Source: a virus
Reading direction: 5' to 3' (one strand)
Virus record (IMG/VR): IMGVR_UViG_3300033156_000140
Location: 1 to 45,336 of that record
DNA: 45,336 bases
Shown here: in pieces, positions 1 to 45,336 of the stretch
Layout: every line of letters starts with the position of its first letter
Position numbering within the stretch: the first letter of the stretch is position 1
Notes under the pieces: generated by a model
Database searches by the model: none
Seen by the model: only the letters and a program-made list of their open reading frames with translations
What the model was told of the DNA's origin: nothing
Program-made: the position numbers and the translations under genes

Positions 1-114
1 CACGTTAGAGGTAGCGGTGGTGGTAATCGGGGCGGCATTGGCGGGCATGGCGACGGTTCAACTAAGTAAAGGGCCAGCGGAGCCGACGGACATGGGCATG
101 AACAATGCCGTGTT
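1..114. repeat. Left copy of 114-bp terminal direct repeat
   Basis: Bases 1-114 are identical to 45223-45336. The reading frame of the protease gene runs through both copies without a break, so the repeat is the overlap of a circularly mapping genome of 45222 bp. It may be an assembly overlap or part of a true terminal redundancy; the sequence alone cannot tell. Confidence 0.97.
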
Positions 115-658
115 CATCGAGGTCTATGACGCAAACGACGTGCGGCTATGGTGCGGGTCGGGGGCCATCATTGCGAAAGACCTGGTGGTGACGGCCGGTC
201 ACCTAGTGTGGTCGCATCGAGGGATCGGTGGGGAGAGTCCGACACCGGCCAAGCTGAAGATTCATCGGGGTGATGACACCTGGGAAACAACGATTTGGGC
301 GGCCCACGAATCACAAGATATTGCATTGGTATATGTCCAGGGTGTCGTGGCGACCGAGTACCCCGTTATCAAGAGCTTATCGAAGCTCCGCCCCGGTGCA
401 GGGCTGTGGGTCGTCGGGCACCCGGCGTGCATGGACGCGGTTTGGGTTACCCGTGGCGTGCTCAGTAACCTCGACAACCAGGACACGGCCCTTTGGGAAA
501 ACGTCGCGGGGAGTGACGTGGACTGCCTTCCTGGGTCGTCGGGAAGCGGGGTGTATGATGACGATGGTAACTTGATAGGGGTGCTGGTCGGCACCTACGG
601 GGACCTGACCTTCATCACGGACATCAAGTACATGTGGGACTGTGGCAATGAAGAGTAG
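1..658 (+). CDS. Secreted trypsin-like serine protease (start lies across the circular join)
   Basis: A trypsin-fold serine peptidase of 221 residues when read from the ATG at 45215 across the join. The catalytic triad is visible in the family order: His70 in VVTAGH, Asp109 in SQDIAL and Ser183 in PGSSGSG. Residues 1-22 are one lysine followed by a long Ala/Val/Ile/Leu/Gly stretch, so a Sec signal peptide or a signal anchor is likely and the enzyme probably works in the periplasm or outside the cell. The ATG overlaps the stop of the primase gene by four bases, so it should be translated together with the replication genes, which is odd for an exported enzyme. The substrate is unknown; envelope lysis, defence against host surface proteins or processing of a phage protein are all possible. 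Only the first eight codons are missing from this end of the window. Confidence 0.88.
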   Translation, partial: TLEVAVVVIGAALAGMATVQLSKGPAEPTDMGMNNAVFIEVYDANDVRLWCGSGAIIAKDLVVTAGHLVWSHRGIGGESPTPAKLKIHRGDDTWETTIWAAHESQDIALVYVQGVVATEYPVIKSLSKLRPGAGLWVVGHPACMDAVWVTRGVLSNLDNQDTALWENVAGSDVDCLPGSSGSGVYDDDGNLIGVLVGTYGDLTFITDIKYMWDCGNEE

Positions 659-1214
659 GCGATCCAAGGTTTGCCCAGTCTGCGGATCGGAGTTTTCGCC
701 CCGGTCCACGTTGCAGAAGTATTGCAGCCCGCAATGCCGACGGCAGGGAACACCAAAGCGTCCACGGAAACGCAGTCAAAAGCTGAAGGTTTCCAACGTG
801 CAAACCAGATTCAACGCCCTGGTCCGCAAGATGGCGAGGGCGGAGCAGGGAGAGATACTGCACTGTGTCACCTGCGGAGTACCAAGCACGCAACGTCAAA
901 TGCAGACGGGCCATTTCCTGGCGACAGGCTCGCATCCGGCGATTCGGTTCGATCTGAGAAATGCACATCCACAATGTTCGAGATGCAATATGAACGGAAG
1001 TGGGGAGGGGGCCTACTACTATCAGTGGATGGAGAAAAAGTTTGGCCTGTTGGTCATCGACGAGCTTATGCGAGAAGGCAGGAACCCCGTGAAGTGGACG
1101 CAGGAACGGTTGCAATTCATCATGGACAAGATCAAAGAGCTTGAAGCCAAGCTGGAACGTGGCGAGCCGGTGATCTACTGGGACCTGACGGTGGAAAAGT
1201 ACCGGAATCTGTAG
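648..1214 (+). CDS. ninG: NinG/Rap-like recombination nuclease
   Basis: A 188-residue protein of the lambda NinG (Rap) type, a structure-specific endonuclease that acts on recombination intermediates. The N-terminus carries a zinc finger (CPVC at about 10, CSPQC at about 28). The core shows the NinG signature in order: CVTCG, GHF, RFDLRNAHPQCSRCN, then a G-x-Y-Y segment, which together form an HNH-like metal site. A GTG lies two codons upstream at 642, but the ATG at 648 is preferred. The start overlaps the end of the protease gene by 11 bases. It fits with the nuclease, SSB-like and helicase genes just upstream on the circle as the phage recombination and replication set. Confidence 0.85.
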   Translation: MKSRRSKVCPVCGSEFSPRSTLQKYCSPQCRRQGTPKRPRKRSQKLKVSNVQTRFNALVRKMARAEQGEILHCVTCGVPSTQRQMQTGHFLATGSHPAIRFDLRNAHPQCSRCNMNGSGEGAYYYQWMEKKFGLLVIDELMREGRNPVKWTQERLQFIMDKIKELEAKLERGEPVIYWDLTVEKYRNL

Positions 1215-1221
1215 ATTCCTC

Positions 1222-1250
1222 TTGACATGGAAGGCAAGATTTGGTACACT
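1222..1250 (+). promoter_or_regulatory. Sigma-70 promoter upstream of the 1297 gene
   Basis: TTGACA at 1222-1227 and TACACT at 1245-1250 are separated by exactly 17 bp. It sits in the only clear gap between the NinG gene and the next gene, so it would reinforce transcription of the nucleotide-metabolism group to the right. Confidence 0.75.
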
Positions 1251-1296
1251 GGATGGTGAAGAAAGTCGAGAATCAAGTTTCAGTGAGGGGTAACAA

Positions 1297-1731
1297 ATGG
1301 ATATGAAAAAGTTTTACGACATTCCAGCAGGGGATAAGTTTGAGTATCACAACAGCATTTACATCAAGCTATCATCTTGGTCGAGCGAATACCAGCACAG
1401 AGAGTTTGGGGGAGCCAAGGCCCTCCTGACCGATAACTGGAACCTTGCGGCGGCCCGTGAATGGGATGATTTGGACTGGTATTACGATGACGTGGATGAC
1501 AAATGGAAGTCGGTGGAGGAAGCTGTAACCCAGAACGAGTATCCCCGGACTCCGATGGATGTAGCTGTCGAAGACCTGCTTCACCTAATCCGTATCACGG
1601 CAGGCCCGGAGTGGGAGTACAAGGATGAGCACGCTGCGGCTGAACGGTTCCTTGTGTCCCTGGCCGAATACATCGAAGACGTCTGGTGCGGTGATCGGGA
1701 CAAGGTTCGACACGGGAAGCCTTTGTGCTAA
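1297..1731 (+). CDS. Hypothetical acidic phage protein
   Basis: A 144-residue soluble protein with an acidic, tryptophan- and tyrosine-rich middle (around WDDLDWYYDDVDDKW, residues 56-70). I recognise no family. The start ATG has a GAGGGG ribosome binding site and is the first gene after the promoter at 1222-1250. It probably begins the transcript that continues through the membrane protein and the nucleotide enzymes. Confidence 0.75.
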   Translation: MDMKKFYDIPAGDKFEYHNSIYIKLSSWSSEYQHREFGGAKALLTDNWNLAAAREWDDLDWYYDDVDDKWKSVEEAVTQNEYPRTPMDVAVEDLLHLIRITAGPEWEYKDEHAAAERFLVSLAEYIEDVWCGDRDKVRHGKPLC

Positions 1732-1742
1732 GGGGTTGAGCT

Positions 1743-2117
1743 ATGAATGAAATACTGAATGATCTGGTCCAACAGGCCGGTAATAGTGCAATCAAGCTGG
1801 TGCAATTGATTGAGGAGCAGGCCCCACTGCTGGTGCACGACCTCCTGGTAGTGCGGGGGATTGAACAAACCGCAGGCTTGTTGGCAGGCTTGGCAATCGT
1901 GGGGGTTGCGATTGTACTGGCAGCACGGTCCAGGAAGATTTCCCAACGTCTTCGGCTTGATTCTGTGGATCAATTGTTTTATTGGATTGCAGTGGGACTT
2001 GTCTTCCCTGCGGGGGCGGTGCCCGCTTGCACCTGTGCCGTCAAGCTGCTCAGCATAATCTTTGCACCCAGGGCAGTGCTGTTTGATATGGTGTGTCGCA
2101 TGATCAATGGGGGCTGA
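1743..2117 (+). CDS. Small membrane protein, possible holin
   Basis: 124 residues with two hydrophobic segments, about 62-82 (a Gly/Ala/Leu/Val run) and about 90-112 (YWIAVGLVFPAGAVPAC), preceded by an amphipathic N-terminal part. The basic patch ARSRKISQR between the two helices would lie in the cytoplasm. Phages often carry such short two-helix proteins, and some are holins, but nothing here proves lysis function and no endolysin gene lies beside it. The ribosome binding site is AGGGG directly after the preceding stop. Confidence 0.7.
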   Translation: MNEILNDLVQQAGNSAIKLVQLIEEQAPLLVHDLLVVRGIEQTAGLLAGLAIVGVAIVLAARSRKISQRLRLDSVDQLFYWIAVGLVFPAGAVPACTCAVKLLSIIFAPRAVLFDMVCRMINGG

Positions 2118-2118
2118 C

Positions 2119-2436
2119 ATGTTGAAGGGGACGAAGCACAACGAAGGTAAGGTTCGGTTCGACCTGATTCCTGCGTCTGCCGAGCACGAGTTGGCGAAGG
2201 TAATGACGTTCGGGGCGAAGAAATATGGTGACCTCAACTGGGCTCAGGGCTTGTTCAGCAGCGAGCTTTATGCAGCGATGCGACGGCACCTGTACGCCTG
2301 GTGGTCCGGCGAAGACATCGACCCGGAAAGCGGGCTTCCCCACCTGGCCCACCTCATGGCGAACGCTGCGATGGTAATGGCCCTGTCGCGGGGTGAAAAA
2401 CAAGGTTTCGACGACCGGGAGGTATATTTCCGATGA
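2119..2436 (+). CDS. dATP/dGTP diphosphohydrolase-like protein
   Basis: 105 residues that match the pattern I know for the phage dATP/dGTP diphosphohydrolase N-terminal family (all-alpha NTP pyrophosphatase type): KGTKHNEGKVRFDLIP, then FGAKKYGDLNW, RRHLYAWWSGEDIDPESG and HLAHLMANA. The conserved Glu/Asp residues would bind magnesium and the product would be a dNMP plus pyrophosphate. Start at 2119 was chosen over 2107 because GGGGG sits six bases before it. The stop overlaps the next ATG (ATGA), linking it with a deoxyribosyltransferase-like gene. Related enzymes feed 2-aminoadenine synthesis in some phages, but the partner PurZ is not present here, so simple nucleotide-pool adjustment is the safer reading. 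Confidence 0.75.
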   Translation: MLKGTKHNEGKVRFDLIPASAEHELAKVMTFGAKKYGDLNWAQGLFSSELYAAMRRHLYAWWSGEDIDPESGLPHLAHLMANAAMVMALSRGEKQGFDDREVYFR

Positions 2437-2873
2437 AGATCACTGCCTACCTCTCTCACCCGATTCGGGGGAACAAGCCGAACCCCGACTGGTTTGACAT
2501 AGAGGAGAATTTGAATCGGGCAAAACACGTCGCTAAGATTCTCCGTGCGGCCTTTCCGGTCCTGGAAATCTACTGCCCGGCGGAGCAAGACACCTTTCCG
2601 CAGAAGGCGATGGAGCTTGGCCTGCTGTCCGTCGATGAGGTTCTGAGAATCGATTGCGAGATTCTCTGCGATCACGAGGTGCTACTTGTCTTTGGTGCGG
2701 AAGATGACATGTCCGACGGGATGAGGGCCGAGGTGAAGTACGCCAGGGAAAACTATATTCCAGTCTTTTTCTTCAGCAGCTTCGGGGACTTGTCCGATCT
2801 GGATAGATTTCTCAGGCAAGTGATTGATAACTCTGCGTGGCCCAACCCGGAGGGAGAGCTATGCCCTATGTAA
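2433..2873 (+). CDS. Nucleoside 2-deoxyribosyltransferase-like protein
   Basis: 146 residues with the Rossmann-like layout of the nucleoside 2-deoxyribosyltransferase / DUF4406 group: an N-terminal AYLSHPIRG loop (residues 5-13), a helix beginning NLNRAKHVAKIL, the acidic segment VLRIDCEIL and the active-site-like GMRAEVKYAREN near residue 101. Family members act on deoxynucleosides or on nucleotides. Overlap of four bases with the previous gene implies coupled translation, so the two probably work on the same pool. The C-terminus overlaps the start of the next gene by 13 bases. Confidence 0.7.
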   Translation: MKITAYLSHPIRGNKPNPDWFDIEENLNRAKHVAKILRAAFPVLEIYCPAEQDTFPQKAMELGLLSVDEVLRIDCEILCDHEVLLVFGAEDDMSDGMRAEVKYARENYIPVFFFSSFGDLSDLDRFLRQVIDNSAWPNPEGELCPM

Positions 2874-3196
2874 GCCGGAAGAAACGTGACCCACTGAATC
2901 CGCTGATCGACAAGCTGTTCGAGTCCGAGGTGCGTGTCGGAGCAGGGGTCCTGAATTACATCCTGACCCGAATTGTGCACCGGCACCTGGAGCGGGTCGG
3001 GATCAGCTACGCCAGGCTGAACGAAGTGATGGGGGTGCTGACATGCGTGCAGCAGGAGCTTTACCGCACCGTCGCGGCCCCCTATGAAGATACCAAGATG
3101 CTGTACAACGGGGCAGTCAGTGACCTCGATGCCCTGTTCACGTTGGCAATCGGCGACCGGCCCGAAGCACCGGAAGGGGGAACATCATGCGAGTAG
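2861..3196 (+). CDS. Conserved small phage protein (MPYV-type, DUF6899-like)
   Basis: 111 residues beginning MPYVSRKKRDPLNPLID, with RVGAGVLNYILTRIVHRHL, YARLNEVMGVLTCVQQELYR and the C-terminal PYEDTKMLYNG. This order matches a helical family found in many environmental phages, known to me as DUF6899; its function is not known. The ATG at 2861 is chosen because GGAGGGAG precedes it. It overlaps both neighbours, so it is part of a tightly packed operon with nucleotide enzymes. Confidence 0.75.
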   Translation: MPYVSRKKRDPLNPLIDKLFESEVRVGAGVLNYILTRIVHRHLERVGISYARLNEVMGVLTCVQQELYRTVAAPYEDTKMLYNGAVSDLDALFTLAIGDRPEAPEGGTSCE

Positions 3197-3873
3197 GCGT
3201 CATCGGCGATCTCCACGCCCCGGCAGTGCGGAAGCATTACCGTCAGTTTGTGATGGACGTGTTCGAGGCGTGGGACATCAAGCAAGTTGTGTTCATTGGC
3301 GACCTGGTGGACTGGCACGCTATCAGCTTTCATGCTAAGCACCCGGAGCTACCAGGCCCGAAAGACGAATACGAAATCGCCAAGGCGGAGATTCAGGAGT
3401 GGTACCGCACCTTCCCGAAGGCTAAAATCTGCATCGGGAACCATGACGAGCGGGTGTTCCGCCTGGCGGCATCGGTCAACATCCCGGCCTTCCTGGTCAA
3501 AAACTACAACGAAGTCTGGGGCACCCCGAAGTGGGAATGGGCCTACGACTGGCAGATCGACGGGGTGCTGTACCAGCACGGCACTGGGACCAGCGGGCAG
3601 CATCCGGCGTACAATGTCTGCAAGGCCCTGGGTCACAGTGTAGTCCAGGGGCATAATCATGCCTCCGCAGGGATCAAGTTTCTGGCCTCGAAGATGGATC
3701 GGCGGTGGAGCATGGACGTTGGGTCAGGCTGTGACGACACCAAGCTGCAATTCGCCTACGCCAAGCACCTTCGGCAGCGGTCGATCATTTCCTGCGGGGT
3801 CGTTATCGACGGGCACCCATACATCGAGATCGCCCCCATTGGGGCCGGAGAACGGTATCACGATTCACGGTAA
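3187..3873 (+). CDS. Calcineurin-like metallophosphoesterase
   Basis: 228 residues with all the metal-binding motifs of the calcineurin-like phosphoesterase fold in order: GDLHAP (D-x-H, residues 7-12), GDLVDWH (about 39-45), GNHDER (about 84-89), YQHGTG (about 124) and GHNH (about 155-158). Such enzymes hydrolyse phosphomonoesters or diesters with two metal ions; phage members have been linked to nucleic-acid end processing or nucleotide turnover, and the substrate here cannot be read from the sequence. The start overlaps the previous gene by ten bases and has a GGGGGA ribosome binding site. Confidence 0.88.
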   Translation: MRVGVIGDLHAPAVRKHYRQFVMDVFEAWDIKQVVFIGDLVDWHAISFHAKHPELPGPKDEYEIAKAEIQEWYRTFPKAKICIGNHDERVFRLAASVNIPAFLVKNYNEVWGTPKWEWAYDWQIDGVLYQHGTGTSGQHPAYNVCKALGHSVVQGHNHASAGIKFLASKMDRRWSMDVGSGCDDTKLQFAYAKHLRQRSIISCGVVIDGHPYIEIAPIGAGERYHDSR

Positions 3874-3892
3874 CCGAGTTGGAGGATAAGCC

Positions 3893-4195
3893 ATGCAATC
3901 CGATTTCCTGACGACATTTATTCCGAAGCTCATGCAGTATTGGCCTTGGGCTACGGTAGACATCGTTGCTGACAATGGGAATTGCCTCAGCCTCAAGGTG
4001 ACAGTGAACCTCCCAGGGCTCCAGTCAGCCAACCACCGGGCGTATGTCTATCGCAACACGTTCAATCGAATCGCCGGGGCGGGCTTGATGGATGAGGCGA
4101 TCCGGTACCTGGAGGCGGAAGTCGAACGGGCAGTCGTGAAGTGTGTTACGGAAATCTGGGACACGGCTCAGGAATGCGAGGGCAACAATGCGTAG
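3893..4195 (+). CDS. Hypothetical protein, paralogue family copy 1
   Basis: 100 residues, related to the products of 4188-4517 and 5643-5963. Shared features are an N-terminal FLxxxIPxLxxxWPW, then two beta-like strands, VxLPGL at about 38-43, FNRIA at about 57 and an acidic helix ending in W near the C-terminus. Function unknown; the alternating strand-helix layout suggests a small compact domain. It has a GGAGG ribosome binding site and overlaps the second copy by eight bases. Confidence 0.7.
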   Translation: MQSDFLTTFIPKLMQYWPWATVDIVADNGNCLSLKVTVNLPGLQSANHRAYVYRNTFNRIAGAGLMDEAIRYLEAEVERAVVKCVTEIWDTAQECEGNNA

Positions 4196-4517
4196 ACGGC
4201 TCGATTTCTTGAAAGAGATCATCCCGCTGCTTGCCAAACGCTGGCCGTGGGTTGACATCAAGATCATGTCGATTGAAAAGGATCATATCACCCTGGAAAT
4301 CGCACTGGACTTGCCCAATTTGCCAGTCAGCAAGCAAAGGGTACGTATTCTCCGCAGCCGGTTCAACCGGATTGCCAGCACCCGCCGTATGACCAAGGCG
4401 ATCCAGTACGTTGAGCAGAAGATCGAAATGGCAATCGAGCGGTGCTGTAGGGGGGTGTGGAGGCACTCAATGAACGGGATCACAAGAGAGGATCAGGTGA
4501 AGGGTGAGGGTTTGTGA
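4188..4517 (+). CDS. Hypothetical protein, paralogue family copy 2
   Basis: 109 residues beginning MRRRLDFLKEIIPLLAKRWPW. It aligns along nearly its whole length with the neighbour at 3893: WPWVDIK with WPWATVD, LDLPNLPVS with VNLPGLQSA, SRFNRIAS with NTFNRIAG and AIQYVEQKIEMAIERC with AIRYLEAEVERAVVKC. The protein is more basic than copy 1. Start at 4188 follows a GAGGG ribosome binding site inside the end of copy 1, so the pair looks like a tandem duplication. Confidence 0.7.
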   Translation: MRRRLDFLKEIIPLLAKRWPWVDIKIMSIEKDHITLEIALDLPNLPVSKQRVRILRSRFNRIASTRRMTKAIQYVEQKIEMAIERCCRGVWRHSMNGITREDQVKGEGL

Positions 4518-4583
4518 CGTTTGCCAAACAACGGCAGAGGGGGCTGGATGAAAGCAAGAAATACAGACAGAGAGGAGAAAGCT

Positions 4584-4793
4584 ATGTTAGTAAAGGTTGT
4601 GCAGCACAATAAAGGATTGTCAGGTGATAGCACGTCAATGTACGAGGTGGATTCCTTTTTCCTGTCTCACAATTTTGAGACCAAAAACGTAACGTTGTAT
4701 ATTGATGGGAAGTGTCGCAACGAATTGATGGAGGGAGATGAAGTATACGTGATGAATAACGAGGGCAAGACTATCGACCACTATGTTGTCTAG
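4584..4793 (+). CDS. Hypothetical small protein
   Basis: 69 residues, mostly beta-strand-like, beginning MLVKVVQHNKGLSGD and with YIDGKCRNELMEGDEVYVMN in the second half. No family recognised. The start was set at 4584 because GAGGAG lies seven bases upstream; earlier in-frame starts have no ribosome binding site. Confidence 0.65.
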   Translation: MLVKVVQHNKGLSGDSTSMYEVDSFFLSHNFETKNVTLYIDGKCRNELMEGDEVYVMNNEGKTIDHYVV

Positions 4794-4848
4794 CCCGTAG
4801 TTTGGTTGATTGGTCCGGCCCCCCATTCCTTTTTCTGAGGGCATGATA

Positions 4849-5058
4849 ATGCGGTGTGACTATTGTCAACGAGAGTGCGACAGCCTGACGGAAGTCAGGG
4901 CGGGATGGGAATCGAAGGGTGCCTGCGATGCCTGCCTGAATGATCTTAGCGAGCTTCGGTGGGTGGAGCAGTGCCAGAATTGTGGGCGGTGGTTCGACTA
5001 CTACTACCTGACGGACGGCTATTGCCAGGATTGCGTTCACTGTTTATCCCGTAAGTAG
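4849..5058 (+). CDS. Small zinc-ribbon protein A
   Basis: 69 residues with four CxxC-type pairs: CDYC at residue 3, CDAC at about 30, CQNC at about 47 and CQDC at about 63. These could bind two zinc ions. The spacing resembles the 69-residue product of 5429-5638, with which it shares the order C-x-x-C, acidic linker, C-x-x-C, W-rich segment, C-x-x-C. Start at 4849 rather than 4843 because TGAGG is at the proper distance. Role unknown; such proteins often bind nucleic acid or other proteins. Confidence 0.7.
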   Translation: MRCDYCQRECDSLTEVRAGWESKGACDACLNDLSELRWVEQCQNCGRWFDYYYLTDGYCQDCVHCLSRK

Positions 5059-5069
5059 CGAGGTAAGCC

Positions 5070-5429
5070 ATGAAGGAAATTATCAGCCGAGTGACCATGA
5101 ACGACGGCACCAAGATCGAGGTCTGGAAGGTCGTCCCCGGGAAAGACCCGGCTTGGGGAAGCAAACGCTATGAGTATATCCCCGTGGAGCAGGACACTGA
5201 TGGACGATTCGGGGCGAAGGATGATAAGGGATTCCTTCACCTGGTAGAGTGGGCCAACGAACCGAATTTCGTAGGGTTCCTGTACACGAACGGGGAGATT
5301 TCGGCGTGCCCCCGGCTGTACTCGATGGGCGAAGGAATGCAGGCAGGGAAGGGCACTACTCAGGAGCTACTGGAGGAGGGGTCGAGGTATGTCTTGTTCC
5401 CGCAGTACGTCGTTGTGGAGAGAGATTGA
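5070..5429 (+). CDS. Hypothetical protein
   Basis: 119 residues, beta-rich, beginning MKEIISRVTMNDGTKIEVWK. No motif recognised. It lies between the two zinc-ribbon genes with a GAGG ribosome binding site, and its stop shares one base with the next start, so it is co-translated with zinc-ribbon protein B. Confidence 0.7.
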   Translation: MKEIISRVTMNDGTKIEVWKVVPGKDPAWGSKRYEYIPVEQDTDGRFGAKDDKGFLHLVEWANEPNFVGFLYTNGEISACPRLYSMGEGMQAGKGTTQELLEEGSRYVLFPQYVVVERD

Positions 5430-5638
5430 TGATCTGCGACGCCTGCCGGGGTCCCATGATCTCGGTGAATGAAATCCTGGGGGATGACATCACCCCCGAC
5501 GGACCCGTTGAGTACGTCTGCAACGAGTGCTTTGACCTGATGTATGACCTGGGGATCATCAAGGTCTGTGCCTCATGCGGCAAGGCATGGCGGAATAACT
5601 GGGTCGTAGACGACAAGTGCCCACGATGTAGGAGGTAG
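5429..5638 (+). CDS. Small zinc-ribbon protein B
   Basis: 69 residues with CDAC at residue 3, CNEC at about 34, CASC at about 49 and CPRC at about 64, ending in a basic CRR tail. It has the same length and nearly the same cysteine spacing as the product of 4849-5058. Start ATG overlaps the previous TGA by one base and is preceded by GGAGAGAG. Probably a zinc-stabilised adaptor or nucleic-acid-binding protein; function unknown. Confidence 0.7.
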   Translation: MICDACRGPMISVNEILGDDITPDGPVEYVCNECFDLMYDLGIIKVCASCGKAWRNNWVVDDKCPRCRR

Positions 5639-5642
5639 TCCG

Positions 5643-5963
5643 ATGAGCAAAATGACCCGCAGTGAAAAGTTTCTGGTAAAACTGACCCGCAAGCTGAGCA
5701 AGAATTGGCCCGAAGCCAAGATCGATGTGGGGATCGACGACGCCTGGTTGACGATTGATGTCACCGTCTCCCTGCCTGGGCTGGGGAGCATGAAGGTTCC
5801 CACCGACCTCCCCCTGGACAACCTGAGGGAAGCTGCCAGCCTGGGATTCCTGGGGAATGCTGTCACCGAAATCGAGGAACATATTGCAGGGGCAGTCCAC
5901 AAGGCGTACCAGGGACTCTGGGACAAGGCTATTGGCCGACAAAATGGGGCACTACCCGACTAG
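5643..5963 (+). CDS. Hypothetical protein, paralogue family copy 3
   Basis: 106 residues, the most diverged member of the family seen at 3893 and 4188. It keeps the FLVKLTRKLSKNWP start, the VSLPGLGS turn at about 42-49 and the acidic helix before W (AVTEIEEHIAGAVHKAYQGLW). GGAGG precedes the ATG. It is the last plus-strand gene of the early unit, and its last 12 bases overlap the end of a minus-strand late gene. Confidence 0.7.
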   Translation: MSKMTRSEKFLVKLTRKLSKNWPEAKIDVGIDDAWLTIDVTVSLPGLGSMKVPTDLPLDNLREAASLGFLGNAVTEIEEHIAGAVHKAYQGLWDKAIGRQNGALPD

Positions 5964-6128
5964 AGAAATCAAAATCGCGGTAATGCTGCTCAGGATGGCC
6001 CCGACAGCCAGAAGGGTAACCTTTCGGTGAGCGGCAATGTGCTCGTCGAACAGCTTGATGAGCCAGGCCACGTCGGTTCGAGTTTCGATTAGAAGCTCAC
6101 GGTCGGTCTTTGTGTGAATGTCAGTCAT
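5952..6128 (-). CDS. 58-residue membrane protein, XhlA/holin-like
   Basis: A short gene reading leftwards whose ATG overlaps the stop of the large virion protein gene (ATGA at 6125-6128), a sign of coupled translation. The product starts MTDIHTKTDRELLIETRTD, a charged helix followed by VAWLIKLFDEHIAAHRK, and ends in one hydrophobic segment (VTLLAVGAILSSITAILISL). This order, a charged amphipathic N-terminus and a single C-terminal membrane helix, resembles phage haemolysin XhlA-type holin helpers. It is the last gene of the late operon, a usual place for a lysis gene. Its end overlaps the convergent gene 5643-5963 by 12 bp. Confidence 0.72.
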   Translation of the reverse strand: MTDIHTKTDRELLIETRTDVAWLIKLFDEHIAAHRKVTLLAVGAILSSITAILISLVG

Positions 6129-9100
6129 TGTAGTCTCTCCAGGTCACTGATGTCGGCCCGTGCGATGATATGCGTGCGGGCCGCTTTTTTGATTCGGTCG
6201 ATTACCTGCTCCAGAACCAGCACCTTCAACTCCCTGGGTGCAAGCTGGTAAGCCCTAGTCTTGACAATCTTCGGCAAAACCTTCAGGCTGAGGGCCTTGA
6301 CCAGTCTTTGGTAATCCTCATACCGCTCCTGGTTCAGCCGCCACTTCCTGCTCAGCACGTCCCCGATGCCCCCCATCGTAACGCCTAGTGCTTTCATTTC
6401 GTCCCTCACACTGTCGGGGAGGGCGTTGAAGATTCGACGGCCTGCGTCCATTTGCCGCTGGACGATCTGGGCCTGGAAGTCGTAGTTGGTTCGTTCGGCC
6501 TTGGCCATCCGCTCGATCTCGTCGATCTGAGGGAAGTGGGCTCGTAACACCTTCTGAGCCGTTGGGCCGAGGTCTTTCCACGGAGCCCCGAATACCTGCT
6601 GGGCGTAATGGTTTTTCAGGTCCGTCACCTGGCTGTAAATGGTCGGCTCGTAGGTCTGCACCCCAACACCGAGAAATGCGAGGGGGGCGGAGACAACGCC
6701 CGTCTTGATTCCCTGGTAATGGAATGCCTCGTAGACATCCTGGGCAAACAGAGGGGTAAGACGCCGCAGGGCATACTCTACCACCTCGGCTCGGTTCCTG
6801 GGGAGGGGCTCACCCATAAACTGCTGCCCCTGCCAGATGTCGGCAGCCATCCCTGCGAGGGGGCTCAGCTTGGATTGAAGGAACCTCAGCACCACATCCC
6901 GCCGGTCAACCGGGTAGATTTCCCCAGTCTCGGCACTCTTGGTTTCTCCCAGGGCGATCCGAATAGCAGTCCTGACGATGGGAGTATATCCGGCCCAGAA
7001 GTCGAATCGGGTCTTACCGGCACGAATCTTCCCGAAGTCGGCAGACCGGGGGTCCGTCTCCACCTTCAGGCCCGCCAGGGCCACGAGGGCCAACGCCAGC
7101 ATCCCGCCCCCGATAGCGGTGGTGAGCTCCCAGGCGATGATCTTGCTGACCGGCGAGGGCTTTCCGGTAGCGATGTCGATCAGGGAGTTGGCGGCATCCC
7201 CGATCAACTGGAACCGCGAGGCCACCAGGCGGGGGGCGAAGAACCCTACACTGAGAATGTCGCCGTACTTGTCCAGGAACTTTCCGGTACCTCGGCCGGT
7301 GACGTGGTTGACAAACTCCGCCAGCCGCTTGTAATCCTTGGCTGTCTTGCCGGTCCCTTCCCACTGGGCAGCGTAGTAGTCGAATACATCCGCACGGAGC
7401 TTGTTCAGCCCGACGGTGTAGGCCCTCCCCGAAGGCCCGACCAGGGCACCCAGCACCGGAAACTTTTTGGCAAGCTTGGAGATAAACGCTTCCTCAGCAC
7501 GGGTCGCGTCTTCACCGAATTCCGTAATGTCCACCCCGGCCCGCTCGCGGAGAGCGGCGTACTTGCTGGTCCGATAGGAGAGGTCGATCAGCCTGGCCTG
7601 TTCCTCAGACATGAACGCCTTGGCGGACGATCTAAGTGCCCTGAACCACAGCTTGGGGTGTCTGGGCAGAAAGATGATTCCCTGGCGACCAAGGGCCGAT
7701 AAATCGCATGAGGCCAGCAGGGTCCGGGGGACATTGAAGACATCGATGAGCAGCCGAACAGCCCGCTCCTTGAGGGTCTTGGGCACCTTCTCCAGCACGC
7801 CCATCAACTGGGGGCCGAACACCAGGCTAAGCTCCTTCATCTCGCTACGGGTCGGAAGTTGCCCTAAGCGGAGCTTGTCCAGGGCCTCGGAGGCGTGCAT
7901 CTTCTGGAACAGCAGGAGGTCGGATTCTAGAATCCTGGACTTCAGGGCCTTCCAATCCTCCACTGACATCTGGTCTTCCGCGAACGGCTCGAACGTGGCG
8001 GTGGGATACTCTCCCTTCAGGGCTTGCTTGGCGAATGCCACAGCCTCGTCGGGGTCTTCCAGGGCCTCAAGCCGGGTCTCTGCCTCGGACGCACGCTTGG
8101 CCCGCTCCTCAGTCACCTCGGCCTCGGTAGCTGTCCTGATCCCTTCGGCAGGGATATTCTGAACCAGGGAGACAAACTTATCAGCAGGGTCAGCCTCTTG
8201 CACCTCAGGCACTTCTGCTTCCTGGGGAACCGGAGACACCTCGTCGCCCGCAAGGATAGCATCACTCGGCAAGGGCTGCTCGATTTCCTCATCCACCTGG
8301 GCAATTTCCTGCTCAGTGGTCGGGGCAGTCTCCTGAGTGGTGATCTGCTCCAGCGGGGTCGGAGGGGGCTCAATCCCCCGGCCAGTGCCCTGTTCGCCTT
8401 CGAAGGCTCCCCGTACTCCACCTACCAGGCCACCGGCACCGCCCATAGCGGCACCGACAATCCCGCCACCCAGGGCTTCCATACCCCGGCGATGCAGGAA
8501 TCCTGTCAGACCACCCTTGATCTTCTGCTTGCGAAACACCGCAGGAACGATCTCGGCAGTGGTCCCCTGAAGGGCCTCCTCAAGGGCTTCCTCAAACGAG
8601 GTCTTCACGATGTCGGAGGTGATCTTCTTGCCTGACTCCAGCACCTTCATCCAGGCCCGGTTCCGGGCGTTGTGTACCAGGGCACGGCCGATAGTGGGGC
8701 CGGACTTCATTCTGCCCAGGACCTTGCCAACGTTGGACAACTCGATCAGGGCATTGACACCCCCCACGATGTAAGCCTCGGTAGCCGCTTCTTCCGGGGT
8801 GGCCCCGGTAGCGATAGCATCATCGTATGCACTCTGCCCCTCGACGGCGAAGGTAAGGGCGGCCGCAGGCCCAATCCCGCCGGTAGCCGCAGCCCCCAGC
8901 GTGGCCCCCACGTAGGGAGCGGCCTCACCCAGCACGGATGCCACGAACGCACCGGCGGTCTGCTGCATGTCCGGCTGAATCTCCGGAGCTTGTCCGGCGA
9001 GCCTGGCAGCCTCACTCAGCCGCCCTGCATGCTTGGCAATCCATAGCATGGGGTTCTTCTCACCGGCCACCTTTTTCGCTACCCAAAGGGGGGTCATGGG

Positions 9101-9295
9101 GAGGGGATGCTCAATCAGCGTCTTTGCCATCCCCGCAGTCTTCTCCACGATATTGTAGAATCCCCGCTCCAGGGCATCCGGCAGTTCTTCCCAGAACCCC
9201 TTAGGCACGGCATCCACCGACTCGATCCCACTGAACAGGGATTCCCGCTTGGCGGTGTCTGCCTTGGCACTGGAAATGTCAGCAAAGAGTCCCAT
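6125..9295 (-). CDS. Large internal virion (ejection-type) protein
   Basis: 1056 residues, the largest protein of the genome. The ATG at 9295 is used because GGGAG lies just before it; a TTG further out would fall on that site. The N-terminal third holds Ala/Gly-rich hydrophobic stretches (around residues 125-150 and 275-295), followed by a Pro/Glu/Gln-rich linker at about 310-375 and a long helical, basic C-terminal half. The segment SVGFFAPRLVASRFQ is a mark I associate with large phage virion proteins thought to be carried in the capsid and injected with DNA. Together with the neighbouring coiled-coil protein it probably forms the ejection machinery of a short-tailed phage. No lysozyme domain was seen. 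Confidence 0.7.
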   Translation of the reverse strand: MGLFADISSAKADTAKRESLFSGIESVDAVPKGFWEELPDALERGFYNIVEKTAGMAKTLIEHPLPMTPLWVAKKVAGEKNPMLWIAKHAGRLSEAARLAGQAPEIQPDMQQTAGAFVASVLGEAAPYVGATLGAAATGGIGPAAALTFAVEGQSAYDDAIATGATPEEAATEAYIVGGVNALIELSNVGKVLGRMKSGPTIGRALVHNARNRAWMKVLESGKKITSDIVKTSFEEALEEALQGTTAEIVPAVFRKQKIKGGLTGFLHRRGMEALGGGIVGAAMGGAGGLVGGVRGAFEGEQGTGRGIEPPPTPLEQITTQETAPTTEQEIAQVDEEIEQPLPSDAILAGDEVSPVPQEAEVPEVQEADPADKFVSLVQNIPAEGIRTATEAEVTEERAKRASEAETRLEALEDPDEAVAFAKQALKGEYPTATFEPFAEDQMSVEDWKALKSRILESDLLLFQKMHASEALDKLRLGQLPTRSEMKELSLVFGPQLMGVLEKVPKTLKERAVRLLIDVFNVPRTLLASCDLSALGRQGIIFLPRHPKLWFRALRSSAKAFMSEEQARLIDLSYRTSKYAALRERAGVDITEFGEDATRAEEAFISKLAKKFPVLGALVGPSGRAYTVGLNKLRADVFDYYAAQWEGTGKTAKDYKRLAEFVNHVTGRGTGKFLDKYGDILSVGFFAPRLVASRFQLIGDAANSLIDIATGKPSPVSKIIAWELTTAIGGGMLALALVALAGLKVETDPRSADFGKIRAGKTRFDFWAGYTPIVRTAIRIALGETKSAETGEIYPVDRRDVVLRFLQSKLSPLAGMAADIWQGQQFMGEPLPRNRAEVVEYALRRLTPLFAQDVYEAFHYQGIKTGVVSAPLAFLGVGVQTYEPTIYSQVTDLKNHYAQQVFGAPWKDLGPTAQKVLRAHFPQIDEIERMAKAERTNYDFQAQIVQRQMDAGRRIFNALPDSVRDEMKALGVTMGGIGDVLSRKWRLNQERYEDYQRLVKALSLKVLPKIVKTRAYQLAPRELKVLVLEQVIDRIKKAARTHIIARADISDLERLQ

Positions 9296-9457
9296 AAACT
9301 CTCCCAAAATCAGTTTCGTTCAGAAGGCCCCCAGGAGGCGTCAGAATCGACGAACGTCCCGGGCCCCCATAATGGTACCTGCCCCCTGAGTTTTTCCACA
9401 GAGGCCCCCACACGGGGCCGTACAGAGATTCTCAGGCAAGCTGGCAGGCCCCTCGGA
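9296..9457. other. Non-coding gap inside the late operon
   Basis: 160 bp between two virion genes, unusual in an operon where most genes touch. It holds a GC hairpin on the minus strand (GGCCCC, five-base loop, GGGGCC at about 9403-9419) without a following T run, and a DnaA-box-like TTTTCCACA at 9392-9400. I see no open frame or promoter of note. Confidence 0.4.
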
Positions 9458-10312
9458 TTACCAGCCTTCCGGCCTGGGTCCCCAGCCGTACCAAACCCGT
9501 CGTGGGCGATTGCGGGCCTTCAGTCGCATCAGGGCCTTGTGGATGTCTTCAGGATTATTGGACGCAATGATGTTGGCGACCTCCTGCTGGCTTTCGGGGT
9601 CGAGGTCGGACGCCAGGCGTCGCAGTTCTCCGGCCTCCTGGACATGCTGGGGGACGCCCTCCATGTACTCGGCAGTGCTTGGCGTTCCGATACCCCAGTA
9701 GGTTTTGATATTCTCCCAAACTACTTGCGGAACCTCTCGCAGGGAACCAGGCCGCTTCGGTGCCGGACCTTCAGGACTCTCAGTAGGCTTTTCCCCAAGG
9801 ATTTCCTCCAGGGCCTCCTCAAGCATCGCAGTGTATGGATCACTGGTCGGCTCTCCCCACCTTGGAGTCATACCAAGCCGCACCTGAAGCTTCAACTCCG
9901 CCGCCTTTGCGGGGGGAATTACACCCTGCTCAGCAGCGTCGTCTAGGGCCTTGAGCTTTTGCAGAGTCTCCTGCTCCTTGATGAGCCGCTGCTGCAAGTC
10001 CTGTGCCCAGTACATTTCCTTGCGTTTTTCCAGCATGTCAAAGTCGTGGCGGGAGGCCATCTCGATCTTTTCAAGTTGCCACGCCCTTGCACGCTTCTCA
10101 GACTCAAGGGCCAGGAAAGCCTTGAAGTCTTCCATCTCCCGCTGGTGCTGCTGAGCAGCAAGCTGCCGCTGCATGGCTGCCTGCGATTGCATGGATTGTA
10201 GCTGCAACTGCTGAGCACGGGCTGCCGCCGCTTCCTGAGCCTGTGCTTGGCCCGCAGCCTGGGCAAGCTCACCCAAAGCACGCACCGGTGTATACTCGAC
10301 ACGAATAGCCAT
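9458..10312 (-). CDS. Coiled-coil internal virion protein
   Basis: 284 residues. Residues 15-125 are rich in Ala, Gln and Glu (many QAQ, AAQQ and QRQL repeats) and should form a long coiled coil; the C-terminal third is Pro-rich and ends basic (KARNRPRRVWYGWGPRPEGW). Start ATG at 10312 has GAGGGA upstream. It lies directly before the large internal protein, the position of ejection proteins in podovirus late operons, so an internal core or ejection role is likely. Confidence 0.6.
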   Translation of the reverse strand: MAIRVEYTPVRALGELAQAAGQAQAQEAAAARAQQLQLQSMQSQAAMQRQLAAQQHQREMEDFKAFLALESEKRARAWQLEKIEMASRHDFDMLEKRKEMYWAQDLQQRLIKEQETLQKLKALDDAAEQGVIPPAKAAELKLQVRLGMTPRWGEPTSDPYTAMLEEALEEILGEKPTESPEGPAPKRPGSLREVPQVVWENIKTYWGIGTPSTAEYMEGVPQHVQEAGELRRLASDLDPESQQEVANIIASNNPEDIHKALMRLKARNRPRRVWYGWGPRPEGW

Positions 10313-10327
10313 TACTGTTTCCCTCAC

Positions 10328-12157
10328 TTATTCCCAATTGAGGCCAATGCCGTGCAACTTCAAATCTTTGTTATTGTGTGTGGTAATCTTCCAACGCATA
10401 TCAGTGCCGGAGGGCTGACTGGATACATCGACTGATCCTGACAAGACCCGCTTACCCGGCAGGTACTCCCCGAAGTCTGAGAAAGATATCTCGGACCAGG
10501 TGGTTCCATCGTCTCGTGAGACGTAACCCTTGATGTCGGTATTCAAGGTAACAGAATCTACATCCTCTTCCATAACTGTAAGCCTGACAGTTGTGGGGGC
10601 TGACCGTGCCTCGAACGAATACGAAACCAGAACCATGTTCTGAGTCGTACCGTGAATCTGGAACAGCATGTCCCAACCGGTGTTATCTACCCAGGAGCTT
10701 CCACCATCCGTAGACTTTTTCGAGACGCCTCCATCGTACCCACCGTCAGCATCTCCCTTCCACGTGATGTAATTATTACTTGATTGAGAACCTAGGCTGA
10801 CTACAAGCCAATACGTGCCTGGGTTGAGGGTAAAACTGCTGAAATCACATCGGTTCCAACTCAATTCCACCCAATCCGAAATATTGATTGTCCCCGTTGC
10901 ATTAGCATGGACCAAAGTGCCGGAAGGATTGCCGCCACTATCAGTTTCAATCCTGAAAGTAATATTCCCAGTCGGAGAGCCTATATTCACTCTGGCAAAT
11001 ACAGAAACCCCATCACAGGAAAAACCACTAGATACAGTAAAGCTCTGAGCTTGGATATAAGTGGTTCCATTTACATTACCTACGGGCTTGTGTCCAAAGT
11101 TGCTGCTGCTCAAATGCTCAATCTCTGAATCATTCGGTCGGAAGACTTCGGTGAATGAGCCAAAGACTTTGAACGCCACATCAAAATGCGGATAAGTATC
11201 GAGGTCCCACGACGAACCCCCATCCAAAGTTTGAGCAAGCTGGCCCTTGGGGTATAAGTCCACCGCTGACCGGCCTACAGCATAATAGTTACCATTTGAC
11301 TGGTTGCCCATAGTCACAACCAGCCAATAAGTGTCGGCCTCCAATTCGAATCGGTCAAAGCTTACTTCATTCCAACCACCGACAGTTGGACTTGATACCG
11401 TAGCCGTTGCATTTGCATGAGCCAACGTACCTGTTGGCCCCTTGTCATCCGTTTCAATACGCACAGTAATGTTGCCGGAAGGGGAACCAACAACACTCTT
11501 GATATAAAATGCCGCCCCAGTAATTTTAGTTTTACCATCGAGACCAAATGACTGAGCTGCTCCATATTGATAATTGAGATTGCCGCCGAGTTTCATGCCA
11601 CCGGAATAGTCGGTCTGGGATTCCTCAACGTCGGTCTCCGGATTGTATGTCACCCCAGTACCATACAGATAATGGCTACTGTTGAGTAGATCAACGGCTC
11701 CCGAAGTCTCGAAGGCATCAGTCATACCGTCCACCATGTATTGTGGGGGCTGGTCAAACCAGTCCACAAGGCGGAACGACAGCAATTGCATGTTGATGAT
11801 ATTGATATTGCTGACCGTACCCCCACCACCAGGCAAATTGCTGATCTTTACCTTCTTGTGAGTACCGGCACTGCCGTCGTAGGTCAAGATGTAGTCCTGC
11901 GTCTCCGAGGGTGAGGAATCCTCAGCAAGCCCACTCACATCGGCCTTGATAACATCGCCATCTAACTGCACACCTTCCGACGCAGAGAGGTGGGCCGTGC
12001 CTGCGTAACCCAGCGAAGTCCAGGCCGTAGACCCATCACCAATTTTGAATTTGGTGGTATCCGTCTCGACTCCGACCTCCCCGGCAGCAAGAGTCGGATT
12101 GTTCGAGGTCCAGTTAGCCGCAGTGTCGCGTCGAAGCTGTAACCGCTTGTGTGCCAT
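10328..12157 (-). CDS. Tail fibre protein with Mtd-type N-terminus and two repeated jelly-roll-like domains
   Basis: 609 residues. Residues 1-50 (LQLRRDTAANWTSNNPTL, then GEVGVETDTTKFKIGDGSTAW) match the N-terminal domain of the major tropism determinant type, which attaches fibres to the tail. Residues about 195-335 and 365-510 are two copies of one beta-sandwich-like unit, each running AQSF, then GSPxGNITxRIETD, GTLxHANATxT and ExDTYWLVVxxGxQS or its close variant, and ending DGGSSW. The C-terminus is Ser/Thr-rich. The start overlaps the stop of the previous gene as TAATG. A receptor-binding role is likely. Confidence 0.75.
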   Translation of the reverse strand: MAHKRLQLRRDTAANWTSNNPTLAAGEVGVETDTTKFKIGDGSTAWTSLGYAGTAHLSASEGVQLDGDVIKADVSGLAEDSSPSETQDYILTYDGSAGTHKKVKISNLPGGGGTVSNINIINMQLLSFRLVDWFDQPPQYMVDGMTDAFETSGAVDLLNSSHYLYGTGVTYNPETDVEESQTDYSGGMKLGGNLNYQYGAAQSFGLDGKTKITGAAFYIKSVVGSPSGNITVRIETDDKGPTGTLAHANATATVSSPTVGGWNEVSFDRFELEADTYWLVVTMGNQSNGNYYAVGRSAVDLYPKGQLAQTLDGGSSWDLDTYPHFDVAFKVFGSFTEVFRPNDSEIEHLSSSNFGHKPVGNVNGTTYIQAQSFTVSSGFSCDGVSVFARVNIGSPTGNITFRIETDSGGNPSGTLVHANATGTINISDWVELSWNRCDFSSFTLNPGTYWLVVSLGSQSSNNYITWKGDADGGYDGGVSKKSTDGGSSWVDNTGWDMLFQIHGTTQNMVLVSYSFEARSAPTTVRLTVMEEDVDSVTLNTDIKGYVSRDDGTTWSEISFSDFGEYLPGKRVLSGSVDVSSQPSGTDMRWKITTHNNKDLKLHGIGLNWE

Positions 12158-12528
12158 TACACACTATTCCCCAAATCAATCGCGTCGATGTCGGCCTTCA
12201 GTCCGTCCGCCTCAATCGTCAAGGTAACATCGCCCTGGCTCGCAGTAATCTTCACATCCGCCTTGATCTCAGGAGTGCCGTCATCGTAGGTCATATCAAT
12301 GCTGTTGGTGTCTACCAGGATATTGCCGACAGCATCTTGAGCAGTCGCATCAAAATCACTGGGCCGAACCGCAGCATAGTCTAATGAAGTCCAGGCGGTT
12401 GAGCCATCACCAATCTTGAACTTCAGCGTATCCGTTTCGACCCCGATCTCACCTTCCGATAAGGTCGGGTTATTGGAAGTCCAGTTTGCTGCGGTATCCC
12501 TCCTCAATTGTAATACTTTGTACGCCAT
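12157..12528 (-). CDS. Short tail fibre-type protein, Mtd-type N-terminus
   Basis: 123 residues. Residues 1-50 nearly repeat those of the next gene (LQLRRDTAANWTSNNPTL, GEIGVETDTLKFKIGDGSTAW), and the last residues IDLGNSV repeat the end of the upstream gene (IDLGSSV). It is thus a small attachment domain with a short beta-rich tail. Both ends overlap neighbours by one base (TAATG). It could be a chaperone, an attachment ring or a decayed fibre copy from unequal recombination. Confidence 0.7.
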   Translation of the reverse strand: MAYKVLQLRRDTAANWTSNNPTLSEGEIGVETDTLKFKIGDGSTAWTSLDYAAVRPSDFDATAQDAVGNILVDTNSIDMTYDDGTPEIKADVKITASQGDVTLTIEADGLKADIDAIDLGNSV

Positions 12529-14093
12529 TATACACTACTTCCCAAATCAATAACATTTGTAGAGGTTAGCTGCTTATTAGCATCCGTCATCACAATCTCA
12601 TTCGGCCCCAGCCCCGTAACCGTAACGTCGGAGAATTGCACGTCATCGTCCCGCAGGGCGTACTGAGGGTGGTCATCATCACTCAGCCCGGCCAGGGTCC
12701 CATGGTCGGCAGCCGCCGCCCCGATTGCCATCGGAGCCGTTCGCCAGTCGATATAGTCTTCATCGCCATCGACACTGACAATGCGGGCCTTCCAGGAGTT
12801 GGAATAGGTATTCTTCCCCTGAACAATGATGGTGGCAATCGGCTTCAACTCTTTCGAATTTGTGCCGATCCCGATCAAATTGTCAATCTCAATCGCAGCA
12901 CCAACCCTAGCTTGGTTCAGGTTGGAGTACTCGGACTGCCCCATCATCACGATGGGATCGCCATGCTCTAAGTTGGTAGCGAAAACATGGTACAGGACGA
13001 AGTTTCCGCTGGACATCTCCGTTAGTGTGCCATCGTCGTCCCATACCGGAAGGCCACTGCCGCCCGTCTTGATGAAGCCGCCGGAGATAGTCTCCCACGT
13101 CCAGGTGTTGGTAGATTTCCTGTACCACAACTCGTAATCATCCGTGGAAGACTTCGCGTTGTAAGTGTGCTTGATGTCTTCATCGTAGGCCGACCCAGCC
13201 GTGATGCTGAACTGGGCGTGGGCGTCAAGGCTGCCATCCCCGTCGGCGATAATGTCCCCTACCGCGAGCCCGTCATTGTACCGCAGCCCAATAGTGTTGT
13301 GCAGATACAGGTGCGTTTGCGGAGACATCTGGGCCTCGTGTGTCTCCGACATCAGGGCACCCTTGCTGTTCGTCGCGTCCCAGTAGACATACGCAACCAG
13401 GACCTTATTGACGATCAAGTTGTCGATGTCGCTACTGTTGGGATTGTGCAACTTCGACAGCGTATCACCGTCATAGTAGATCGCCCACAAGCCCTCGGTA
13501 TCGTCGATTTGGATGCTTTCCGGTGACGACTTGGTGTACTCCACACCAGCCTGGCGGTAGGTGTACGATCCGCTAACTGGGCTGATGGTGAAAGTCCTGT
13601 CCGGCGACGAGTCAGACCACGAGATGTCTACCTGAGTCCTATCGTCAAACCCGTTCTGAGCCCATGAATCCAGAAAGTTGGACCAGTCAGTAATGTCACT
13701 CAGCGAAATACTGTTCCCGCCAGACAATACTCCGGAGGCATCATTCTTGACAAAACCCGCAGGAGTAAAGCCGGAAAGAGTCAGGCCGGAGAAGGTGGGG
13801 GAGGCCCCCGTGTGGATGTCCTGAGGGGTGCCGAGCGTAACCGTACCATCCCCATCATCAGATACCGTGACCTGATTCGAGGTGCCGTCGATCCAATCAA
13901 ACAAATCGGTGGACACCAGCTTCTTATCGGCATCGCTGGCAACCAGACGATCAGCAGTCAGGCTTGTGAGCGTCAAGCTGTTGAATATCGGCGTCGCATT
14001 ATTGCCCAGCCGACGATTCAACTTCTGAAGCCACCGCTTTACAGCCTGTGGATCATGGGCCTTAGGGGCTGGTCCGAGATTCGGATACGACAT
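12528..14093 (-). CDS. Tail fibre / receptor-binding protein
   Basis: 521 residues with repeating short beta segments typical of trimeric fibres: SLTLTSLTADRLVASDADKKLVS at about 38 is echoed at the C-terminus by VTVTGLGPNEIVMTDANKQLTS. The motif LSDDDHPQYALRDD near residue 470 is a common fibre element. The N-terminus (PKAHDPQAVKRWLQKLNRRL) is basic and helical and may anchor to the tail. It is the first of three adjacent fibre-type genes. Confidence 0.72.
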   Translation of the reverse strand: MSYPNLGPAPKAHDPQAVKRWLQKLNRRLGNNATPIFNSLTLTSLTADRLVASDADKKLVSTDLFDWIDGTSNQVTVSDDGDGTVTLGTPQDIHTGASPTFSGLTLSGFTPAGFVKNDASGVLSGGNSISLSDITDWSNFLDSWAQNGFDDRTQVDISWSDSSPDRTFTISPVSGSYTYRQAGVEYTKSSPESIQIDDTEGLWAIYYDGDTLSKLHNPNSSDIDNLIVNKVLVAYVYWDATNSKGALMSETHEAQMSPQTHLYLHNTIGLRYNDGLAVGDIIADGDGSLDAHAQFSITAGSAYDEDIKHTYNAKSSTDDYELWYRKSTNTWTWETISGGFIKTGGSGLPVWDDDGTLTEMSSGNFVLYHVFATNLEHGDPIVMMGQSEYSNLNQARVGAAIEIDNLIGIGTNSKELKPIATIIVQGKNTYSNSWKARIVSVDGDEDYIDWRTAPMAIGAAAADHGTLAGLSDDDHPQYALRDDDVQFSDVTVTGLGPNEIVMTDANKQLTSTNVIDLGSSV

Positions 14094-14094
14094 A

Positions 14095-14859
14095 TTACAT
14101 CCACGGAGAATACAAGATGCTTGACACTGCCTTAGTTACTTTCTTAGTCTGAGGTCTTTTCAAATACGAAGGAGCAGTCGGCGTGCTTTTAGTAGCCCCC
14201 CAAACTCCGGGCAAAACCTCAGACTTTCCATAATATCCAACACCTCGTCCATAACTGGACGAGCTACTACGTCCGTAGCTGGACGAGCTACTACGTCCAT
14301 AACCGTATCCGCTGTAGCCGCCACTACTACTACTCGTTGATCTCTTGGACCTCCAAAACTCATCATGGGCACGATACTGGTCCATGAGTGATGGGCCTGA
14401 AGTACGGGACGCAAGGGAACCAACAATTCGACGACGGCCACGGCCAGCCTGCTGTACTAGCTGTGCCATGAGTGCGTAGCTTGGGGCCACGTCTTCTCGA
14501 CGTTCGATCAAGCCTGCCCTGGCCTGGCGAGCCCCAGCCAGCCGTTGCATTCTGATGTCTTCCATCTGCAAGCGGGCGGGCGTTGCCACTTCTTCCTCAA
14601 ACTTCTTGCCAAGACCGGCCTGCATCGTTGTACCATACAATCCGGACGATACAAGTGCCTGGGTTCCCTGAGCAAGAGACTTGATTCTGCCCCGCTCTAA
14701 TTGAGCCTCGAAACCCTTGCCAAAAGCCCCGCCAGGCGAGTACATCTGAATAATCTTATCGTACTCCTCAAGGGCCTGCCGGTACCGCTCCTCATTCCTG
14801 CGATTAGCCTCGGCTTGGGCAGCCTCCCATTTTGCGATGATGGTATCCACAAGTGCCAT
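14095..14859 (-). CDS. Virion protein with Ser/Gly/Tyr repeat tail
   Basis: 254 residues. The N-terminal half is helical (EAAQAEANRRNEERYRQALEEYDK) with a conserved-looking stretch GLGKKFEEEVATPARLQMEDIRMQR and LIERREDVAPSY, which I have seen in uncharacterised phage virion proteins. Residues about 175-215 are low complexity, with SSSSYGR units, encoded by a 24-bp tandem DNA repeat at 14246-14303. Located between the nozzle and fibre genes and joined to both, so a tail-associated structural role is likely. Confidence 0.6.
   Translation of the reverse strand: MALVDTIIAKWEAAQAEANRRNEERYRQALEEYDKIIQMYSPGGAFGKGFEAQLERGRIKSLAQGTQALVSSGLYGTTMQAGLGKKFEEEVATPARLQMEDIRMQRLAGARQARAGLIERREDVAPSYALMAQLVQQAGRGRRRIVGSLASRTSGPSLMDQYRAHDEFWRSKRSTSSSSGGYSGYGYGRSSSSSYGRSSSSSYGRGVGYYGKSEVLPGVWGATKSTPTAPSYLKRPQTKKVTKAVSSILYSPWM
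14246..14303 (-). repeat. 24-bp tandem repeat inside the virion gene
   Basis: Two full units (14246-14269 and 14270-14293, differing at a few bases) and a partial third. Each encodes part of an SSSSYGR unit, so copy number could change by slippage and alter the length of the flexible tail of the protein. Confidence 0.75.
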
Positions 14860-17135
14860 TACTTCAACCTGCCTTTCGCGTCAATCTCCAAGTCCAAACG
14901 TTCCAATGCCCACGTTTCTCCAGAATCGGAGTTGCCAAGTTTTACGCCGATGTAACCCCCACGAGCCCGTTGCCTGACTCGATTATTCCTACCTGGGTTG
15001 GCAATCTCCCCAGTAAAGAGTGGAGAATCACCGTCCATCACGCCCTCAATCACCTGCTCTGCCGAGGGTCCGGCAAATACCGAGTAAGTGATGGGGCCGG
15101 AGTCAGAAAACTCTCCGCCCGCATCTCCGCCAGCATTCACAAATGTCATGGACCGCAAGCGGCCATACCGGTCAGCCTCACCCCCAATATTCATTACCGG
15201 CATCAGCACATAGCTATCAATGGCTTGATCGGCAACACCGATGTCGTCATCCTTTGCAGAATCGTCCCATGTCCTGATGTACCCATCCCGACACCCTACC
15301 AGCAATCCGGAATAACCATCATCATTTGCGTTGTAATAAAACGCCGAGTAAGCCCCGCATTGCATGGGGTAGGATTCAGGAAACAGGCCACCCGTTCGCA
15401 GGTCATACCAATAACAGGAGTTTGACCCATCTACAAGCTTGGTAATAGTAATGAAGATACCAGCCCGCTTGTGGTCGTAGCCCATCAAGATACGGTACTG
15501 TGCGGGATCAATGTTCTCATCATCCAGCAGGTTCGGAAGGGATACCGCCGTTTCGCATACCGGCCTCCCCATTGGGGGCATCTTGCAAATCCCGCTGGTG
15601 CCCCAGAACCAAAGGTTGTTATCAGCGTCGAAGCACCAGCTATAGGCCCCATGCATCCCTTCCTTTTCGCTAGCTAAGATCAGGGTTCCCCCATCCGCAG
15701 GATCACCATCCAGACGCCAAATTGAACCTGCACAGCCAAACACCAGGTAGTCATCATGGAAGGGAATCAGGGCACGGATAATGTCTCCAATCTTCCCTGC
15801 ACTGGTATTCTGCCCCGCAACCGGCGACTGAGCATCACTAGCAGTGTAATCAAAATCAAAGGGATCAGCCTGCCGCGACATATACCACTGGTACGGGTCA
15901 TGCGGATTCCCCGACACCACGCACCGGCCACGGTACAGGCAGCCAAGGTACAGCTTGTCAGGCAAATCCGTGGTTTTTGACGGGTGTTTCGTCCAGTCGT
16001 ACCAGAAGGGGCCGCTGCTTCGTGGCGTTGCGGTAGCGGGGGTAAAGGATGACGGGTCCATCGTCTTCCCACCAGCGTTGTCCGAGGTAATACTGTTGTC
16101 AGTATCAAACACAGCATCGGTTGTGCGGTAGCCGTAGACCGTCTTCTTGTCGGCACTTACCGTGTCCACAACCATCTTGGCCCCGGAGGTCGCCTGGGTC
16201 AGTGTATCTCCCTTCTGTGGCGGGGTAGTAAACGCCGAGGATACAGTCAGCTTATCGTTGATGAAATCCAGCACCTTCTTGTTGGGACCATTTACGATAA
16301 AGACCTTTTGGTACGCCTCGAACGCAGACAACATGTCCGAAGTATTGATGTCCCCAACGCTGTCAGCTACTTGAACCAAAGTGCCAGCCACGGATTCTCT
16401 CCATACCTCATCGTTGCCAATAGCAACCAAATGTTTTGCTGTCTCAAAATTGACAGTCTGCCAATTAGAATACAAGTCAAGGGCAGCCGCCAACGCACCG
16501 CTTCCAGATACAGACGCACCAATATCAACAATGTTGGCAAGTGATAAATCGCCGCTGACGCCCGCAGACCCAGAAATACTGCCGTCTATATCAATCAAGC
16601 TGAGGATAGTAATATCCCCGCTCGCGGAGCCGGTGCCAGAAATTGATCCGCTTAGGTCAACATTGCTGTACGCCTCGTAAGTCTCGAATAAAACATCACT
16701 GGCCGATACAACATACCACGTGGAGCCCCCGTTATTAGAAATCACCTCCGTCCCATCGGGGTACCCAGCCCCACTATCATAACGAAGCCAAAAACTGGAA
16801 TCCGTTGACTTCGCCATGATAATGTACAACGTACCGTTAGTCAGCGATACATTGGTATCAAAATCAATAGAGTGCCATGCGGGGCTTTGGTATCCAAGAT
16901 TCGAAATCGCAAGGGTGCCGGTAGCGAGAGGTGAACCAGTCGGCTTACCGTCTCCGTCTGCGTTGTACAGATAGACTACTACATCACCGCTCGTGCCAGT
17001 CGAGCGATACATCTTCAGCTTGACTGACCCGATAGTGTAATCTTGGGATGCAGTGAAAGACTGCCCACGCCAATAGGTGGGAGTTACTTCAACGTTGCTA
17101 TCGTCGTTGGTATTGTAGTAATCGACCAGTGCCAT
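14859..17135 (-). CDS. Tail nozzle-like protein with added N-terminal sandwich domain
   Basis: 758 residues. The C-terminal 500 residues have the blade-like beta repeats of podovirus tail nozzle proteins (T7 gp12 / P22 gp10 class): for example GRCVVSGNPHDPYQWYMSRQ, DDYLVFGCAGSIWRL, WFWGTSGICKMPPMG and the C-terminal YGRLRSMTF. Residues 1-150 are a beta-sandwich domain related to those in the fibre gene at 10328 (GQSFTASQDYTIGSVKLKMYR, GGSTWYV). Residues about 160-220 hold three copies of a D-x-GSxSGxGxxSGDL repeat that link the two. The usual opening of such nozzle proteins seems to be in the separate gene at 18129-18359. Confidence 0.68.
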   Translation of the reverse strand: MALVDYYNTNDDSNVEVTPTYWRGQSFTASQDYTIGSVKLKMYRSTGTSGDVVVYLYNADGDGKPTGSPLATGTLAISNLGYQSPAWHSIDFDTNVSLTNGTLYIIMAKSTDSSFWLRYDSGAGYPDGTEVISNNGGSTWYVVSASDVLFETYEAYSNVDLSGSISGTGSASGDITILSLIDIDGSISGSAGVSGDLSLANIVDIGASVSGSGALAAALDLYSNWQTVNFETAKHLVAIGNDEVWRESVAGTLVQVADSVGDINTSDMLSAFEAYQKVFIVNGPNKKVLDFINDKLTVSSAFTTPPQKGDTLTQATSGAKMVVDTVSADKKTVYGYRTTDAVFDTDNSITSDNAGGKTMDPSSFTPATATPRSSGPFWYDWTKHPSKTTDLPDKLYLGCLYRGRCVVSGNPHDPYQWYMSRQADPFDFDYTASDAQSPVAGQNTSAGKIGDIIRALIPFHDDYLVFGCAGSIWRLDGDPADGGTLILASEKEGMHGAYSWCFDADNNLWFWGTSGICKMPPMGRPVCETAVSLPNLLDDENIDPAQYRILMGYDHKRAGIFITITKLVDGSNSCYWYDLRTGGLFPESYPMQCGAYSAFYYNANDDGYSGLLVGCRDGYIRTWDDSAKDDDIGVADQAIDSYVLMPVMNIGGEADRYGRLRSMTFVNAGGDAGGEFSDSGPITYSVFAGPSAEQVIEGVMDGDSPLFTGEIANPGRNNRVRQRARGGYIGVKLGNSDSGETWALERLDLEIDAKGRLK

Positions 17136-17527
17136 TAGTCTAGACTGATGGTAAGGGTACCCGCAGCAAACCTCGCAACTTGGTCGGTGGAGATGGCCTG
17201 CGAAGAATCCAAAGCCCCCGATGCCAGCATATTACCGCCACTCGCAGCATCAAACAAAACAACGTGGGTAATAGTCCCCCAATTGCCAGTAGCCGCAGGG
17301 AACAAAATAGCCTCCGCGTTTGTGATGGACCCACCGCTAGCACTATTCCAATCACTCGCAGAAGTTTCAACACGTGCATACCCATTGCCGGAAGGCTCCG
17401 CGAGTCCCGATCCGTCATCACCTGGGTCGGCTGTCGATAGTCCGACATAACAAGTGGGGGCGGAATACGACGACTTGCCCGTGATATGATCCAACAGCTT
17501 ATTCTCAAGATAATTGGATAAGCTCAT
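17135..17527 (-). CDS. Conserved phage structural protein
   Basis: 130 residues beginning MSLSNYLENKLLDHITG and containing CYVGLSTADPGDDGSGLAEP, GNGYARVE, then NAEAILFPAATGNWGTITHVVLFDA. This layout is common in phage tail or fibre loci and I have seen it annotated as tail fibre-associated; the precise role is unknown. It is joined to both neighbours by TAATG overlaps. Confidence 0.65.
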   Translation of the reverse strand: MSLSNYLENKLLDHITGKSSYSAPTCYVGLSTADPGDDGSGLAEPSGNGYARVETSASDWNSASGGSITNAEAILFPAATGNWGTITHVVLFDAASGGNMLASGALDSSQAISTDQVARFAAGTLTISLD

Positions 17528-17727
17528 TACAGTTCCTCATAAAATACAGAGTTTCGGGAAAACGCAACCAGCCTACGGATGGTGTACATCGCATTACCGC
17601 CAGTGGGAGTACCCACAATCTCACCATTGACTATGGACAATCCATCAGCCAGGGGTGGATCAATGTCATCGCCAACCAAAACTGGGGCGTAGGTCCAATT
17701 TACAATATCAGATTCATTTAGCTGCAT
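17527..17727 (-). CDS. Small hypothetical virion-operon protein
   Basis: 66 residues, beginning MQLNESDIVNWTYAPVLVGD. It is beta-rich and has a Ser/Gly turn region (GEIVGTPTGGNAMYTIRR), perhaps a single small Ig-like or capping domain. One-base overlaps on both sides (TGATG, TAATG) support it as a real gene of the tail cluster. Confidence 0.6.
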   Translation of the reverse strand: MQLNESDIVNWTYAPVLVGDDIDPPLADGLSIVNGEIVGTPTGGNAMYTIRRLVAFSRNSVFYEEL

Positions 17728-18119
17728 CAGGCCACAATCCCAGTAATATAATCAAACTGCACGTACTTCAAATAAACCGTACCGGCCGCAGCATCAGGTG
17801 CCACGGAGAAGGTGTACCTAGTATAATAATCCTCCGCGAGGTATTCCAGGTCTATTAGAGAAATATAATCTACACCGCCCGTCAGTGTCTCATTGGCGTT
17901 GTCAAAGAAAAAAGCCCCCTCAACGTCTGAAGCCTCCGCTAAGGCCCAGCCGTAGTACCGGAATAGATTATCCCCTAAATATTCTTCGTGTCCCTCCTCG
18001 TAGGCCGTGAACCGATACTGATTATCAGGCCCCCAGGCAGTAGCAAATGAAATATCTTCCCAAGCTTCCGTGTCAGGGTTCCACCACTGCAAGTCAGTCA
18101 TCCAATCTGGCTGGCTCAT
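17727..18119 (-). CDS. Hypothetical acidic tail-cluster protein
   Basis: 130 residues, acidic and rich in aromatic residues (DWMTDLQWWNPDTEAWEDIS, then YYGWALAEASDVEGAFFFDN). No family recognised. GGGATGAGG precedes the ATG. Located among tail genes with tight spacing, so probably a virion component. Confidence 0.6.
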   Translation of the reverse strand: MSQPDWMTDLQWWNPDTEAWEDISFATAWGPDNQYRFTAYEEGHEEYLGDNLFRYYGWALAEASDVEGAFFFDNANETLTGGVDYISLIDLEYLAEDYYTRYTFSVAPDAAAGTVYLKYVQFDYITGIVA

Positions 18120-18128
18120 GCCTCATCC

Positions 18129-18359
18129 CTACCGAACGCTAGAACAAGACAAAATGAATACAACAGGCTGATTAGCACTTCCAATTCTAGTGCCGCCACC
18201 CCACTTATCAAGACCAGGCCGTTGCCCAATCCGCATTCGACCTTCAAGTACGTCGCGGGGTCGAACGTTATTCATGTACGATGAGGTCAACTGAGGGGCC
18301 TTGTCAGAGGAAAACCCCTTGAAGATTCCCTTGATGGGAGCATGTAATTCAATCTTCAT
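18129..18359 (-). CDS. N-terminal segment of a tail nozzle protein, as a separate gene
   Basis: 76 residues: IELHAPIKGIFKGFSSDKAP, then SYMNNVRPRDVLEGR and RIGQRPGLDKWGGG, ending QPVVFILSCSSVR. In my recollection this is how large phage nozzle-type proteins begin: a short strand, NVRP and RxGQRPGLxKW, after which the propeller domain follows in the same chain. Here the frame stops, and the propeller-like body sits about 1 kb further in 14859-17135 with a foreign N-terminal domain. It may be a split gene whose product assembles with the body, or a remnant. Start overlaps the previous stop (TAATG), which favours a working gene. Confidence 0.6.
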   Translation of the reverse strand: MKIELHAPIKGIFKGFSSDKAPQLTSSYMNNVRPRDVLEGRMRIGQRPGLDKWGGGTRIGSANQPVVFILSCSSVR

Positions 18360-18718
18360 TAGACGCCCTCAACATACTGGCTGAGCCGCTCCTGACTGTT
18401 AGGCCCGTAGTTGATCCACAGCCAGCTTTCCTTGTCCCAGCGGTTGGCACCCTTGGTCAATTCAAGGTATCGCTTCCACCGCCTCTGGACTGTTTTATTT
18501 CGCCCTAACCGCTGCATCCTGGCCCGCCACTGGTATCTTTCCGCAAGGTTCAAGTTCTTGGGGAGTGACCAAACTTTCGGCTGTTGCTCTCTCCCGCCAC
18601 TGATAGGCACCTCACCCTGTGGTGTAATGACCCTGGAAGGGATTTGGGCGTACCGCTTGGGCACGCCACCACCCCTTACCTGTCGTTGACGGCGGACGAT
18701 TTCCTCAAAACTCGCCAC
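18359..18718 (-). CDS. Hypothetical basic protein
   Basis: 119 residues, strongly basic (RRQRQVRGGGVPKR, QWRARMQRLGRNKTVQRRWKR). It starts at a GTG with GGGAG upstream. No family recognised; a basic helical protein in the head-tail region could contact DNA in the virion. Confidence 0.62.
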   Translation of the reverse strand: MASFEEIVRRQRQVRGGGVPKRYAQIPSRVITPQGEVPISGGREQQPKVWSLPKNLNLAERYQWRARMQRLGRNKTVQRRWKRYLELTKGANRWDKESWLWINYGPNSQERLSQYVEGV

Positions 18719-18719
18719 C

Positions 18720-19016
18720 TTAGTTCTCCCAGTACAGGTACACCTTGTCAGTGTCGTTGGACGAATAGAAGTGCAGCTTATCCGTATTCGTCACGAACAA
18801 CTCGTACACAGTGTCGCTCGACAAAACAACGTCATTGGCATCGGCGGTAGCATCAATGTTCATTGACACCGCCCCTGTGTTACCGTCAGGAACCCAGACC
18901 AAGACCCGCTTGCAGTCCTGGTCCGAGCCCTGAGCAACGTTGCTTGAAATCGTCAGAACCTCCACACCTGCCTGGGCTGTTGACCGGCCTACTGCTCGAC
19001 CTTGCAACTCAGCCAT
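18720..19016 (-). CDS. Hypothetical small virion protein
   Basis: 98 residues, beta-rich and acidic towards the C-terminus (SSDTVYELFVTNTDKLHFYS). Probably a decoration or tail-completion protein from its position, but no family is recognised. TAATG overlap with the gene upstream. Confidence 0.6.
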   Translation of the reverse strand: MAELQGRAVGRSTAQAGVEVLTISSNVAQGSDQDCKRVLVWVPDGNTGAVSMNIDATADANDVVLSSDTVYELFVTNTDKLHFYSSNDTDKVYLYWEN

Positions 19017-19480
19017 TATGCGTTTCTCCCAGGATGTCCGTCAGTCAACTCCGGCTCGGTGCTGAGATAGAACACCTCGACAAGAGCTTGACCGGCGGAG
19101 ATGTTGCCGAAATCACTCGCACCCGTCACAGTGACTCGCACGGTAACAGCGGACGAGATATATTCCATCGGCTCCTCAGCTTCCGCCCCGACCTTACCAG
19201 CACTCAGCACGTTCACGGTGCTGTTGTTCGTGTACCGGTTCGTGTCAGACGAGTGGCCGACTGCCATCGTCGCTGTAGTGTCGCCCGAAAAACCTTCCTC
19301 AACCGTCACCTTGGTCCCAATGACGAAGGCCCCGGCAGGCAATTGCTTTTCCAGGTCCACATAGCCCGACGTGCTGCCACCATCGGTGAAGTCACCGATT
19401 TTGACTCGCTGCGAAACCTTCCGAAGACCGAGCCCAATCTGACTCAGCTCAAGCAGCTTGTTCACTTGATTTGCACTCAT
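19016..19480 (-). CDS. Conserved phage structural protein
   Basis: 154 residues with GDFTDGGSTSGYVDLEKQLP, AGAFVIGTKVTVEEGFSGDT, MAVGHSSDTNRYTN and VRVTVTGASDFGN. This beta-sandwich type occurs in several phage structural clusters next to head-tail connection genes. The precise role is not known. Its ribosome binding site is TGAGGG. Confidence 0.65.
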   Translation of the reverse strand: MSANQVNKLLELSQIGLGLRKVSQRVKIGDFTDGGSTSGYVDLEKQLPAGAFVIGTKVTVEEGFSGDTTATMAVGHSSDTNRYTNNSTVNVLSAGKVGAEAEEPMEYISSAVTVRVTVTGASDFGNISAGQALVEVFYLSTEPELTDGHPGRNA

Positions 19481-19489
19481 TGACTACCC

Positions 19490-20263
19490 TCACACAATAT
19501 CGTTTCCATAGGCACTGATGGAGCCCGAAGGCACCCAAAACTGTCGGTACATGTATGGTGAAACCGTGATAAGCCCAGAATCCCGCAGGATACCAGCCGT
19601 GTCAGGAGCGTTCTGCTCATCCTTCAGCATCAGCGACTCCAGCATCTCCCTAGCCTTCGCGTTCTGGGGACCGATGGTTTCGTCTTCCTGAAACTCGGCT
19701 ACCGCAAGAGCACACTGAAGAATCGTCTCGGACTCAGTCGCACCGCCGACGAAGTAATCAGAATCATTGACCACTTTCGGCGGGGTCAGGACATAGGTGT
19801 AGTCCAGAACATAGCTGGAATCAGGAGTCGGATAGAAGTGAATCTCCCGCTGCTGTCCCGTGTCCGGAGCATACCGTCCCCATACAACTGAACACTCGTT
19901 GGGATAGCTCTCAGTCGAACAGGATGCACGATGGTGACGCAGTGTCTTGAAGGGCACCAACTCTATCGGGGGGTATCCCTCGTCTTCCGCAAACTCCACA
20001 GGACCAACCAGCCGGTCATAGTCCCGCGGCAAAGGATAGCGGTATTCACCGCTCTTGGTGACAATCGTAGCCTGCTTCTTCAGAAACGACCAGACGTGCA
20101 CCTCCCCGGTATCCCGCCGCACCGGGTTGAGGAACATCATATAGCCCCGGTACGTCAGGTCCCTCACTTTCGTCAGATCGGAGCCTGACGGAGAGGGCCC
20201 AAGCCCCAGAAACTCTGAGACTTTGGTATACACGTCCGAAAACGTCCACGTCATCTGAGCCAT
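19490..20263 (-). CDS. Head-tail adaptor (gp11 / tail tubular protein A-like)
   Basis: 257 residues. The N-terminal TFSDVYTKVSEFLGLG and the segment YRGYMMFLNPVRRDTGEVHVWSFL match the start of podovirus adaptor proteins, followed by YRYPLPRDYDRL, FYPTPDSSYVLDYTY and an AxAEFQEDET helix. These proteins form a ring between portal and nozzle. Its presence, with the nozzle-like gene and without a tape measure, is the main argument for a short-tailed virion. Confidence 0.75.
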   Translation of the reverse strand: MAQMTWTFSDVYTKVSEFLGLGPSPSGSDLTKVRDLTYRGYMMFLNPVRRDTGEVHVWSFLKKQATIVTKSGEYRYPLPRDYDRLVGPVEFAEDEGYPPIELVPFKTLRHHRASCSTESYPNECSVVWGRYAPDTGQQREIHFYPTPDSSYVLDYTYVLTPPKVVNDSDYFVGGATESETILQCALAVAEFQEDETIGPQNAKAREMLESLMLKDEQNAPDTAGILRDSGLITVSPYMYRQFWVPSGSISAYGNDIV

Positions 20264-20327
20264 CGGATACCCCTATAGGGTGGGCCGAGGCCCGGCAGAG
20301 CCGGACCCCAACCCTTGAGTAAGGGGA

Positions 20328-20627
20328 CTACGCCCCAGGTAACATCTCAAAACACTGTGCCAGAACCAGGGGAAACTTGATCGTCTTGCCCAACTCGGTT
20401 CGGATGTACTCAATATCATCCGCAGAGATAGGCACCTCACCATTTGAATAAGCTGCCTTCGCCAGTCTTGCCCGCCGCAGCTTCTCGTCAACCCCCGCCT
20501 CAACAGGGCCGCAGAGAACGCCAGCGACAATCAGGCCGAGCGTGGCGACAATCCGCTTTCCGCGATGGGTCAACATCAAGTCCCGCCCGTCGAGCGACTT
20601 GATGGGCTTACCAAAGTCCACCATCAT
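20328..20627 (-). CDS. Hypothetical virion-operon protein
   Basis: 99 residues beginning MMVDFGKPIKSLDGRDLM, with a hydrophobic stretch (IVATLGLIVAGVLCGPVEAG) and then a helical part KLRRARLAKAAYSNGEVPIS. It lies between the putative decoration protein and the adaptor, where head-completion proteins are found. AAGGGG precedes the ATG. Function unknown. Confidence 0.6.
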   Translation of the reverse strand: MMVDFGKPIKSLDGRDLMLTHRGKRIVATLGLIVAGVLCGPVEAGVDEKLRRARLAKAAYSNGEVPISADDIEYIRTELGKTIKFPLVLAQCFEMLPGA

Positions 20628-20653
20628 AGCAGTCCCCTTCCCACAAATGGTGA

Positions 20654-21499
20654 TTACGACTCAACCACAAAAGTCGCCGGGGCACCAACCATGCCAATCA
20701 CCAACCAGTCGCCGGTCGAAATGGATCGAATCTTCAACCCAACACCCAGGCTATTCGCATCGGCCGGAGTAATCGTAATCTTCTTCCCATCGCCAGCGGC
20801 CGTAGACCCATCGCCGAACAGAAACTTGTCATTGTCGCCGGGATCAATAACAATGTTCTGCTGGGCCGTGGCGATAAACTGGTACTCCAGACCTTCGCTA
20901 GGAGCACTGGGCAGCGTGAACGTAACCGCACCGCTAGCCCCCGTGTTCGTGAAGATCGTACCGGTATCCGTCTCATCAACCGTGTAGTTGGCAGTCTTGG
21001 CAACCGCGGCCTTATCATTTCGGTCAAGACCAGTCGGGAGCAGCTTCGCCAACAGCAAACCTTCGGTCGAGCTCCGGTCCACCGTCTCCATTGCATAGCC
21101 GACGAATCCACCAACCTGCGGAACATTCGTCAACTCATAGTCGGCATTGGCAATGAACAACGCCTCACCGATAGAGTGATTGTCAGTGCCCCGCACGGGA
21201 ACGATGGCCCCGTTCGGAACATAAATATCCACCCACCGCGGACCGGCCAAGCCGCAATGCGATCCACTCGCCACCACACCGGCAAAGTACTTCAGATTCG
21301 CCGTCTTGGGCTTCTCGACCCGCATCCACTTGCCGTCACACTGGTCGCCCTCATCGACCGTAGTGCCGGAGGTCCGGGTACTATCCGTCGTATCCTGATT
21401 GTAGCAGAGGGCCATACCCTCGTAGATGGTATCCGACCCCTCGTAGTACACTCGCTTCTTGCGGGCCAGACTGTCAGCACCAAATTCTGCGTAAGCCAT
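20654..21499 (-). CDS. Virion structural protein, likely capsid decoration or stabilisation
   Basis: 281 residues starting MAYAEFGADSLARKKRVYYE, with GSGCG-type beta turns and a C-terminal domain made of short strands (TVDETDTGTIFTNTGASGAV, FTLPSAPSEGLEYQF, FLFGDGSTAAGDGKK). The C-terminal domain looks like the beta-sandwich modules that decorate capsids or fibres. Directly downstream of the capsid gene after a hairpin. The start has GGAGAGGAAG. The assignment rests mostly on position. Confidence 0.6.
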   Translation of the reverse strand: MAYAEFGADSLARKKRVYYEGSDTIYEGMALCYNQDTTDSTRTSGTTVDEGDQCDGKWMRVEKPKTANLKYFAGVVASGSHCGLAGPRWVDIYVPNGAIVPVRGTDNHSIGEALFIANADYELTNVPQVGGFVGYAMETVDRSSTEGLLLAKLLPTGLDRNDKAAVAKTANYTVDETDTGTIFTNTGASGAVTFTLPSAPSEGLEYQFIATAQQNIVIDPGDNDKFLFGDGSTAAGDGKKITITPADANSLGVGLKIRSISTGDWLVIGMVGAPATFVVES

Positions 21500-21527
21500 T
21501 TCTTCCTCTCCAAAAAAGGTTGACTCG

Positions 21528-21561
21528 TGGGGGCGGCGTACTTTTGTCCCGCCAACCCCCA
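21528..21561 (-). terminator. GC hairpin after the capsid gene (attenuator-like)
   Basis: TGGGGG-GGCG pairs with CGCC-CCCCCA around an 11-base loop, with a small internal bulge. On the minus strand, TTTTTT follows about ten bases later, just before the ribosome binding site of the next gene. It may be a partial terminator that lowers expression downstream of the capsid gene. A second stem, CCCGG/CCGGG, lies at about 21565-21592. Confidence 0.45.
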
Positions 21562-21611
21562 TAAACCCGGCAGCGTATCCACCCTACCGGGACGACAAAC
21601 CAGGCTACTGA

Positions 21612-22700
21612 TTACTGCTGGCTAATCAAGAAGCCCGCAGCCTGCCGGTTATCGCAAATGCACGCAAAGCTCACGTCCACCGCAACACTCAGCAGGTTAT
21701 GACTGTGATGCCCCAACGGGGTCGGCTTGCTAATCACGAAGTCGTTTTCCTTCAGCACCACAACCTTGAAGTGATCGTGATTGACGCCGAAGATCGGATT
21801 CGTGCCATACAAATTCGCCCTGGCCGTGTCCAACTCGCTCAAGTACTGGAACGGGACACCCTTGAAGAACGTCCGGCCCATATACTTGCTCAAGTCCGGA
21901 CCGATCTTGTCGTCCTGGGCACGGGCCAAAGCTTCCATCTGCCGCAGCACGTAGTCATTCGTGTACATGTTGTACTTGTCGAAGGTCGTTTCCTTCGCAA
22001 CGGACTGCGGGACCACCGGCGGGATAAAGTGCGTCTTGCGGAACGCAGTGGACAGCAGGTCCACAATGTTGTCACCGAACCGGCCATTGTGGTCGGCATA
22101 GTAACTCGCCCACCGAGGATTCACGGTAGCAGACGCCGTGATTCCGCCCACGGCATACTGAGTACCACTGCCATCATTGTACCGGCCCTTGTAGCCCGTA
22201 AAACCACCAGCACTGTCGTCCGTCCCCAGCGACAACCACGCAGCCATGCCGTGAGGGTTCTTCGAATCCGAGGCCGACGTGGGGCTCAACACCAGCCGCA
22301 ACTGAAGCATCTCAGCCAACTCGCGGAACATGTTCTTCTGCTTGCCCGCGAGATAGTTATACAGCCGCACCTTGTTGCCTTTATTCATGGCAACCTCAAT
22401 CCGGCTGTAGGTCATGTTGGTCGTGGCATGGACCCAATCGACCTTGATCTCGTGGTCGGTGTTGACCGTGTTGTGGGTATCCTCTTCCCACAGCGAGATC
22501 ATCTTGGCATTGCCGGTATCCTGAAGCGTGATAAATTCTTTCACGCAGTCACCACTGTCTCGCTCGGCCTCCCGGAACCACCGATTGTACAGTGCAAACT
22601 CCGGAGTGTTGAACGTCAACTGAAGATTCTCTCGCCGCATCCGGGCAAGGGTTGCATGACCGAGATCAATGGCCTGTTCAATGGTAATGTCAACAGCCAT
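21612..22700 (-). CDS. Major capsid protein
   Basis: 362 residues, of HK97-fold size, directly after the scaffold gene. It starts MAVDITIEQAIDLGHATLAR and has long amphipathic helices (NYLAGKQKNMFRELAEMLQL), a G-rich loop (TDDSAGGFTGYKGRYNDGSG) and a C-terminal beta part ending in AVDVSFACICDNRQAAGF, the pattern of phage capsid proteins whose C-terminus records the non-essential comparison to gp5. No large prohead protease domain is fused. The gene order scaffold-capsid-decoration supports the call more strongly than any single motif. Confidence 0.82.
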   Translation of the reverse strand: MAVDITIEQAIDLGHATLARMRRENLQLTFNTPEFALYNRWFREAERDSGDCVKEFITLQDTGNAKMISLWEEDTHNTVNTDHEIKVDWVHATTNMTYSRIEVAMNKGNKVRLYNYLAGKQKNMFRELAEMLQLRLVLSPTSASDSKNPHGMAAWLSLGTDDSAGGFTGYKGRYNDGSGTQYAVGGITASATVNPRWASYYADHNGRFGDNIVDLLSTAFRKTHFIPPVVPQSVAKETTFDKYNMYTNDYVLRQMEALARAQDDKIGPDLSKYMGRTFFKGVPFQYLSELDTARANLYGTNPIFGVNHDHFKVVVLKENDFVISKPTPLGHHSHNLLSVAVDVSFACICDNRQAAGFLISQQ

Positions 22701-22732
22701 AGTTATTCTCCCCTACCTGAGCCATAACTCCA

Positions 22733-23689
22733 TTATTCAATGCCAGCGTTCTTGAAGGCATCGCTGATGACCTTCTCCTTCAAGGCATCGCCGCTCAGCT
22801 TCCGATCCTTGGTTTTCTTTTTGGTGGGCCTCCCGGTAAAACGCTTCTTCCGGCCGTTCAATTCCTTGACGACCTGACGTTTCACCTCAACCTCCGCCTT
22901 CTGGCCCTTGTACCAAGCTACCGCATCGTTGAACGCATCCTCGAAGGAGTTGACCAAGCCAGCCTCATAGATTGCGACAGCCCGCTCGTAGATGTTCGCC
23001 CTGGCCTGATTCCGAGGATCAGCCATGTTCGGCGTACCGTCCGGCAGGACAGGCAACTCGTCAGTCTTCCCCAGCGAAGGGAATTTCTCCGAGAGCTTGT
23101 CCATCTCTTTCGTAGCCCACAGGTATTGCTGAATCTCCATCTCCTGCTGTTGGGCCACAACAGCCTCTTGCTGCTGAGTCTTGATCGAGTTGATCGACTC
23201 GATAGCCGCATTCAGTTGATTCGCCAAGGGAAGCACGAGGCTATCAATCACCTCACCATGCTTCTCCCGCAGGGCAGCGAGCCCCTGTTCATCTAACTGT
23301 AGCGGTGTCAACTCCGGATCGGCACGAAGCTCCGGCGTATCCTCGGGCTTTTCGCCCTTGAGCTTTGACACCTCGTCGCGGAGTGCCCGAATCTCCGCCA
23401 GCAACTCGTTTACCATTCCCTGGTCATCACCATCCGTGGCACCAGAATCATCCTGATCCTGGTCTTCGACTTCCTCATCTTGGTCGTCGTCTTCCTCTGT
23501 GGGCTCACTCTCGCCCACAGCATCCTCATCATCATCAGCCGGGTCCATCTTGGTGTCCGGCAGGCCACCTTCATCATCGGAGGCACCAACGGGATCATCG
23601 TGGTCGTCCGTCTCCTGGCCCCCGTCGCTCACGTCATCCATCCACGACTGAATCGACTCCATCGCCAAATCTTTGTTTTCGTCTGCCAT
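22733..23689 (-). CDS. Head scaffolding protein
   Basis: 318 residues with the charge layout of scaffolds: a very acidic N-terminal third (runs of D and E, residues 20-90), a central coiled coil (ELLAEIRALRDEVSKLKGEK and AIESINSIKTQQQEAVVAQQ) and a strongly basic C-terminus (GRKKRFTGRPTKKKTKDRK) that would bind the inner face of the capsid protein. It lies immediately before the capsid gene. Confidence 0.8.
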   Translation of the reverse strand: MADENKDLAMESIQSWMDDVSDGGQETDDHDDPVGASDDEGGLPDTKMDPADDDEDAVGESEPTEEDDDQDEEVEDQDQDDSGATDGDDQGMVNELLAEIRALRDEVSKLKGEKPEDTPELRADPELTPLQLDEQGLAALREKHGEVIDSLVLPLANQLNAAIESINSIKTQQQEAVVAQQQEMEIQQYLWATKEMDKLSEKFPSLGKTDELPVLPDGTPNMADPRNQARANIYERAVAIYEAGLVNSFEDAFNDAVAWYKGQKAEVEVKRQVVKELNGRKKRFTGRPTKKKTKDRKLSGDALKEKVISDAFKNAGIE

Positions 23690-23700
23690 ATCGTTTCCCC

Positions 23701-23940
23701 TTACTCAGCCTTCTCTTTCTTCGTCTTGCCTGCTCGCAGCAGAGCCGTGGCGACTCCATTCGCCACCGGCTCGCCGCTCGCTAAATCATACAAGTAGATG
23801 TCGAGTGCCCGTTGACGTCCAGCCTCACGGAACAAAATCCGAAGGGTCGGAACCTCTTTCTCGGCAGCGGCACACCAGGTCTTGACAACGCTGATTGCCG
23901 ACCCATCGCCGAGCTCTCTTTTGTAGTATGACTTCTCCAT
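23701..23940 (-). CDS. Small hypothetical head-module protein
   Basis: 79 residues, MEKSYYKRELGDGSAISVVK at the start and a basic tail RAGKTKKEKAE. AAGGGGAG precedes the ATG. The single compact domain has alternating strands and helices. No function can be given. Confidence 0.6.
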   Translation of the reverse strand: MEKSYYKRELGDGSAISVVKTWCAAAEKEVPTLRILFREAGRQRALDIYLYDLASGEPVANGVATALLRAGKTKKEKAE

Positions 23941-23949
23941 TATCTCCCC

Positions 23950-24270
23950 TTACTCGTATTCAACCCACCCACGCTCTTTGAGCCGCCGCAGTTTCTCCTG
24001 TCGGCTGTGGATTATCATGTTCCCATCCTTATCAAACTCCGCACCAGGGTGGGTCTTGAACACCTCGCCTGACTTGACTTGCTCAGGATTCACGCCGAGT
24101 GCGTAACTGACTCGAACAATCCCTTCCGCGTAAATCGTTGGGCACGAAATCAAACGCTTCGCCTTGGACCCACAGTCAGGACACTTAGTCCGCTTGTTGT
24201 AATCCTTCATAGGGCGAAACATCTCAAACTCGTGACCACACGACTCACAACGATAGTCGTACCTAGGCAT
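23950..24270 (-). CDS. FmdB-type zinc-ribbon protein
   Basis: 106 residues. The N-terminus PRYDYRCESCGHEFEMF followed by CPDCGSKAKRL is the FmdB/CxxC zinc ribbon. The C-terminal half has a helical segment (SRQEKLRRLKERGWVEYE) similar to the ends of phage zinc-ribbon proteins near head genes. The start at 24268-24270 was chosen because the protein family begins MPxYDYxC. It overlaps the gene upstream by eight bases. Confidence 0.75.
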   Translation of the reverse strand: MPRYDYRCESCGHEFEMFRPMKDYNKRTKCPDCGSKAKRLISCPTIYAEGIVRVSYALGVNPEQVKSGEVFKTHPGAEFDKDGNMIIHSRQEKLRRLKERGWVEYE

Positions 24271-24514
24271 TATTGTCGCCCCCGAAGAACCTTCGACGTT
24301 TCCAAAACTCCCGCTCAGCAGCCTCGCGGTCAAAAAGCTGGTACAGCACAATCATTCGCAGGGTGCTCACCTTGTCTTCAATCCTGGCTTTCTGGCCTAG
24401 TCCCATCTTCGCCTCGATTACCTTCGACTCTGGTGGTTTCTTTGATCTGGGTGGCATCGCCAGGCCCAAGATGTAATCTAGCTCCAACTCCAGCTTATCC
24501 AACCATCCTGGCAT
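24263..24514 (-). CDS. Hypothetical helical protein
   Basis: 83 residues, MPGWLDKLELELDYILGLAM then a basic helical part (QLFDREAAEREFWKRRRFFG). Start ATG at 24514, just after the previous stop at 24516. No family recognised. Its size and position between portal and scaffold suggest a virion assembly role. Confidence 0.6.
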   Translation of the reverse strand: MPGWLDKLELELDYILGLAMPPRSKKPPESKVIEAKMGLGQKARIEDKVSTLRMIVLYQLFDREAAEREFWKRRRFFGGDNNA

Positions 24515-24515
24515 C

Positions 24516-24878
24516 TTATGTTCCAACAACGAGGTACTCGTAGGTGCACTGCTCTCCGGCGTTTTTGTTCTTCACCCTGACCGTGCCAACCGGCTTGAAC
24601 ACCGCCATCTCACCTTCCGGAATCTCGATGTTGGCATCAAACGAAGTCGAGTAATCGGCATCCACCTGCAAGTCATTCGTGACCGCCTTGATGACTACCA
24701 ATTCCGCAGTGGACACACCGCCAAGGTCCAATTCCTCATCGCTGTCCGCCGATGCCTGCTGCCGGTACTGGTGGGTGGATTTCGTCGGGTCGGTCGAAGT
24801 ATCGTACTGCTCGTTCAACTCGACTTCCTCACCAAGCCCTGACAGCAAGGCCCGAATTGTCATGCTCATTGTCGCCAT
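24516..24878 (-). CDS. Hypothetical virion-operon protein
   Basis: 120 residues. The N-terminus MATMSMTIRALLSGLGEEVE is helical, the rest beta-rich and acidic (STAELVVIKAVTNDLQVDAD). Start 24878 is chosen for the GTAAGGG ribosome binding site; an in-frame TTG/GTG further upstream would overlap the previous gene. Possibly a small capsid accessory protein. Confidence 0.58.
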   Translation of the reverse strand: MATMSMTIRALLSGLGEEVELNEQYDTSTDPTKSTHQYRQQASADSDEELDLGGVSTAELVVIKAVTNDLQVDADYSTSFDANIEIPEGEMAVFKPVGTVRVKNKNAGEQCTYEYLVVGT

Positions 24879-24886
24879 GATAGCCC

Positions 24887-25087
24887 TTACCGCTTCACCT
24901 TTTTCCACATCGCAGCAGCAGCAACGCGACGACCGGCGGCCTTTGATCCATACCGCTTAGCAGCCTTTCGTGCAATTTCCTCGAACCGCTTGCCACGCTT
25001 GCCGATGTCCGCCCCCTTGCGGGCTTTCTTGACAATCGTGCTCTTCTGCTGCTTTGACAATCCAGACGAAGGTTTCTTACGTGCCAT
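24887..25087 (-). CDS. Small very basic protein
   Basis: 66 residues, about one third Lys and Arg (MARKKPSSGLSKQQKSTIVK, RKAAKRYGSKAAGRRVAAAA). It resembles histone-like or DNA-condensing peptides by composition only. Positioned just downstream of another basic gene with which it overlaps by 11 bases. Confidence 0.6.
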   Translation of the reverse strand: MARKKPSSGLSKQQKSTIVKKARKGADIGKRGKRFEEIARKAAKRYGSKAAGRRVAAAAMWKKVKR

Positions 25088-25229
25088 TTCTCGACTTCCG
25101 TTTCTTCACTTCCCCACGAACCCACTTACCAGAGGCGAGCTTGGCGAGGCGGACGTATCGACCACCTGGTAGTCTTTTGGTGATAACCTTCGCACCCCGC
25201 CTTACTGCCTCTACAAATGCTCTAGGCAT
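25077..25229 (-). CDS. 50-residue basic protein
   Basis: A short gene between the membrane protein and the 66-residue basic protein. It reads MPRAFVEAVRRGAKVITKRL, PGGRYVRLAKLASGKWVRGE and ends VKKRKSRNGT. Its ATG lies one base after the stop at 25231, with GGAACAAG upstream, and its end overlaps the next start by 11 bases. The pattern GxRVTxxxxPGGRYxRLxKxxSGKW and the tight packing argue for a real gene. Function unknown; perhaps a DNA-binding virion peptide. Confidence 0.6.
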   Translation of the reverse strand: MPRAFVEAVRRGAKVITKRLPGGRYVRLAKLASGKWVRGEVKKRKSRNGT

Positions 25230-25230
25230 C

Positions 25231-25632
25231 TTACTTGTTCCGCTTCAACCCAGCAATAACGCCGTTCTTCCGCACGTTGTCCAGCACCACACCGAGAGCC
25301 CCGCCGCTCACCAGCAGTTGCAGTAGACCAGGCCAGTCGGCCACGCTGCCGCTCGCAAGGGCCAGCAGGACTTCCTTCAGCTTCTCCATATCCTCAATCT
25401 GCTTCTGGATGTCATCCTCAGCCGCCTTGAATTTCCGCAACATGATCTCGTGCTGGTGCATATAAATATCATAGTCCGTCTGCAACTCGTCAGGCGTCAC
25501 CTCATCGCCAGAGATCGGACTGACAGCAGTGGGCGTGCACCCAGTAGCCGCGGCCCAAACCGCCAAGCCCACCAACGGAGCAATAACCGTCCAACGATTC
25601 TTCTCAATCCAACTCCACACTTTTTCACCCAT
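25231..25632 (-). CDS. Membrane lipoprotein-like protein, possible lysis or exclusion factor
   Basis: 133 residues. The N-terminus has Lys/Arg (EKNRW), a hydrophobic stretch TVIAPLVGLAVWAAATG and then Cys32, which resembles a lipobox (ATGC), so it may be an exported lipoprotein. A predicted coiled coil follows (MLRKFKAAEDDIQKQIEDME), and a second hydrophobic part near 103-120 (LLQLLVSGGALGVVL) ends before KRNK. Possible roles are a spanin-like or holin-like lysis factor, or a lipoprotein that blocks superinfection. Located just downstream of the portal gene. Confidence 0.55.
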   Translation of the reverse strand: MGEKVWSWIEKNRWTVIAPLVGLAVWAAATGCTPTAVSPISGDEVTPDELQTDYDIYMHQHEIMLRKFKAAEDDIQKQIEDMEKLKEVLLALASGSVADWPGLLQLLVSGGALGVVLDNVRKNGVIAGLKRNK

Positions 25633-25646
25633 TAGACGTCCCCTTT

Positions 25647-27401
25647 CTATTGATTTACACTGCTCTGTCCGCCAGCCCTGGCTTGCTGTTGAATCAAATT
25701 TTGGTTTCGACTTTCCGCCCCCAACACGCCTGTGCGGCCATCCTGAATCGCTCCGTTTTTACCCTTCACCATGCCAAGTTGTGGTTGGTAAGGATTCAGA
25801 TTCACGTTGCTCGGTACCGCGGTCCGGAACCAATCATTGATCCCACGAAGCTGTAGGTATTTCGCCAACTGCTTCGTCGCCTCTGGGATGTTCAGTTGCA
25901 TCCCCTGCTGGGCCGCAATCTGGGCCGTTGGCAGCACCCACTGGGTCAGCAGCGTGATTAGCCGCTGGTACTCCATGTTCGGATTGAGCCGCTGCATCGA
26001 GTATGGCTCAATTTCGAAGTTGTAATCCCAGAAGTCCCCCTCTTGTCCCGCACGGTCGAAGACAACCTCGACAGAGCCATATCCCTCAATTCGCTTTAGT
26101 TGAGGGACGTGAATCAGTGGGTCGGTCCAAAGGTACCAGGCAATCTTCCGGGCAATCGAGGTCGTAAAAGTATACACCTGCTCGACCATGTCATCGACAG
26201 ACTTGCTGGCATTCGCCATCAACATCTGCTCCTGGCCGAGCGTCTGGGCTTGCACGTTTCGTCCGCCCATCGTGTAGAGGTTCTGCCCCTGGATCGAATA
26301 CTGACTCTCCAGGTATTGAATCCAGCTATAGGCATTAGCGTCAATGCCGGGAAACTCAAACACCCTTACCCCATCCCGGTGCTGCACCTTCACGGCCTCT
26401 CGATCCGCAGCGAGAACAAGGCGGTTAGCATCCTCGTGAGCCTCAGCCTCATAGGCCAGGACAGCCTTTTGTGCCTCGGCCTGCTTCCGAATCTTGTTGA
26501 CGATCACGTTGATCGCGGTATCCATGTCGAGCCACGACCACACCGGGGGTAGTGGGATGGGGGTCCCTGGGATTTCTTTGTAGTACAGCTTGTCGAACGG
26601 GCCACCTTCTGGGCCGTCCCAGTCCCACGAGTTGTAAATCTTGCCACGCTCGTCGTGGGGATTGATAGTGATAACAACTCGCTCATCAGGGAGCCAAATG
26701 TCAGCCAACTCGGTCCACTCTTTGAGCGTGTTATACTGCTCGTTGTGGAGTCCCGGCTTCACAATCGCGTCGGTCGAAACATCCTCACCATATAGGTGAA
26801 ACTGAGATTTGATGCGATCCGCGTGCTTGGGAAACATGTCCCTTGCCACCCCCAGTGGAATGCGGTAAACATGCCCCTCAAGCTCAAAGCTCTCGAACGT
26901 CTTGGCTGACGGATCGCCAATGTAATCTTCCAGATCAATCGTGTCGGCGTACACCTGCCCGACGTCGTGGAGGTATCCAAACACCTCGACCTGCCACTCC
27001 TTGGCAATCCCGGTCTTCACGATGCCCATTCCTAGCATCGAATCCCTGACCGCCGGTCGAAGTGTGTTTTTCGCAAACTTGATTTCCTTGAGCAGGTGAT
27101 TGAAGGCCAACTCGGTCGTCAGAGCGAACGGACGGAGCCTCAAGTTGTCCGTTGTCACCAACATCTTCGGATTGGACATCACCAGATACGGGATCAGAAT
27201 GCCGAGGCCCCGGTCGATAAGGTTGATCGGGTGTGGGATTCCGTTGTTATCTGGTGCTGTATAACCAGCAATCCAAGCATTCAGCATCGTCGTGCGATGC
27301 TTCAGTGGGGCCTCCATAAGCTTTTTCCACACTTGGATAGCCCGCAGGATACGCTGCCCGAAGTTTAGTCGGACGTTCCGTTCGTCTTTTATCTTTCCCA
27401 T
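25647..27401 (-). CDS. Portal protein
   Basis: 584 residues, the usual size of a portal. The N-terminal half is mixed alpha/beta with a region of long helices (TAINVIVNKIRKQAEAQKAV, about 293-315) that would build the stem, and the end is Gln/Asn-rich (NLIQQQARAGGQSSVNQ). Position directly after the large terminase and before head assembly genes, as in most tailed phages, supports the call. Its ATG overlaps the terminase stop by one base (TGATG). Confidence 0.78.
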   Translation of the reverse strand: MGKIKDERNVRLNFGQRILRAIQVWKKLMEAPLKHRTTMLNAWIAGYTAPDNNGIPHPINLIDRGLGILIPYLVMSNPKMLVTTDNLRLRPFALTTELAFNHLLKEIKFAKNTLRPAVRDSMLGMGIVKTGIAKEWQVEVFGYLHDVGQVYADTIDLEDYIGDPSAKTFESFELEGHVYRIPLGVARDMFPKHADRIKSQFHLYGEDVSTDAIVKPGLHNEQYNTLKEWTELADIWLPDERVVITINPHDERGKIYNSWDWDGPEGGPFDKLYYKEIPGTPIPLPPVWSWLDMDTAINVIVNKIRKQAEAQKAVLAYEAEAHEDANRLVLAADREAVKVQHRDGVRVFEFPGIDANAYSWIQYLESQYSIQGQNLYTMGGRNVQAQTLGQEQMLMANASKSVDDMVEQVYTFTTSIARKIAWYLWTDPLIHVPQLKRIEGYGSVEVVFDRAGQEGDFWDYNFEIEPYSMQRLNPNMEYQRLITLLTQWVLPTAQIAAQQGMQLNIPEATKQLAKYLQLRGINDWFRTAVPSNVNLNPYQPQLGMVKGKNGAIQDGRTGVLGAESRNQNLIQQQARAGGQSSVNQ

Positions 27402-29398
27402 CAGTACAGAAACCTTTGATTGAGTCTGTCGGTGTAGGCTTTACGCCTACGTTGCATCAAGCGTGAACCTACGGACTGCTCCGGAAACTCCACTGTTTTC
27501 TTCGCCTCTGGGCTAATCTGAAGGTTGGCCGCCTCGATGAATAACATGTCATTGATTACCCGGTCACCGTGCGACTGTCGTGCCCCGCCGCTCTCGGTAA
27601 TGCAGTGGGCCGGTCCAACGGAGCCATCAGGAAACTCGATATACGTCTCATATTCCCGGATAAGATTCGAATCATGGACGACCAAGTACTGCTGACCTTT
27701 ATTTCCAGCAACCCCCGCAGCGAGGGCAGAATCCAACTCGATCAGCAGGGCTCGCTTTTTCTTAGCCGTCGAGTACCAGCCCCAACGCTTCTTCCTGGGC
27801 GATCCGATCTTTGTCCGGTCCCGATCCTCATACACCGGACCGACGGGGTGAGACATCAGCCTCTTGCCGTACACCTGACCTGGGCCGGATTCTTCCCAAA
27901 TCAAGTAGGGGGAGTTTATTCCACCAACCCACAACCACACCCCTACAGTCAAGTCAGCAAAGCTCTCCGGCGACAGGTGGGGGGTTGCATACGTTCCGAC
28001 CCGCTCATGCGTAGTACAATCATAGATGCCGAGGGTCGAATTACTGCTCCCGGTGCCCCGCGAAATATCGGCCGAGATGATGTAGTTTCTGTCCTGTCGG
28101 GGACGTCCATCTGTGAGTGAGCCCCACCACTGAAGTCTTCCCTTCCCCGTGACCACGAAGCGGGCCGACTTGATCTTGCCATCCTGGTCCTGGTCGAGCA
28201 CAATATCCCCCACTACGTCCGCAGGGCGACAGTGCTCCATCTCCATCCGGCGGAGTGTGGCAAGCGAGAAGAACGTCTCGCCCGCCCCAATCGGACGGCG
28301 GTCAATGTTCTGGGCGATGTCCCGTGGGCTACGTGCAGCAGCGATTTTATCGTACCAGACGCTACGCCATCCGCCTTCGTTGCTGTCTCCCCCGTCAGCT
28401 ACGAAGGCGATGCCAGCCTTTTCCAGCTTGTCCTGAATCGGTTCGACCTTTATGGGTTCGTCCGCCTCGATGTCGTTGAACACCTCCGGACACTTCGCAC
28501 GGTAGTAGGCGATGTCCCGCACGGCAACGACACCAGGCTCAGGGCTCCGATATAGGCCGACGTTTTCCTCTGGGTTGTCTTCCCACGCGAGAGTCAGGAT
28601 TTCCTTCTGCCCAAACTGCCCAGTCAAGAGTTGGTTGTAGGGGTGAGCAACGCCGTAGAAGTGTGTCGAGCAATAAATCACGCAGTCCGACACGTCGCTG
28701 ACCGACTCGATGATCGACCTCGCCATGTTGTAGTCCACTCGACCAATCTCGTCGATGAAGACAATGCTGTGCCGCGAACCGGCCCCAAAATTGTCGTTGG
28801 TCGATTCACCAGCAATCACCGCCCCATTGTCAAGATTCTGGAGCAGAAGGTTTGTCTTGCTGAACGAGTTGGGCTTCGGCTTCAGCCACTCCGGACAGAA
28901 GTACAGCGTGTACAACACCTTATGGAACAGGCAGGATGGGTTACCAGAAATCTTCCCGCCGGACCACTGGGTCTTATCGTCTACCAGGTTTTCCTTACGA
29001 CTGCCCATGAGGGCCTGAAACTCCGGGGATAGGAGCCACTGCATGGCGAGGAATTTAGTGATTAGCTCCGACGCCCCTTCCTTACGGGTCTTGTCGAGAA
29101 CCACCTCTTTCCCGTTCTTGTAGCAGTAGTCGAAGCCCTCGACTGCCTTGATCTGGGCCGGTCGCAGGATAAAGGGCTGATTTCTGTGGCCCGCTGGCTT
29201 CTGCGGGTTGAAGGTCCACGCTATTGTGTTGTAAAAGAGCGGTGGGTATTCCAGCAGCATTTCCTTGTAAGCCCGCTGAAAACCCTTGTCAGACAGCAGG
29301 AGCCGGTGCAGAGTCTTGCGAAACTCAAGGTTCGCCAAGGGCTCCGTCGGAACGGCCCGGAAGAAATCCCTTGGATCATCCAGTTTCAACTGGTTCAT
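27401..29398 (-). CDS. terL: Terminase large subunit
   Basis: 665 residues with both terminase domains. The ATPase part has a deviant Walker A (KTRKEGAS, about 103-110) and a Walker B (HSIVFIDEIGRV). The nuclease part shows the acidic residues of the RNase H-like fold: ISADISRGTGSSNSTLGIYD, then IWEESGPG and HGDRVINDMLF. It packages DNA through the portal. The C-terminus ends basic (QRRRKAYTDRLNQRFLY). The gene overlaps the small subunit by 23 bases. Confidence 0.88.
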   Translation of the reverse strand: MNQLKLDDPRDFFRAVPTEPLANLEFRKTLHRLLLSDKGFQRAYKEMLLEYPPLFYNTIAWTFNPQKPAGHRNQPFILRPAQIKAVEGFDYCYKNGKEVVLDKTRKEGASELITKFLAMQWLLSPEFQALMGSRKENLVDDKTQWSGGKISGNPSCLFHKVLYTLYFCPEWLKPKPNSFSKTNLLLQNLDNGAVIAGESTNDNFGAGSRHSIVFIDEIGRVDYNMARSIIESVSDVSDCVIYCSTHFYGVAHPYNQLLTGQFGQKEILTLAWEDNPEENVGLYRSPEPGVVAVRDIAYYRAKCPEVFNDIEADEPIKVEPIQDKLEKAGIAFVADGGDSNEGGWRSVWYDKIAAARSPRDIAQNIDRRPIGAGETFFSLATLRRMEMEHCRPADVVGDIVLDQDQDGKIKSARFVVTGKGRLQWWGSLTDGRPRQDRNYIISADISRGTGSSNSTLGIYDCTTHERVGTYATPHLSPESFADLTVGVWLWVGGINSPYLIWEESGPGQVYGKRLMSHPVGPVYEDRDRTKIGSPRKKRWGWYSTAKKKRALLIELDSALAAGVAGNKGQQYLVVHDSNLIREYETYIEFPDGSVGPAHCITESGGARQSHGDRVINDMLFIEAANLQISPEAKKTVEFPEQSVGSRLMQRRRKAYTDRLNQRFLY

Positions 29399-29987
29399 CC
29401 ACCACCTCGGCTGACACTGGCTTCGACCGCTTTAGCTCCTGTTGCAACGCTTCTAACAACCTCGTCTTCTCATTCTCGCCGCCCTGAAACTCCAGGGGTT
29501 CCGAAGGAGACTCTACCTGACGGATATTCTTCAGCGGCTCGTCGCTGTTCCTGGTGAAGTTTACCAGCAGGAAGATCAGCATGGCCGTATTCGGCGGACG
29601 GTGCTTCACGTGCACCTTTTTCTTCGCAATGCGTTCCTTGCCCGTCTCAGGGTCGGTGACTACCGTGTATTCAATCTCCTGATAATCATACCCGCAGGCA
29701 AGCTGGATAGCAGCCCCCTTGAGGTATCGGATGGCAGCCTCTTTCCCCTTGTCCAGGGCCAGGGCAAACTCCGGATTGTTTTTCTTCCACCGCTGGATCG
29801 TTGTTGGTTTGACACCTAACATTGATTCAACGGCGGTGATCGGAAACCCCGCAGCGATGAGGGAGGCCGTCAGCTTGGCAATATCGACATGAAACCTCGC
29901 CTGCCCGCACTTCCGACGGCTCCAGATGTTCGTCGGCACGCGGTCAAACTTGACCCGAATCTCATCGCCTTTTCGCGGGCGTCCCAT
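29376..29987 (-). CDS. terS: Terminase small subunit
   Basis: 203 residues starting at MGRPRKGDEIRVKF, with the stop of the previous gene overlapping the ATG by one base (TAATG). Residues about 46-75 (SLIAAGFPITAVESMLGVKP, then TTIQRWKKNNPEF) form a helix-turn-helix suited to DNA recognition. The middle is helical, as in oligomerising small terminases, and the C-terminal part is acidic. Just upstream of the large subunit. Confidence 0.75.
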   Translation of the reverse strand: MGRPRKGDEIRVKFDRVPTNIWSRRKCGQARFHVDIAKLTASLIAAGFPITAVESMLGVKPTTIQRWKKNNPEFALALDKGKEAAIRYLKGAAIQLACGYDYQEIEYTVVTDPETGKERIAKKKVHVKHRPPNTAMLIFLLVNFTRNSDEPLKNIRQVESPSEPLEFQGGENEKTRLLEALQQELKRSKPVSAEVVDEPVETG

Positions 29988-30238
29988 TACCGCCCCTCCG
30001 CAGGCGACACATGATCTCGGCATCGCCTTTGCACTGTGTTCTTAGTACCTGCTTCGGGGGCGGGGGACATAAACATGCGTGTTTTCTCGATGTACTCAGC
30101 CTGGTCCGCAGGGACAGTGGCACGGCCCTCGCGTTCTCGGCACTCGTCACACCAGGCATAAAGCCCCCAGGAATCTTCCCTCTGCTGGAACGATTCCGTC
30201 GGCTTCCACTCCCAGCATCGTCGGCATAGCTTCTTCAT
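29987..30238 (-). CDS. Small zinc-finger protein at the head of the late operon
   Basis: 83 residues. MKKLCRRCWEWKPTESFQQ followed by GLYAWCDECREREGR gives the C-x2-C ... C-x2-C arrangement common in small phage zinc-finger proteins related to HNH enzymes, but no His-rich catalytic part follows. Start at 30238 has GAGGTG at the correct distance; an ATG at 30268 has none. It is the first gene of the late operon, in front of the terminase genes. Possibly a packaging or regulatory cofactor. Confidence 0.65.
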   Translation of the reverse strand: MKKLCRRCWEWKPTESFQQREDSWGLYAWCDECREREGRATVPADQAEYIEKTRMFMSPAPEAGTKNTVQRRCRDHVSPAEGR

Positions 30239-30275
30239 AGAGCACCTCAAATCTAGTCCCCCCTTCATATAGTAA

Positions 30276-30320
30276 GGCCAATTTTTTAGTTTTCGTTACA
30301 ATCGTTACAATCGTTACAAC
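30276..30320 (+). repeat. Composite repeat, copy 1: GGCCAATTTTTTA plus three 9-bp units
   Basis: GGCCAATTTTTTA at 30276-30288 is followed after five bases by three perfect-phase 9-mers, CGTTACAAT, CGTTACAAT and CGTTACAAC (30294-30320). The same block with the same five-base gap recurs at 30575-30619. The organisation suggests a protein-binding array. Confidence 0.85.
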
Positions 30321-30459
30321 CTATACCGGGCCGTGAATCCTCAAGGTCCGAGAATCTTTATCTCTCTTATATTATATTATATTCTATACTCCTATATCTC
30401 CTCGCTCCCTGCTCGTCGAGTGCTCGCTTTCGCTCGCCCAACCCATCCATCGCTTTCTT

Positions 30460-30547
30460 GGGAGATTCCATTCTCCCTGCGGGACTTCCTGTCCCTGATT
30501 CGGTATCCATCCTGGATTGGCTTTTCTATCCCCCCGGCATCCCTGCC
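30460..30547 (-). promoter_or_regulatory. Four hairpins with GGA in the loop (CsrA/RsmA-like sites)
   Basis: On the minus strand the order is GGCA-GGGA-TGCC (30547-30536), ATCC-AGGAT-GGAT (30517-30505), GGGAC-AGGAA-GTCCC (30495-30481) and GGGAGA-ATGGAA-TCTCCC (30477-30460). Each loop shows GGA; the last is the hexaloop A-N-GGA-N known for RsmE/CsrA binding. The leader of the late operon would carry them if transcription starts upstream. The direction is inferred from the loop sequence and not from a promoter. Confidence 0.5.
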
Positions 30548-30574
30548 TTCCCCCCATGCTTCTCTACTATGTAG

Positions 30575-30619
30575 GGCCAATTTTTTATCCATTACTATAA
30601 TCGTTATAATCGTTATACT
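30575..30619 (+). repeat. Composite repeat, copy 2
   Basis: GGCCAATTTTTTA at 30575-30587 is identical to copy 1, then a five-base gap, then TACTATAAT (degenerate), CGTTATAAT and CGTTATACT (30593-30619). It sits 299 bp to the right of copy 1. Confidence 0.82.
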
Positions 30620-30759
30620 TTACCACCCCCTTGTTTTTAGCCTGAAAACGCCGATTTTAGGCCCTATTCTGGATGATTCCTAAAACAAACTAGTTCTATA
30701 TCGTGAAGCACTTGAAAGTTTTTTCTGAGCTTTTTTGCCCTTCAGCCTAGTGAGTTCAG

Positions 30760-30786
30760 GTTATACAGACTGTAACGGTTATACAG
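30760..30786. repeat. Three-unit 9-bp cluster with inverted middle unit
   Basis: GTTATACAG, ACTGTAACG and GTTATACAG follow each other without gaps. The middle unit read on the other strand is CGTTACAGT, one base off the consensus. It is 120 bp before the first gene of the polymerase operon, where a regulator of that operon could bind. Confidence 0.6.
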
Positions 30787-30905
30787 ATATTCGAAAAATT
30801 GTTGGATTATACGGAGAGATACATTGAAATCTGTGGGAACCTTTTGTCGGATTGATTGTCTAATGGGGCAGTCGAACAACATTCACTTTTTTGGAAGGGC
30901 ACGAC

Positions 30906-31229
30906 ATGAAGATTGATGGGGTTGAAGTTGACCTGAACGAGCAGGAAATTGAGTTGCTGATGCTGGTGCACCCGCTGTTTGACGGACTTAGCTTCAACAA
31001 GGCGGCACAGCAGCTGGGCTGGTCTTGGCCGAGTGTGAAGCGTGTCTGGGATGGTATGGTGAAGAAGTACCCGATGCTAGCCGTGACCAAGGAGCAGTGG
31101 GACAATCCTTACGAGGTTGATCGCAGAGCTATTGACAAGGCTAAGCGGTTTTCCGCTATGGACGATCTCGCAGCCAAAGATTCGGACGATAATCGGTTCT
31201 TTGGCGAGTCGGTGCGAATGATGTTCTGA
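30906..31229 (+). CDS. Helix-turn-helix DNA-binding protein
   Basis: 107 residues. The segment LNEQEIELLMLVHPLFDGLS followed by FNKAAQQLGWSWPSVKRVWD is a helix-turn-helix of the sigma-region-4 / winged type, and the C-terminal part is charged. Start at 30906 has GGAAGGG upstream. It is the first gene after the control region full of 9-bp arrays and is therefore the best candidate for the protein that binds them. It could control polymerase-operon or late transcription. Confidence 0.7.
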   Translation: MKIDGVEVDLNEQEIELLMLVHPLFDGLSFNKAAQQLGWSWPSVKRVWDGMVKKYPMLAVTKEQWDNPYEVDRRAIDKAKRFSAMDDLAAKDSDDNRFFGESVRMMF

Positions 31230-31252
31230 TTGTTTGGTTTGTAGGGATTATA

Positions 31253-33145
31253 ATGAATACTAAAAAATTGGGCCTACTTAGTGACCGGGGACTAGACATG
31301 GACGAGAAGCATCTATTCAGCGAATACAGTACTAGGACGTGGGAAATCACAATCGAGCCCTGGCTGCGTGGCCTCGGCCACACGGTGGCCGTGGACACAG
31401 AAACAACCGGTTTGAATTACTATCGCCTGGAGATGTTGGGCATTTCCTTCTGCGATGGAAAGCGGGCCTGCTACCTCCACCTCCCACATGCCAGTGGACT
31501 GAGAGCCAGGGTCATCGACTTCCTGCGGGAAATGTTCGAGAGTCACTTCAAGGCCCTGGTGATGCACAACGCAAACTTCGACTTGAAGGTGCTCCACAAG
31601 GTGGGCATCAGAAAAGTCCCTCGCAAGCTGTTCGACACCAAGGTGGCGGCCCACCTGTTAGACGAGGAAAGCCCGACCGGACTGAAACACCTTGCCCAGG
31701 TTCACCTTGGGGCCAAGACGACAAGCTACAAGGAAGCCTCGGCAAGCGGGACAGGATCGTACAAGTTTCACGAGTACGCCCTGAACGACGCAATCTACAC
31801 CTGGAAGCTTCACAAGCTGTTCAATCCGCAGTTGTATGCCCAGAAGCTCGACCGGCTGTTTTTCGATATTGAGATGCCATTCCAGTTTGTTCTGATGCAT
31901 CTGCACATCAACGGGGTACAATTCGACCTGGATGAATTGCGGCGGATCGAAACCTGGGTACTGGAGAAGCGGGACCAGGTGCTCATGGAGCTACACGAGC
32001 AGGCCGGTAAGCACTATCACAAGCAGAAGCTCATCGGCGGTGGGGAGGAATTGGTGACGAGCGTCAACTTCAACAGCCCACAGCAGTTGATCCCACTGAT
32101 CGAGTCTGCCATTGGGAAAAAGCTGACTGACCAGACAGAGGGGGGCCAGAAAAGCACATCCAGTACAGTTTTGCAGAAATACAAGGATAGCCCGTTCGTC
32201 CACAACCTCTTGATTTACCGAGTGTTACAGAAGGCGATCAGTGCCTTCATCGAGCCGGTATACGAGTACATCGACTCGGACGGTCGCATCCGAGCAAGCT
32301 TCAACAACTGCGGTTGCGTCACCGGCCGCCTCTCATGCAGCAGCCCGAATCTTCAACAACTACCGAATCCTGACCCGCTCTGCCCGATTGAGTACCGCAA
32401 GTGCATCGTCGCTCCCAAGGGCAAGAAACTGGTGGCGGCGGACTATTCCGGCCAGGAAATGCGTGTGCTTGCCCACATCTCCAATGACCCCACGCTCCTG
32501 CGGGTTTTCCGGGAAGACTTGGACCCCCACCTGATGACGGCCAAGATGCTGTTCAACCTTCCGATTCCGGACGAGTGCCTGAAGACTTCGCATCCCGATT
32601 ACCCGAAGTACAAGGAAACCTACAAGGAAGAACGGCATATCGGCAAGAACGGAATCAACTTCCCCATCATTTATGGGACCACAGCAAGTGGAATCTCCAA
32701 GAACCTGAACATCTCGGAAGCCAAGGCCCAGGAGATGATCGACTCCTTCATGCGGGCGTATCCCGGCGTGGCGAAGGCCATCAAGCGGTGTGCGGCCGAG
32801 GTGAAGAACCGGAAATGGGTAGCGACTGAGCTTGGGCGTCGGCGTCGCCTCGACCCAAGGCTCAGCAAATCCTACCGGCAGGCGTTCAATTTCAAGATTC
32901 AATCGCTGTGCTCAGACATCCTGCGGGCTGCGATGGTCCACGTCCAGCGGTACGCCGACTGCCACCCGGAAATGGACATGAAGATTGTAATGACAGTCCA
33001 TGACGAGATTCTGTTCGAGGTCAAGGAAGAATACGCCGAGCGGGCCGGAAAGGAAGTCTCTGAAATCATGCGGGACGTGGCTGCACTTCGGGTGCCTCTT
33101 GAGGTCAGCTATTCCTGCGGGTACACCTACCTGGAGTGCAAGTAA
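31253..33145 (+). CDS. polA: Family A DNA polymerase with 3'-5' exonuclease
   Basis: 630 residues. The exonuclease domain shows VDTETTGL (Asp48, Glu50), MHNANFDLK and YALNDAIY, so all three Exo motifs are intact. The polymerase domain has motif A VAADYSGQE (Asp397), motif B from Arg461 to Gly475 with Phe at the site equal to E. coli Phe762, and motif C TVHDE (Asp584). There is no 5'-3' exonuclease domain, which is usual for phage enzymes. In motif B the lysine lies five rather than four residues before the phenylalanine. It replicates the phage genome with the helicase and primase on the other operon. A second possible ATG with GGGG ahead is at 31298. Confidence 0.92.
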   Translation: MNTKKLGLLSDRGLDMDEKHLFSEYSTRTWEITIEPWLRGLGHTVAVDTETTGLNYYRLEMLGISFCDGKRACYLHLPHASGLRARVIDFLREMFESHFKALVMHNANFDLKVLHKVGIRKVPRKLFDTKVAAHLLDEESPTGLKHLAQVHLGAKTTSYKEASASGTGSYKFHEYALNDAIYTWKLHKLFNPQLYAQKLDRLFFDIEMPFQFVLMHLHINGVQFDLDELRRIETWVLEKRDQVLMELHEQAGKHYHKQKLIGGGEELVTSVNFNSPQQLIPLIESAIGKKLTDQTEGGQKSTSSTVLQKYKDSPFVHNLLIYRVLQKAISAFIEPVYEYIDSDGRIRASFNNCGCVTGRLSCSSPNLQQLPNPDPLCPIEYRKCIVAPKGKKLVAADYSGQEMRVLAHISNDPTLLRVFREDLDPHLMTAKMLFNLPIPDECLKTSHPDYPKYKETYKEERHIGKNGINFPIIYGTTASGISKNLNISEAKAQEMIDSFMRAYPGVAKAIKRCAAEVKNRKWVATELGRRRRLDPRLSKSYRQAFNFKIQSLCSDILRAAMVHVQRYADCHPEMDMKIVMTVHDEILFEVKEEYAERAGKEVSEIMRDVAALRVPLEVSYSCGYTYLECK

Positions 33146-33627
33146 TGTTGGACTATCATTTCGAATACCGGAAAGACCCCAATGTCCGCCTGGAGAAGAT
33201 GGACGGGATTCTGGGATACTACGACACGGACTACCCCCAACTGGTTTTCCTGAATGAGTCCAGTGACCCCTTGCAACTGGAGGTGACCTACTGGCACGAG
33301 AGCACCCACCGCCGCTGCTTCCTGACCAACTGCCACTGTTTCGCCAAGTCTTCAGGCTTCTGGCAGGAGTATCACGCCATCTGCGGGGAGTGGGAGCACC
33401 TCGTTCGGGCCGATAACCCCCTATTGTGGGACTGCTGGGAGAGGTGGATCAAATCCCTGGGGGAGCAAAGCCTATCCCCTGCACGAGACACCTGGGATGA
33501 TGAGAAAGAGGTGGCGTTCAGAGCAACGAGGCGGTTTCTTCGCAGGCGGGATGTCCGATTCCACTTCGCGAGCAACACAAGCCTCATCCCCCTGATCGAC
33601 CGGACCTTCAACCCACTGGGACATTGA
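33145..33627 (+). CDS. HExxH-motif protein, putative metallopeptidase
   Basis: 160 residues with HESTH at 51-55 in the setting EVTYWHESTHRRCF, the zinc-binding motif of many metallopeptidases, and candidate third ligands Glu75, Glu82 or Glu84 in EYHAICGEWE. Otherwise no known family is recognised. No signal peptide, so it would act in the cytoplasm. It starts on the stop of the polymerase gene (TAATG) and so is translated with it. ImmA/IrrE-like or SprT-like activity is possible; it may remove host regulators or DNA-bound proteins. Activity is not proven by the motif. Confidence 0.6.
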   Translation: MLDYHFEYRKDPNVRLEKMDGILGYYDTDYPQLVFLNESSDPLQLEVTYWHESTHRRCFLTNCHCFAKSSGFWQEYHAICGEWEHLVRADNPLLWDCWERWIKSLGEQSLSPARDTWDDEKEVAFRATRRFLRRRDVRFHFASNTSLIPLIDRTFNPLGH

Positions 33628-33628
33628 C

Positions 33629-33904
33629 ATGGACTACCTGGCCGGACTTTTCGAGCTAGTGGCGAAGGTCGTCGTGGGAAACAAGCGGTGGTGGGGCTAC
33701 CTCCTGCACTTGGTGTCGGGAGCCCTCTGGACCTGGATTGCCTTCCGCAGCCGAGTCTACGGATTGCTAGTCATCACCGTCCCGGCGACTGTAATCAACA
33801 TTCGAAACCTTGTCAAATGGTACAGAGAGGAACGTTATGGTAGAAAAACATCCGATTCGAGCAGCAATCGACGACATCGTGAAGCAGACCCCGCTGAATC
33901 CTAA
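33629..33904 (+). CDS. PnuC-like small membrane protein
   Basis: 91 residues with two membrane segments (about 20-40 and 43-58). The core NKRWWGYLLHLVSGALWTWI followed by YGLLVITVPATVINIRNLVK is similar to part of the PnuC transporter of nicotinamide mononucleotide, but this protein is much shorter than PnuC. Phages often encode such small relatives, perhaps as homo-oligomers in the membrane. The last 68 bases overlap the next gene in another frame. Confidence 0.65.
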   Translation: MDYLAGLFELVAKVVVGNKRWWGYLLHLVSGALWTWIAFRSRVYGLLVITVPATVINIRNLVKWYREERYGRKTSDSSSNRRHREADPAES

Positions 33905-34223
33905 GTCCTTTGCAGGGCAGGTCTTACGAGACGAGGAGGGCAACGAGACGGGCTACAACATCCAGATCATGGCCGGAAACCAGGTCACTCTCCCCGCGGA
34001 CTCCTACGGCGAGTTGACCGGGAACCCTGAGGCCATGTACCAGGTGCTCCACACCCTGGTGGCCGAGCTAGGCGTCATGCTGGTCAAGGTTCTCAAAGCC
34101 CTGGAGCACTGGGAGCAGAAGAACCACCGGATCATTGTCCCGAAGGATGCCCGCCCGCAGCCGAAGCTGAGGCTGGTGAGGAATGATGCTGACGAGACAA
34201 GCAAGACGGAGGGGCAGGCATGA
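33837..34223 (+). CDS. Hypothetical protein
   Basis: 128 residues beginning MVEKHPIRAAIDDIVKQTPL, with a helix YQVLHTLVAELGVMLVKVLK and a basic, disordered C-terminus. GAGAGG precedes the ATG. It overlaps both the PnuC-like gene before it and the cysteine protein after it. No family recognised. Confidence 0.68.
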   Translation: MVEKHPIRAAIDDIVKQTPLNPKSFAGQVLRDEEGNETGYNIQIMAGNQVTLPADSYGELTGNPEAMYQVLHTLVAELGVMLVKVLKALEHWEQKNHRIIVPKDARPQPKLRLVRNDADETSKTEGQA

Positions 34224-34417
34224 AGACACAAATCGACGTGCCGGCAAAGTACCGGAAGCTCATCAGCCGGGCCAAAGAGGGAACAGTGAGCCCCCGCCAG
34301 GCAATCAAGGCCAAGTGCATCGAGTGCTGCGGTTTTGACATCAAGACCGCACAGGATTGTCGGGTCCCCTCGTGCCCGCTATACGAGTACAATCCCTACC
34401 GTAAGGCTAGGAGATAA
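34220..34417 (+). CDS. Small Cys-rich conserved phage protein
   Basis: 65 residues with SPRQAIKAKCIECCGFD, then DCRVPSCPLYEYNPYRK. The pattern A-I-x-A-K-C-x-x-C-C-G ... C-x3-5-C-P-L-x-x-Y-x-P-Y-R is common in small phage proteins and probably binds zinc. Its start overlaps the previous stop by four bases (ATGA). It is the last gene of the polymerase operon. Confidence 0.72.
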   Translation: MKTQIDVPAKYRKLISRAKEGTVSPRQAIKAKCIECCGFDIKTAQDCRVPSCPLYEYNPYRKARR

Positions 34418-34421
34418 AGGT

Positions 34422-34463
34422 GGCTCTCTGGGGGGTTACAGAGGCCGATGGGGTCTGACCCCA
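34422..34463 (+). terminator. Tandem hairpins after the polymerase operon
   Basis: GGC-CTCTG pairs with CAGAG-GCC at 34422-34446 (one bulged T), then TGGGGT-CTG-ACCCCA at 34449-34463. They lie 4 bases after the last gene of the operon and probably stop or slow transcription, though no T run follows. Confidence 0.5.
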
Positions 34464-34520
34464 CCTAGGGTACCCCCGGAAGGGGTTTGCTCGCTCAAAC
34501 CTCCGAGTGGGGGACTTGGG

Positions 34521-34563
34521 GAGATTCTCGGCCAAACTAAGAGATTCTCTAATCGAGATTCTC
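34521..34563. repeat. Three copies of palindromic GAGATTCTC
   Basis: Identical nonamers at 34521-34529, 34541-34549 and 34555-34563, spaced 20 and 14 bases start to start. Each is nearly its own reverse complement, so a dimeric protein could bind. No known operator matches. Confidence 0.7.
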
Positions 34564-34600
34564 GAATCTAACGGGACTTCCCCAACCCCAGGAACCAGGA

Positions 34601-34682
34601 CTTGACAAAATTATAGAGCCTTACTTGACAAAATTACTAATAGGTCATAGTAATTTTATGGCTTACCTCCCTTTTTGTCAAG
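34601..34682. repeat. Direct and inverted CTTGACAAAA repeats
   Basis: CTTGACAAAATTA occurs at 34601 and 34624, and the inverse TTTTTGTCAAG at 34672-34682. A hairpin AAAATTACTA / TAGTAATTTT lies between the second copy and the inverse one. The inverted copy supplies the -35 box of the minus-strand promoter. Confidence 0.7.
34653..34681 (-). promoter_or_regulatory. Minus-strand sigma-70 promoter
   Basis: On the minus strand TTGACA (34681-34676), a 17-bp spacer and TAAAAT (34658-34653) form a strong promoter. Transcription would begin near 34646 and run left into the end of the polymerase operon, where no minus-strand gene is found. The product would be a structured non-coding or antisense RNA. 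Confidence 0.65.
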
Positions 34683-34712
34683 TGCCCCTCACGTAGTGTC
34701 CCCACCCCCAAT

Positions 34713-34739
34713 CGTTACAATCCCTACAATCCTCACAGA
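34713..34739 (+). repeat. 9-bp array, three units
   Basis: CGTTACAAT, CCCTACAAT and CCTCACAGA in phase. The first unit equals the arrays of the left control region 4.4 kb away; the other two are degenerate. Confidence 0.7.
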
Positions 34740-34823
34740 ACCGAGTCGAATTCTGACGCTGCGACTCCCTATAGCAATAACACCAAGTAATAACTAGGCA
34801 CACCCCCCCATTAGTAGCCCCCC

Positions 34824-34915
34824 GATTCGGAAATCGTGAATAGACAGTCGTGGGATTCTGAAACCGCAAGGATAGACGAGTGGGAGGTTCTGGAATGGTA
34901 AATACAGACGAGTGG
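34824..34915. repeat. Imperfect 30-32-bp tandem repeat, three units
   Basis: Units 34824-34853, 34854-34883 and 34884-34915. Each begins GATTC or GAGGTTC, contains a (G/A)ATAGAC or ATACAGAC core and ends with a GTGG. The period is that of about three helical turns, so proteins bound to each unit would lie on one face of the DNA. Confidence 0.7.
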
Positions 34916-35112
34916 GATAGCTTACCCCACCGGACTTCAATTTCCGGATCGGACGCCACCTACGCCCCCGTCAACGATTTATCGGACTAGAATAGGGCAC
35001 GGTTCGGCTCGTTTTCTCGATTTTGCGACAAAATTGTTGTATCGCCCCCGTAAATCGGCTATCACCGAGCATACCCGAATATCGATTTTGCGGCAATCGG
35101 CCTTAGTCTTGG

Positions 35113-35191
35113 CCGTATAACCGTTATAACCGTCACAACACCGGGATAAACCCATGAAACTAGACCATACAACCGTTATAATCGGCATAGA
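35113..35191 (+). repeat. Two 9-bp arrays of three units each
   Basis: 35113-35139 reads CCGTATAAC, CGTTATAAC, CGTCACAAC; 35165-35191 reads CCATACAAC, CGTTATAAT, CGGCATAGA. In both the middle unit is closest to consensus. They are 25 bp apart and lie 250 bp before the DnaA box. Confidence 0.75.
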
Positions 35192-35435
35192 ACCGGGCCA
35201 AAATCAACGCCTACGGCCCATAGAGTATGGTATAGGGCAACGTCCATCCCCTGCGAGTAACGCAGAATGCTGGAAGGATTGGTGGTGACGATACGGTGGA
35301 CGATAGGACGGTGGGCGGTGGGACCTTGTGAACCCTATGAACCTTCGGTGGTGTCTTGTGACCGATCCCGGTGTATTGTGCCCGCGGGAATTGTCTGTTA
35401 TGCTTTCGGCTCGGTTTCTTTTTGCCATAAGCCCT

Positions 35436-35470
35436 TTATCCACAAGCATTTATAAAAATTTTGAAATTTT
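35436..35470 (+). other. DnaA box and AT-rich stretch, candidate origin core
   Basis: TTATCCACA at 35436-35444 is the exact consensus DnaA box. It is followed by a run of A and T at 35448-35470 that would open easily. Two iteron-like arrays lie to the left and a promoter just to the right, all typical for an origin. One box alone is weak, so this remains a candidate. Confidence 0.5.
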
Positions 35471-35472
35471 GC

Positions 35473-35501
35473 TTGACACACGATAGGTTGTGATGTATAC
35501 T
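35473..35501 (+). promoter_or_regulatory. Sigma-70 promoter of the small-gene block
   Basis: TTGACA (35473-35478), 17-bp spacer, TATACT (35496-35501). It starts the long plus-strand unit. Its leader contains ACAACCG, three bases and TGTTGGC (35510-35526), and then GGGTAGG, features repeated after the promoter at 38089. Confidence 0.85.
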
Positions 35502-35546
35502 TTGGGCAGACAACCGAATTGTTGGCGTACCGGAAAGGGTAGGACC

Positions 35547-35612
35547 ATGTCGGAACGTAGTTTTTGGGAATATGTCGGTTTGGCGATTTTGATCTATCTC
35601 GCTATGATGTAA
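35547..35612 (+). CDS. 21-residue membrane peptide
   Basis: First frame after the promoter, with AGGGTAGGA upstream. The peptide begins MSERSFWEYVGLAILIYLAM and is one short charged head followed by a single hydrophobic helix. It could be a leader peptide or a toxin-like or regulatory membrane peptide. Included because the promoter, ribosome binding site and the TAAGGGGG link to the next gene agree. Confidence 0.5.
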   Translation: MSERSFWEYVGLAILIYLAMM

Positions 35613-35624
35613 GGGGGATCGATT

Positions 35625-35813
35625 ATGGACTACCAGTATATCAGTATTGACGGTGGCGATGGTTATTTCTCTCGGCAACCTTGTGACCTTTGCGGATCGA
35701 CGCTAGGTGGTATGCGATACGACGCAACCGCCAGAGAGTCCGCGGATTCAGAAATTGTTGAGCTCGAAATCTGCGTCGACTGTGTGATGGATATAGGGGG
35801 AATAGGGGGATAA
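35625..35813 (+). CDS. Small CxxC protein
   Basis: 62 residues with CDLC at about 20 and CVDC at about 50, acidic in between. One zinc site is likely. The ribosome binding site AAGGGGG overlaps the previous stop. No family recognised. Confidence 0.65.
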   Translation: MDYQYISIDGGDGYFSRQPCDLCGSTLGGMRYDATARESADSEIVELEICVDCVMDIGGIGG

Positions 35814-35816
35814 GTC

Positions 35817-35984
35817 ATGGGCTACTACGAACAGAAATATCGTGAGATTGCACGTAAAATGCATACGTGCAGTCCCGCGGAACGTGACGGATTGAAAGGG
35901 CTCCTGGATTATTATTATGGACGCCTACAAACCGAACGGGTTATGCGAAGGTTGGCACAAAGGTCGGAGACAAGAAATGTCTAG
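35817..35984 (+). CDS. 55-residue hypothetical protein
   Basis: Begins MGYYEQKYREIARKMHTCSP and ends QRSETRNV; helical, with a basic C-terminal half (RLQTERVMRRLAQRSETR). The ATG follows the previous stop by three bases with GGGGGA ahead. Its last eight bases overlap the next gene. No family recognised. Confidence 0.6.
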   Translation: MGYYEQKYREIARKMHTCSPAERDGLKGLLDYYYGRLQTERVMRRLAQRSETRNV

Positions 35985-36105
35985 AATTGAATTAGTGTGT
36001 CGATTGGTTGATGACTATGGGTTTGACGGGGATTTATTGTCTGCCCTGTCAACGCAAACCCTTCAAGCCATTCTTGATGATCTAGAATGTCTTGACGAAG
36101 ATTGA
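35977..36105 (+). CDS. 42-residue hypothetical protein
   Basis: Reads MSRIELVCRLVDDYGFDGDL, then LSALSTQTLQAILDDLECLDED. A small acidic helical peptide. The ATG at 35977 has GGAG nine bases ahead. A longer frame from 35917 would overlap the previous gene by 68 bases and lacks a good ribosome binding site. Confidence 0.55.
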   Translation: MSRIELVCRLVDDYGFDGDLLSALSTQTLQAILDDLECLDED

Positions 36106-36116
36106 AAGGGGACAAC

Positions 36117-36308
36117 ATGGCGTATGAAGGTTATGAAAGCTACGACGTAGCATGGGAACGGGCCGAAAAGCTTGGTGGCGTGGTGGAACAAATATATTTA
36201 CCGGACCATCCGAACGCAGACGTCAGCGGCAACGTATATGTGATTGCGGACAGACCTTTTGACAACGGCCATGCCCGGATTTTGCGACAAGACGGATACT
36301 GGCGTTGA
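36117..36308 (+). CDS. 63-residue hypothetical protein
   Basis: Starts MAYEGYESYDVAWERAEKLG and contains VYVIADRPFDNGHARILRQD. It is preceded by AAGGGGAC. A mixed strand-helix protein without a recognised family. A terminator-like hairpin follows it. Confidence 0.65.
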   Translation: MAYEGYESYDVAWERAEKLGGVVEQIYLPDHPNADVSGNVYVIADRPFDNGHARILRQDGYWR

Positions 36309-36330
36309 CATGGCCGCAATAGTCTGCGAT

Positions 36331-36360
36331 AACGTGCCATGGCGGATCGTGGCACGTTTT
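36331..36360 (+). terminator. Rho-independent terminator or attenuator
   Basis: AACGTGCCA (36331-36339) pairs perfectly with TGGCACGTT (36350-36358) around a ten-base loop, with TTTT at the end of the stem. It lies between the 63-residue gene and the next gene, where it would reduce read-through from the 35473 promoter. Confidence 0.65.
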
Positions 36361-36388
36361 CATGGACTATTATTTTAGGGGTTTCGCA

Positions 36389-36901
36389 ATGCAAACGTGG
36401 TACACCGAGACAATTCGACTAGGGCGAAAAAGGTTCGGGAAAGATTGGCCTTTGTTCGCCGCATTACTGGCCGCGACTAGTCCGCGAAAACAAGTCAAGG
36501 CGAATTTTGACCTTGCTATGCGGATTTATCGTGCCCACAAAAACGGTGAACCTTGGCAAAGGATCAAGGGGATTTCATCTTGTCACCGACGGAATGTTGA
36601 ACGGGCACTATCCGGACAACCGTTATCCGGAAACAAGGTTCGAGCATTTTACGAAAACCTTGTTGGCAATCCGGACGCTGTGACGATCGACGTTTGGGTT
36701 ATGCGGCATTTTGGTATCACCAAGAAAACACTATCCGACAAAGAATATGCGGAATTGTCGGATAAAATTCGGAAAACGGCCAAGAAAAAGGGCTTGACAC
36801 CAGCAGAATATCAAGCCGTAATATGGACTGTTGAACGTAGCAAGGCAGGGTTCAAACCACGTTCGTTTGTTCCGTATCTTGCACAAAGGGAATTATTCTA
36901 G
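36389..36901 (+). CDS. Conserved phage protein, DUF7178-like
   Basis: 170 residues: WPLFAALLAATSPRKQVKAN near the N-terminus, NVERALSGQPLSGNKVRAFY in the middle, then AVTIDVWVMRHFG and TPAEYQAVIWTVER. This order is that of a family widespread in phages of environmental samples, known to me as DUF7178. The helical layout with an Asp-Val-Trp segment is reminiscent of helix-hairpin-helix glycosylases, but this is only a resemblance. AGGGG precedes the ATG at 36389. Confidence 0.7.
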   Translation: MQTWYTETIRLGRKRFGKDWPLFAALLAATSPRKQVKANFDLAMRIYRAHKNGEPWQRIKGISSCHRRNVERALSGQPLSGNKVRAFYENLVGNPDAVTIDVWVMRHFGITKKTLSDKEYAELSDKIRKTAKKKGLTPAEYQAVIWTVERSKAGFKPRSFVPYLAQRELF

Positions 36902-36912
36902 GGGGACAGATA

Positions 36913-37164
36913 ATGAAAACGTATAAGAACGGTGATATGTTTTGGGCCGATGGTACGGGTTATATGTTGGTGCAATCCGAACCCTTGCGATATTGTTTAG
37001 TGCCGATAACCGGGCCGCACAAGGGTAACCGGTGGATCGACGCAATGTTATGCGACAGTATTCAAGGGAAGGTAACGGCCCTAGAAGCCGTTGCCCTTGC
37101 GGGAACCCTTGATATTATTGATAGTGATGGAAAGCATGTTTCCGAGTATCTCAACAACATTTAG
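36913..37164 (+). CDS. Hypothetical protein
   Basis: 83 residues beginning MKTYKNGDMFWADGTGYMLV, beta-rich, with ALEAVALAGTLDIIDSDGKH in the second half. None of its eight leucines uses CTG, unlike genes outside the block. Stop and next ribosome binding site are fused (TAGGGGAA). Confidence 0.65.
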   Translation: MKTYKNGDMFWADGTGYMLVQSEPLRYCLVPITGPHKGNRWIDAMLCDSIQGKVTALEAVALAGTLDIIDSDGKHVSEYLNNI

Positions 37165-37175
37165 GGGAACCGAGA

Positions 37176-37307
37176 ATGAGAACACGAAATGAGATTGTGG
37201 AGTATCTCGCCGACGAATGCGGATACGAAAGGGAATTGTTGTTTGAAATGGCGTATGCCGAATTGTGTCGGTTGGCCATGTCGGAAATGAACGCGGATAC
37301 CGAGTAA
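37176..37307 (+). CDS. 43-residue hypothetical protein
   Basis: A short gene MRTRNEIVEYLADECGYERE, then LLFEMAYAELCRLAMSEMNA and DTE. The ribosome binding site AGGGGAA precedes the ATG, and TAAGGGGAA joins it to the next gene, as with its neighbours. A helical acidic peptide without a recognised function. Confidence 0.58.
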   Translation: MRTRNEIVEYLADECGYERELLFEMAYAELCRLAMSEMNADTE

Positions 37308-37319
37308 GGGGAACAAACC

Positions 37320-37577
37320 ATGTTGTACCGAGTATTGACGGAAAACGTGAACCGGGGAAACATTGACAAGATTGTTGGCCGTTATTTCGACGGGTACACC
37401 GTGATTGAAGCACAAGGCGTTTGGTGCGGGAAACGTGAGAATTCTCTTATCATCGAAATTATTGCCGAAGGTAAAGATCGGCCGAAGGTGTTGGCAATAG
37501 CAAGGGAAATCAATATCGCCAACAAACAAGAATGCTGTTTGGTACAAGAAATCGCATGTCGGTCAACGTTTGTGTAA
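37320..37577 (+). CDS. Hypothetical protein
   Basis: 85 residues, MLYRVLTENVNRGNIDKIVG then YTVIEAQGVWCGKRENSLII. A small alpha/beta protein of unknown function. No leucine CTG codon among five. It has AGGGGAA ahead and TAAGGGGGAA behind. Confidence 0.65.
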   Translation: MLYRVLTENVNRGNIDKIVGRYFDGYTVIEAQGVWCGKRENSLIIEIIAEGKDRPKVLAIAREINIANKQECCLVQEIACRSTFV

Positions 37578-37587
37578 GGGGGAAACG

Positions 37588-37989
37588 ATGAAAACGACGA
37601 TGGAAAAAGTTTTCGCGTGGTGGAAAACGCGACACAAAGCCGACAAGGATCATTTACCGAACGGTGGTTTCGTGCTTCCCGACGGAACGGTGATTGCAGC
37701 ATACGGAAACCATGATGAATTGTGCAAGCCGTTTACGGTGGCGGACGCCATTCGACATGGAGCATTGCGGTTTCATATTTCGACTACAAGGGCCATGGGC
37801 ATTGATTGTCCGGACGTGGTGACGCACAAACAAGCCGTTGCCCTATCGCGATTAGTGAAACAGCATACGGCGTACCTTGCTATCGTGTCCGGACGTGACG
37901 GACAACATGAGATTTACGAACCGCGGACGGGAACGGTGCGATGGGCGGCATTGCGGGCAAAGATTGCGAAGGTAGCACAATTCGAGTAA
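37588..37989 (+). CDS. Hypothetical protein
   Basis: 133 residues, MKTTMEKVFAWWKTRHKADK, GGFVLPDGTVIAAYGNHDEL and an acidic/basic C-terminus. The residues GNHDE recall a phosphoesterase motif, but no other motif of that fold is present. Eight leucines, none CTG. Start from AAGGGGGAA. Confidence 0.65.
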   Translation: MKTTMEKVFAWWKTRHKADKDHLPNGGFVLPDGTVIAAYGNHDELCKPFTVADAIRHGALRFHISTTRAMGIDCPDVVTHKQAVALSRLVKQHTAYLAIVSGRDGQHEIYEPRTGTVRWAALRAKIAKVAQFE

Positions 37990-38001
37990 GGGGAAAACAA
38001 C

Positions 38002-38127
38002 ATGGAATTCTTAGGGGAATTGACCGACGTCGGATACTGGGCATACGTAATTGATGGCCATGCATATGCCACCGATGAAGAAAAAGGCTTGACACGGAGG
38101 TGGGATTTTGGTATAATGGTAGTATAG
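38002..38127 (+). CDS. 41-residue hypothetical protein
   Basis: Begins MEFLGELTDVGYWAYVIDGH and ends TRRWDFGIMVV. The ribosome binding site AGGGGAAAA is fused to the previous stop. The C-terminal codons cover the whole consensus promoter at 38089-38117, so the end of the gene may be set by the promoter and not by selection on protein. Confidence 0.5.
   Translation: MEFLGELTDVGYWAYVIDGHAYATDEEKGLTRRWDFGIMVV
38089..38117 (+). promoter_or_regulatory. Perfect-consensus sigma-70 promoter
   Basis: TTGACA (38089-38094), 17 bp, TATAAT (38112-38117). All 12 bases match the consensus. The leader contains ACAACCG, four bases and TGTTGGC (38136-38153), then GGGTAGG, as after the 35473 promoter. It lies at the right edge of the distinct block and drives the nuclease and helicase genes. 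Confidence 0.9.
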
Positions 38128-38173
38128 TCAAGAGAACAACCGCAAGTGTTGGCATAGGGTAGGGGGAAAGACA

Positions 38174-38599
38174 ATGGGACGATCCGTTGCAACATACAGT
38201 GACGACGTGATTTATTTCGAAATGCCCGAATGCGACTACGGCAGTGTTGAAGAGGTGGTCGAGACTATTCGTAGTGCCCTGTTGGCACGGTATCCGTCAT
38301 TTTACGTGGACGATGACTGGGTCGGCCGTGAGGGGCGGGTGATCCTGCGGAACGGACTAGTGCGGGTGGTTTTTTCATGCTACGGGAACATGGCCGCCCT
38401 GTCGATCCTGCCCGACGAAGACTATCTGGACATTGCCCAGTACTGGATCGGCCAGACCTTGAAGGGGATGAAACAGGCACTTTCGAAGGTAGTGGACGTG
38501 TATTATCGTGTTGGTACCATGTCCAACGGCGTTGGAGTATATCGGCGTGCGGAAGGCTTGGTTCCGGAGTGCAAGATTGCAGGGGCGGAAAAGGCTTGA
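38174..38599 (+). CDS. Conserved phage protein of the MGRSV type
   Basis: 141 residues: MGRSVATYSDDVIYFEMPEC, LLARYPSFYVDDDWVGREGR, VILRNGLVRVVFSCYGN and YYRVGTMSNGVGVYRR. The order of these parts is familiar from many lytic phages and no function is known to me. Its leucine codons include five CTG of ten, in contrast with the block to the left. AGGGGGAAAG precedes the ATG. Confidence 0.72.
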   Translation: MGRSVATYSDDVIYFEMPECDYGSVEEVVETIRSALLARYPSFYVDDDWVGREGRVILRNGLVRVVFSCYGNMAALSILPDEDYLDIAQYWIGQTLKGMKQALSKVVDVYYRVGTMSNGVGVYRRAEGLVPECKIAGAEKA

Positions 38600-38624
38600 C
38601 ATGAAGCCAGGAATTGTGTAGAAT
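38596..38624 (+). promoter_or_regulatory. Sigma-70 promoter
   Basis: TTGACA (38596-38601), 17 bp, TAGAAT (38619-38624). The first bases overlap the stop of the previous gene. It serves the following group of small genes. Confidence 0.78.
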
Positions 38625-38660
38625 AGTATTGCAATGGAACACTGAGCAGGAGCACGAGAA

Positions 38661-38924
38661 GTGAAAGCAAGAGATATGTTCCTGAAGATACTGGCACGTG
38701 TGCCGGAGGAATTGTTGAGGTGGGGATATGTTGTGTCAGTCCATCCCTGTGATTGGAAAGACATTTGCGAGGTGGAGGTCCAGGGAGACTTCAATTCCAG
38801 CTTGCTAATGAGTCTAAAGGAAGATGGATGGACATTCGAGGTAACTGAAAACGGGTTTCTCCATTCCTCCAAGACCATCGACGTTGGCGACAAGAATGTA
38901 ACACTTGCAGTGACAATGACCTAG
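38661..38924 (+). CDS. Hypothetical protein
   Basis: 87 residues. The GTG at 38661 with AGGAG upstream is the preferred start; an ATG five codons later is possible. The sequence has WGYVVSVHPCDWKDICEVEV and DGWTFEVTENGFLHSSKTID. A small alpha/beta protein without a recognised family. Confidence 0.62.
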   Translation: MKARDMFLKILARVPEELLRWGYVVSVHPCDWKDICEVEVQGDFNSSLLMSLKEDGWTFEVTENGFLHSSKTIDVGDKNVTLAVTMT

Positions 38925-38972
38925 AACGCCCCGGAATCACTGTATAAAATGGAATACTGAGGGGAAATGACA

Positions 38973-39326
38973 ATGGACGCACTGAACGATATTATCAGGC
39001 TGATCGACGGATACAGGGAAAACGTGAGGGGTCTTACCGAAAAGCTGGAGCACCAAAAGTCTTTGTTGGCCGGGCTTCAGTGGCGACGCCTTCAGCCGGG
39101 GACCGTGTGGAAGCACCAGAACAAAGATCGCTATGCTATTGTGGCGTACTGCTTCAAAGACCGAGACCAACGCCAGTATGTCCGATGGTTCCTGCTGGGT
39201 GACCGGTCGGGTCCGGACGTTTCTACCCCGCATAGTGACACGCCCCTGCCGGACTACACCGAGTTTATGGGACGTCTCCCGTCCTGGTTGACGACCATCC
39301 TGACAGGCATGCGGAAGGAAAACTAA
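38973..39326 (+). CDS. Hypothetical protein with N-terminal coiled coil
   Basis: 117 residues. The N-terminus (MDALNDIIRLIDGYRENVRG, then LTEKLEHQKSLLAGLQWRRL) should form a coiled coil; the rest has strands around PGTVWKHQNKDRYAIVAYCF. Start at 38973 rather than 38967, as the AGGGG ribosome binding site needs that distance. Function unknown. Confidence 0.62.
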   Translation: MDALNDIIRLIDGYRENVRGLTEKLEHQKSLLAGLQWRRLQPGTVWKHQNKDRYAIVAYCFKDRDQRQYVRWFLLGDRSGPDVSTPHSDTPLPDYTEFMGRLPSWLTTILTGMRKEN

Positions 39327-39327
39327 C

Positions 39328-39672
39328 ATGCTGAAGGTAGGTGACTACGTGGCATTCGAGCTCGTGAAGGGCGACCCGTCTATCCTGCGGGTGTGTGATC
39401 TGTGGCATGAGTTTGGCCTTATCAGTGAGCTTACCGGCCGGTTGTGGGCACGCAACAAAACAATCAGGGGGCTTATCAAAGACAGCGTACCGGGTGCTCG
39501 ATACGCCGAGGTGCTGTCGAATGCAGGGACGAGCCCATACCTGCCACCGTCGAGGGTTATGAAAGACCTGCACGGCAGGGTACTAGCAGTACGTTGCAGG
39601 GGCCGGTGGTTCCGCCTCGGCAATGAAATCCTGTTTGACGCAACGGGCGTTACGTGGTGTATGCAGGGGTAA
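39328..39672 (+). CDS. Hypothetical protein, paralogue of the 40003 gene
   Basis: 114 residues. It begins MLKVGDYVAFELVKGDPSIL and ends RGRWFRLGNEILFDA, then TWCMQG. The product of 40003-40377 begins MLQVGDYLVAMIGFPADCLV and ends NGRWFEILGKVH, then KWCMQG. The two are duplicates with one gene between them. The protein is a small beta-rich domain, perhaps SH3-like. Function unknown. Confidence 0.65.
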   Translation: MLKVGDYVAFELVKGDPSILRVCDLWHEFGLISELTGRLWARNKTIRGLIKDSVPGARYAEVLSNAGTSPYLPPSRVMKDLHGRVLAVRCRGRWFRLGNEILFDATGVTWCMQG

Positions 39673-39689
39673 CACTGAGAGAGGCAATC

Positions 39690-40019
39690 ATGGGGAAGTC
39701 ACTATTCAGCATGGTCGTCGAGTACCTAAAGGGGCTGGACCCGGAGCTGGGGGAGGAGTTTGACTTTGACGCCCTTGCGACAGCCGACGACATTGTCTCG
39801 GCCCTCATAATGATCGCTGTGAGGAACCTCGGCGGTGATGGGCTGTACTGCAACTACGACAACCCGCCATGTTCATGCTGTTTTTCCGAGGGGATTTTCC
39901 CTTGCAGTGATGGGGTAGATTACATCCTACTTCACTGTGTCCCAGCAAAAAACCAGGCAGTCGAGGGCTGTGTTCACATGGAACCGTTGGAAGGGGACGA
40001 TGATGTTGCAAGTGGGTGA
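39690..40019 (+). CDS. Cys-rich conserved phage protein
   Basis: 109 residues with CNYDNPPCSCCFSEGIFPC, then YILLHCVPAKN, preceded by an acidic helical part (YLKGLDPELGEEFDFDALAT). Similar Cys patterns close to 'PC ... CCxxDLFPC ... DCVPA' occur in uncharacterised phage proteins; zinc binding is likely. The gene lies between two paralogues and overlaps the second by 17 bases. Confidence 0.62.
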   Translation: MGKSLFSMVVEYLKGLDPELGEEFDFDALATADDIVSALIMIAVRNLGGDGLYCNYDNPPCSCCFSEGIFPCSDGVDYILLHCVPAKNQAVEGCVHMEPLEGDDDVASG

Positions 40020-40377
40020 TTATCTCGTAGCTATGATAGGGTTCCCGGCTGACTGCTTAGTACTTCGGTTGTGCAGGCTGACAACTGATCTCGTTGTGCT
40101 GATCGACGAACGAACGGGAAATCGGTGGACTGATCCGGTGGAATCCATCGAGGATGCCATCAAGTATGCAGGCTGGTACCCACTGTTTCATGCACGGACA
40201 GCCTCACCCTATGATGCCCACTGGCTGCAACACACTATACCGGAAGATGAGGGGAAGGTGATTCACCAGGTGAACAAGGAATTTGTATACTGCAACGGAC
40301 GGTGGTTTGAGATTCTGGGAAAGGTCCATGAGGATAAACCAAGCACCGAAACGATCAAGTGGTGCATGCAGGGATAA
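40003..40377 (+). CDS. Hypothetical protein, paralogue of the 39328 gene
   Basis: 124 residues, similar to the product of 39328-39672 at the N-terminus (VGDY), in the middle (LxVLRLCRLTTDLVVLIDER against LRVCDLWHEFGLISELTGRL) and at the C-terminus (GRWFE ... WCMQG). The start was placed at 40003; 40000 is equally in frame but too near AGGGG. A small beta-rich domain of unknown function. Confidence 0.65.
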   Translation: MLQVGDYLVAMIGFPADCLVLRLCRLTTDLVVLIDERTGNRWTDPVESIEDAIKYAGWYPLFHARTASPYDAHWLQHTIPEDEGKVIHQVNKEFVYCNGRWFEILGKVHEDKPSTETIKWCMQG

Positions 40378-40392
40378 CTGGAGGGGGAAATC

Positions 40393-40599
40393 ATGTATCG
40401 GATCGAAGTCTCCGACGGGTACGGGCACTGGTGGGAAGCCCATGCCCCAGTGGATGATCTTGAAAACGCGAAACGGCTGGCGAAGATGCTGGTGCATCCG
40501 GACTGGGATACGGCCAGGACCATCGAGGTAGTAGACGACACGGGAAAGGTAGTAGCGGCCTTCCACAGGAACATGAAAGGTGATGCAGTGCCCGCCTAG
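40393..40599 (+). CDS. Hypothetical small protein
   Basis: 68 residues, MYRIEVSDGYGHWWEAHAPV then DDLENAKRLAKMLVHPDWDT. An alpha/beta unit. GGAGGGGG precedes the ATG. Function unknown. The following 124 bp hold hairpins ahead of the exonuclease gene. Confidence 0.62.
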   Translation: MYRIEVSDGYGHWWEAHAPVDDLENAKRLAKMLVHPDWDTARTIEVVDDTGKVVAAFHRNMKGDAVPA

Positions 40600-40642
40600 C
40601 CCAGGGATAGTCAAGGAATGTGTGAAAGATAACCCCCTACCT

Positions 40643-40698
40643 GAGCCCTACGTGGGCTTGATCAGAGCCCTGTTCCGCCCCGGTTTCGGCCGGGGTGG
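40643..40698 (+). promoter_or_regulatory. Competing hairpins in front of the nuclease gene
   Basis: GAGCCC (40643-40648) can pair with GGGCTT (40654-40659), and the same GGGCT can instead pair with AGCCC (40666-40670). A strong stem, CCGCCCCGG with CCGGGGTGG around TTTCGG (40675-40698), follows. The mutually exclusive pairing is the form of an attenuator or a translation switch; no T run is seen. Confidence 0.4.
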
Positions 40699-40723
40699 GC
40701 GGGGACCCCTTGAAAGGGATGAA

Positions 40724-41647
40724 ATGATTATTGAGAACAAACATCATGTTCCGCAGGCGGTTTGCCAGGCCATCGCAAAGGAAATCTACCAGCCGAAGCC
40801 GGATGTGCTGCGGGTCTCGGAATTGAAAAGCCCCCCGATAATGAAAACCCTGCTGCTGAAGCACTGGGACACCCTGCGGGTGGACGTGTCGGACTTCCTT
40901 ACGACCCTGCTGGGCTCCTGCGGGCACTATTTCCTGAGCTTGTGTACTGGGGAGGGTATCTTGACCGAGGCGAACATGCGGGTCAAGGTTCCGGGCACGA
41001 GCATCACCCTTTCGGGAACAGCGGACCGCATCGACTTGAACCAGCGGAAGCTCCAGGACTACAAGTTTGTGTCCGTGTTTTCGTATATCTGGGGACAGGA
41101 ACGGGGCTTCGAGGAATACACCGAGCAGCTAAACTGCTACGCCTGGTTGTACGAGACACTTCGCAGGACTGATCCGGAATGGAAAGACCGTCCGCCGCTG
41201 GAGGCTGCCGAATTGAACATGATCCTGCGGGACTGGCAAGTGTCGAAGAAACGGGAAGACGGGTATCCGAAGATTCCGTTCGTGGTGGTGCCGATCCACC
41301 TTTGGGGGTACAAGGCCCAGACGGACTACATCAACCGCCGAATCCATGAGCACCTTACCTTCCCGATGAAAGAGTGCACGCCAGAGGAAAAGTGGCAGCG
41401 TCCGACCACGTTCGCGGTGATGGAAAAGGGCCGCAAGAAAGCCATGATCGCCAGCGTCTACAACAACGGGGTGCGAGAGCCCATCACCTCGAAGCAACAA
41501 GCCCTTGAGGTCATCAAGCAGCGGAAGTTGTACAACCGATACAAAAGCGGCACGATCTACATTCAGGAACGCCCTGGACGCAGGGTGCGATGCGAAGACT
41601 GGTGTTTGGTGAGGTCGGTGTGTCCGTTCAACAGGCAAGGGGATTGA
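40724..41647 (+). CDS. PD-(D/E)XK nuclease (Cas4/RecB-like exonuclease)
   Basis: 307 residues. The core GTADRIDLNQRKLQDYKFVS contains the D-x-n-D-Y-K metal site of the PD-(D/E)XK fold; EQLNCYAWL downstream is the RecB-type QxxxY helix. Near the C-terminus CEDWCLVRSVCPF gives three cysteines in the spacing of the iron-sulphur cluster of Cas4/AddB nucleases, with a fourth perhaps from the N-terminal part (VCQAIAK). It would process DNA ends for recombination-dependent replication or packaging together with the SSB-like and NinG-like proteins. Start 40724 has AAGGGA ahead. Confidence 0.78.
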   Translation: MIIENKHHVPQAVCQAIAKEIYQPKPDVLRVSELKSPPIMKTLLLKHWDTLRVDVSDFLTTLLGSCGHYFLSLCTGEGILTEANMRVKVPGTSITLSGTADRIDLNQRKLQDYKFVSVFSYIWGQERGFEEYTEQLNCYAWLYETLRRTDPEWKDRPPLEAAELNMILRDWQVSKKREDGYPKIPFVVVPIHLWGYKAQTDYINRRIHEHLTFPMKECTPEEKWQRPTTFAVMEKGRKKAMIASVYNNGVREPITSKQQALEVIKQRKLYNRYKSGTIYIQERPGRRVRCEDWCLVRSVCPFNRQGD

Positions 41648-41649
41648 CC

Positions 41650-41925
41650 ATGGACCGAGCATTCCTGGAAGACTATTGGGAGAACAGGGATACCCTGGAG
41701 AAGGCGGCCCGTAAACATGTACCGTCGTTTGTCCGGCGGCTTCCGGTCCTGCTCCATGCCGTGACGACCTACGGGGATGACAAGCGGGTGATGCTCAGCA
41801 TGGAGTTTGCCACCCAGCTTTTGATCTTTGCTTCCCTTGGACTGTCCCACCTGAACGCCAAGGATGCTGAGGAGGAGGTGTTGAAGGAGTTGTTTAGTAA
41901 TGACGAGGAAACAAGCGATGACTAG
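41650..41925 (+). CDS. Hypothetical protein
   Basis: 91 residues, helical, starting MDRAFLEDYWENRDTLEKAA and ending acidic (EEEVLKELFSNDEETSDD). A helix RVMLSMEFATQLLIFASLGL is moderately hydrophobic. It follows the nuclease gene by two bases. Family not recognised. Confidence 0.62.
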   Translation: MDRAFLEDYWENRDTLEKAARKHVPSFVRRLPVLLHAVTTYGDDKRVMLSMEFATQLLIFASLGLSHLNAKDAEEEVLKELFSNDEETSDD

Positions 41926-42223
41926 GCGTCCAGTGTGCAGGTACAAAGTTTGGTGGCCGGGAATCGATAGTGGTCAGAGGCCATTTTGGACAGGCGGCCC
42001 GAATGCTGGTCCCCAGTTGACCAACAAGGAATTGAACGCCAGGATTCGCAGTACGAAACAGCCGGAAGTGAGGCGGTACCTGAAAAGGGCAAAGTCGCTA
42101 CCTTTCGACGAGGTGTGGTATCGGAGTGTTGTTGGTGAATACCGGACGTGGTTGGAACGGGTGTTAGACAAAACCCTGTACCGATTCACCCTGTATGCGG
42201 GGAGAGTAAATGAGGGCTACTAG
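41918..42223 (+). CDS. Hypothetical basic protein
   Basis: 101 residues, very basic and rich in Tyr and Trp (RRPVCRYKVWWPGIDSG, EVRRYLKRAKSLPFDEVWYR). Start at 41918 has GAGGA at the right distance; 41900 is possible. It may bind DNA, but no family is recognised. The end overlaps the next gene by 14 bases. Confidence 0.6.
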   Translation: MTRRPVCRYKVWWPGIDSGQRPFWTGGPNAGPQLTNKELNARIRSTKQPEVRRYLKRAKSLPFDEVWYRSVVGEYRTWLERVLDKTLYRFTLYAGRVNEGY

Positions 42224-42608
42224 GTGGTACGGCGTTGTCAAGGGAGGGATGCTGGAGCTTGATAATCGTGAAATGCTGCTCCAGTGGTTGAAGACTATCA
42301 AGGATGGGACACGTGTAGAAATTGTTATTGACAAAGAGGGCAAAGACCCAACGACCCAACAGTGGGGTTACCTCTACGGGGCAGTGTACGCCCCGTTTGC
42401 CGAGCATTTTGGGTGGACGCCGGACGAGGTGGACGACTACATGAAGCGGGAGTTTCAATCCAAGCACCTGATCCACCTACCGAAGGGGCTTACCCTATCG
42501 AAAGCCAGCTTCAATCGTGACTGGCTGAGTAAGTACATCGACTTCTGCCGGAAGCTGGCCGCCGAGCAGGGGGTGTGCACACAGGAACCATCAACCGTAT
42601 GGGAATAG
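42210..42608 (+). CDS. Phage recombination-associated protein, NinB-like region
   Basis: 132 residues. The middle part, TTQQWGYLYGAVYAPFAEHF and GWTPDEVDDYMKREF, follows the pattern of phage proteins in recombination or single-strand-binding loci (Q-x2-Y-x-x-G-V ... AEHTGYTPDEVHxxxK), including the NinB group. The N-terminal 45 residues are a small beta domain (GGMLELDNREMLLQWLKTIK). The exact activity is unknown. Confidence 0.55.
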   Translation: MRATRWYGVVKGGMLELDNREMLLQWLKTIKDGTRVEIVIDKEGKDPTTQQWGYLYGAVYAPFAEHFGWTPDEVDDYMKREFQSKHLIHLPKGLTLSKASFNRDWLSKYIDFCRKLAAEQGVCTQEPSTVWE

Positions 42609-42619
42609 GAGTGTGTAGC

Positions 42620-42808
42620 ATGAAAAGAAATGGTTCTATCTGGGGAAAACGTTGGTGGGTGTCCAGCTACTGGAGCAGCTTGAAGGAATGTTGCTTCGGA
42701 TTCGGATGGTTCATCAGAAACGGGTTGACGATTATTCATTTCGATCTCGGCGTGTACCATGCGGAAATCCAAATAGGTGCCATCGACGTGTTCGAGGAAA
42801 TGTCCTAG
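42620..42808 (+). CDS. Hypothetical small protein
   Basis: 62 residues, rich in Trp and Gly (GSIWGKRWWVSSYWSSLKEC), then GWFIRNGLTIIHFDLGVYHA. Start at 42620 with AGGAG nine bases before it. Hydrophobic parts could attach to the membrane, but no clear span is present. Confidence 0.55.
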   Translation: MKRNGSIWGKRWWVSSYWSSLKECCFGFGWFIRNGLTIIHFDLGVYHAEIQIGAIDVFEEMS

Positions 42809-42818
42809 AGGATAGATC

Positions 42819-42860
42819 ATGGGTTTTGAGTGCAGACACTGTAAGTGTCGTTTGTTGTGA
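42819..42860 (+). CDS. 13-residue CxxC peptide, possible gene remnant
   Basis: The frame reads MGFECRHCKCRLL and is preceded by GAGGATAG. It opens like a zinc-ribbon protein and then stops, so it is likely a truncated relic or chance; included for completeness. Confidence 0.25.
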   Translation: MGFECRHCKCRLL

Positions 42861-42890
42861 GTCCGAAACCGACTGAGTAAGGGGCAAGAA

Positions 42891-43160
42891 ATGAAAAAGA
42901 TTTTTGATCTCAAGGTGTCAAACAAGGGCAAGGATGGGAAGACGTACTACAACTTCGTTGGCAAGATGATTGCTGATCAGGGCAAGCCGCCGATGATTAT
43001 TATCCCCCTGCTTAGCAAGCCTATTTATGTCTTCCCCCACGAAAATCGAAGTGGGCAATACCAGGCTTCACTCGGAGCACCTCCGCAGGGTCCGGTGAAC
43101 AGCAACCCCGCCCCGCAGTACTTCGACCCGCCGACGGGTGGTGATGACATTCCCTTCTGA
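42891..43160 (+). CDS. Short single-stranded DNA-binding-like protein
   Basis: 89 residues. The C-terminus GGDDIPF is the acidic tip of bacterial SSB proteins, through which partners are bound, and it is preceded by a Gly/Pro/Gln/Asn-rich linker (QYQASLGAPPQGPVNSNPAP). The N-terminal 55 residues (KKIFDLKVSNKGKDGKTYYN, FVGKMIADQGKPPMIIIPLL) are too short for a standard OB fold of about 110 residues. It is probably a reduced SSB or a protein that mimics the SSB tip. Located directly before the helicase-loader and helicase genes. Confidence 0.6.
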   Translation: MKKIFDLKVSNKGKDGKTYYNFVGKMIADQGKPPMIIIPLLSKPIYVFPHENRSGQYQASLGAPPQGPVNSNPAPQYFDPPTGGDDIPF

Positions 43161-43221
43161 GTATCCTTTCACTGCATGGGCTGGCCACGGATGGCCTCTT
43201 ACCCCTGTCTTGAGGTGATGT

Positions 43222-43536
43222 ATGGCGAAACGCACTATGGACTCGGATTTCGAGCGGGTGTGGGAAGCATACCCCCGCAAGGTGAAGAAAACGGACGCAC
43301 GGAAGGTCTGGGCTCGGCTCAAAGACGAAGGAACACTACCGGATGTCGAGGTGCTGCTTGAGGCAATCGAGAGACACAAGCGGTCCGACCAGTGGTCGAA
43401 GAAATGCTTTATCCCCTACCTGGCGAATTACCTGGAGGGTGAACGGTGGGAAGATGAGGGCGGGACGAAACCCTACGAGCCGAAGCGGTACGACGGCAGG
43501 ACACTGGCCGAGATTGCGAGGGAGTACTACGCATGA
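43222..43536 (+). CDS. Helicase-loader / replisome-organiser-like protein
   Basis: 104 residues. FERVWEAYPRKVKKTDARKV, WARLKDEGTL and KKCFIPYLANYLEGERWEDE follow the pattern of the C-terminal domain found in phage replication initiators and helicase loaders (F-x-x-x-W-x-x-Y-P-x-K ... P-x-x-x-L-x-x-x-RWxDE). Its stop overlaps the ATG of the DnaB-type helicase by four bases, as expected for a loading partner. Confidence 0.65.
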   Translation: MAKRTMDSDFERVWEAYPRKVKKTDARKVWARLKDEGTLPDVEVLLEAIERHKRSDQWSKKCFIPYLANYLEGERWEDEGGTKPYEPKRYDGRTLAEIAREYYA

Positions 43537-44396
43537 GACGTGTGACTGACAAGGCAACACTGGCCGCGGCGGTGGCCCGCCTCAAAGAGTCGTCGATGGG
43601 TCTGCCGTCTGGATTCTACGCCCTGGACCAGAAAACCCTGGGCTTCCACAAGAGTGAGCTTACCATCATGGCGGCCCGGTCGAGCATGGGCAAAACGGCA
43701 ATGATGACCCGCATGGCACTGGAGCAGGCGGCATCAGGATTGAAGGTGGCGGTCTTCAGCCTGGAGATGAGCACCCATATGATGCTGCTTCGGATGCTGG
43801 CCGCCTATTCGAAGGTGAGCCTGTCGGCCCTGCGGAAGAACATGCTATGCGATGAAGATCGGCAGAAGGTTCGCAAGGCATTGTCCGAATTGCAGAACCT
43901 CGACATTCTTATGGACGACCGCAGTGCCCTGACCACGGACGAAATCGTTACTGCCGTGCAGGAGCACAGTCCGGACATCGTGTACGTGGACTACCTTCAG
44001 CTTTTGGTCCCCAAGGGGCTCACTGCCTCCCGGTACCAGGAGGTCGATAACTTCTGCCGGGAATTGAAAGACCTGGCGAAGTCCTGCGACATCCCCGTGA
44101 TTGTCCTGGCCCAGTTGAACCGTGAGGTGGAGAAGCGGCAGATTCACGAACCCCGTATTTCTGACATTCGGGAGTCGGGAGGTATAGAACAAACAGCAGA
44201 CCTCGTGCTGCTGCTCCATCGCCCGGCGTATTACGCCCTGTATGAGGAACAGGAAGACAACATCGACGACGGCGAGGCGTTCATTTACGTCGCCAAGAAC
44301 CGCAACGGCCCGACAGGGAAGGTGCCCTGCTGCTGGATCGGTGATTGGTGCACCTACCTGCCTGTCCCGCCCACCGTGGCCGAGTTTGGAGAGTGA
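43533..44396 (+). CDS. DnaB-family replicative helicase (core only)
   Basis: 287 residues. Walker A is AARSSMGKTA (Lys54), Walker B IVYVDYLQLL, and the DnaB signature SDIRESGGIEQTADLVLLLH and KNRNGPTG are present. The DnaB N-terminal dimerisation domain is missing; the protein begins just before the ATPase core (GLPSGFYALDQKTLGF). It would unwind the phage DNA in front of the polymerase, with the small primase encoded next to it. Overlap with the previous gene implies coupled synthesis. Confidence 0.9.
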   Translation: MRRVTDKATLAAAVARLKESSMGLPSGFYALDQKTLGFHKSELTIMAARSSMGKTAMMTRMALEQAASGLKVAVFSLEMSTHMMLLRMLAAYSKVSLSALRKNMLCDEDRQKVRKALSELQNLDILMDDRSALTTDEIVTAVQEHSPDIVYVDYLQLLVPKGLTASRYQEVDNFCRELKDLAKSCDIPVIVLAQLNREVEKRQIHEPRISDIRESGGIEQTADLVLLLHRPAYYALYEEQEDNIDDGEAFIYVAKNRNGPTGKVPCCWIGDWCTYLPVPPTVAEFGE

Positions 44397-44399
44397 AGC

Positions 44400-45218
44400 A
44401 TGGAGCGTGTAAGCGATCTTGGAGTCAACTGTCCTGTTTGTGGGAAACCCGACTGGTGCCTGGTGGCGAAGGATGGGACTGCCGCTATCTGTGCACGGGT
44501 GCCCGAAGGGTCGATCAAGCAGTGCGGGTCCGCAGGGTGGCTGCATGTCTTTGACCAGAACAAGTTTGTTCCCATGGAGCATAAGGTCCCCCCTCCGCCC
44601 CCGCTAAATTGGTACAAGATATGGACGGTTGCGACACCGCAGGCGAGGAATTGGTGGGTTGTGACGTGGTTCGCCAGAAACATCGGGGTGCGGCCGGAAA
44701 CATTGCGTCGGTATTTTGTGGGGGTCGGCCCAAGCTACGAGCTTTACATTCCCTTATGGGACCACTGTGGGGTTGTTGGGCTGCAACGCCGGTACCAGGA
44801 CGGCAAGAAACGACAATTCAAGGGGTCCCGTGATGGCCTGTTCTTGCCGATGTACTTCACCGTGCCCCGGCTGTTGGTGTGCGAGGGGTTTAGTGATACC
44901 GTAGCGGCGGATGAGAAGCTTGGGCGGGAGTGGACATGCGTGGGTCGGCTGTCCTGCACGATGGGTACACGTCCCCTGCTGAATCTGGCGAAGCAGACAA
45001 GGATCGGGTCAATCCTTATCATGGCAGACCGGGATAAGAACGGTGCGGGCTGGCGTGGGGGCCTCAATCTGGCGGAAAAGCTGAGAGAGGCAGGAAAGCG
45101 GGTGTGCTTGGTCATGCCACCTGCCCCATATAAAGACCTCCGACAATGGTTCCGGAGCGAGCGTGACCCAGTGGAGAGTTTCTACCAACAACTAAGGAAA
45201 AGGGTGGTGACGGCATGA
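44400..45218 (+). CDS. Zinc-ribbon/TOPRIM primase
   Basis: 272 residues. The N-terminus has zinc ligands C11-x2-C14, C20 and C31 (NCPVCGKPDWC, TAAICAR), and the C-terminal half has a TOPRIM fold with LLVCEGFSDTVAADEKLG and SILIMADRDKNGAG. The central part has less resemblance to a DnaG catalytic core. This domain set makes RNA primers in phage primase-helicases; here it is a separate chain next to the helicase. Its stop overlaps the ATG of the protease gene. Confidence 0.82.
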   Translation: MERVSDLGVNCPVCGKPDWCLVAKDGTAAICARVPEGSIKQCGSAGWLHVFDQNKFVPMEHKVPPPPPLNWYKIWTVATPQARNWWVVTWFARNIGVRPETLRRYFVGVGPSYELYIPLWDHCGVVGLQRRYQDGKKRQFKGSRDGLFLPMYFTVPRLLVCEGFSDTVAADEKLGREWTCVGRLSCTMGTRPLLNLAKQTRIGSILIMADRDKNGAGWRGGLNLAEKLREAGKRVCLVMPPAPYKDLRQWFRSERDPVESFYQQLRKRVVTA

Positions 45219-45336
45219 AGAGCACGTTAGAGGTAGCGGTGGTGGTAATCGGGGCGGCATTGGCGGGCATGGCGACGGTTCAACTAAGTAAAGGGCCAGC
45301 GGAGCCGACGGACATGGGCATGAACAATGCCGTGTT
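45215..45336 (+). CDS. N-terminus of the trypsin-like protease (continues at base 1)
   Basis: Carries the start ATG (45215-45217), overlapping the primase stop as ATGA, and the export signal: MKSTLEVAVVVIGAALAGMA. From 45223 on it is identical to the window start, where the gene continues. Confidence 0.9.
   Translation, partial: MKSTLEVAVVVIGAALAGMATVQLSKGPAEPTDMGMNNAV
45223..45336. repeat. Right copy of 114-bp terminal direct repeat
   Basis: Identical to bases 1-114. Joining the two copies gives an uninterrupted gene and a circular genome of 45222 bp. Confidence 0.97.

Follow-up and report, generated by a model that had tools for sequence, protein, structure and literature searches.

A candidate CsrB-like decoy RNA for CsrA/RsmA between the divergent early and late genes of uncultivated tailed phages

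What is an array of four small hairpins, each exposing GGA in its loop, doing in the gap between the early and the late genes of an uncultivated phage? The locus lies in a viral record (IMG/VR record IMGVR_UViG_3300033156_000140) that we analysed over its whole length of 45,336 nucleotides, hereafter the window. Its layout is divergent, with minus-strand late genes up to 30268 and plus-strand early genes from 30891, and the hairpin array sits in the intergenic region that separates them (Table 1). An initial annotation had proposed that the minus-strand hairpins form a CsrA/RsmA-binding leader on the late operon, used by the phage either as a timing signal or as a sponge for the host regulator. 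We reasoned that the array instead belongs to a discrete phage-encoded small RNA, built like CsrB/RsmZ, that would sequester CsrA/RsmA, and we give this reading a probability of roughly 0.6.

A DNA-level search of an annotated phage collection found nothing similar to the window, and its large terminase subunit (TerL) reaches about 29% identity at best with named phages, in alignments that cover under half of the protein. A host search with a TerL profile, covering around 600 genomes from two phyla, gave only two matches to the TerL domain, both partial (E = 5e-36 and 7e-34). Both were in the first phylum, the second gave none, and no host was assigned. The endonuclease VII-like gene that opens the late block likely starts at the ATG at 30238, the start used by its ortholog in the relative L054. 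On the early side, no family match was found for the product of the first gene, and the longest DNA polymerase reading frame begins at 31253 (plus strand), within a promoter-like element; the start given in Table 1 fits better.

Table 1 Features of the window and second copies of the element in two relatives
Feature	Position	Strand	Description
Window	1–45,336		Whole virus record
Terminase large subunit (TerL)	27401–29398	−	Block 27401..30023
Terminase small subunit	29376–30023	−	Block 27401..30023
First late gene, endonuclease VII-like	29987..30268	−	PHROG match
Promoter-like copy 2	30268..30322	−	Before late genes; (TTGTAACGA)x3 then AAAAAATTGGCCTTACTATATGAAGGGG
Putative small RNA	30330..30567	−	Extent predicted from relatives with the element between two promoters
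Element 3′ part	30385..30450	−	GATGGATGGG, GCGAGCGA-type repeats, further unpaired GGA (GCAGGGAGCGAGGAG); full-length alignment to the L014 element
Hairpin 4	30460..30477	−	GGGAGA-ATGGAA-TCTCCC; A-N-GGA-N hexaloop
Hairpin 3	30481..30495	−	GGGAC-AGGAA-GTCCC; core ACAGGAAGT
Hairpin 2	30505..30517	−	ATCC-AGGAT-GGAT; core CAGGATG, as in CsrB repeats
Hairpin 1	30536..30547	−	GGCA-GGGA-TGCC; core CAGGGATG fits the SELEX core CARGGAUG
Promoter-like copy 1	30568..30618	−	Upstream of array; 9-mer TATAACGAT repeats then AAAAAATTGGCCCTACATAG
First early gene, small predicted HTH-like protein	30891..31229	+	Kept in relatives (sequence comparison)
Promoter-like copy 3, partial	31241–31291	+	Before DNA polymerase
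Family A DNA polymerase	31298..33145	+	Third promoter-like copy (AAAAAATTGGGCCTAC element) in front
Second copy, L014 phage	11995–12040	−	R2 E = 8e-11
Second copy, L167 phage record (G620)	13498–13541	−	R2 E = 1e-18

Hairpins and candidate binding sites in the window

The four minus-strand GGA-loop hairpins at 30460–30547 are exactly as the initial annotation described them, and the distance it gave to the first late gene (220–310 bases) comes to 222–309 bases when measured to the likely ATG. Chance in a GA-rich stretch is one account of them, and purines do abound on this strand (of the 88 bases, 32 are G and 27 are A). We counted stems of four or more pairs that do not overlap and that close a 3–8-nt loop containing GGA, and observed four within the 88 bases; 3,000 dinucleotide shuffles gave three in three cases and four in none, so that the comparison with shuffled sequence of equal composition, which the initial annotation had named as a possible refutation, speaks against chance. 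Stems of at least five pairs numbered three, against a shuffle maximum of two. When both strands of the window were scanned in 90-base windows, three or more stems appeared only at the array and at one coding site near 27006. The shuffle test, together with the recurrence of the element in relatives described below, refutes a chance origin, to which we give almost no weight.

The minus-strand fold of 30238–30600, also singled out in advance as a check, was better than that of shuffled sequences, but only moderately (z = −2.66; z = −1.9 for 96 nt). Because overall stability is only mildly unusual, the signal resides locally, in the hairpins and their loop sequence. Two of these can be read in more than one way: the GGGA loop of hairpin 1 is also compatible with a GNRA tetraloop, and hairpin 2 can be drawn with a stem of 5 bp capped by a GGA triloop. 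The hairpin strand also has runs of at least six G that flank hairpin 1 or are close to it (window 30522–30560, minus; L054 5003–5028, plus; and the L206 intergenic region), where a G-quadruplex is possible.

A near-identical contig (L003/L053, IMGVR_UViG_3300033150_001215) shows zero substitutions against window positions 28600–31300 and lacks stretches of 68, 50, 12 and 57 bases; the 12-bp deletion takes out the 5′ arm of hairpin 3, and its TerL is without 19 codons, a Walker-B-like stretch included. We set this contig aside because its TerL loses that stretch and it differs by large deletions only, with no substitutions; the deletions are probably an assembly or data artefact.

The loops resemble published binding sites. 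The CsrA SELEX consensus is RUACARGGAUGU, in which ACA and GGA are invariant; of 55 selected RNAs, 51 place GGA in a hairpin loop (PMC7652899). For Rsm the published motif is CANGGANG (PMC6849547), and the core CANGGAUG agrees with both. Rfam returned zero matches at gathering cut-offs. When the window site was scanned permissively against 4,227 Rfam families, CsrB/RsmB (RF00018) had the lowest E-value, on the same strand (E = 0.045), with a score of 14.8 bits, far under the gathering cut-off of 71; given that shortfall, we claim that the element would work like CsrB/RsmB, not that it is a member of the family. Among four relatives scanned in the same permissive way, a CsrB match appeared in L054 only, and it was weak. 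TwoAYGGAY and other Rfam GGA-loop motifs have GGA-type terminal loops in common with the array, and they were matched neither at gathering cut-offs nor by the permissive scan.

Conservation and orientation of the element in relatives

Through DNA polymerase and TerL alignments we gathered 35 distinct phage loci (L numbers) with the same divergent arrangement. One further candidate, L271, found by DNA pattern, proved to be a chance match within a TerL gene. The closest separate relative, L054 (53% TerL identity), carries TTGG-ATGGAA-CCAA, GGTC-GGGAT-GACC and GTCA-TGGA-TGAC in the same place and on the same strand. Its conserved block GTGGGGGGAGCAGGGATGCGGGGGGA matches hairpin 1 and the flanking G-runs of the window. 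The first two of these stems are the counterparts of hairpins 2 and 4, respectively, with stems replaced and GGA loops retained; the counterpart of hairpin 3 keeps a stem and has lost GGA, its loop reading GCAA. Hairpin 1 is conserved in L054 (GCAGGGATGC), L014 (GGCAAGGATGCC), L015, L017 and L162–L186.

Across the intergenic regions of the 35 loci, CA(N)GGATG occurs 42 times against 5.5 expected (maximum 13 in 200 shuffles), and twelve altered versions of the motif occur 2–12 times each. Examples include GTACAGGATGTAC (L016 and L019), CTCAAGCAGGATGCTTGAT (L171), GATAGCAGGATGCTGTC (L168) and GTCGAGCATGGATGCGAG (L165 and L166), and L205 has two 7–8-bp hairpins, CTGCCCA-GGGA-TGGGCAG and AAGCCCA-GGA-TGGGCTT (fold z = −2.95). 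Within the intergenic element, the motif sites of any one locus share one strand. Outside the core itself, the arms flanking 38 cores can still pair: they form 67 pairs where re-pairing gave a mean of 29, and none of 20,000 re-pairings reached that number. The exact figure is to be read loosely, since the test counts related phages as independent. Such sites are absent from several of the relatives, such as L005, L169, L170 and L178, and global folding energy is unexceptional in several family members.

An alignment of seven L162–L186 relatives (A8) refines this picture. Hairpin 1 is nearly invariant in it, and two pairs of hairpin 2 have changed on both sides in a compensatory manner, with a covariation score of 0.259 against 0.114 that was reached by 4 of 500 shuffles; slid structures scored much lower. 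Invariant columns spell GAGCA.GGA.GCGA and CA.GGA.G, and the variable columns are the N positions of the published Rsm motif. The agreement of the core with the consensus, and its enrichment and strand polarity in relatives, support the idea of the initial annotation that the array holds candidate CsrA/RsmA-type sites.

The same columns bear on whether the loops could serve another partner, in a structured phage RNA that binds, for example, the ribosome or a phage protein. GGA is purine-rich and Shine–Dalgarno-like, and some family hairpins carry CGA in place of GGA (L013 and L162), both of which would suit such a role. Against it, the conserved core CA.GGA.G is that of the CsrA/Rsm consensus rather than AGGAGG, down to the coincidence of its variable positions with the N positions of that consensus, and we consider a different partner quite unlikely.

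Loop size and orientation weigh on a further account, in which the hairpins act as DNA. N4 virion RNA polymerase promoters are hairpins of 5–7 bp with a GGA-type triloop, and GGA triloop forms exist in L171, L168 and L205. Moreover, a 1,060-aa late protein of the window (6125–9307, minus) weakly matches the amino-terminal part of a PHROG named virion RNA polymerase; its one distant relative is in a spring-water phage (MW202497). However, no polymerase domain was found in this protein, which matched no Pfam family or solved structure (PDB), and eight phage records yielded no match to PF00940 or phrog_2206 (single-subunit RNA polymerase) in a search in which no positive control rang either. Loop size across the family ranges from 3 to 6, and the orientation of the hairpins relative to the genes is inconstant. 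We consider promoters of an N4-type polymerase very improbable, and likewise any other signal at the DNA level, for instance an origin or a packaging site.

That inconstancy is informative in itself. GGA is on the late strand in the window, L054, L205 and L206; in 14 other phages it is on the early strand. The L014 element lies on the opposite strand from that of the window relative to the same flanking genes, facing the early genes, and is nevertheless homologous to it: the two align over their whole length with a Smith–Waterman score of 76 (maximum 50 in 500 shuffles; no antisense signal) and share the blocks GGCAxGGATGCCG...GAAAAGC...GGATGGA...GGCGAGCG...CGACGAGCAGGAGCGAGGAG.TATAGG. A covariance model, R2, built from seven early-oriented relatives only, finds the late-oriented element of L054 (E = 8e-5) and those of L014 and L017 (both about 0.003), and it reveals second copies in the L014 and L167 phages (Table 1). 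Since R2 also picks up repetitive coding sequence in L239 (E = 0.001), values near 1e-3 are not trusted alone. The window's own element gave no match to R2, and its link to the family consequently rests on the pairwise alignments to L014 and L054. In the TerL tree, the window and L054 form a fully supported pair that neighbours the early-oriented L014/L015/L162–L186 group, and late orientation requires three changes. By these comparisons, the element behaves as a unit that has switched orientation with respect to the flanking genes, and this speaks against a fixed role as a cis-acting leader.

Transcription signals around the element

Four early-oriented relatives (L016, L017, L019 and L171) carry an exact sigma-70 promoter, TTGACA-N17/18-TATAAT, on the same strand as the hairpins and 20–40 nt ahead of the first one; a separate strong early-gene promoter, TTGACT-N17-TATAAT, follows around 240 nt further on. 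T-rich stretches precede this early-gene promoter, with a strong terminator-like fold in L171 (z = −4.0), and in L205 a strong terminator-like fold follows the array (z = −3.3). In L013, L016, L017, L019 and L171, a conserved motif of the CTGCGAA type, which reads CCGCGAA in L171, lies just upstream of the early TTGACT-TATAAT with T-rich sequence after it; it may be a terminator or an operator.

In the window, no sigma-70 consensus or terminator was recognised before or after the array. The array is bracketed by two promoter-like copies that are 78% identical over 45 nt. These and the partial third copy share AAAAAATTGG(G)CCYTAC, in the stretches 30571–30618, 30272–30322 and 31241–31291, and the two minus-strand copies come after 9-mer TTRTAACGA repeats; repeats related to these 9-mers precede the late genes in L013–L019. 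A phage regulator or a replication protein may bind at the copies. The arrangement suggests that the window phage would express its RNA from the same class of promoter as its late genes. With the hairpin strand being the late-coding strand and no terminator found, this RNA could also read through into them.

These signals bear on the choice between a discrete RNA and a cis-acting leader, in which the hairpins would be the 5′ untranslated part of the late mRNA (window) or the early mRNA (others), and bound CsrA would delay or protect translation or alter transcript stability. Such a leader would fit the window itself, where the array is on the coding strand 222 nt upstream of the first late start, with no clear terminator between it and the late genes. 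By contrast, L014 and 13 other relatives have the homologous element turned towards the early genes, and in L016, L017, L019 and L171 a strong promoter past the element serves the early gene separately. In the window, a second promoter-like copy separates the array from the late genes. Nor does any site overlap a ribosome-binding site. As a general explanation, the late-operon leader of the initial annotation is therefore not supported, given the early-facing element of 14 relatives and its own sigma-70 promoter in four; of the two uses suggested there, the sponge is favoured and the timing leader is not. We judge cis control unlikely, and sequestration would be the more plausible function.

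Relation to known systems and meaning

A CsrA/RsmA-sequestering RNA would have counterparts in bacteria. CsrB and CsrC of E. coli and RsmX, RsmY and RsmZ of Pseudomonas present, like the phage element, several GGA-loop hairpins with cores CAGGAUG and CANGGAUG and further GGA between the hairpins, and they have their own promoter, as the phage element does in four relatives. The second copies in the L014 and L167 phages recall the CsrB/CsrC pair. Unlike CsrB/RsmZ, the candidate is phage-encoded, is placed between early and late operons and offers around 2–5 sites, whereas CsrB carries roughly 18–22. It also differs from members of these families in scoring below every Rfam cut-off and in the absence of a GacA/UvrY box (TGTAAG-N6-CTTACA) near the array when up to three mismatches were allowed, a box known from gammaproteobacterial members only.

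In open-access full-text literature we found phage-borne csrA genes and no phage-borne CsrA-binding or decoy RNA. The csrA/rsmA genes of phages and plasmids, with csrA in around 1% of phages, share the theme of mobile elements interfering with the host Csr system (PMC7366521); those genes encode protein, whereas the phages studied here offer a candidate RNA only, with no csrA gene found in 12 phage records. The phage-derived sponges AgvB and SprY are alike in acting as RNA by titration; they titrate another RNA, and the candidate described here would titrate a protein (PMC12197685). That review of phage RNA sponges mentions neither Csr nor Rsm. Lowered csrA expression altered E. coli fitness under several phages (PMC7553319).

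We propose that a non-coding RNA gene, located between the divergent early and late operons in a family of uncultivated tailed phages, would be transcribed in quantity during infection into an RNA that displays several CA(N)GGAUG hairpin sites fitting the CsrA/RsmA recognition consensus. This decoy would bind dimers of the host CsrA/RsmA, and their capture would relieve or redirect post-transcriptional control in the way that bacterial CsrB/C and RsmX/Y/Z do, presumably to the advantage of the phage. It is an even bet whether the broader picture holds, in which a widespread tailed-phage family encodes a CsrB-like decoy for host CsrA/RsmA from a gene that has been reoriented between the early and late sides and duplicated while keeping its protein-binding hairpins.

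In many bacteria, carbon metabolism, motility and biofilm formation are under the control of CsrA/RsmA. If the proposal is true, titration of this regulator by a phage RNA would be a compact means of rewiring the host without a protein, and the known phage RNA sponges would be joined by a decoy directed at a protein. A family defined by bioinformatics would then become open to direct testing, by gel shift and with heterologous reporters in E. coli.
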